The notes under the pieces were generated by a model, which saw only the letters and a list, made by a program, of their open reading frames with translations, had not been told where the DNA came from and searched no databases. A stretch of DNA of 31,282 nucleotides from a virus. Numbering within the stretch: the first letter of the stretch is position 1; every line of letters starts with the position of its first letter. The DNA lies in IMG/VR virus record IMGVR_UViG_3300032285_004294, positions 1 through 31,282 of that record, one strand, 5' to 3'. The translations under genes and the position numbers were made by a program. Of the stretch, positions 1 to 31,282 are shown piece by piece.

Positions 1-1176
1 CTAGAGACTACGGGGTCCGCGCTATCTCAGATAACTCTTACTGGAAATGCTGTAAATGTTATAAAGAAAAAAGTAGTCCCTGCTACTACTGCAGCAGGCA
101 CTTCCGCTGGAATTGTCACGCTAACTACTGACTCAGCGCATGGATTTAGTGTAAATGATATTGTTACAGTAACTGGAGTCGGTGACTATGTTGATGGTCA
201 GTATTTGATTGATAGTGTTACCACTTACACTTTTACATATACATCTCTATCCTCCGAAATAAAAGAAACTACTAGTATTGGAACTGCTCAGGTTTTTCCT
301 CTTGTTATTTTTAATACCTATGGCAGCTTTACTAAAAACTCTGATATCAAGCTGGGATTCTCTAGCAATGACTACAGCGGTTTTAGTCAATTAACAACTA
401 CAATTCGTGGGTATGAGCTTAAAATTGCTGGAGAACTACTAGATGCATACTCTGGTCAATTAAATGGCTTTGAGTATCGAATTGACTGCAACTATAATAA
501 ATCAACTAATAGTTTTTCTAAGACTTTAGTATTTCTACCATTTAAACCAGCAAGCTTAACAGAGTACTTGGCTACACTTCCTGGTGGCAAGCTAGCACCA
601 GGGGATGCGGCACCTCCGAGTGCTTTCGGCGCTGATCAAATTGTATTTGAGCATCCTGGAAATATTATTGATGCAACTATGGAGGAGTCAGCCGAAGATG
701 CTGCTACTCGAGTTTGGTACACGGGTAGCGCCTCCGAGCTCACTACCACTCAGCCATACTCCGCTGCTGTGGCTGATGACTATCTGGGTGGGTTGACTTA
801 TAACTGGCCGATTCTAGATTCCGTTCAGTCAGCTCCCAAAAAAGATATGAGTGAAGCAGCTTTACATGATTACGCTCAGCAATATTTGTATGACTCTATA
901 CCGCCAATCTCCACATTTAATATTTCTGTAAATGGCTCTATTTCGCCAGAAGTCGGATCCTATGCACCGGGTGACTGGTGCTCTATACGACTCAATGATG
1001 TCTTTGTACAAGAACGTTTAGATAGCAATCTAGAAGCTAGAAATGATGTTCTTGTTAGAAAGATTGATTCTTACAAGATTTCAGTTCCAGACACCCCTAC
1101 TTTCCCCGAGAAGGTGGATCTACAACTAGTTACGGAAGCGCAGGTGGATAAGATTGGGAATTCGAAGACGTCGTAA
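1..1176 (+). CDS. Phage tail protein, 5' end cut by window
   Basis: The reading frame is open from base 1 to the stop at 1174-1176, so this is the last 391 codons of a longer gene; the TTG at 205 is an internal codon and not a real start. Residues 39-80 of the visible part contain a small beta module with the pattern T-T-x-S-A-H-G-F-x-V-x-D-I-V-T-V, which recurs twice in the next gene. The rest is Ser/Thr/Tyr-rich with no recognised enzymatic motif. The tail assignment comes from its composition, the shared module and the overlap of its 3' end by 23 bases with a clear tail fibre gene. It may be a minor tail protein of the baseplate or tail tip. The exact role is unknown. Confidence 0.6.
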   Translation, partial: LETTGSALSQITLTGNAVNVIKKKVVPATTAAGTSAGIVTLTTDSAHGFSVNDIVTVTGVGDYVDGQYLIDSVTTYTFTYTSLSSEIKETTSIGTAQVFPLVIFNTYGSFTKNSDIKLGFSSNDYSGFSQLTTTIRGYELKIAGELLDAYSGQLNGFEYRIDCNYNKSTNSFSKTLVFLPFKPASLTEYLATLPGGKLAPGDAAPPSAFGADQIVFEHPGNIIDATMEESAEDAATRVWYTGSASELTTTQPYSAAVADDYLGGLTYNWPILDSVQSAPKKDMSEAALHDYAQQYLYDSIPPISTFNISVNGSISPEVGSYAPGDWCSIRLNDVFVQERLDSNLEARNDVLVRKIDSYKISVPDTPTFPEKVDLQLVTEAQVDKIGNSKTS

Positions 1177-4100
1177 AAAGCTAACTACAGTTATCACTGC
1201 TGTTGATCGTAGACTACGTACAGTTGAATCTAGGGTTGTCCCTAATCGCATTGCTGCGGCAGCTATTACTGCTAGTCAAATTGCACCAGGGGTTGTCCCT
1301 CCAACTGATCCTAAAGATTCAGGTGCCACTGGATCTACTTCTTCTGAAACTGCACCTACAGAATTTTCTTCAGTATCTGCTGCCGCGTATTCTGCAAAGA
1401 ATATTACTGGCAGTGATGACTGGATTGATATCACCACATCTCAGCCGCACGGGCTGGCAGTCGGGGATAAAGTTACGGTCTATGGGCTAAATAACAGTAA
1501 TGTTAATGCCAATGGAACATACAAAATTACTGAAGTAGGTTCGACTACCACTTTTAGGTATACGGTTGGCTTAACTGGATATTACCCAGCTGTAGTCAAT
1601 TTAAATGTATCAGCTACAGTAACCCAGCGCTCATGCACCCTAACTGAGGCTACATTAGTCCTGTCGAACTCGACGCACGGGCTAACTGTTGGTGACGTTA
1701 TTACAGTTTCTAATGTTGATACCACGTTCAATGGGACATTTTTTGTTTCATATGTCAATGGTTCGACTATTAAATATAAATTTATTACCGCACCCTCTGA
1801 ATCAGTATCAATCACATCATCTACTGGTTCTGTACTCTCTGTAGTACATAAATATGCAATTATTGGCGACACTTGGATTGATACCTCTGTTACTCCAAAT
1901 ACCGTAAAGGTGTGGGATGGATTACAGTGGGTTAGCCCATCCAGTATTCCTGATGGCGTAATTATTAATGACCATATGGCTCCAAAGCCTCCTACTAACT
2001 TAGCAACTGTTACCAACGGATACTATGATCCAACTACTGGTAAGCCGAATGTTGCTGTGACCCTGAGCTGGGATGCTCCTACCCAAAATGCTGATGGTAC
2101 TACTCTTACTGACTTAGCTGGATATCGTGTCCTATACCGATACAAAACTCAGAGTATTGCAGGTGGAACTACCGGATCCACCGGAGTTGAGCCAGCTGGC
2201 CAGTCATCTACTGCTGGCTCGGAAACTAACTCCGATGGTGTGGTTTCTGGTACTTTTTCTTGGAACAATACGTTTGTTAGTACGGTACCTACTATCACTA
2301 TGTCAACTAGTGTTGGTACCTTATCTATACCAGCAACTTTCTCTGCAACTAAGGGTAAGGGCACTGTTGCATGGGAAGTATCCGGACTTGAGAATAATCA
2401 AGCCTTTACCATTAGTTGGGCTAGCTCTGGATCAAATAAATACGGCGCTGGAACCATATCAGGTACTGTAGGGGATACCGTAAACTACACCCCAACCAGC
2501 ACCTCACCAACTACCGGTTTTTCTATATCTGGTGCGCTTAAAATAACTGGTCAAACTCTACCTACGGCCACGGGAACAACTGGAGATATTCAATCTACTA
2601 CTGATGCAGCTCCATCGGCTCAGTGGGTGTCTGCCGGCGAAACCGATCAAACAAGCATGTCTATGCGTGACTTTAGTGTCTCGTCGACAATTGACTTCGC
2701 TGTTCAAGCAATTGACTCATCTAGAATGAACTACTCGGAGTACTCAGATACCCTTACTCTGGAGACTGGCAATCCAGCAATTATTCTTAATGCTCCGTCT
2801 ATCCCGACAATGGAAGCTCGTCTAGGGACTCTTACCATTAAATGGGATGGCTATGATGATCAAGGGCTTCAGCCACCACCGTTCCTCTCCTACACCGAAG
2901 TACATCTGGGAACAGTATCAACCTTTACTCCTAGTTCTTCCACCCTTAAGGGTCGCCTAGAGCGTCTAGGTTATAACGAACTTGTTGTTGCCAATCTTAC
3001 TTATGGCACTACCTACTATGCCAAGCTTATTTTTGTAAGTAGTACTGGCGCAAAGACTTTAGCATCTGACCCTAGTGCTGGAGTAGCTGTTGCTGCACTA
3101 GTAGATACCGATGTAATAGGTAAAGTTCTTAGTGGTGCCAAAATAGTAAATGGGACCATTACGGCTTATGACGCAATTATTGGTAATACGATTACAGGAA
3201 ATCTAATCCAGTCAAATACCATTGAAGCTGGAAGCATTAAAGCAAACTCTATTACTGCTGATCAAATTCATGCTGGTGCATTAGATGCATTCTTGATTAC
3301 TGGTGCAAACATACAGACTGCGTCTAGCGGTTCAAGAATAGTTCTTAACTCGGGTGGCATGACAGCTTATGCAGCCAACGGCACTACGCCAACATTTAAT
3401 ATAAATTCATCTACTGGTGCTGTAACTATCGGTGGATATATTGCCTCCGGCGGAGCTGCAGCTGATATCAATGCTGGTACTACTACTATCAGTGGTGGAA
3501 AAATTACTACTGGAACTATTGAAGCATCAGCTATAAATGCTGGAACCTTAACTGGTTTTACTATTAAAACAGCAGCCTCTGGAACTAGAGTCGAGATGGG
3601 CGGCACAAATATTTCATTCTATAAGGGTTCTGATTATGCTGGAAATATTACTGGAGGAACCACTGGCGCTGGCTCTAGCATGGTCTTCTATAGTACTGGC
3701 AATGGAAGACTTGAAGTTGAAGACTATGGAGTTAATATGTTTGGCGATGGCGATGCCGAGCTAACTGTTGGCAGTAATGGTTCTAATATTCAGATATTTT
3801 CAATAACAAATGGTATTGTAAGTAAGGGTGCCTGGAGTCACGGTAATGGTTCATTTAGCGTTGGAAGTTTCTCAGTTAGTAGCACTGCTAGTTTTTCTGG
3901 TGGCTCTATACCTTCTTGGCAGAATGCTGGCAATGCTTATATTGCTGATGGGGCCGGGCGTTTTGCAAATAGTGGAGTGCCGCTAGGATTATCTCGATCT
4001 TCTAGCGGTACTATTGCTTCATTTCAAAGATTTTCAACTGAAGTCGGCACTATTGATATAACTACTACAGCTACAGCATACAGAACTTCATCAGATTATC

Positions 4101-4384
4101 GTTTAAAGGAAAATGTAGTTAGAGTTCCAGATGCCATATCTAGATTAATGCTTCTAAAGCCAAGTAGATATAACTTTATATCTGAACCTGATACTGTAAT
4201 GGAGGGTTTTCTTGCCCATGAGGTGCAGGAGGTTATTCCAATTGCAGCTAGCGGGCATAAAGATCAAGTAGACAGTGATGGAAATCCAATTTATCAGGGA
4301 GTTGACTACTCATTGGTAGTTCCTCTCCTAACTGCTGCTTTACAAGAATTAACTACTAAAGTTGTAAATCTAGAGAATAAATAA
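1154..4384 (+). CDS. Tail fibre with FN3 domains and C-terminal S74 chaperone
   Basis: A 1076-residue virion fibre. The TTG start at 1154 is chosen because AGGTGG (1142-1147) sits six bases upstream. In order: a basic N-terminus (GIRRRRKK), two small beta modules near residues 88-140 and 160-208 (patterns HGLAVGDKVTV and HGLTVGDVITV), a fibronectin type III domain starting near 275 that appears split by an inserted segment (about 335-490), a second FN3 domain near 540-645, a repetitive beta-structured shaft rich in NTI, NSI and ITG, and a C-terminal intramolecular chaperone. The last 97 residues carry SDYRLK, matching the Ser-Lys dyad of the S74 family (here Ser980 and Lys985). The family cuts itself off after helping the fibre trimerise. 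Likely receptor-binding or side fibre. Confidence 0.85.
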   Translation: MGIRRRRKKLTTVITAVDRRLRTVESRVVPNRIAAAAITASQIAPGVVPPTDPKDSGATGSTSSETAPTEFSSVSAAAYSAKNITGSDDWIDITTSQPHGLAVGDKVTVYGLNNSNVNANGTYKITEVGSTTTFRYTVGLTGYYPAVVNLNVSATVTQRSCTLTEATLVLSNSTHGLTVGDVITVSNVDTTFNGTFFVSYVNGSTIKYKFITAPSESVSITSSTGSVLSVVHKYAIIGDTWIDTSVTPNTVKVWDGLQWVSPSSIPDGVIINDHMAPKPPTNLATVTNGYYDPTTGKPNVAVTLSWDAPTQNADGTTLTDLAGYRVLYRYKTQSIAGGTTGSTGVEPAGQSSTAGSETNSDGVVSGTFSWNNTFVSTVPTITMSTSVGTLSIPATFSATKGKGTVAWEVSGLENNQAFTISWASSGSNKYGAGTISGTVGDTVNYTPTSTSPTTGFSISGALKITGQTLPTATGTTGDIQSTTDAAPSAQWVSAGETDQTSMSMRDFSVSSTIDFAVQAIDSSRMNYSEYSDTLTLETGNPAIILNAPSIPTMEARLGTLTIKWDGYDDQGLQPPPFLSYTEVHLGTVSTFTPSSSTLKGRLERLGYNELVVANLTYGTTYYAKLIFVSSTGAKTLASDPSAGVAVAALVDTDVIGKVLSGAKIVNGTITAYDAIIGNTITGNLIQSNTIEAGSIKANSITADQIHAGALDAFLITGANIQTASSGSRIVLNSGGMTAYAANGTTPTFNINSSTGAVTIGGYIASGGAAADINAGTTTISGGKITTGTIEASAINAGTLTGFTIKTAASGTRVEMGGTNISFYKGSDYAGNITGGTTGAGSSMVFYSTGNGRLEVEDYGVNMFGDGDAELTVGSNGSNIQIFSITNGIVSKGAWSHGNGSFSVGSFSVSSTASFSGGSIPSWQNAGNAYIADGAGRFANSGVPLGLSRSSSGTIASFQRFSTEVGTIDITTTATAYRTSSDYRLKENVVRVPDAISRLMLLKPSRYNFISEPDTVMEGFLAHEVQEVIPIAASGHKDQVDSDGNPIYQGVDYSLVVPLLTAALQELTTKVVNLENK

Positions 4385-4395
4385 GAAAGATAAAA

Positions 4396-4551
4396 ATGAC
4401 AGAAAAAAATAATGAACTAGATATAGAAGAATTACTTAAAGGGTTTAGAGAATTAGTGGGTAACCAGGCCCAGGAGATTGTTGTATTAAAATCTATTATT
4501 TCTAATATTCAAAAACAACTAGTAAATATAGATCCGGAATCTGCCGAGTAA
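4396..4551 (+). CDS. Small acidic helical protein (51 aa)
   Basis: An ATG-initiated 51-codon frame that fills the gap between the tail fibre and the next gene. The product is rich in Glu, Leu and Ile and starts MTEKNNELDIEELLKGFREL. Hydrophobic residues spaced at three and four positions suggest one or two amphipathic helices, possibly a short coiled coil. Spacing to its neighbours is 11 and 9 bases, which supports it being a real member of the operon. No motif identifies a function. A small structural or fibre-assembly accessory protein is a guess from position only. Confidence 0.6.
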   Translation: MTEKNNELDIEELLKGFRELVGNQAQEIVVLKSIISNIQKQLVNIDPESAE

Positions 4552-4560
4552 ACTATTAAA

Positions 4561-5031
4561 ATGTTTGAAGTAAAAGACGGGTCGCGTACCCTGCAGTTCA
4601 ATGGAAAGCTTCTTGGAAATTCCTCCTCGAAGAGAAGAGACTCTACTCGGTGGATTGAGTTTGCTCTTTATAAGACTGATAGCGGATCTTATATTCTGTC
4701 TAGAGTCGGGGTGTCTCTTGTGTACCATGGAGCTGCCTGCCCCCTAGTCAATCGCTATAATCTGACCGAGATAGGGTATGACTCTTTGTCTCATAATTCG
4801 ATACCCTGCGATGAATGCGATCCATCTGAGGAAGCAGGGTTAGTTTTCCCTGAAAAGTATCGGTACTGGGCGCAGGTATCCGAGGAAGCATCAGCTGTAC
4901 TTGATGCGCTATATAAATATGATGATGGCGGTGCTCGTTATCTAACTAATGTAGCTCAGCGTTTACTTGAAGAGGTTTCAGATATTGAAGAAGAAATTGC
5001 TAAAGTGTATAGGGTTGAAATAATTCCATAA
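4561..5031 (+). CDS. Conserved actinophage-type hypothetical, possible zinc site
   Basis: A 156-residue protein with an ATG start nine bases after the preceding stop. The N-terminal part has the pattern F-x-G-x-L-L-G-x-S-S-S followed by R-W-x-E-x-x-L-Y-x-T, which resembles a hypothetical family seen near replication genes in actinophages (recollection, not searched). His56, Cys60, Cys83 and Cys86 (H-G-A-A-C and C-D-E-C) could form a metal site. The last 55 residues are strongly acidic and probably helical. It lies directly before the DNA polymerase, so a role in replication or regulation is possible, but no function can be assigned. Confidence 0.7.
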   Translation: MFEVKDGSRTLQFNGKLLGNSSSKRRDSTRWIEFALYKTDSGSYILSRVGVSLVYHGAACPLVNRYNLTEIGYDSLSHNSIPCDECDPSEEAGLVFPEKYRYWAQVSEEASAVLDALYKYDDGGARYLTNVAQRLLEEVSDIEEEIAKVYRVEIIP

Positions 5032-5068
5032 ATAATATAAACTTTAAAGATATGATGAAAGACATTAA

Positions 5069-6889
5069 ATGACAAATGGACTTGGTGACGTAAAACTTGA
5101 ACTAATCGATAGTGTTGCTCAGGCTGAGCGATTTATATCTTGGATGGGTGAACGTCGACCACACAATGCAATTGCTATTGATACCGAGACAGGAGAGTTA
5201 CCCGGTAATCCTCGCGATCATGCTTTTTCTCCTTGGCATGGTAAATTACGCCTAGTACAGATTGGCGACGGAATGACCGGTTGGTCTATTCCGTGGGATG
5301 AATGGTCTGGTGTTTTTTATCAGGCTATGAGCCAATTTAACGGTCCGATTGTATGCCATAATATCGCTTTCGAGGCCCGGTGGTTCGATGTACAGAGTCG
5401 CTGGAACCTTCCTTGGCATCAAGCCCATGACACGATGATTATGGCTCACCTGATTGATCCTCTGGGCTCTGGAGCCCTAAAGCGCCTCACTTCACAGTAC
5501 ATAGATGCTGATGCAGCACGCCTTCAAAGTGTTTTGGATGAAGGTATGGCTAAGAATGGCTGGACTTGGGGAACCGTACCAATAAATTATGAGCCCTACT
5601 GGGCCTATGGCGCTCTTGACCCAGTTCTAACAATGCGTCTATGGGAAAAATTTTGGGAGAAATGTGGCCCGGGTCAACCATACAGTGTGCCCTATGAGCT
5701 TGAAATGAATACTAGACGTATCGCTACCCGAATGGAGTTAAATGGTGCTCGTCTAGATCTAGACTATTCTAAGAAAAAGTATCAGGAACTTATTGACTAC
5801 ACCGAGCAAGTAAAAGACTGGGCTAAAGCTAACTATAACGGTTTATCTATTACAAGTAATGCTCAGCTAGTTCGACAGCTTGAGGATCTTGGTGCAGTTA
5901 TTACCGAGACAACTCCATCTGGAAATAAATCTGCATCAGCAGATCAACTTAAACTTCTAGTTCGTGATGGTAGTCCAGAAGTTAAGCAACTAGCCGAGAC
6001 TGCACTAAAACAACGTAAGGCAGATAAACTAGCATCTACATATTTTTCTAATTTTATTACCGATAATGTTAATGGCCTTGTCCACCCATCTATCCGAACA
6101 ATGGGAGCGCGTACTGGGCGCATGACTATTCAGAATCCAGCGTTACAGACTCTTCCAAAGGGCGATGATACCGTGCGTCGTGCATTTATCCCTAAGGATG
6201 AGAATCATGTAATTATTACCTCCGACTTAGACCAAGTTGAGTTCCGTATGTTTTCCACCATGTCTCAGGATGCGAATCTAATAAACCTATTTAATATGGC
6301 TGATGCTACTGGTTCGGATCCTTTTACCGAGATTGGTCGTGAAGTCTATGCTGATCCAGCTATGCAAAAATCAGATAAGCGTCGAGGTCTTATTAAAGGT
6401 GTAGTTTACGGGCGTCTTTATGGTGCAGGGATTGCCAAGCAGGCTCTCACTGCTGGAGTTCCAGAAGAGCAAATGCGTGCAGTATCTAATGCTTTTGATG
6501 ATCGATATCCCGGAATGGCAACTTTTCAGAAGAAAGTAGAAGATATCGGCATGCGTCGTCTCCGCTCAGAGGGGCAAGGTTATGTAAATACCTGGACGGG
6601 GCGTCGCTTGCCCTGCGATGAGGATCGTGTCTATACTCTGACTAACTATCTAATTCAGGGAGGAGCAGCTGAAATCTTTAAGTCAAATCTTGTCAAGTTA
6701 GATCAAGCTGACCTTACTGAGTTGCTGATTGTTCCTGTACACGATGAAATTGTTCTTAATGCTCCGCGAGAAGATGCCGAGGAAATTAAGCATATAGTTC
6801 GTCAATGCATGACAACTACGGAAGGCTGGTCAGTGCCTCTTACTGCCGATGTTGATGGACCGCTCGAGAATTGGGGAGCAAAATACTAA
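5069..6889 (+). CDS. polA: DNA polymerase I, family A (3'-5' exo plus polymerase)
   Basis: A 606-residue replicative polymerase. The N-terminal half is a proofreading exonuclease: Asp38 and Glu40 in AIDTETGE (Exo I), VCHNIAFEARWFD (Exo II) and YGALDPVLT (Exo III). The C-terminal half has all three family A polymerase motifs: motif A around Asp386 (SDLDQVEFR, with Asp388 where SQIELR-type enzymes have Ser), motif B with Lys443 and Tyr447 (RRGLIKGVVYG), and motif C His558-Asp559-Glu560 (VPVHDEIVL). There is no N-terminal 5' nuclease, as is usual for phage enzymes. It opens the replication block and its stop overlaps the start of the RuvC-like gene as TAATG. Confidence 0.96.
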   Translation: MTNGLGDVKLELIDSVAQAERFISWMGERRPHNAIAIDTETGELPGNPRDHAFSPWHGKLRLVQIGDGMTGWSIPWDEWSGVFYQAMSQFNGPIVCHNIAFEARWFDVQSRWNLPWHQAHDTMIMAHLIDPLGSGALKRLTSQYIDADAARLQSVLDEGMAKNGWTWGTVPINYEPYWAYGALDPVLTMRLWEKFWEKCGPGQPYSVPYELEMNTRRIATRMELNGARLDLDYSKKKYQELIDYTEQVKDWAKANYNGLSITSNAQLVRQLEDLGAVITETTPSGNKSASADQLKLLVRDGSPEVKQLAETALKQRKADKLASTYFSNFITDNVNGLVHPSIRTMGARTGRMTIQNPALQTLPKGDDTVRRAFIPKDENHVIITSDLDQVEFRMFSTMSQDANLINLFNMADATGSDPFTEIGREVYADPAMQKSDKRRGLIKGVVYGRLYGAGIAKQALTAGVPEEQMRAVSNAFDDRYPGMATFQKKVEDIGMRRLRSEGQGYVNTWTGRRLPCDEDRVYTLTNYLIQGGAAEIFKSNLVKLDQADLTELLIVPVHDEIVLNAPREDAEEIKHIVRQCMTTTEGWSVPLTADVDGPLENWGAKY

Positions 6890-7344
6890 TGAAACACGTA
6901 CTATCAGTTGACCCTGGAAAAGCTACTGGAGTAGCTCTATTTAGCTATGAGTCGGGCCAAGAACCGGTCCTAGTGTGGTCAGGAGAGTTCCAGCAGCATG
7001 AATACGCAGCTCCAATTAGAGCCTCTCTAGGGCTTGTACAGGGCGAAATAGAGGTAGTCTGTGAGCGCTTCACCATTAATGCTCAGACTGTAAAAAACTC
7101 TCAAGCGCCTTATTCTCTAGAGCAGATTGGTATCCTCAAGCAATGCCTTATGGACGTGGGTCGTCCAGCAGACGATATTTATTTCCAGAGTCCTGCTGAT
7201 GCCAAAGCCTTATTTCCCAACTCGGCTCTAAAAAAGCTAGGCTACTGGCACCGCGGTGGCGAGGGGCATGCACTTGATGCAATTCGACACGGGTTACTTA
7301 GGATTGTAAAGAGTGGATGGAAACCAATTAATCTGCTAGAATAG
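6889..7344 (+). CDS. RuvC-like Holliday junction resolvase
   Basis: A 151-residue nuclease of the RNase H fold, expected to resolve branched replication or recombination intermediates. Acidic residues expected of the family are visible: Asp8 in SVDPGKATG, Glu59 in VVCERF, and His127/Asp130 in the C-terminal GHALDA. The ATG at 6889 is preferred over an upstream in-frame TTG at 6871. It gives the TAATG coupling with the polymerase stop, starts just before the first beta strand, and has GGGGAG (6873-6878) about ten bases ahead. The length is close to that of bacterial RuvC. Its place between DNA polymerase and the SNF2-type ATPase fits a role in replication-fork processing. Confidence 0.9.
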   Translation: MKHVLSVDPGKATGVALFSYESGQEPVLVWSGEFQQHEYAAPIRASLGLVQGEIEVVCERFTINAQTVKNSQAPYSLEQIGILKQCLMDVGRPADDIYFQSPADAKALFPNSALKKLGYWHRGGEGHALDAIRHGLLRIVKSGWKPINLLE

Positions 7345-7345
7345 T

Positions 7346-7389
7346 TATTATCAAAAAATATTGCGTAGAAAACTTTTTTCTGATAATAT
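7346..7389 (+). promoter_or_regulatory. Candidate promoter within an inverted repeat
   Basis: TTGCGT (7361-7366) and TAATAT (7384-7389) are separated by exactly 17 bases, a sigma70-like arrangement about 30 bases before the SNF2 gene ATG. The same stretch has an inverted repeat, TATTATCA (7346-7353) and TGATAATA (7381-7388), extended inwards by A and T runs with one bulge, so the -10 lies inside one arm. The repeat could be an operator or a weak terminator for the upstream genes. Prediction from sequence only. Confidence 0.5.
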
Positions 7390-7419
7390 ATAAATACAAA
7401 ATGACAACTAAGGAATTAA

Positions 7420-9237
7420 ATGGCAGTTTTAGTTGAACTAGATGACTCAAAAGAGCACATCGTTATCAACGCTGAATGGCGTCTAAAAGAGCTATGCAAA
7501 AGCATACCTGGAGCTTCCTGGAGTGCTAAGGAGCAAATTTGGCGTATTCCGGTTTCTTGGGCAGGATGCTTAGCCCTTAGATCAACTTTTAAAGAAGACT
7601 TAGTCTTAGGCCCGGAGCTCTCTGAATGGGCTAAAAATGAAAAAACTACCCGAATTGATCCGGCCAATCATCTGCGCGATATAGATGTCATGGAAGAGGG
7701 GGATGCTGATCTTTTTCCTCATCAGCGGGCTGGAGTTGAATTCCTATCGACTGCTCGACGTGCCTTACTTGCAGATGAGCCTGGACTTGGTAAAACTGCT
7801 CAGGCTATTCGTGCGTTAAAGCGATTGCAGGATAATGGACAAGATATTTTTCCTGCACTTATTGTCTGCCCCAACACCCTTAAGAAAAACTGGGAACGCG
7901 AGTTTGACAAGTGGTGGCCTGGAGTAAATGTTACCGTTATCAACGGCTCTGCTAACCAACGTCGTGCTCAGTTCGATCAGCAATCCGATGTAATTGTTGT
8001 TAACTGGGAGTCACTACGTTCGCATTCTCGACTATCTCCTTACGGATCCATTGCCTTATCTCGCTGCATTGAGTGTAAGGGACATGATTCTCGTATCACA
8101 CCGTCACGCTGCGAGGTGCACGAGCGCGAATTAAATACAATTAATTTTAAAGCCGTTGTTGCTGATGAGATCCATCGATCAAAAGATCCCAAATCTAAAC
8201 AAACTCGAGCCTTATGGGCAGCTACTGGAGATGCAGATATTCGTTTTGCGCTTACTGGTACACCAATTGCTAAAGATGTAGTTGATCTTTGGCCGATTCT
8301 TCACTGGATTTCTCCAGCAGAATGGCCATCTAAAACTAAGTGGATTGATCGAATGATTGACACAATGCTGAATGCTTTTGGTGGGATGATGGTTATCGGT
8401 GTAAAACCTCATATGGAGCAAGAATTTTATTCAGCTATCAATCCACGCATGCGTCGTATGCTAAAGGCTAAAGTGCTCCCCTGGTTGCCCGAGGTAATTA
8501 ATGAGCGACGCGATGTAGAAATGGGAGCTAAGCAGGCTAAGGCCTACAAGCAAATGCTTGACCACATGATTGTTGCACTAGAGACTGAATCCGGGGCCTC
8601 TGGTGACATCGTAGTAGCCGCTAATCCTCTTACTCAAGCACTGCGTCTACTTCAATTTGCTAGCTCTTACGCCGAAATAGTGTTAGATCCAAATACTGGT
8701 GAAGAGAAGGTTGTTTTATCAGACCCATCTTGTAAGGTCGATGCTCTTATGGATGATATGAAAAATGGTGATTTCGGTGATGACTCGGTTGCAGTCTGTG
8801 CTGTATCTCGCCAGCTCATTGAAATCCTTAGCGCACGTCTGACTAAAGAGGGAATTGCCCATGGTTTGATTACCGGTGCTCAAGACCAAGATGAGCGTCA
8901 GAAGTCTATCGATGATTTCCAGTCTGGCAAGACCAAATGGATTCTTTTTACTGCTCAGGCTGGTGGTGTTGGTGTTACCTTGACAACAGCACGTCGCCTT
9001 GTTATGCTTCAAAGACCATGGTCGTTAGTAGACCACAAACAAGCTCTGGATCGTGTACACCGTATCGGTTCAGAGATCCACGACTCAGTGATTATTACTG
9101 ACTACGTGACCGAGGGAACTATTGAAGAGCGAGTAATCCAGGCGCTCGACACTAAGGCCGATAATTTTGAACAAATTGTTCGAGATAAAGTTGCTTTACT
9201 TAAAATGCTTAAAGAAAGTAGCGGAAAGACAAAATGA
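7420..9237 (+). CDS. SNF2-type superfamily 2 DNA-dependent ATPase
   Basis: A 605-residue SF2 ATPase. The first 85 residues (WRLKELCKSIPGASWSAKEQ onwards) recall the HARP-like domain of annealing helicases such as SMARCAL1, which is a tentative match. The motor follows: motif I DEPGLGKTAQ with Lys125, motif II Asp249-Glu-Ile-His, motif III ALTGTP, and motifs V and VI QAGGVGVTLT and QALDRVHRIGSE. Between motifs Ia and II lies a Cys216-x2-Cys219-x11-Cys231-x2-His234 cluster that looks like a zinc knuckle. The ATG at 7420 has an AAGGA Shine-Dalgarno. Its stop overlaps the next start as ATGA. Likely a fork-remodelling, annealing or translocating factor rather than a strand-separating replicative helicase. 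Confidence 0.92.
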   Translation: MAVLVELDDSKEHIVINAEWRLKELCKSIPGASWSAKEQIWRIPVSWAGCLALRSTFKEDLVLGPELSEWAKNEKTTRIDPANHLRDIDVMEEGDADLFPHQRAGVEFLSTARRALLADEPGLGKTAQAIRALKRLQDNGQDIFPALIVCPNTLKKNWEREFDKWWPGVNVTVINGSANQRRAQFDQQSDVIVVNWESLRSHSRLSPYGSIALSRCIECKGHDSRITPSRCEVHERELNTINFKAVVADEIHRSKDPKSKQTRALWAATGDADIRFALTGTPIAKDVVDLWPILHWISPAEWPSKTKWIDRMIDTMLNAFGGMMVIGVKPHMEQEFYSAINPRMRRMLKAKVLPWLPEVINERRDVEMGAKQAKAYKQMLDHMIVALETESGASGDIVVAANPLTQALRLLQFASSYAEIVLDPNTGEEKVVLSDPSCKVDALMDDMKNGDFGDDSVAVCAVSRQLIEILSARLTKEGIAHGLITGAQDQDERQKSIDDFQSGKTKWILFTAQAGGVGVTLTTARRLVMLQRPWSLVDHKQALDRVHRIGSEIHDSVIITDYVTEGTIEERVIQALDTKADNFEQIVRDKVALLKMLKESSGKTK

Positions 9238-10172
9238 CAACTGAACCCGTAAGAATCTCTAACTCGGAGATTCAGACATTTAAGGACTGCCGACGTCGCT
9301 GGTGGTTTACCTACTACCGTCGTCTTAAGCCTAAGATGCAAAACTTTACTGGGGCGCTTGCTCTAGGTTCTCGTATTCACGAAGCTTTGGATCGTTATTA
9401 CAGTTCCGGTATGGAGCGCGACCTGCTAGAGATTCACGCTGAGCTAGTCAAAGAAGATATGGACAAGCTGAATAAAGAATATCGCGATACTACCGAACTA
9501 GAGACCGAAGGCGAGCTTGGTCGCGTAATGCTGGAAGGCTATCTAGAATGGATTGAGCTTGAAGGCATCGACGCTGAACTTGAGATGATTTCAACTGAAG
9601 AGATTATCGAGCGTCCTATGCTTGACAATCGTGTAATTCTTCAGGGAAAGATCGACATGCGTGTTCGTCGCAAGATTGACAATGTTCGTATGTTCCGTGA
9701 CTTTAAAACTGTTGGTGGCTCATTTGCTGACTTTGGTTCTACTGCTCACATGAATGAGCAGGTTCTTACCTACATGGTTCTAGAAGAAGCTCAGAACCAG
9801 GGCAGTGAACGCTCCGAAGGCGGCATCTTTACGATGCTTCGTAAGGTTAAGCGCGGTGCTTATGCTAAGCCACCGTTCTACGATCAGATCGAAGTTCGCC
9901 ACAATAAGTTTGCACTTCGCTCGTTCTACCAGCGCCTTGAAGGCACCTTGGAAGACATGATGCGTGTTCGTGATGGTTTGGATGAGGGAGTAAGCCACCT
10001 AAAGCTTGCCTATCCTAAGCCTTCGCGTGACTGCAAGTGGAAGTGCCAATTCTTTGCTATTTGTCCGCTTATTGACGACGGCTCTGCCGCCGAAGCAGCA
10101 ATTAGCGATGCGTTCGAGTCAGCCGACCCGTACGGTTACTATGGAATCGAAGAAAAGAAAGGAAGTGAGTAA
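9234..10172 (+). CDS. Cas4/RecB-like PD-(D/E)XK nuclease with Fe-S cysteines
   Basis: A 312-residue exonuclease of the RecB/Cas4/AddB type. The core residues are Asp141 in GKID and Asp156-x-Lys158 in RDFKT, followed by a Q-motif-like NEQVLTYM. Four cysteines match the Fe-S arrangement of Cas4 and AddB: Cys19 in KDCRRRWW, and Cys267, Cys271 and Cys277 in DCKWKCQFFAIC. Such proteins resect DNA ends to single strands. There is no CRISPR array or cas1/cas2 here, so it is a recombination nuclease and not an adaptation protein. It sits between the SNF2 ATPase and the Sak4-like ATPase, overlapping the former by four bases. Confidence 0.9.
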   Translation: MTTEPVRISNSEIQTFKDCRRRWWFTYYRRLKPKMQNFTGALALGSRIHEALDRYYSSGMERDLLEIHAELVKEDMDKLNKEYRDTTELETEGELGRVMLEGYLEWIELEGIDAELEMISTEEIIERPMLDNRVILQGKIDMRVRRKIDNVRMFRDFKTVGGSFADFGSTAHMNEQVLTYMVLEEAQNQGSERSEGGIFTMLRKVKRGAYAKPPFYDQIEVRHNKFALRSFYQRLEGTLEDMMRVRDGLDEGVSHLKLAYPKPSRDCKWKCQFFAICPLIDDGSAAEAAISDAFESADPYGYYGIEEKKGSE

Positions 10173-10174
10173 CA

Positions 10175-10939
10175 GTGTCTGAAGTTGATCGCAGTTTAAC
10201 AATTATGGTTTATGGCGAATCTAAGGTCGGTAAATCTACATTTGCCGTCACAGCGCCGTACCCACGCCTAATGCTCGATGTTGAGGGAGGACACCGTTTC
10301 CTCCCAATTACTGTTAAGTATTGGGATCCTATTCGCGAGGAGCCACCTGTTGCAGATGGTACTTGGGACACAGTAGTGGTTCAAGTTCGCGACTATGATG
10401 TCGTTATGAAAGCCTTCCAATGGCTTCAGAGCGGCAAGCACCAGTTCAAGTCCTTAATCATTGACTCAATCTCTGAGTTGCAGGTTAAGTGTATGGACAA
10501 CATTGCAGGAACCGAACAGATGAAGATGCAACAGTGGGGCGAATTGCTTCGCCACATGGGTGCACTGCTTCGTGACCTTCGTGACCTTACAATGCACGCT
10601 ACCCAGCCTCTAGAGGCCGTAGTCTTGACTGCAATGGCTCGTAAAGGTCAGGATGGCGTATACCGTCCTTATCTACAGGGGCAACTTGCAATTCAAGCCC
10701 CGTACTTTTATGACATTCTAGGCGCAATCACAGTGGAAACGATGCCAAATCCAGATCCACTGCAGCCTCCATATAAGGTGCGACGTATGTATGTCGAACG
10801 TACACCTGAGTATGAAGCTGGAGAGCGTGTCCAGGGACGTCTTGGAAAAGTTGTCGAGCAGGGAGACCTTGGTGTTGAACGCATGCTTGATATCGTCTTT
10901 GGAGAAAAGACAAAACCCACAAAGAAAACAACAAGTTAG
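10175..10939 (+). CDS. Sak4-like RecA-fold ATPase (phage recombinase)
   Basis: A 254-residue nucleotide-binding protein with Walker A GESKVGKST (residues 14-22) at the very N-terminus and a Walker B strand SLIIDS ending at Asp97. This layout, with a short RecA core and no DNA-binding N-terminal domain, is typical of Sak4 single-strand annealing or recombinase proteins and the related phage AAA_24 family. The start is GTG two bases after the nuclease stop, with AAGGAAG upstream. The C-terminus ends in a Lys/Thr tail. Its neighbours, an end-resecting nuclease before it and an SSB-like DUF669 protein after it, make a role in strand annealing during replication likely. Confidence 0.85.
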   Translation: MSEVDRSLTIMVYGESKVGKSTFAVTAPYPRLMLDVEGGHRFLPITVKYWDPIREEPPVADGTWDTVVVQVRDYDVVMKAFQWLQSGKHQFKSLIIDSISELQVKCMDNIAGTEQMKMQQWGELLRHMGALLRDLRDLTMHATQPLEAVVLTAMARKGQDGVYRPYLQGQLAIQAPYFYDILGAITVETMPNPDPLQPPYKVRRMYVERTPEYEAGERVQGRLGKVVEQGDLGVERMLDIVFGEKTKPTKKTTS

Positions 10940-10951
10940 GAAAACTGAACT

Positions 10952-11500
10952 ATGAGTTCAATCAATTGGAATGACCTCGTTAAGGAGGCTGGCGAGACCA
11001 GCAGCTACGAGCCACTACCAGACGGTGACTACGAACTAAAGGTTACCGAGGCTAAGGCTACTACTACTCAGACTGGCAAGACTATGTTCAAGCTAACTAC
11101 TGAAGTTATTAGTGGACCTCATGCTAAGCGTCGCGTTTGGGATAACCTAGTTATCACTACCGACAACCCAAAGGCACTAGGCATGTTCTTCTTGAAGATG
11201 ACTGTCCTTGGTCTTGGTAAGGAGTATTTCTCTACCAACCCAACTAATGCTCAGATTGAAGCTGCACTTCTAGGTCGCGCATTCCGCGCTACCATCGGTA
11301 CTCGCACCTACAACGGAAACCGTAGCAATGAGATCAAGCAATATCACGTTATCCGCACTGAGGGCGCAGCTGGTGTTAATCTAGCAGCTGCTCCAGCTCC
11401 GGCTCCAGTAGCCGCTGCTCCAGCTCCAGCTGCTGCTCCAGCTCCGGCTCCTGCACCAGCTCCAGCATCTCCTGTAGTTTCAGAAGACGCTCCATTCTAG
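10952..11500 (+). CDS. DUF669 protein, SSB-like with acidic tip
   Basis: A 182-residue protein. Residues 1-135 match the DUF669 plan: an N-terminal SSINWNDLVKEAGE, then PDGDYELKVTEAK and a beta-rich body (RRVWDNLVIT, LLGRAFRATIGTRTYNG). A flexible Ala-Pro linker (about 147-173) is followed by the tip SEDAPF. The tip strongly resembles the DDDIPF-type end of bacterial single-strand DNA-binding proteins, which docks partner enzymes. DUF669 genes commonly sit beside Sak4 ATPases, and an ssDNA-binding function is the best inference. A strong AGGAAA Shine-Dalgarno lies about nine bases upstream. It is the last gene before a hairpin at 11509-11537. Confidence 0.85.
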   Translation: MSSINWNDLVKEAGETSSYEPLPDGDYELKVTEAKATTTQTGKTMFKLTTEVISGPHAKRRVWDNLVITTDNPKALGMFFLKMTVLGLGKEYFSTNPTNAQIEAALLGRAFRATIGTRTYNGNRSNEIKQYHVIRTEGAAGVNLAAAPAPAPVAAAPAPAAAPAPAPAPAPASPVVSEDAPF

Positions 11501-11508
11501 TAAATGAG

Positions 11509-11537
11509 AAGTAGGGTACCCGATGGGTGCCCTACTT
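11509..11537 (+). terminator. Strong intergenic hairpin (attenuator or terminator)
   Basis: AAGTAGGGTACCC (11509-11521) can pair with GGGTGCCCTACTT (11525-11537) through 13 pairs, one of them G-U, around a GAT loop. No T tract follows, so it is not a textbook Rho-independent terminator. It closes the replication block nine bases after the DUF669 stop and may stop, pause or protect the transcript. The next gene has its own AAAGGA Shine-Dalgarno just beyond. Confidence 0.55.
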
Positions 11538-11554
11538 CCCACTAAAGGATATAT

Positions 11555-12550
11555 ATGAAAGTACTTGTAACCGGAATGGCTTCCTCCCACATTAAGCCGT
11601 CCACTAACACTACTTTTTTTGGAAAGCTTGTTTCTACTATTGGAACTTTTTCCACCGTTGAGTGGGCGACTCCGAGTGTTACTTGGACTGAAGAAACTTT
11701 AAGTAAGTACGATATTGTATTAGTTGGGGTCATCCCTCCCACTAGCCTAGGGGCCAATAAAGTTTACGGTGCGATGCATGTTATTAATATGCTCTATAAC
11801 TCCCCTAAGCTCCGCTTGGTACTAGATCACCCTCAGCTGTGGCAATTTAAATCTAGTTTGGCATCAATTGATAGAGATGTCTCATCTATTTTCACTCCGT
11901 TTTATTCAAAGCGTCGAGAATATAATTTAGCTATCGATCCTACAATAGCTGGTAATATCAGCTCTGCAGCTTTTAAATTATTATCTGAGACCTGGCCTAA
12001 AACTATTTACCCGGCTCTTCCGTGGTCCAAAACCGAGACTATTGAAAAATATATCTCTGCAGGTAGTACTGCATCTTTATATGGAATAAATCTTGATAGT
12101 TTCCTACTAGAGAATCCGGTAATATCTGAAAATAAAATAGATATGTGGGTATCAGAGTCTATTAAGTCACCTTGGTCTACTAAATTAGAGAAACTTTTAA
12201 AGTTTCCGGTGGTACCCATGAAAGTGAAGGCTAATGATAGTGATGCCACGGTTTATTCCAGAATATCTACTGGATTAGGTGCGTTGGTCTCAGTTCATGA
12301 CCGTGGTGTCGGTTCTTGGTGGTCTTATAGATATATTCAAGCACTAAACTCTGGTACTCCAGTTATATCCGACTGGAGAGAGACCAATTATCTAGATGCC
12401 AGCTGGAATATACTGGGATCCACTCTAGAAGACCTATCCCCATATGACCGTTCTCGAATAGCTGAGAATCAGAGGGAATCTTATATATCAGCAATCCCTA
12501 ATAAAAATGAAGCTATAGAGTTTTTAAAATCAGTAATAAATTTCAACTAG
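11555..12550 (+). CDS. Putative GT-B fold glycosyltransferase
   Basis: A 331-residue protein with a Rossmann-like N-terminus (MKVLVTGMASSH, YDIVLVGVIPPTSLG) and a C-terminal region near residues 250-275 reading GSWWSYRYIQALNSGTPVIS. That resembles the donor-binding loop of GT-B enzymes, where a Ser/Tyr-rich helix is followed by A-x-x-x-G-x-P-V-I. No DNA-specific signature is visible, so the acceptor could be modified phage DNA, a virion protein or a host polymer. The ATG start has AAAGGA about six bases before it. It begins a new group after the hairpin that ends the replication block. The fold call is moderate and the substrate unknown. Confidence 0.55.
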   Translation: MKVLVTGMASSHIKPSTNTTFFGKLVSTIGTFSTVEWATPSVTWTEETLSKYDIVLVGVIPPTSLGANKVYGAMHVINMLYNSPKLRLVLDHPQLWQFKSSLASIDRDVSSIFTPFYSKRREYNLAIDPTIAGNISSAAFKLLSETWPKTIYPALPWSKTETIEKYISAGSTASLYGINLDSFLLENPVISENKIDMWVSESIKSPWSTKLEKLLKFPVVPMKVKANDSDATVYSRISTGLGALVSVHDRGVGSWWSYRYIQALNSGTPVISDWRETNYLDASWNILGSTLEDLSPYDRSRIAENQRESYISAIPNKNEAIEFLKSVINFN

Positions 12551-12558
12551 GAGAAAAA

Positions 12559-12987
12559 ATGCCAGAAGTAAATTATGAATGGATAAGAGAGCAATTCGCT
12601 GAAGCCAAAGTAAAAATTGGATCGGGTAATGCTGTTTTGAAATTGTTGGAAGTGTGGGAGAAGCAGTCCCAGCTGAGCCCGGGGCTAGCTAAAGAGGCAG
12701 TAGAAGTATTCGCTAAGCTAGCACTCAATTATGCACTTAAAGAAGCCCAGCCTGAAGTCGATGCCGTATGGGTTCCTCTACAGCCAGGGCAGATAACTGT
12801 GGGCGATCAGGTTCGTGTTCTATCTGATGCATTCGATGATAAGACTGGAGTAATCCACAATGGTCGTCTAGGGAAAGTAATTGCAGTTCGCTATGGTGAT
12901 GTTATTTTTAACTCCACTGATGGAAAGACTCCTGAACTTAAGGGCGTTCATTACTCCCCATATAAGCTAGAAAAGCGAGTTAAATAA
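12559..12987 (+). CDS. Hypothetical protein with SH3/KOW-like C-terminus
   Basis: A 142-residue protein. Residues 1-68 look helical and charged (WIREQFAEAKVKIGSG). Residues 75-142 form a small beta domain with GQITVGDQVRVLSD and GRLGKVIAVRYGDVIF, the layout of an SH3-like or KOW-like barrel. Similar short barrels occur in many actinophage proteins of unknown role. The ATG is preceded by a perfect AGGAG that overlaps the stop of the glycosyltransferase gene, so the two are likely co-transcribed. Its own stop overlaps the next start as TAATG. The function is unknown. Confidence 0.7.
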   Translation: MPEVNYEWIREQFAEAKVKIGSGNAVLKLLEVWEKQSQLSPGLAKEAVEVFAKLALNYALKEAQPEVDAVWVPLQPGQITVGDQVRVLSDAFDDKTGVIHNGRLGKVIAVRYGDVIFNSTDGKTPELKGVHYSPYKLEKRVK

Positions 12988-13217
12988 TGCGTATTCATTT
13001 TGAACTTAAATATGGATCTAATGATTTAGCATCTGCTAAAGATGTAGCCCTGCAGAAAGCTGCTGATTTTTTAGGCATCTCATTGGAAACCATAGAAACT
13101 CGCCTTGACATTGAGTTAAAGATAAGTATCCCAGAAAAAGATGGTGAATTTACTGACTATAAATATCAAATCTTGGCTCACGGAGCTGTAAAAAATAATT
13201 CAATAAATCCAATTTAA
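12987..13217 (+). CDS. Small hypothetical protein (76 aa)
   Basis: Starts at the ATG formed by the preceding stop (TAATG), so it is probably translated by coupling. The product has an alternating strand-helix composition (MRIHFELKYGS, AKDVALQKAADFLGISLETI, ELKISIPEK) and no cysteines or membrane segment. No family is recognised. The gene is followed by a 60-base gap with repeated GGGTAAA. Confidence 0.6.
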   Translation: MRIHFELKYGSNDLASAKDVALQKAADFLGISLETIETRLDIELKISIPEKDGEFTDYKYQILAHGAVKNNSINPI

Positions 13218-13241
13218 TTCGACACGCCGATGTCGTTTCCC

Positions 13242-13268
13242 GGGTAAAAAATAATTTACCAGGGTAAA
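13242..13268 (+). promoter_or_regulatory. Repeated GGGTAAA sites, candidate operator
   Basis: GGGTAAA occurs at 13242-13248 and again at 13262-13268, 20 bases apart, which is about two helical turns. TTTACC (13255-13260) between them is the inverse of GGTAAA, so both a direct and an inverted repeat are present. A further small inverted repeat, CGACA and TGTCG, lies just before (about 13220-13235). Position in the only gap of this gene group suggests a protein-binding site ahead of the next gene, which has no good Shine-Dalgarno. Confidence 0.35.
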
Positions 13269-13277
13269 CTGTCGTAT

Positions 13278-13622
13278 ATGAAAGATTCTAGAATTGGTGA
13301 GTCCCTATGGTTTGAATGGGATGGTAGTGGTTTTGAACCATCGTATCCCAGTTCTAATATTTACTATACTGAAGGTACGGTAGATCTAGAGCCAGATATT
13401 GTTAGAAAAGCATTAGCATCTTCTTTACAAAGAGATGGGATTGCAATATCCCTAGCTAATGCTTTTATGATGTTAAATTCTTCAGTAGTAACTTATGGTT
13501 ATGCTGGAATTTTAGATGATGAAGTGTATCAAACGGTTTGCGATATAGATGGATTTACCCAGACTGGTGAAAAAGTAGATTCTGTTACCGCTGCTACCTG
13601 GGTAGAGGTGCTGGACTTTTGA
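13278..13622 (+). CDS. Hypothetical protein (114 aa)
   Basis: An acidic 114-residue protein starting MKDSRIGESLWFEWDG, with an aromatic-rich first third, a possible helix near LASSLQRDGIAISLANAFMML and an acidic C-terminus. No known family is recognised. The ATG lacks a strong Shine-Dalgarno; the nearest purine run is AGGG about 13 bases upstream. It ends inside the start of the WhiB gene (TTGA overlap), which suggests the two are expressed together. Confidence 0.6.
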   Translation: MKDSRIGESLWFEWDGSGFEPSYPSSNIYYTEGTVDLEPDIVRKALASSLQRDGIAISLANAFMMLNSSVVTYGYAGILDDEVYQTVCDIDGFTQTGEKVDSVTAATWVEVLDF

Positions 13623-14074
13623 TTGATACTCCAGACTGGCATGAAGATGCTAACTGTGCCATTCCTAAAAACTCAGAGCACATTGATAAATTTTTTGCTA
13701 ATAAACCATCTCAGCAGTATCAAGCAAAAAAATTATGCAATTCATGCCCGGTTAGATTAGACTGTGCTAAATGGGGCCTAGAAAATAAACAAATATGGGG
13801 AATATGGGGCGGATTGACCAACAAACAGATACGTAGAACGCTGTCTGTAAATTGGGAGGGCCAGGAGATGCGCCACAATCGTTTTCCTCTGTGCCCTGGA
13901 TGTAAGGCAAAAACAAGTTCGCTCACTACAAAAACTGTAGAACGCCCTAATGGTGGACGTTGGTCTACTATGAAAATAGTTGAATGCTTAGACTGTAAAT
14001 TTAGCTGGCAAAGTAGAACTAGTGCTAATGCTGTAGAGGCTTATCATGCGCAAGAATCTAAGAAGAAACGCTAA
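13619..14074 (+). CDS. WhiB-like Fe-S regulator with C-terminal zinc ribbon
   Basis: A 151-residue protein. The N-terminal half is a complete WhiB domain: Cys13, then Cys40-x2-Cys43-x5-Cys49 to hold a 4Fe-4S cluster, and the turn motif GIWGG (61-65). WhiB proteins bind the principal sigma factor and control transcription in actinobacteria, and phage copies can reprogram the host. The C-terminal half adds Cys92-x2-Cys95 and Cys123-x2-Cys126, a zinc-ribbon pattern that ordinary WhiB proteins lack. The start is TTG, overlapping the previous stop, with AGAGGTG about nine bases ahead. The last 17 bases overlap the convergent glycosyltransferase gene. Confidence 0.92.
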   Translation: MIDTPDWHEDANCAIPKNSEHIDKFFANKPSQQYQAKKLCNSCPVRLDCAKWGLENKQIWGIWGGLTNKQIRRTLSVNWEGQEMRHNRFPLCPGCKAKTSSLTTKTVERPNGGRWSTMKIVECLDCKFSWQSRTSANAVEAYHAQESKKKR

Positions 14075-15125
14075 TAGTATAATACTGTAAATTAGTTTTT
14101 AATCTTTGATCTTCTGGATTTATTTTTACTGCTTCTGTACCATATTCCAATGCTTCGGTGAAAAACCCCATCCGGTATGCTGAAATAGCCGCTAAATCAT
14201 ACGGAAGCTCGTTCCATGCAAATTCTTCGCATAGGTAGTCTAGGGGTTTTTCTTTAATAGAAAGAGCCTCTATTGCACGCCAGTAGCAATTTTGCCAATC
14301 TTCACGATTGTAAAAGTACTGGGCAAGTTCCACTAAAGACTCTCGTCTACCGGGAGACTGATCAATTGCTTTTTCTAACCACTCTCTGGCATTTTCTATA
14401 TCTACTTTCGCAAGATACCTCATCGAGGCAGCTCTCTCCGGAGGCCAAACTGCTGTAGGTAGATCCAAGTGTCGTTTAAATTCTTCTTTTGCCTCTTCAT
14501 GCCTATTGTAGAAGAATAGCTCTCTAGCATAGTAAAAAGCATTACGGTCATCATGAGGATCCTCGACTACAGACTGAGCCAGTAGAGGAAGATACTGGGA
14601 TCTAGGCTTAGAGTTGTCTGGGTGGTGGTGTATTTCTAACCCTACCCAGTATTGGTTTTCTGGATCTGGTCCATATTTAGTCAGTACCTCATGTACTGGA
14701 TGCTTCCACCTATATCCCTTACGGGAATGGATCTTATCTCCGCCATATTGAAGCCCGGGTTCAGTCTCTTCAATATTTTTCCAGTTCCATGTGTACTGGT
14801 ATCTTGGTCTAGTAGCTTTCATACTAAACGCAATCTCTAATTCTTTTCTCCATCCGGGTAAAAGAATCTCATCCATATCTAGTGCTATACAGTAATCAAT
14901 ATCCAATGGTATAGCAGCTAAAGATGCATTACGAGCATCATCAAAACGCCAAGGTCTAATGCCAACTGATATCACATTAATACCTAGGGCTTTTGCTTTT
15001 TCTACCGTTTTATCGGTAGAGCCAGTATCTGCAATTAATAAATAGTCAGCTTCTTTTGCTGACTCAAACCATGGCTCTACAAATTGCTCTTCGTTTAGAG
15101 CAATTGTATATACTGCTACTCTCAT
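14058..15125 (-). CDS. GT2 glycosyltransferase with C-terminal TPR-like repeats
   Basis: A 355-residue protein. Residues 1-110 form a GT-A nucleotide-sugar domain: YTIALNEEQFVEPW at the N-terminus, ADTGSTDKT for nucleotide binding and the metal-binding DMD at 83-85 (ALDMDEILLPGW). The second half consists of helical pairs of TPR type (NAREWLEKAIDQSPGRRESL and following). Such GT2-TPR proteins transfer sugars in surface polysaccharide or protein glycosylation. The ATG overlaps the stop of the upstream kinase-like gene as TAATG. A TPR scaffold could hold a protein acceptor such as a virion fibre, but this is only inference. Confidence 0.85.
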   Translation of the reverse strand: MRVAVYTIALNEEQFVEPWFESAKEADYLLIADTGSTDKTVEKAKALGINVISVGIRPWRFDDARNASLAAIPLDIDYCIALDMDEILLPGWRKELEIAFSMKATRPRYQYTWNWKNIEETEPGLQYGGDKIHSRKGYRWKHPVHEVLTKYGPDPENQYWVGLEIHHHPDNSKPRSQYLPLLAQSVVEDPHDDRNAFYYARELFFYNRHEEAKEEFKRHLDLPTAVWPPERAASMRYLAKVDIENAREWLEKAIDQSPGRRESLVELAQYFYNREDWQNCYWRAIEALSIKEKPLDYLCEEFAWNELPYDLAAISAYRMGFFTEALEYGTEAVKINPEDQRLKTNLQYYTISVSS

Positions 15126-15874
15126 TAAAGACCAATCTCTTTTCTCTTCTGAGTCGCTGAAATACTTTGCAGTTCTGGACTTAGTTCAATTTTTTCAATT
15201 TGATATCCGACATCCCTGCCATAGATTATATTTGTAATATTAGGAACTCTCATTGTCAGAGCATTTTGACGATAATCTTTGATATAGTTCACTACCTCGG
15301 CATGGCTGAGAGGATCTTTTTCTGAAGTTCCCTGCGTATCCCTCACGGCAATTAAAACTTGACCGGTCTTCTCTAGGCCAACCTCGTATAGGGCATCATG
15401 ACCCTCATGCCAAGGTTGATATCTGCCAAGCATTAAAGTGGTCGGTTTCTTCCAGTCGTGTAATCTAGCTGCAGACATTACTACAGTTACTTCAGATGCT
15501 AGATCCATTCCACTAATAATTTGAATATCAACATTATCCGGATCTTCCCAGAGTAGGTTAGTATCAGCAAATCTGCTTTCATTAATTCTATTTATCCACA
15601 CGGCGATATCGGATTTTCCAAAAGCCTCTCTAGTTGCCAAGGTTGGGTTTACAAAATCAACAAGTACCACATGCCCTTGAGCGGATAAAAGTCTAGCAAT
15701 AGCCCCTAGCCGGCGAGCTTGCTCTACCCTATCTTCTATAGAGAATCCTAGATCCGAGCTTAAATCACCTCTAACTTCATCTGCATTTAGGTGTATTGCT
15801 GGAGTGTGTTTTAATAGCTCTTTACATAGAGTAGTTTTACCGGATCCAGGTAGTCCAAAGAAAAGAATAATCAT
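15125..15874 (-). CDS. APS-kinase-like / HxGH nucleotidyltransferase fusion
   Basis: A 249-residue two-domain protein. Residues 1-145 resemble adenylylsulfate kinase: P-loop GLPGSGKTT (7-15), then LNADEVR, SDLGFSIEDRVEQARR and FVNPTLATRE, aligned with the CysC signatures. The usual phosphorylated Ser of the FISP motif is Asn here. Residues 146-249 resemble a small nucleotidyltransferase with GRYQPWHEGH and ISATQKRKE, the HxGH and ISxTxxR signatures of NMN or cytidylyl transferases. The order, kinase then transferase, is that of animal PAPS synthetase, but the second domain is much shorter than ATP sulfurylase. It may activate sulfate, make NAD from ribosylnicotinamide or build a sugar nucleotide. 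Confidence 0.8.
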   Translation of the reverse strand: MIILFFGLPGSGKTTLCKELLKHTPAIHLNADEVRGDLSSDLGFSIEDRVEQARRLGAIARLLSAQGHVVLVDFVNPTLATREAFGKSDIAVWINRINESRFADTNLLWEDPDNVDIQIISGMDLASEVTVVMSAARLHDWKKPTTLMLGRYQPWHEGHDALYEVGLEKTGQVLIAVRDTQGTSEKDPLSHAEVVNYIKDYRQNALTMRVPNITNIIYGRDVGYQIEKIELSPELQSISATQKRKEIGL

Positions 15875-15888
15875 AGTCCTCTAACCGT

Positions 15889-17094
15889 TCACCTTACTGG
15901 AAGCACGCTTAAAAATTCTCGTGGATCAAAGTCTCCACCAAAAACCATAGTTAAAAGCCCTGGTTTAGATGATTGCCCAGCTTTATCTCTGTACCATTCT
16001 GATCCCGGATCAGTAGTTGGGCACTGGCACCACAAACGCTCTCCTACATCCATAGTACGGAAGTTGTGGAAGTGACCGGAAATCCAAATATCAGCATGGC
16101 CTAGAGCAGTCTTACCTAGAGACTGCCCTGATAGGTACTTTTCAATATTATTTTGATTAGCCTGGTGGCCGTGAAATAGTCCAACGTGAGTGCCGCAGAT
16201 TTCTGTAACTAGGGTCTGGTGTCCCGAAGATGGAAACCTAAACTCTACGTTAGCTAGTGCTGGATTTTCTGCGCAAGCATCTTGTACTGCAGATGCAATT
16301 TCTGTATTCCATCCGTCAGCAGGATCGGCAGCAACTTGACGAGTAGCTTCATCATGGTTTCCATTAATCACAGGAACTATCATTCGTTCAGCGAGGGGAG
16401 CATGTGCTTTTATCTGCGCCATTAACAAACGACGTGCAACACGTACCTGCTCAGTGATTCCAAGATCCGATGCAGCTAAACCTTGAAGACGTCCGTTCTG
16501 AGATACATTACCTTCGACGTGATCTCCCGGAAGTCCTAGAGTTATTGTTCCTAGGCCTAGTCCCATTTTTTGATACATCTTGTATCGATTAACTGATTTT
16601 TCTGTTAGTTCTAGAATTCTATCTATTGATTGCTGAGTTCCACCATCCCCATTCTTTTTACCAATCTGCTGGTCGCTTGGAAATAGCCCATAGGATGCAT
16701 TTCCTGTTGATTGTTTGATACCGCGTTCTGGACGCCACTTTTTAATCTCATCCACTAGTTTTTCGGCATCGAGTCTAGCATCTAGACTATCTAGGCCAGT
16801 AGCTGGTGTTAGATTTAGCCGCTGAGATTCTAGATATTCTCCATCGTATCTCTGCCACTTCCCCATGCGCATGGATGTGATAATCCATTCATCCGGGTGC
16901 AAATCATAATCTTCTAAAATTCCCTTAGAATCTTGAGATTGTCCAGCTGGGCGTGGCTTAGAGATTACAAAGCCACCTTTTACCGTGTCTACATCCATTC
17001 GTGGACGCCAGTCTTCTGGAATATTCATTGATTTAATATCTGATCCAGATTTTCCTGGACTTGCAAGTTTTTCTAGCTTTTCTGATAAGCCCAC
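15889..17094 (-). CDS. Calcineurin-like metallophosphoesterase
   Basis: A 401-residue phosphoesterase. Metal-binding motifs appear in order: SDQQIGK near residue 139 (the usual DxH with Gln in place of His), PGDHVEG, NGNHDE near 242, LFHGHQ, and SGHFHNF near 340. The first 130 residues are a less conserved extension that includes W-R-P-x-x-G motifs. Phage proteins of this type are predicted nucleases or phosphatases related to SbcD/Mre11. The start is GTG two bases after the stop of the upstream small gene, with no evident Shine-Dalgarno, so coupled translation is likely. The specific substrate is unknown. Confidence 0.85.
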   Translation of the reverse strand: MGLSEKLEKLASPGKSGSDIKSMNIPEDWRPRMDVDTVKGGFVISKPRPAGQSQDSKGILEDYDLHPDEWIITSMRMGKWQRYDGEYLESQRLNLTPATGLDSLDARLDAEKLVDEIKKWRPERGIKQSTGNASYGLFPSDQQIGKKNGDGGTQQSIDRILELTEKSVNRYKMYQKMGLGLGTITLGLPGDHVEGNVSQNGRLQGLAASDLGITEQVRVARRLLMAQIKAHAPLAERMIVPVINGNHDEATRQVAADPADGWNTEIASAVQDACAENPALANVEFRFPSSGHQTLVTEICGTHVGLFHGHQANQNNIEKYLSGQSLGKTALGHADIWISGHFHNFRTMDVGERLWCQCPTTDPGSEWYRDKAGQSSKPGLLTMVFGGDFDPREFLSVLPVR

Positions 17095-17096
17095 TT

Positions 17097-17363
17097 TTAT
17101 TTAGCCATTCTCTTGCAGGCGCAGTTTCCGCTACGGTGGCGGTCTACGGCACTGTTGCTAATATCATACCCTTCTTCACGCAAAATCTTACCTAAAGTGG
17201 TGTTAGGGACGCGTGTCGGATCATCCTCGGGAGTATTTAAAATTGTAATTAAGTGATCTTTATCTTTTGTCGATAGTTTAGGATCTATAAATAGCATCCC
17301 TATTTTACAGAATTTTTGCCCGGATTCGTCCATGGCATTCTTTAACTTGTCAGCTAGTGACAT
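17097..17363 (-). CDS. Small basic protein with HxR...CxC tail, likely DNA-binding
   Basis: An 88-residue protein. The C-terminal half reads LGKILREEGYDISNSAVDRH, followed by RSGNCACKR. The predicted helix-turn-helix and the closing R-H-R-x-G-x-C-x-C pattern recall small helix-turn-helix proteins of actinophages, some of which are annotated near terminase genes. The ATG has a near-perfect AGGAG four bases before it. An inverted repeat, CTAGTG and CACTAG (17371-17391), overlaps the front edge of that Shine-Dalgarno. It could be a regulator or a packaging factor; no terminase large subunit lies in the window. Confidence 0.6.
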   Translation of the reverse strand: MSLADKLKNAMDESGQKFCKIGMLFIDPKLSTKDKDHLITILNTPEDDPTRVPNTTLGKILREEGYDISNSAVDRHRSGNCACKRMAK

Positions 17364-17370
17364 GTATCTC

Positions 17371-17391
17371 CTAGTGGTTATTGGACACTAG
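17371..17391 (-). promoter_or_regulatory. Hairpin overlapping a ribosome binding site
   Basis: CTAGTG (17371-17376) and CACTAG (17386-17391) are perfect 6-base inverted arms around nine bases. On the minus-strand transcript the second arm contains the first bases of the AGGAG Shine-Dalgarno of the small gene starting at 17363. Folding could therefore limit its translation. The stem is short, so the effect may be slight. Confidence 0.35.
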
Positions 17392-17417
17392 AAAAATACT
17401 ACTACATGTTTTTTAAG

Positions 17418-17747
17418 TTAGCTAGCCTTTTTAACCCTAGTTTTAACAACTTTTACTGGAGAAGTTTTAGTGTTAATTACAAGATCTTTAATTAGTTCTG
17501 TCTCTGCTGAAAGTTTAACTACATGATCCCCAATTAAATTAACTCTATCAGCTAGGGAGCTTCCCCCGTTTTCCCAGAGTTGGTGCTCCACGCGTTCTAG
17601 ACGTTCTGATAGAGTTCTACCAGAGCCATCGACACCGATAGCTTGACTAATACGATTTACTAGACGAAAAGTAGCATACACGCCGCCAAATATCACGCCA
17701 AGGGCTGTAATAACTGCTGCAATGGTAAAAATAATCTCGGTGGGCAT
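17418..17747 (-). CDS. One-TM coiled-coil protein, DUF2746-like, possible holin
   Basis: A 109-residue protein with one N-terminal transmembrane helix (about residues 5-27, IFTIAAVITALGVIFGGVYA). A soluble helical part follows with SERLERVEHQLWENGGSSLA, then heptad-like Leu/Ile spacing and a Lys-rich tail (VKVVKTRVKKAS). This layout matches DUF2746 proteins of actinophages, which are often listed as holin-like or lysis-associated. No endolysin is in the window, so lysis cannot be confirmed. Upstream on the minus strand TATTAT lies five bases before the ATG with only a weak AGG, so a leaderless transcript, common in actinobacteria, is possible. Confidence 0.6.
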   Translation of the reverse strand: MPTEIIFTIAAVITALGVIFGGVYATFRLVNRISQAIGVDGSGRTLSERLERVEHQLWENGGSSLADRVNLIGDHVVKLSAETELIKDLVINTKTSPVKVVKTRVKKAS

Positions 17748-17800
17748 GACCTATAATAGATTCTCTAGAGGGAAACAATTAGATTTGTTCTTCCTATTTT

Positions 17801-17813
17801 ACCCTATTAGGGT
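17801..17813. promoter_or_regulatory. Perfect palindrome, candidate operator
   Basis: ACCCTATTAGGGT reads as two perfect 6-base arms around one T. It lies in the divergent region about 55 bases upstream of the leftward start at 17747 and 75 bases before the rightward promoter. The size and symmetry suit a dimeric repressor. No second identical copy was found by eye. Confidence 0.4.
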
Positions 17814-17886
17814 CGTCCTTATTTGACGCGCTGTTAGTTCAGACCGCCAAAAAGTTTAGGCATTTTGCCTTATTGCGCGTTTCAAC

Positions 17887-17915
17887 TTGCAGTCGCCCGC
17901 ACTCGGGTGTATGCT
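17887..17915 (+). promoter_or_regulatory. Sigma70-like promoter for leader and primase
   Basis: TTGCAG (17887-17892) and TATGCT (17910-17915) are 17 bases apart. The spacer has a short inverted repeat, CCCG and CGGG (17896-17907), which could bind a repressor. Transcription would begin near 17922, giving a leader of about 20 bases before the GGAGAG Shine-Dalgarno at 17933-17938. Confidence 0.6.
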
Positions 17916-17941
17916 TTTTTTATCTATCCCCCGGAGAGCAT

Positions 17942-17977
17942 ATGAATAACGTTAATGACATCGTGGTGGTTGCCTAA
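17942..17977 (+). CDS. 11-codon leader ORF coupled to primase
   Basis: ATG at 17942 follows the best Shine-Dalgarno of the region (GGAGAG, three bases away) and encodes MNNVNDIVVVA. Its stop overlaps the primase start as TAATG. The primase ATG itself has only GGTGG before it. The arrangement suggests that ribosomes start on the minicistron and re-initiate on the primase gene. Alternatively the real translation start of the primase is unusual and this frame is incidental. Confidence 0.45.
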   Translation: MNNVNDIVVVA

Positions 17978-20601
17978 TGAGTACATGGGAATCATCTATT
18001 GGCCGACTATCTACCGGAGCAGATTACTACGCTAAAAAAGGTTGGGTACTTCTTCCCGTACACGGAATTACGTTAGATGGTCGTTGTACATGCGGTAAGC
18101 CTCATGGTGATGCTAAGGATGTTGGTAAACACCCGGCTCTAAATAATTGGAACTCCGAAGCCTCTAGTGATCCCGAAGTAGTTGCTAAATGGTACGAGCA
18201 GAATCCTGATTACAATATTGGCGTTTTTTGTAAGCCATCTGGATTCTTTGCAATAGATATTGACCCGCGATCTGGCGGTGATGAGTCATTTGATATTCTG
18301 GAAGCAAGAGCCGAGGGAGCTATTATCCCCACTATCGAGGCTCAGACCGGTGCGTACACAGTAAATGGAAAAACTGTCCGCGGCCGTCACTTAATTTATA
18401 AATGTGATCCAAATGAAAAATTTCTTGGCAATCTCTCGAAGGAGGGGTTAAAGGGTATAGATATTAAGCACAATGGGTATATCTTGCTCTCTCCTTCGCG
18501 TCACTTTTCCGGGATCTCTTATGATTGGAAGCCTGGTCACGCTCCATGGAATTTTCCAGATGGTCCTGCCCAAGCGCCAGAGGAATTATTAGCAGTACTT
18601 CGAGCTAAAGCTGTACGTAGGGGTAGCGGCAGCACTTATCAAGAGGGCAGCTGGGATTGGCTAGACGACTTAGAGGTCGGTGGGACAAAGGTTGATATTG
18701 AAACTATCCTTAAAGATGGTTTAGTTGAAGGTCAGCGTGCTGTAGAAATCTATCGACTTGCATGCGCATTGGCAAATAAATTTGGCACAACTGACGATGC
18801 TCGTCTAATGATTGAATCTATGATGATTCGCTTTAATGCCGAAATGGTAAACCCCCCTATGGAATTAGAGGGCACCAATTCTCTATTAATGCACACTCAT
18901 CGAGCGATTGATTTTGTTAAATCAAGCCCCAAGATTGATCGAGCTTGGCCTGAAATTAGCAACTGGGTGGAGTCTCAGGGGCAGGAATGGGCGGAGCGTT
19001 CTCAGGCGGAGACAAACTCAATGCAGTCTGCTAGTGCAGAAGTGTCTACAGTATCTAATCCTATTGGCGATGCTGTAAGTAAATCAGCGGAGCAGGGAGC
19101 ATCTGCAAATGATGCTGATGATGGCCTTAATGTACCTAAGGATGCTGACTCGTTGTCCGCTGAAGCGGGTGGGCGCCCTGGCTATCGAACTTTAACTGAT
19201 ACTGGAAATGGTCGTCGACTTATTGATACCTATGGTTCTGTAGTTCGATATACTCCGGGGCTTGGGTGGTTTCACTGGGACAGAGAATACTGGGCACCGG
19301 ATGCTGAAAATCTACAAATTAGTGAACTTGCTAAACGCATATCTCCCGTTATTGCCAGCGAGGTTCTAAACTATGGTGCCGATGAGCAGGATAAGAAGCA
19401 AGAGATTGTAAGTTGGGCTAAGAAAGCTAAATCAAATGCAAGCCTAAGCAATATGGTAACTAGCGCCAATTCCGACCCAAGAATTATCGTTGGGGTGGAG
19501 CAGTGGGACGGTAATGCTCATCTGCTTGGTGTTATGAATGGTGTAATTGATTTAAAAACTGGTAATAAGATTACTGGTGCACCAGATCTTTATATTACTA
19601 AGCGTGCCCCTGTTTCCTATGCACCTGGTCTTAAAAATGTCCGCTGGGAGCAATTCATTGACTTTGCCACTGGCGGAGATAAGGAGTTTCAAGATTGGTT
19701 GCAACGTGCAGTAGGTTACACTCTGACTGGTCTCAGCAACCAAGATGTTTTGTTTCTTGTCTACGGCCCGGCTGGTTCTGGTAAGAATACTTTTGTGGAG
19801 ACAGTATTCGAGGCACTGGGGTCAGAGCAGTATGCTGGTACACTACCATCTGACCAGCTGGCAGCTGGTAATAGTGGTAACTCTTCTCAGCAGTACTACA
19901 TGGCAGAGTTGCGTGGTAAACGAATGATTTGGGTGGATGAGTTGCCTGAAGGTGACCGTATCAATGAAAACCAAATTAAGCAACTAACTGGATCATCTAC
20001 TATTCAAGGTCGTTCTCCAGGTGAAAAGCCGTTTAACTTTAAAGCTCAGGGTAAGTTGTGGATTACAACTAACCACCGCCCTATCATCAATGATGATGCC
20101 ATGTGGCGTCGTCTGCGTCCAATTCCATGGATGAACGTGGCTGAAAAGCCAGATCCAGACTTAAAAGCATATTTGGCTGATCCTGATGGCGGCCTTCCAG
20201 CGGTCCTCTCGTGGGCCGTAGAGGGTGCAATTAAGTACTTAAACTCTCAGGCTAAGGATCCTCTTGGCTGGTGCTCCGTGGTCCACGAGTCAGCATCGAT
20301 TTATCGTAAGAATGAAGACCGTATCGGTATTTTCTTAGATGAGGAGACTAGCAAGTCCGAGGGTGCTTCAGTTCTTGTTAAGAACGTCTACTCTATCTAC
20401 CGTATGTGGTCAGATGAGCGTGGAGAGCGTCCAATGACTCAGATTGCGTTCCAGCGTAAGTTATCGGATCGCGGTATGAATATTACTGGTCAGGGCGCTA
20501 GGGCAGAGATTAAAGATACCCTACTAATGCCTAGAATAGTGCCTAGCAACTCTCAACCAGATTATGGAGCATTATCTAGATTCGCTCAGATTACTAGTTA
20601 A
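17977..20601 (+). CDS. Primase-polymerase / SF3 helicase (D5/P4 type)
   Basis: An 874-residue replication initiator. The N-terminal prim-pol domain has Cys37/Cys39 with His43 and His52 (CTCGKPHGD, GKHPAL) and the catalytic Asp94-x-Asp96 in FFAIDIDPRSGG, then RGRHLIY and DIKHNGYILLSPS. A linker rich in Ala, Ser, Glu and Gln (about 340-400) leads to a D5_N-like region. The SF3 helicase then has Walker A YGPAGSGKNTF with Lys603, Walker B MIWVDELPEG and motif C KLWITTNHRP. It would prime and unwind phage DNA for the Pol I at 5069. It stands alone between two leftward blocks, under its own promoter. Confidence 0.95.
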   Translation: MSTWESSIGRLSTGADYYAKKGWVLLPVHGITLDGRCTCGKPHGDAKDVGKHPALNNWNSEASSDPEVVAKWYEQNPDYNIGVFCKPSGFFAIDIDPRSGGDESFDILEARAEGAIIPTIEAQTGAYTVNGKTVRGRHLIYKCDPNEKFLGNLSKEGLKGIDIKHNGYILLSPSRHFSGISYDWKPGHAPWNFPDGPAQAPEELLAVLRAKAVRRGSGSTYQEGSWDWLDDLEVGGTKVDIETILKDGLVEGQRAVEIYRLACALANKFGTTDDARLMIESMMIRFNAEMVNPPMELEGTNSLLMHTHRAIDFVKSSPKIDRAWPEISNWVESQGQEWAERSQAETNSMQSASAEVSTVSNPIGDAVSKSAEQGASANDADDGLNVPKDADSLSAEAGGRPGYRTLTDTGNGRRLIDTYGSVVRYTPGLGWFHWDREYWAPDAENLQISELAKRISPVIASEVLNYGADEQDKKQEIVSWAKKAKSNASLSNMVTSANSDPRIIVGVEQWDGNAHLLGVMNGVIDLKTGNKITGAPDLYITKRAPVSYAPGLKNVRWEQFIDFATGGDKEFQDWLQRAVGYTLTGLSNQDVLFLVYGPAGSGKNTFVETVFEALGSEQYAGTLPSDQLAAGNSGNSSQQYYMAELRGKRMIWVDELPEGDRINENQIKQLTGSSTIQGRSPGEKPFNFKAQGKLWITTNHRPIINDDAMWRRLRPIPWMNVAEKPDPDLKAYLADPDGGLPAVLSWAVEGAIKYLNSQAKDPLGWCSVVHESASIYRKNEDRIGIFLDEETSKSEGASVLVKNVYSIYRMWSDERGERPMTQIAFQRKLSDRGMNITGQGARAEIKDTLLMPRIVPSNSQPDYGALSRFAQITS

Positions 20602-20640
20602 AAACTAATAATCGTATATGTGAGATAATTAGACGGTACA

Positions 20641-20670
20641 GTTCTTAATACTGATAGGTAACTATAGCCT
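20641..20670 (+). repeat. Intergenic element, copy A
   Basis: GTTCTTAATA, then CTGATA, then GGTA and TAGCCT. The same blocks in the same order (GTTCTTAATA, GGTA, TAGCCT) occur at 30453-30475, with six bases missing after the first block. Both copies lie in the few gene-free stretches. This one ends two bases before the ATG of the small gene at 20673. It could be a phage promoter or regulator-binding site. Confidence 0.4.
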
Positions 20671-20672
20671 CT

Positions 20673-20795
20673 ATGCAACAGAATACGGATAAAAGACCAT
20701 CGTGCAAATGTTCAATTTGCGGAGAAGTTTTTGTAGTTCAATCTTTGGCTAGAATATGCGAAGATAAGCACTCTAAGGAACTAAAATCTAATTAA
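20673..20795 (+). CDS. Small Cys-rich protein (40 aa), possible zinc finger
   Basis: A 40-codon frame starting at ATG. Cysteines at CKCSIC and later at RICEDKH, with a His, could form one zinc knuckle. The tail is Lys-rich. It fills the gap between the primase stop and the convergent oxygenase gene, and its last four bases overlap that gene's stop. The Shine-Dalgarno is weak (TAGGTAA, about 12 bases ahead). The call is supported by composition and fit only. Confidence 0.5.
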   Translation: MQQNTDKRPSCKCSICGEVFVVQSLARICEDKHSKELKSN

Positions 20796-21382
20796 GATTT
20801 CCAAAAAATCGGAGCCATATACTTTTCTCCAGATACTATAATCTTAGATTCGTGAGTGTATGGTGAAATCGATGGAAATACTACAATGCTTCCAGCATCG
20901 GGCTTAATCTGTATTTTCTGATTAGGAAAATTTATTTCCCCGCCTTCATAATCATCATTTAGATATAACACTGCTGAAATAAGCGGATTAATGTTAGAAA
21001 CTCCGTAATCATCTACATGCGGTCCCATATAGGCGCCTGTTACGTATTTAGATATGCTAGATAGGCTAGCGTATGGCAGCTCTATGTTGCACTCTACCGC
21101 GTAGTGCTTAGCTACATCTTTTATGGCATTTTGTAAAGTATTATATACATATAAATCTGCCTCGCTGGCTTCACTATATTTATTAATATCTATATTTTTT
21201 TTATATCCAAATATATAACTATTAATGCCACTGGTTTTCCAAGAATTCCAGTCTGATATTAAACTATATTGACTTGTTCCATCTCGAGGTTCCTCTAATA
21301 ATTTTAAAATTCCCTGAGGATCATTTATTACATTTTTATAATAAAAAATATTTGGATCGAGTTTTTTAAAATTAAACACCAT
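20792..21382 (-). CDS. 2OG-Fe(II) dioxygenase 1, P4H-like
   Basis: A 196-residue oxygenase. The iron ligands are His122, Asp124 and His177, and the 2-oxoglutarate-binding residue is Lys187 (GPHVDDYG, YTHES, SGEKY). The core strand motif LYLNDDYEGGE is shared with the other oxygenases here. The frame extends upstream to 21487, but that start would overlap the next gene by 116 bases. The ATG at 21382 overlaps by 11 and begins right before the conserved part. Lys as the 2OG anchor is typical of prolyl 4-hydroxylases. It is the last gene of the leftward oxygenase run. Confidence 0.9.
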   Translation of the reverse strand: MVFNFKKLDPNIFYYKNVINDPQGILKLLEEPRDGTSQYSLISDWNSWKTSGINSYIFGYKKNIDINKYSEASEADLYVYNTLQNAIKDVAKHYAVECNIELPYASLSSISKYVTGAYMGPHVDDYGVSNINPLISAVLYLNDDYEGGEINFPNQKIQIKPDAGSIVVFPSISPYTHESKIIVSGEKYMAPIFWKS

Positions 21383-22031
21383 TTTTTGAGTTCCAGCCTT
21401 CTCTCTGTATAGCTTGTTCGGCTCGAACTCTTTTAAACTCTTCTTCCCACTCTGCACGTCTTTCCTCAGAGTATTCAGCTTCAGCATAGTCCCAGAAAGA
21501 GACCATGGTATATCTGGTTCCTTCGATTATTTCGGTCACTGAATGCACGTTTTCTATACCTCCTGGAAATGTAATAAACATCCCTGATTCTGGAGCAATA
21601 GATAAATTATGATCTCTAAAGTTTAAATTTCCACCATCATAGTTACGATTTAAATATAATATGCCAACATATTTATTTATTTCAAATGCATTTGGGTTAC
21701 CATCAAAGTCGGAATTATCAGAGTGATCATTGGCATAAGCTCCAGTTTCCCATTTTTGGGCGTGGGATGTATTTGCTTTGACGTCCCTACCGTGCGCCTC
21801 AATTACAGCTTGCTTAAATCTTTCTTTTAAATCTAAAAAGAATGTCTCACCTAATCCAAATTTTGGCAGCTCTGGATCTATTTCAGCGATTCCCATGCCA
21901 TAGGATTGATAGAATGCTACATCGCCCCAGAAGTCACTCTTAGATTCAAAGTACTCTATCATATTTTTGCAGGTATCTTCCGATACAAAATTTTCATAAT
22001 AGATAACGTCATCTTTAAAGTATTTTTTCAT
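21372..22031 (-). CDS. 2OG-Fe(II) dioxygenase 2, with acidic tail
   Basis: A 219-residue oxygenase. The iron ligands are His103, Asp105 and His163, and Arg173 anchors 2-oxoglutarate (NDHSDN, NVHSVT, EGTRY). The N-terminal strand reads IYYENFVSEDTCKNMIEYFE. After the domain, residues 184-219 form a charged helix (SEERRAEWEEEFKRVRAEQA) not seen in the other four, possibly a docking element. The ATG lies one base beyond the aldo/keto reductase stop, so these two are translated in close succession. Confidence 0.9.
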   Translation of the reverse strand: MKKYFKDDVIYYENFVSEDTCKNMIEYFESKSDFWGDVAFYQSYGMGIAEIDPELPKFGLGETFFLDLKERFKQAVIEAHGRDVKANTSHAQKWETGAYANDHSDNSDFDGNPNAFEINKYVGILYLNRNYDGGNLNFRDHNLSIAPESGMFITFPGGIENVHSVTEIIEGTRYTMVSFWDYAEAEYSEERRAEWEEEFKRVRAEQAIQREGWNSKNGV

Positions 22032-22032
22032 T

Positions 22033-23022
22033 TTATCTCTTTGCTAGTCTATTTATAGGGCTGGAGTTTAACAATGTCTCTTCTGAGGTATCGGATACAT
22101 CGCTAAGTATATTATTAATTTTCTCTACCATACTATGATCTATGGATTCTATATTAGTAGCTATCTCAGCTAGTTGTTCTGGAGTTCTGGCTCCTACCAC
22201 TGCGGTGGAGATATTTGAATTACTTAATACCCAAGAAACCATCATTTGAGCAGTAGTTTTGTCGATTGACTTAGATAATTCATGCAATTTTAAAACGGAG
22301 TCTATAGTTCTCTCATTTAAAATATTATTTAAATAATTTGTACTATTACCCCTAACATCCTGAGCAGAAGTTGGGTATTTCCCAGATAGGATCCCCTGGG
22401 CAAGCGGTGAAACCGCCATCTGAGAAATTCCTAGTTCTTTGCATAGAGGTATTAATGAATTTTCTGCATACCTAGCTAGTCCGGAATATCTAACCTGACT
22501 AGTTATAAATTTACTGTAAGCTAATTTTTTTTGATATTCAACTGCATTAGATATTTCTTCGGTAGTCCATTCTGATACGCCTATGTATAGAACCTTACCG
22601 GCGTTTATTAAATACTGATATGTGTCTAATGTTTCTTCAATTGGAGTTAAATTATCATATCTATGAGCTATATAGATATCAATATAGTCAGTTTTTAGAC
22701 GCTTAAGAGATGAATTGACTGAATCAATAATATGTTTTCTAGATAGCCCACTGCCGTTTGGACCACTTCCGGTATTAAAAAATGACTTAGTGGAGATTTC
22801 GTAGTTACTTCTTTTTTTAGTTCCTAGCACGGTACCAAGAAGTGACTCAGCTGATCCACCGCCGTATACATCAGCGGTATCAAACGTGGTAATTCCTAAA
22901 TCTAGTGCTGTCTTAATGCAAGATACTAAGTTATCTTCAGACATCCACTCATTTACTCCCCAGGTTCCATAGGATATTTCTGATACATATAAGCCAGAAT
23001 TTCCTAGCTTTCTATATTGCAT
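22033..23022 (-). CDS. Aldo/keto reductase
   Basis: A 329-residue NAD(P)H-dependent reductase. The AKR catalytic tetrad is complete: Asp48 and Tyr53 (FDTADVYGGG), Lys79 (ISTKSFF) and His120 (IYIAHRYD). Nucleotide-binding elements follow (GVSEWT, and near the C-terminus VVGARTPEQLAE). The frame runs to 23040, but the ATG at 23022 gives the TAATG overlap common in this genome, so it is preferred. AKRs reduce aldehydes and ketones, including sugars. It lies inside an oxygenase run, and a partnership in which an oxidised product is reduced again is possible but speculative. Confidence 0.92.
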   Translation of the reverse strand: MQYRKLGNSGLYVSEISYGTWGVNEWMSEDNLVSCIKTALDLGITTFDTADVYGGGSAESLLGTVLGTKKRSNYEISTKSFFNTGSGPNGSGLSRKHIIDSVNSSLKRLKTDYIDIYIAHRYDNLTPIEETLDTYQYLINAGKVLYIGVSEWTTEEISNAVEYQKKLAYSKFITSQVRYSGLARYAENSLIPLCKELGISQMAVSPLAQGILSGKYPTSAQDVRGNSTNYLNNILNERTIDSVLKLHELSKSIDKTTAQMMVSWVLSNSNISTAVVGARTPEQLAEIATNIESIDHSMVEKINNILSDVSDTSEETLLNSSPINRLAKR

Positions 23023-23639
23023 TAATCCTCGATCATCCAAAAATATCTTCCGAAATACTTATTACCGGACTCAATTAGTTTAGAGGTGTGGTAGTAAGGT
23101 TCTCCAGATGGGAAAATAACTACTGATCCAGCTGCTGGTTTATATTCAACTCCAAAGCTATCAAATACTAATTCTCCGCCTATATAGTCTTCATTTAAAT
23201 AAATAGTGGTAGTGATTAGGGGACGAGGGTTTTGATTTTCTCCCATGGCATCGACGTGAGACGGCATAATTCCGCCTTCATAGTAAAGATGGAAAGATGG
23301 ATCTACTTTAAAGATATTTTTATAGTTTAAAGAGTGTCTTTTCATATAATCTGCAGTTGCTATCTCAAATGCTTCGTTCAATCTGTCTATGACATGTTTT
23401 GAATTTTGGTAGCCAGGCAAAGAAGCATCAACCAGATGTAATGGGTTGAGCTTACGCTCTTTTCCGTAGATTGCATTAGATGAGTTATCTCCGGGGTGCC
23501 AGTCTTCCCAGTTAGCTAGGGGCAACTTATTAGATTCAGAGTAGCTATTTTTAACTACTGATATAAGATCCTCTATGTCCGGTAGGAGGTTTGGATATAT
23601 ATCTACTCCCGGAGCAATTTCAAAAAAATCTTTATTCAT
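23022..23639 (-). CDS. 2OG-Fe(II) dioxygenase 3, P4H-like
   Basis: A 205-residue oxygenase. Iron ligands His128, Asp130 and His184 and the 2OG anchor Lys194 are visible (MPSHVDAMG, YYHTSK, SGNKY). The shared core IYLNEDYIGGEL precedes KPAAGSVVIFPSG. Its C-terminal layout is closest to oxygenase 1 (YxHxSKxIxSGxKYxxxxFW). The ATG start overlaps the oxygenase 4 stop by eight bases. The substrate is unknown; see the fibre genes for one candidate. Confidence 0.9.
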   Translation of the reverse strand: MNKDFFEIAPGVDIYPNLLPDIEDLISVVKNSYSESNKLPLANWEDWHPGDNSSNAIYGKERKLNPLHLVDASLPGYQNSKHVIDRLNEAFEIATADYMKRHSLNYKNIFKVDPSFHLYYEGGIMPSHVDAMGENQNPRPLITTTIYLNEDYIGGELVFDSFGVEYKPAAGSVVIFPSGEPYYHTSKLIESGNKYFGRYFWMIED

Positions 23640-24312
23640 TTGAATTATCTTTATGCTTTAAAATAGTCCAAAAGAATGGGCAAGTATATCTAATTCCAGA
23701 GACAACTTCTGTCACTCCATGAATATAGTTCATATCTCCGGGGAAGAAATATGCAAATCCTGCTTTTGGTTTGAATTTAATTCCTTGATTAGGAAAATAC
23801 AACTCCCCGCCCTCATAGTCATCATTCAAATAGAAAAGACTAGCAAGATCATAGTGCGGAAAATCATTTGGTTTACCAGCATTATCTCCTTCATGTAGTT
23901 CTTTATCAGCATGAGGAAGCTGCTTTTGACCTGGAAACCACCTAACAATTGCAGGTGGAGTTGGTTTAGTTTCTTCTAAATTAAAAAAATCTTGAATAAT
24001 TGGCTGTAAAATATTCATTAGATTTTCTATTATTGAATATACCTCTGGTGACTGCTCTGAGAGCCCCTTTGAGGTCAATACTCGATCTTTCCAGTACAAT
24101 GAGTCATAAATTATGGTTCCATCTTCGTTATACTTTGTGATGGTCTCGTCCCATTGTTCTATGGATCTAGCAAAATTGCTCACAATTTCAAGCTCTTCTG
24201 GGGACATGAAGTTTTGTATCTCTACTATATTGTCACTAGAGTCTCCAAAAAAACCAGATGGTGTTATAGAGACGGGCCTATTTTCATTGCCTAGATTTCT
24301 AATTTCTTTCAT
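23632..24312 (-). CDS. 2OG-Fe(II) dioxygenase 4
   Basis: A 226-residue oxygenase. Iron ligands are His134, Asp136 and His198, and Arg208 anchors 2-oxoglutarate (LPHADKEL, YIHGVT, SGIRYT). The shared strand LFYLNDDYEGGELYFPN is almost the same as in oxygenase 1. Compared with the others, a longer loop follows the first ligand pair (LHEGDNAGKPNDFPHYD), which may shape the active-site lid. A gap of 17 bases separates it from the upstream DUF6065-like gene. Arg here and in oxygenase 2 versus Lys in 1, 3 and 5 divides the set in two. Confidence 0.9.
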   Translation of the reverse strand: MKEIRNLGNENRPVSITPSGFFGDSSDNIVEIQNFMSPEELEIVSNFARSIEQWDETITKYNEDGTIIYDSLYWKDRVLTSKGLSEQSPEVYSIIENLMNILQPIIQDFFNLEETKPTPPAIVRWFPGQKQLPHADKELHEGDNAGKPNDFPHYDLASLFYLNDDYEGGELYFPNQGIKFKPKAGFAYFFPGDMNYIHGVTEVVSGIRYTCPFFWTILKHKDNSNE

Positions 24313-24329
24313 TATTGAATCCTATCATG

Positions 24330-25061
24330 CTAAGAATATACTCGTCGTTCCCAGACTTTTTTCTGGTATATACCACCATTCGGGACTCGATATATGTCCC
24401 TATTTTCTATATTTTTATTATAAATTTCTTCATAATTATTATTAATCTCTATTTCAGATTGCCAATCTTCTCTTTTAAATGGCAGTAACTGTGCGTACGG
24501 CGTTCCCGCTGGAATTACTCCAGTAAAACCTTCTGCTATAAAAAATGGCATTGTACCTGGAAGATTTACCTTATCGTTATCTACAATTCCGCTGGTGCTT
24601 ATAAATGGTAGTTCATATCTATTCATTGGGCTGGTGTACAGTACACTATATCCCTCTGGAACCTGAACTCCCCAATCTACCCACCAAGCAAAATGATCTG
24701 CATAGTACCCACGTGGGTGCACAAACTGAGGCATTGCTGCTCTAGGGGCACAAAAATCTTTAAACTGCGGATCTAAGATTTTTACAGAAATTTTACTATT
24801 TTCATCTAGAAAAAATTCTATGTCGCATGGAGTCTTTAATACATATCCAGTACCCATTACATCAAATACAGCCGGGCATGCTTTCCAGGTTGGAATTTTT
24901 CCACCATCCGGGCCTACCCAGGGCTCCTCGGTGTTTGGATCTATTGCAAATCTATCTGCCTCCCTGTACCACCCCGGCAACGTTTTCATGGTGGGGGATG
25001 GCTTAGATGAGCTGTCATCAGTTAGCCAAGCTCTATTAGCTATAAATCTAATTAAGTTCAT
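24330..25061 (-). CDS. Conserved phage hypothetical, DUF6065-like plan
   Basis: A 243-residue protein without catalytic signatures. Conserved-looking blocks are IPTWKACPAVFDVMGTGY, the aromatic ADHFAWWVDWG, YSVLYTSPMNRYELPF and VIPAGTPYAQLLPFKRE. The plan (a Cys-Pro block, a central P-M-N-R-x-E-L-P strand and a late A-G-T-P-x-A-x-L-L-P strand) parallels the next gene and DUF6065, suggesting tandem relatives of a beta-rich, possibly cupin-like fold. The start overlaps the upstream gene by 14 bases and has GGAAAG seven bases ahead. The function is unknown. The repeated association with oxygenases is what makes it interesting. Confidence 0.65.
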   Translation of the reverse strand: MNLIRFIANRAWLTDDSSSKPSPTMKTLPGWYREADRFAIDPNTEEPWVGPDGGKIPTWKACPAVFDVMGTGYVLKTPCDIEFFLDENSKISVKILDPQFKDFCAPRAAMPQFVHPRGYYADHFAWWVDWGVQVPEGYSVLYTSPMNRYELPFISTSGIVDNDKVNLPGTMPFFIAEGFTGVIPAGTPYAQLLPFKREDWQSEIEINNNYEEIYNKNIENRDIYRVPNGGIYQKKVWERRVYS

Positions 25062-25785
25062 CCACAGTCTTTCCAGTGATGGGGCAGATATTTGTTTTTA
25101 GTCTTATTGATTTTACTTCATGTTTTCCAGCAGATGTGCCATCATGATTTACTGCATCACGATACATCTTCGACCAATCAGACTGACTATTTTTATCTGA
25201 AGCAATTTTTCCGTATTCTCTTACTTTTTGAAAATACTCATCTCCAAGGTATTCGCTTTTAATATTTACTTCATATTCTAGATTTAATGCCCCTACTGAT
25301 AGCGGAAGTATTGCAGCTACAGGGGTGCCTGCTTTGATAGTAATTTTTTTATTTGCTTGAGTTATTTGCCACGCTAGTGGAAAATTTGGCATATAAAAAG
25401 AGGTGCTCATTACCGTTGTAAAGCACTGGGCACCTTCCGTAAATAAGTTTGGTACTGGCATTGTTAGAATTGATGTATTTTCATCTGTCCTAATTACAAT
25501 TCCAGTTATGAAGCTAATAGTTCCGTGCGCTCTTCCGGTATATACATAATCATGGCCTTCTAGGACTGTCACGTGGTGAGGCTCACTACTAATAACCCCA
25601 TCCCAAATAAAGCTAATGTCTTCTGGAAAAGATATTCCCCAGCCTAGGCCGTTAGTTAGTGTTATTGGAAAGCACATATAGGCATGCCTATCGTGGGTGT
25701 TATCCATCCACTCTCTAGTTACCGGTAGTGGCTCTACATTGGCTGACTTACTATTATTAGTCTTGTAGATATCTATAGAGTGCAA
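25048..25785 (-). CDS. DUF6065-like protein
   Basis: A 245-residue protein that fits DUF6065: REWMDNTHDRHAYMCFPITL near the N-terminus, then GLGWGISFPEDISFIWDG, a central beta region, and late KAGTPVAAILPL. The C-terminus has a helix and a closing NICPITGKT with one Cys. DUF6065 proteins have no established function that I know of. The fold looks beta-rich. It sits between oxygenase 5 and a remote relative, overlapping the latter by 14 bases, and so belongs to the same transcript. A ligand-binding or substrate-presenting role for the oxygenases is an inference only. Confidence 0.7.
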   Translation of the reverse strand: MHSIDIYKTNNSKSANVEPLPVTREWMDNTHDRHAYMCFPITLTNGLGWGISFPEDISFIWDGVISSEPHHVTVLEGHDYVYTGRAHGTISFITGIVIRTDENTSILTMPVPNLFTEGAQCFTTVMSTSFYMPNFPLAWQITQANKKITIKAGTPVAAILPLSVGALNLEYEVNIKSEYLGDEYFQKVREYGKIASDKNSQSDWSKMYRDAVNHDGTSAGKHEVKSIRLKTNICPITGKTVDELN

Positions 25786-25787
25786 CT

Positions 25788-26492
25788 CTAACTACCTGTC
25801 TCTACCCTATGTTCTGGTTTATGAAACTTATCGCTATAGTCCAACATCGTGACTATTGAATATTTAAACCCGCTCTCCACTGGCATCGCTTGATGTGGGT
25901 ACATAAAGTTAGATGGGAATAGGTATAGATCTCCAGCCTGCGGCCTTATTTTTAAATTATTTAGTCTAAAGAATAGCTCGCCACCCTCATAATTATCATT
26001 TGGGTATGCCACTGCTGATAGGGTGCAATTATAGGAATATCCGGCATCGTGGTGCTCCATAAAATGCTGTCCTGGACCATACTTAATAAAATTCATGGCC
26101 TCCCAGTAACGAAGTTCCATGATGTTGTATCTATTACAATAGTCCTTAACTGCCTGAAGAATTCTATAGTGAACATCATCCCAAAGTTTTTGGAGTTTCA
26201 AAGAATCTTCAGATAAGTCTTTCTCAAGATCAGTCTTTTTGTATTTAAAATCAAAGCAATCTCTGTATTTAGGCATTTTCATCCTATATCCAACGAAGCC
26301 TTCGCTATAGCTGTAATCATTATCCGAGCTATTTAATACTTCTTCTAATCTAGAGATGACATTTAATTCTTCAGGTATTACATCTCTATAGACCCAGATA
26401 CCTGGGGCAAGTTCTTCCGAGGCACCCCAAGTGATTTCATCTATTGTTCTAAATGCCTTGGCTCTTTCTTCTAATTCCTCGATGCTGTCCAT
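25788..26492 (-). CDS. 2OG-Fe(II) dioxygenase 5, P4H-like, first of the run
   Basis: A 234-residue oxygenase. Iron ligands His147, Asp149 and His200 and 2OG anchor Lys210 are visible (MEHHDAGYS, YPHQAM, SGFKYS). The shared strand reads AYPNDNYEGGELFF. A His-rich tail (DKFHKPEHRV) follows. It is the first gene of the leftward run, beginning about 67 bases after an intrinsic terminator, so it probably has its own promoter. Its spacing to the next gene is two bases. The distant similarity to the other four points to early duplication or separate acquisition rather than a recent tandem copy. Confidence 0.9.
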   Translation of the reverse strand: MDSIEELEERAKAFRTIDEITWGASEELAPGIWVYRDVIPEELNVISRLEEVLNSSDNDYSYSEGFVGYRMKMPKYRDCFDFKYKKTDLEKDLSEDSLKLQKLWDDVHYRILQAVKDYCNRYNIMELRYWEAMNFIKYGPGQHFMEHHDAGYSYNCTLSAVAYPNDNYEGGELFFRLNNLKIRPQAGDLYLFPSNFMYPHQAMPVESGFKYSIVTMLDYSDKFHKPEHRVETGS

Positions 26493-26527
26493 ACTAATTC
26501 CTATCTGTAACTAAGGTAGTTTACTTG

Positions 26528-26533
26528 AGTATA
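26528..26533 (-). promoter_or_regulatory. Possible -10 for the oxygenase run
   Basis: On the minus strand TATACT lies about 36 bases before the ATG at 26492, downstream of the terminator. No good -35 matches 17 bases upstream, so support is weak. AAGAAC on the same strand (plus-strand GTTCTT near 26540) recurs in the other leftward intergenic gaps. Confidence 0.3.
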
Positions 26534-26558
26534 CATGTAGTTCTTGTATTTTTTATAA

Positions 26559-26584
26559 AAAAAAGGACCTTTCGGCCCTTTTTT
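26559..26584 (-). terminator. Intrinsic terminator of the fibre genes
   Basis: On the minus strand AAAAAAGGGCC pairs with GGTCCTTTTTT around a GAAA tetraloop, followed by a T run. One pair is G-U. In the plus direction the same position is an A-C mismatch, so it works best leftwards. It lies about 20 bases after the stop of the FN3 gene and separates fibre genes from the oxygenase run. Confidence 0.85.
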
Positions 26585-26601
26585 ATATAAATATTTACAG
26601 T

Positions 26602-27297
26602 TTAAGTAAAGTATGGTGGGAAATAAGGTCCAAAACCTGGAGGAAAGAACGGAGGGAAGAACGGAGGAAAAAATGGGGTATAAGTGGTAACGCTATTTGA
26701 TGACGCAGACTGAGCTGAGGTGCCATTGGCGTTAGTAGCAGTAACTTTGTATGTCTGGGTAGTTCCACCGGTTTCTGTAATTGTTTTTGGTGAAGTTGAG
26801 TTCGGGTATGTAGGACCATCTGACGATATTACTGTATAACTAGTAATAGCTGATCCACCGGTAGCAGGGGCTGTCCAACTAACAACATCTTGGTTAATTA
26901 CAGTAGAAGTTGCTGTAGGAGCTGCTGGAGCTGCTGGTACTGTAGTAATGCTAACGGAAGATGATGTTGTTCCGGCAGCAGATCCGCCAGAATTTGAAGC
27001 TACTACCGTAAAGGTATATGAGGTCGCAGATGCTAGACCTTCAAAAGTATAGCTAGTTGATGATGTGGTCTTTGTTACTGTAGTCGGGGTTGTTGTAATG
27101 GTATACAAAGTTGCTGCAGGAGATAGTGCTGGTAGTGACCAAGATAGGTTAGCTGCTCCACCCTGTCCAGCGGTTCCATTAGCAGTAAGTAGATATGGTC
27201 TACTTGTTCCAACGTTAGTAGCCGTTAGACTAGTTACTGATAGTGGTTGTAGAAAATCATTCGCTTGTTGCGAGTGGCGTCCTGCTCTTTTACTCAT
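26602..27297 (-). CDS. FN3-domain virion protein with FFPP-repeat tail
   Basis: A 231-residue protein with two fibronectin type III domains (about 20-118 and 119-206; TLYTITTTP, ATSYTFTVVASNSG, AITSYTVISSDG, TYKVTATNANGTS). It ends in a striking 25-residue tail (207-231) with FFPPFFPPFFPP followed by GFGPYFPPYFT; ten of the 25 residues are proline and nine are phenylalanine. The tail is encoded by three 12-base tandem units (26639-26674). FN3 domains in phage often sit on the capsid or tail and bind surface carbohydrates. The start is ATG with GGGAGAG ahead. The proline-rich tail is the most obvious candidate target for the hydroxylase-like genes next door. Confidence 0.8.
   Translation of the reverse strand: MSKRAGRHSQQANDFLQPLSVTSLTATNVGTSRPYLLTANGTAGQGGAANLSWSLPALSPAATLYTITTTPTTVTKTTSSTSYTFEGLASATSYTFTVVASNSGGSAAGTTSSSVSITTVPAAPAAPTATSTVINQDVVSWTAPATGGSAITSYTVISSDGPTYPNSTSPKTITETGGTTQTYKVTATNANGTSAQSASSNSVTTYTPFFPPFFPPFFPPGFGPYFPPYFT
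26639..26674. repeat. Three 12-base tandem units in FN3 gene
   Basis: GGAGGAAAGAAC, GGAGGGAAGAAC and GGAGGAAAAAAT follow each other. Each encodes one Phe-Phe-Pro-Pro on the minus strand. The unit is a multiple of three, so slippage would change the repeat count without shifting the frame. Confidence 0.85.
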
Positions 27298-27314
27298 TTA
27301 AACTCTCCCTAGAA

Positions 27315-29837
27315 TTAAGCTGTTAAATCACCGTAGGCAATCCAAGTGTTAGCTGATCTCTTCAATAGTGTAGCAGATGACCATTGAGTACGAAGCTTTA
27401 GACCTGGAGTTGCATTTATTGTTGTCGAGAATGTGATGGTACCAGATACCTGAGATGAGATTGCAGGTGAAACTGTAATTGTTGTACCAGATACGTTAGT
27501 GACTACAGTATTAGCTGCAAAACCGGTTCCTGTCACAGTTTGTCCTACTCCAATTGCAGAGTTAGATGAAGCAATAATAAATGTAGTTGCAGCAGAGGCA
27601 CCACCAGATGAATATGTTGAAGTGGTAGTTGCTGGAGTTATTGTCATCTGCCCGGCACCAGTCTGAATTAGATCTAGGCTAGACCCAGTAGGGAAACTTA
27701 GCGTAGAATCTAGCGGAACTGTTAGGGTATTTGCAGAAGCATTGCTAATTTCAATTACAGTGTCACGTTCAGTTACGGCAGCTAGTGTGTATGATGCTAC
27801 CTTCTGTGAAATTGTAGTTAGTGAAGGAACTCCAGCTACAGTCTGAACTGTACCATTAGAAAAAGTGAGTCCAGAAGATGAAAGTGTAGCTGTTCCAGTA
27901 AAGGTTGGAGTATCAATGGTTGGAGAGGTTGCTAGTACTGCTGATCCGGTACCAGTGATAGCACCAAAGTCAGTGTAACCGTACTCCCAGTCGGCAGCTG
28001 TAGTTAGTGATGTTCCAACGCAGGTAGCCATCACGGTCATGTTTGCTGGAATGGTTGCAACTAGGTTTCCACCAGAGCTGTTTACGGTTAAGGCTCCAGT
28101 CGAGTTGTTAACAATGTGGAATGTCCAACCCTGTGTAAGAGTGCTAGTTACAGGAAGCACTACAGTCTGAGTAGTTGTTCCAGTAAACAACTGGTATACA
28201 GAACTTGATGCAGTAAGTGTTGTGCTTCCAGCAGCTGTAGCAGTTGAAGTATATCCAAAGGTATTTGCATTTAGTCTTGGATATGTGATTGAGCTTAGTA
28301 GACCACCTGAGGTAGTTGTAACAACTCCAGCAGTAGTTAGTGGGGTTGTAACTGATCCAGTAAAGGTTGGGCTAGCAAGTGGAGCATATGTAGAAGCAGC
28401 GGTAGCTGAGGCAAGCTTAGTACCTAACTGGGTCTGAATTGAGGAAGTAACTCCAGACAGGTACCCAATTTCAGTGTTAGTTACGCTTCCAATTGTTGCA
28501 GAAGTTGCTTCTAGAGCGCCAATCTTTAGAGTATCGTATGTTGCACCAGTGAAATCTATAGTAGTTGTAGGCTCGTTGACAACGTTAGAGAATAGCTTCC
28601 ATTTACCATCGCTAGCATCTCGAACAATACCGGTGTGCTGATAGGTTCCATCATTGAAATGTCCTACAATACCAATATCTACTGAGTTAGCTGAGTTACC
28701 GGTTCCAATGTAGATAAGTGGGTCAGTAACAGATAGATCGGTAGTTGATACCGTGGTAGTAGTACCGTTTACAGTAAAGTCACCAGAAATAACTAGATTT
28801 CCACCAATATATGCGTTCTTGGCTACGCCCAAACCACCGGCGGTCTTTACAGATCCAGAAGTAGTGGTAGTTGACTGGGTTGTGTCTGATACAACTACTG
28901 CTCCAGTAAATGTTGATCCTGAAAGAGCAGCATATGTAGAAGCAGCGGTAGCTGAAGCTAGCTTCGCGTCAAGCTGAGTCTGAATTGCAGAAGTTACGCC
29001 ATCTACATAACCGATCTCAGTTGCAGATACGTTACCAATTGAAGTAGTACTTGGAAGAACTACAGTACCGGTGAAGGTAGGTGCTGCAAGTGGGGCATAT
29101 GTAGAAGCAGCGGTAGCTGAAGCTAGCTTCGCGTCAAGCTGAGTCTGAATTGCAGAAGTTACGCCAGATACATATCCAAGTTCAGTTGAATTAGTCAAAG
29201 ATACTGCAACTTTACCGGAAGTATTTGAAACCAAAACTCTAGAAGTGGTTAGGTCAGCTCCGGTAATGGTAGTCGCTGCTCCAGTGATGGTATCTTGTTT
29301 ACCACCCAGCTGAGTCTGAATTGAAGAGGTAACTCCGTCTAGATATCCGAGCTCAGTTGAGCTGACGGATCCAATAGTAGTAGTGCTAGGAAGCACTACT
29401 GATCCAGTAAATGTAGGAGCCGATAGGGGGGCTTTAGTATCAAGCTGAGCCTGAATCGGAGAAGTTACACCAGATAGTCGTCCGAGCTCATTGGAGCTAA
29501 CATCGCCAACTGATGTAGTAGTAGGTAGAGTAACGGTACCTGAGAAGGTTGGGTCAGATAGCGTTGCATATTCTGCTAAGTTTGGTTGATCTATCCATTC
29601 AACTTCGTAGTTGCCAGTTCCACTTTTTGCTAGAATTTGACCGGTATTTCCACCTGGGATAAGAGCATTTCCAGATAAAAGTGCTCCATACTGGAGTTGC
29701 GACCATGTGGAGCTTCCTGTACCTAGTTTAAATTTTCTAGTATCAGTCTCGAAGCCAAGCTCTCCTGCAGCAAGAGTAGGATTCGATGAAGTCCAGTTAG
29801 CTGCAGTATCGCGTCTAAATTGAATTTGAATAGCCAT
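27315..29837 (-). CDS. Long repetitive tail fibre (840 aa)
   Basis: The N-terminus (IQFRRDTAANWTSSNPTLAA, then GELGFETDTRKFKLGTGSS) is a common fibre-start module that probably joins the fibre to the virion. The next 280 residues are tandem units of about 55 residues, each with TFTGxVxLPSTTxIG, then ELGYxxGVTSxIQTQLDAK and LASATAASTYAPL. Six copies of the GVTS block can be counted. A middle block, about 340-430, has TVNGTTTTVSTTDLSVTDPL and GIVRDASDGKWKLF. The C-terminus is beta-rich and Ser/Thr-heavy, without a recognised enzyme. The ATG overlaps the upstream stop as TAATG. A host-range fibre is the likely role. Confidence 0.85.
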   Translation of the reverse strand: MAIQIQFRRDTAANWTSSNPTLAAGELGFETDTRKFKLGTGSSTWSQLQYGALLSGNALIPGGNTGQILAKSGTGNYEVEWIDQPNLAEYATLSDPTFSGTVTLPTTTSVGDVSSNELGRLSGVTSPIQAQLDTKAPLSAPTFTGSVVLPSTTTIGSVSSTELGYLDGVTSSIQTQLGGKQDTITGAATTITGADLTTSRVLVSNTSGKVAVSLTNSTELGYVSGVTSAIQTQLDAKLASATAASTYAPLAAPTFTGTVVLPSTTSIGNVSATEIGYVDGVTSAIQTQLDAKLASATAASTYAALSGSTFTGAVVVSDTTQSTTTTSGSVKTAGGLGVAKNAYIGGNLVISGDFTVNGTTTTVSTTDLSVTDPLIYIGTGNSANSVDIGIVGHFNDGTYQHTGIVRDASDGKWKLFSNVVNEPTTTIDFTGATYDTLKIGALEATSATIGSVTNTEIGYLSGVTSSIQTQLGTKLASATAASTYAPLASPTFTGSVTTPLTTAGVVTTTSGGLLSSITYPRLNANTFGYTSTATAAGSTTLTASSSVYQLFTGTTTQTVVLPVTSTLTQGWTFHIVNNSTGALTVNSSGGNLVATIPANMTVMATCVGTSLTTAADWEYGYTDFGAITGTGSAVLATSPTIDTPTFTGTATLSSSGLTFSNGTVQTVAGVPSLTTISQKVASYTLAAVTERDTVIEISNASANTLTVPLDSTLSFPTGSSLDLIQTGAGQMTITPATTTSTYSSGGASAATTFIIASSNSAIGVGQTVTGTGFAANTVVTNVSGTTITVSPAISSQVSGTITFSTTINATPGLKLRTQWSSATLLKRSANTWIAYGDLTA
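28930..29166. repeat. Two identical 72-base repeats inside the fibre gene
   Basis: 28930-29001 and 29095-29166 are identical over 72 bases and lie 165 bases (55 codons) apart. A third, more diverged version begins near 28384. They encode the AKLASATAASTYA part of the fibre repeats. Recombination between them would delete or add one 55-residue unit in frame. Confidence 0.85.
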
Positions 29838-30388
29838 TAGTTGCTCGCACTTCCGCCGTCGATAGTTGTTAAAATTCCATTGTAATTTGAGGAGGCATTC
29901 CCACCATCAATATTACCATAAGCTGCTCCCGCTGCTCCGGTTGCACCAGTCGGACCAGTTGCACCAGTCGAACCAGTTGCGCCCTGAGGGCCAACAATCT
30001 GCCCGACGCTGTGCCATGAAGAGCCGCTCCAAACATAAAGGTCACCGTCAGCATCAACGATATATGCATCATTAATTGAATTACCTGAACTAGGCAAATC
30101 ACCAACAGTTGCTACTGATCCAATAAAATTGATATTGGTTCCCTGAGGTCCGGTTGGACCGGTTGCACCAGTAGGTCCAGTTACGGTTGAAGCTGCACCA
30201 GTTGCACCTGTAGCACCGGTAGCTCCAGTTGGACCAGTTGCACCAGTTGGACCGGTTGGACCAGTCGGGCCCGATACAGTTTGAGTAGCTGCAGCATCCC
30301 AGGTGGTGCCGTTCCAAATCCAAGTCCTATTACCAGAGGTAAATGTCTCGTTTAGATTAGGACTGTTTGGGAAATCAATAGCTGACAC
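29837..30388 (-). CDS. Collagen-like virion protein
   Basis: A 183-residue protein. The N-terminal [20 protein letters not shown] and the central [20 protein letters not shown] are short aromatic beta modules common in phage fibres. Between and after them are collagen triplets: 40-66, 71-83 and 133-156, 21 Gly-X-Y triplets in all. Pro occurs only at X (nine times) and Thr fills Y in 16, as in the glycosylated GPT repeats of Bacillus spore collagens. Such regions form triple helices and stiff fibre necks. The start is GTG with a strong GGAGG six bases ahead. The stop overlaps the next start as TAATG. Confidence 0.88.
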
Positions 30389-30430
30389 TAAAGTCCTCCG
30401 AATAGTTATATGAGTATTTAAATTTTACCA

Positions 30431-30446
30431 CGTCAGAGTTCTGACG
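30431..30446. promoter_or_regulatory. Inverted repeat before the collagen-like gene
   Basis: CGTCAGA and TCTGACG are perfect 7-base arms around GT. It lies about 45 bases upstream of the GTG at 30388, close to where a promoter would be. No T tract follows on either strand, so an operator fits better than a terminator. Confidence 0.4.
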
Positions 30447-30452
30447 AGTATG

Positions 30453-30475
30453 GTTCTTAATAGGTAGTCTAGCCT
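30453..30475 (+). repeat. Intergenic element, copy B
   Basis: GTTCTTAATA, GGTA and TAGCCT, as in copy A at 20641-20670 but with shorter spacing. It lies in the 141-base gap between the two collagen-like genes. On the minus strand its AAGAAC is followed by ATACTC, and a similar pair occurs near 26530-26545, which might mark leftward promoters. Confidence 0.4.
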
Positions 30476-30529
30476 ATATTAGCGTTATTTAGCAGTTTAG
30501 GGTGGTTCAAAAAATAATTGCTAAAGCTA

Positions 30530-31282
30530 TTATCGTGCAATCTCCGTAATCTTGATATTAAAGGCTGGGTCAGCATATACGGTTAAAGTATCATCTGATG
30601 AATCTCTACGGGCATTGATAGCTAGAGTATACCCGGTAGGACTGCTATTAGTGATTCGACCAGCAAGTGGGAATAATGTAGAGCTACGAGTACCTCCACC
30701 AGAGAAGTTTCCCCAGTATTGGCGTTGAGCAGCAAACTCATTCCCATTCCAAGTTAGTTGAGAGAAGAAAGAGTCTTCGGCTCCACCGTTTATATAGTAA
30801 CGAGCATAGACCTCAACAAAAATATAGGAAGAAGCCGAGGCTGGGGTGTAGGTCTTAGAAGCTATTGTTGAGTATGTAGCAGTACTCTGAGTATAGGTGC
30901 TGGTAAAGCTCATGTCGCTTGCAGACCAAATGGTTGTCTTGATTACATCGCCAGCATTGTAGCTACTCTGATTAATTGGTCCTGGGACGCTTAATGCGCC
31001 AGCATCACTCAGGAGTAGTATTCCAGAACTATAGGCGCTATTAATAATCTCAAGCTGTCCGTCATTTTTGATACGTAGGAACTTGTTGCTATTTGTTGCG
31101 CCAGACTTAGAGTTAACTAGCTTGAGTATGTCTGAGTAACCAGCTCCGCCACCTTGCTGGTTAGCAGATGAGATGGTAAGTGGGTAGCTAGCATTGTTTG
31201 CTGCTTGGGTAAGAGTAAGTGGCGCAGAGGCACTTGGACCAGTAGCTCCAGTTGCACCAGTTGGTCCTGTAATACTTGGACC
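30530..31282 (-). CDS. Collagen-like fibre protein, 5' end outside window
   Basis: The minus-strand frame is open from 31282 to the stop at 30530, so an internal Met at 30913 is not the true start. The visible 250 residues begin with a collagen piece ([17 protein letters not shown]), followed by a Ser/Asn-rich beta region (APLTLTQAANNASYPLTIS, GYSDILKLVNSKSGATN) and a C-terminal domain with YIFVEVYARYYINGG and YWGNFSGGGTRSSTLFP. The C-terminal domain looks like a jelly-roll fibre knob. The 5' part probably contains more Gly-X-Y triplets. A weak hairpin with a T run overlaps the stop. Confidence 0.75.
   Translation of the reverse strand, partial: GPSITGPTGATGATGPSASAPLTLTQAANNASYPLTISSANQQGGGAGYSDILKLVNSKSGATNSNKFLRIKNDGQLEIINSAYSSGILLLSDAGALSVPGPINQSSYNAGDVIKTTIWSASDMSFTSTYTQSTATYSTIASKTYTPASASSYIFVEVYARYYINGGAEDSFFSQLTWNGNEFAAQRQYWGNFSGGGTRSSTLFPLAGRITNSSPTGYTLAINARRDSSDDTLTVYADPAFNIKITEIAR

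Follow-up and report, generated by a model that had tools for sequence, protein, structure and literature searches.

Gene content of the locus

The window analysed here is the whole 31,282-nucleotide stretch of IMG/VR virus record IMGVR_UViG_3300032285_004294. Eight leftward ORFs lie head to tail on its minus strand (26492-20792), just where the sequence-only reading had placed them, and encode five P4H-like 2OG-Fe(II) oxygenases (OxA to OxE), an aldo/keto reductase (AKR) and two related DUF6065-type proteins (DUFa and DUFb). Immediately upstream of this array is a gene whose product carries an fn3 domain followed by a C-terminal repeat, YTPFFPPFFPPFFPPGFGPYFPPYFT, and ends in FFPPFFPPFFPPGFGPYFPPYF; we refer to it as fn3-FFPP. 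An Mtd_N-type tail-fibre gene directly precedes fn3-FFPP, an order kept in relatives L010, L014, L015, L016 and L126. The features are:

29837..30388, minus strand: small collagen-like tail-fibre protein (GPTGPTG repeats), an alternative substrate (PF01391, E 1.6e-8)
27315..29837, minus strand: Mtd_N-type tail fibre (PF18454, E 6.7e-16)
26602..27297, minus strand: fn3-FFPP protein, 231 aa, proposed substrate (PF00041, E 8e-11; C-terminal repeat)
26493..26601, minus strand: strong RNA hairpin, AAAAAAGGGCC GAAA GGTCCTTTTTT, between the FFPP gene and OxA (RNAfold -26.6 kcal/mol, z -4.3)
25788..26492, minus strand: OxA, P4H-like 2OG-Fe(II) oxygenase, first in the array (PF13640, E 2.9e-13; orthologues in relatives)
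25048..25785, minus strand: DUFa, DUF6065 protein with a predicted dUTPase-like beta fold (PF19541, E 1.6e-30; AF2 and Foldseek)
24330..25061, minus strand: DUFb, paralogue of DUFa (PHROG 7084; phrog_7084, E 2.7e-33)
23632..24312, minus strand: OxB, P4H-like oxygenase, the most conserved position (PF13640; tree; AF2)
23022..23639, minus strand: OxC, P4H-like oxygenase, divergent (PF13640, E 1.2e-8)
22033..23040, minus strand: aldo/keto reductase (PF00248, E 9e-65)
21372..22031, minus strand: OxD, P4H-like oxygenase (PF13640; clade of 24 rows)
20792..21487, minus strand: OxE, P4H-like oxygenase, last in the array (PF13640, E 1.9e-10; tree)

The fn3-FFPP gene went unmentioned in the sequence-only reading, and the boundary of the cluster should be placed further upstream to take it in. 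Within the array, intergenic gaps measure 1-17 bp and overlaps 8-19 bp, except between OxE and OxD: the longest OxE ORF overlaps its neighbour by 116 bp, an internal ATG (MVFNFKK...) would shorten this to about 10 bp, and the true start of OxE is probably internal. The hairpin, which the pattern scanner did not list, is a probable terminator or attenuator, so transcripts of the FFPP gene may not always extend into OxA.

Active sites and fold of the oxygenases

All five oxygenases score above 27 bits against PF13640, exceed the curated cut-off and are free of internal stops, in keeping with their earlier description as intact. The iron triads and 2OG anchors (HVD/H/K, HSD/H/R, HVD/H/K, HAD/H/R and HHD/H/K) bear out the H-x-D, distal His and Lys/Arg anchor that had been assigned to each enzyme, with the anchor following an SG motif in every case. 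The triad holds equally well beyond this phage: across 250 array oxygenases, the first His is conserved in 100%, the Asp in about 100% and the distal His in 98%.

The AF2 model of OxB (pLDDT 89.5) is predicted to adopt the double-stranded beta-helix fold and returned 561 PDB matches at E <= 0.001 in Foldseek, with prolyl hydroxylases on top. The foremost of these is the prolyl 4-hydroxylase of PBCV-1 (vCPH; PDB 5c5t/5c5u; E 5e-12), and the Chlamydomonas P4H is also among the best. Most of the profile and fold neighbours are prolyl hydroxylases, P3H1 and the B. anthracis P4H included. Broken active-site geometry in most of the enzymes had been named as a sign that would speak against the initial interpretation; instead, triads are intact throughout and OxB is modelled as a prolyl-hydroxylase-like protein.

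Conservation of the array in relatives

The order OxA-DUF6065(-DUF)-OxB-OxC-OxD-OxE recurs in about 80 IMG/VR loci, most of which carry 5 to 11 oxygenases. Independent scattering of the genes in relatives, which would likewise have counted against the sequence-only reading, is thus not what we find, as both order and content are conserved. In a tree, array positions form orthologous clades, with well-supported OxA, OxB and OxD groups: all 21 representative loci fall into a single OxB clade (support 100), and OxD forms a clade of 24 rows (support 99). OxE groups with the last-position genes of relatives, and the placement of OxC, on a long branch, is unsure.

A comparison with the nearest named phage isolates turned up neither a nucleotide match to the first 25 kb nor a match to DUFa or fn3-FFPP, and the regions viewed in them hold only lone, distant oxygenases. 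There was no cultured representative in the phage collection. The papers searched contain no description of such a system, and literature searches for DUF6065 and FFPPFFPP returned nothing.

The non-oxygenase genes

AKR matches PF00248 with 219 bits and shows the D-Y-K-H tetrad by inspection (FDTADVYG, ISTKS, IAHR); its ORF, which opens with TTG, is probably a few codons too long. It had been grouped with the oxygenases in one pathway, a proposal that we abandon: AKR is found in none of the about 80 array loci, and its relatives in viral contigs (2 hits) both lie in contigs without arrays. AKR is an insertion or accessory gene peculiar to this phage.

DUFa scores 106.7 bits against PF19541 (cut-off 26.6). 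DUFb has no Pfam match and no PDB sequence match, and shares PHROG 7084 with DUFa. The DUFa model (AF2, pLDDT 78) aligns with dUTPases in Foldseek at E 1e-4, with TM-scores of 0.36-0.39 normalised by query and 0.64-0.69 by target; a hidden oxygenase was considered and dismissed, given that the model resembles a dUTPase rather than a 2OG fold. At the sequence level, the dUTPase likeness amounts in DUFb to a single IDxD-like stretch, the motif-3-like SGIVDNDK, seen by eye only. Both DUF6065-type proteins are probably accessory in role, not oxygenases, and dUTPase-like in fold. Cellular DUF6065 neighbourhoods (Bradyrhizobium, gammaproteobacterial MAGs) hold no oxygenase of the array family within about 10 kb and are therefore uninformative for function.

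Linkage of arrays to an aromatic-proline repeat gene

Enough upstream sequence was available for 50 array loci, and in 48 of them an ORF with an aromatic-proline repeat lies on the same strand no more than 3.5 kb upstream, as compared to 1 of 5,215 control ORFs. The linkage also holds in the other direction. In an independent scan, 58 of 72 FFPPFFPPFF loci had an oxygenase within 3 kb downstream—two or more in 46—while the same test gave 0/80 for collagen-repeat loci and 1/512 for other ORFs. Dereplication left 36 of 48 FFPP clusters with an oxygenase against 0/80 for collagen (Fisher p 8e-22). A neutral control scan adds little, as it comprised 9 loci only. The distance from the FFPP stop to the first oxygenase start is at most 133 bp in 59 of 113 cases.

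Whole records were surveyed as well. Of the FFPP records, 26 were picked either for the apparent lack of a nearby array or for a truncated stretch; 18 of these contain PF13640 at some position, with 6-10 copies in the majority of the longer ones. The family is absent from a few FFPP records 37-38 kb in length (G001, G011), which may be incomplete. Within 40 collagen-control records, the sole one with an oxygenase array is also the sole one with FFPP. We also considered a dosage effect, in which longer repeats need more oxygenases, and rejected it, since oxygenase number and repeat length do not correlate (Spearman 0.04, p 0.73). Further modifying enzymes, sulfotransferase-like or TlpA-like by eye, come after some FFPP loci.

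Discussion

What might an array of divergent oxygenases do for a phage? Genes for 2OG-Fe(II) oxygenases and P4H-like proteins turn up often when auxiliary genes of aquatic phages are described. What they are for is admittedly unsettled: viral use of them 'remains cryptic' (PMC9301287), and nitrogen control or DNA repair has been proposed (PMC3037559). Now that arrays and a Phe-Phe-Pro-Pro repeat gene prove tightly linked in both directions, there is a concrete, testable candidate substrate. As arrays adjoin such a gene in the tail-fibre region of dozens of related viruses, the phage enzymes probably hydroxylate the virus's own fibre, and we regard it as reasonably probable that the locus is a cassette for fibre maturation, its oxygenases hydroxylating the Phe-Pro repeat protein that the phage itself encodes, with proline the likeliest site. 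This agrees well with the earlier suggestion that several active oxygenases act on residues of the fibre; the other half of that suggestion, an unspecified polymer, gives way to the adjacent Phe-Phe-Pro-Pro protein as a specific candidate.

In such a dedicated cassette, carried by uncultured tailed phages, the substrate would be the fn3-FFPP protein, whose gene lies beside the tail-fibre gene, and OxA to OxE would be non-redundant prolyl-hydroxylase-like enzymes acting on its tandem aromatic-proline repeat, each at a different position or sequence context. The most likely sites of hydroxylation would be C3/C4 of proline, followed by Phe or Tyr, and the product may be a hydroxyproline-rich fibre tail, more polar, cross-linkable or glycan-accepting, that mediates adsorption. 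If true, these genes shift from metabolism to virion maturation and host range, and provide related enzymes, along with their natural repeat substrate, in which site-selective hydroxylation of peptides can be studied. Several observations count against a role in fibre maturation: the linkage could stem from descent within a single phage lineage whose members have the same tail module, repeat length is uncorrelated with enzyme number, the hairpin separates the FFPP gene from OxA, and a few FFPP records, perhaps incomplete ones, lack PF13640. The prolyl-hydroxylase-like fold, moreover, is shared by PKHD/PiuC and EGLN, which have other substrates.

Alternatively, the oxygenases could act on molecules at the host surface or on other ones (peptides, teichoic or capsular glycans, lipids), or on sugars that the fibre displays, FFPP being merely a module neighbour. 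The position in the tail-fibre region, the sulfotransferase-like or TlpA-like enzymes and a glycosyltransferase in the window (14058-15125) are compatible with this, yet we consider it unlikely: the linkage is specific to the aromatic-proline repeat, the empty collagen-type loci (0/80) indicate that fibre-gene proximity alone does not bring an array, and the predicted OxB fold is closest to peptidyl-prolyl hydroxylases. It strikes us as improbable that oxidation or cross-linking falls on Phe or Tyr rather than Pro, in the manner of 2OG-dependent peptide maturation, and yields an adhesive aromatic tail. The repeats are indeed as rich in Phe/Tyr as in Pro (FF precedes PP 1,171 times), and OxD weakly matches the cyclophane-peptide oxygenase YhhC; this match, however, is far sub-threshold (19.6 bits against a cut-off of 150), and prolyl hydroxylases come out as the nearest structures.

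Collagen-like or other fibre proteins in place of the FFPP protein make highly improbable substrates, even though a GPTGPTG protein is encoded in the window, a GPQGPAGPTG protein adjoins the array in some relatives and a link between PBCV-1 P4H and viral collagen has been reported (PMC9301287). Viral-contig (GPA)n genes practically never had these oxygenases next to them (0/80; 2/40 for whole records), while FFPP genes do neighbour them, and we rejected collagen as the linked substrate on this count. Least credible, and very improbable indeed, are auxiliary metabolic genes for 2-oxoglutarate drawdown, rewiring of host nitrogen or carbon, or nucleic acid repair. Such roles were proposed for cyanophage 2OG oxygenases (PMC3037559), but bulk 2OG turnover does not need five to eleven mutually divergent, fixed-order orthologues beside fibre genes, and the fold neighbours of OxB are peptidyl hydroxylases, with the repair enzyme AlkB absent from its top Foldseek list.

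How does the array compare with known systems? In plant and algal hydroxyproline-rich glycoprotein maturation, several P4Hs act on short Pro-rich tandem repeats. The Chlamydomonas enzyme (2jig/3gze, with a Ser-Pro peptide) matches in fold, but the repeats there are SP/SPPPP as opposed to FFPP, and the phage couples enzymes and candidate substrate in one locus. P3H1 and the B. anthracis P4H share core-region profile matches and the YLN(D)D(Y)xGG and H...K/R motifs, but are cellular, single-gene and directed at other substrates. A viral precedent has been published, as the passage of PMC9301287 citing Eriksson 1999 refers to 4-hydroxyproline in viral proteins and to the PBCV-1 P4H. Although vCPH, too, is a viral 2OG oxygenase, it is a single enzyme of a eukaryotic algal virus with about 18% identity, in contrast to the 5-11 divergent enzymes and aromatic-proline repeat of the phages. 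Cyanophages, finally, carry up to five 2OG-Fe(II) oxygenases per genome (PMC3037559) and have the superfamily and PHROG in common (PHROG 61, 3531), but in two isolate regions inspected these genes stand alone, with no array, no DUF6065 and no adjoining fibre gene.

A bolder view, which we put forward tentatively and with more doubt than belief, is that of a phage-own hydroxyproline-rich system with no known counterpart, in which a battery of 5-11 hydroxylases, each specialised by position, would turn a (F/Y)FPP fibre protein into a surface polymer that is patterned and perhaps adhesive or cross-linked. In some relatives, a Hint/intein-like C-terminal domain is fused to the (F/Y)FPP-repeat protein and could cleave or couple it.

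The oxygenase array and its neighbours

The genes considered here are these:

26492-20792, minus strand: eight tightly packed genes, in the order OxA, DUFa, DUFb, OxB, OxC, AKR, OxD, OxE (OxA to OxE, P4H-like 2OG-Fe(II) oxygenases; DUFa, a DUF6065 protein; DUFb, its paralogue, PHROG 7084; AKR, an aldo/keto reductase)
26602-27297, minus strand: fn3-FFPP gene directly upstream of the array, with an fn3 domain and the C-terminal end YTPFFPPFFPPFFPPGFGPYFPPYFT
13619-14074: WhiB-like regulator, an actinophage marker

The sequence-only reading had claimed five intact 2OG-Fe(II) oxygenases, and this holds: in a profile search all five exceed the PF13640 cut-off, and each retains HxD, distal H and Lys/Arg. 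Broken active sites, which that reading had named as a refuting condition, are not seen in the sequences: the iron triad is conserved at 98-100% across 250 related array oxygenases. PHROGs 3531, 2297 and 274 match the same domain under the names 'ferrochelatase' and 'DNA endonuclease', which are probably misnomers.

An IMG/VR scan with DUFa as query returned 211 relatives, from which 80 loci were kept. The genes are not scattered, as had been considered possible: the order OxA-DUFa(-DUFb)-OxB-OxC-OxD-OxE recurs in nearly all 80 loci. As a rule a locus has five to eight oxygenases, the maximum being eleven; smaller numbers come mostly from truncated contigs. The AKR, previously counted with the cluster, occurs in none of these array relatives and was rejected as a member. 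In a tree of 146 array oxygenases from 21 loci, the OxB proteins of all 21 group together with full support, and a second clade (24 rows, support 99) holds the OxD-like genes; OxA sets are well supported, OxC and OxE sets less certain, and OxC of the window sits on a long branch. Such positional clades indicate that the array is old, its positions having diverged from one another rather than duplicated recently.

A Phe-Pro repeat protein as candidate substrate

What reaction might these enzymes catalyse? A profile of the five proteins hits solved structures of PKHD hydroxylases, human P3H1, B. anthracis P4H and PBCV-1 P4H, and the predicted OxB structure (pLDDT 89.5) is closest in fold to the viral collagen prolyl hydroxylase of PBCV-1 and to the P4H of Chlamydomonas. 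On these matches, prolyl hydroxylation is the leading candidate, although the fold is shared by EGLN and PKHD enzymes.

At the position equivalent to the window's FFPP gene, relatives carry long repeat runs (e.g., PFFPPFFPPFFPPFFPP, PYFPPYFPPFFPP, GFFAPPGFFAPPGFF), placed after an Mtd_N-type fibre gene. Two further architectures occur, both recognized through weak Pfam matches:

L014:6957-8333, L023:2896-4224, L036:3806-5011: Phe-Pro repeat, then a C-terminal Hint/intein-like domain
L044:580-2964, L175:7641-9287: a second class, FFPP/FFAPP-repeat proteins with PASTA-like domains

By a rough C-terminal pattern, 29/148 repeat proteins end in the Hint/intein-like domain, and their repeat tail may therefore be cleaved or covalently coupled; the PASTA-like domains suggest cell-wall binding. 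A hairpin between the window's FFPP gene and OxA may let substrate and enzymes be expressed at different levels.

The linkage was tested from both sides. Fifty array loci have 2.5 kb or more of upstream sequence, and in 48 of them an aromatic-proline repeat ORF on the same strand ends no more than 3.5 kb away, compared with 1 of 5,215 ORFs of control loci. Starting instead from the repeat, an independent search for the DNA pattern of FFPPFFPPFF yielded 72 loci in which the repeat is in frame and 3 kb or more of downstream sequence is available. Of these, 58 carry an oxygenase and 46 carry two or more, against 0/80 collagen (GPA)n loci and 1/512 other ORFs. After dereplication, 36/48 FFPP clusters retained the association (Fisher p 8e-22). 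Whole-record searches also covered 26 FFPP records selected either for the lack of a visible array nearby or for a truncated stretch; PF13640 turned up in 18, with 6-10 copies in most of the longer ones, versus 2/40 collagen-control records, whose sole array-bearing member is also the sole FFPP-bearing one. In 59/113 cases, at most 133 bp separate the FFPP-gene stop from the first-oxygenase start.

Shared ancestry could still account for the linkage after these tests. Against it, loci vary in their gap genes, in the type of repeat and in the first oxygenase, and a few genomes (L021, L022, L063) possess a second FFPP gene with its own downstream oxygenase. By eye, some of the gap genes, which lie between FFPP gene and oxygenases, resemble TlpA/peroxidase (GNIPQH; L114, L144, L164) or sulfotransferase (LHIPKTAG; L071, L139, L203) families and could supply further repeat-modifying steps.

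Intact enzymes, the conserved array, the prolyl-hydroxylase fold, the strong FFPP linkage and the tail-fibre location lead us to propose that the array enzymes would hydroxylate the fn3-FFPP repeat, most likely at Pro, each enzyme taking a different sequence context, and that the modified tail would be displayed on the virion for adsorption. Enzyme count does not scale with repeat length, which argues that it reflects specificity rather than dosage. The closest precedent is PBCV-1, for which a P4H and hydroxyproline in viral proteins are credited to Eriksson 1999 in PMC9301287. 2OG oxygenases are common in phages, and published accounts interpret them as genes for nitrogen status or repair (PMC3037559) or leave their use open (PMC9301287; PMC12774648); the FFPP linkage names a testable candidate substrate. 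In the open literature, beyond which other papers could exist, we found none on oxygenase arrays, DUF6065 or the repeat.

DUF6065 proteins

The DUFa model is a dUTPase-like sandwich of moderate confidence; sequence searches of the family do not bear this out. About 49 records contain a DUFb homologue, and nearly all of them are haloarchaeal tailed viruses; in the one genome viewed, Halorubrum tailed phage 7 (L355), gp38 lies one gene from thymidylate synthase, a placement in line with the fold but suggestive only. Three gammaproteobacterial MAG contigs (L336-L338) carry a lone DUFb at 60-62% identity, and no oxygenase of the array family was found in the roughly 10 kb of DNA around it.

The virus and its host

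Among other proteins, the 31.3 kb virus record encodes DNA polymerase A, a SNF2-type helicase, a Sak4-like recombination protein, a primase, tail fibres and the WhiB-like regulator; a nucleotide search of its first 25 kb against 50,697 phage records found no match. Since WhiB is regarded as a key indicator of actinophages (PMC10202952) and GC content is 42%, a low-GC freshwater actinobacterium is a plausible host. A separate minus-strand cluster (14058-17094) encodes a glycosyltransferase with a TPR-like tail, an APS/polynucleotide-kinase-like protein and an exonuclease-type protein (PHROG 284).
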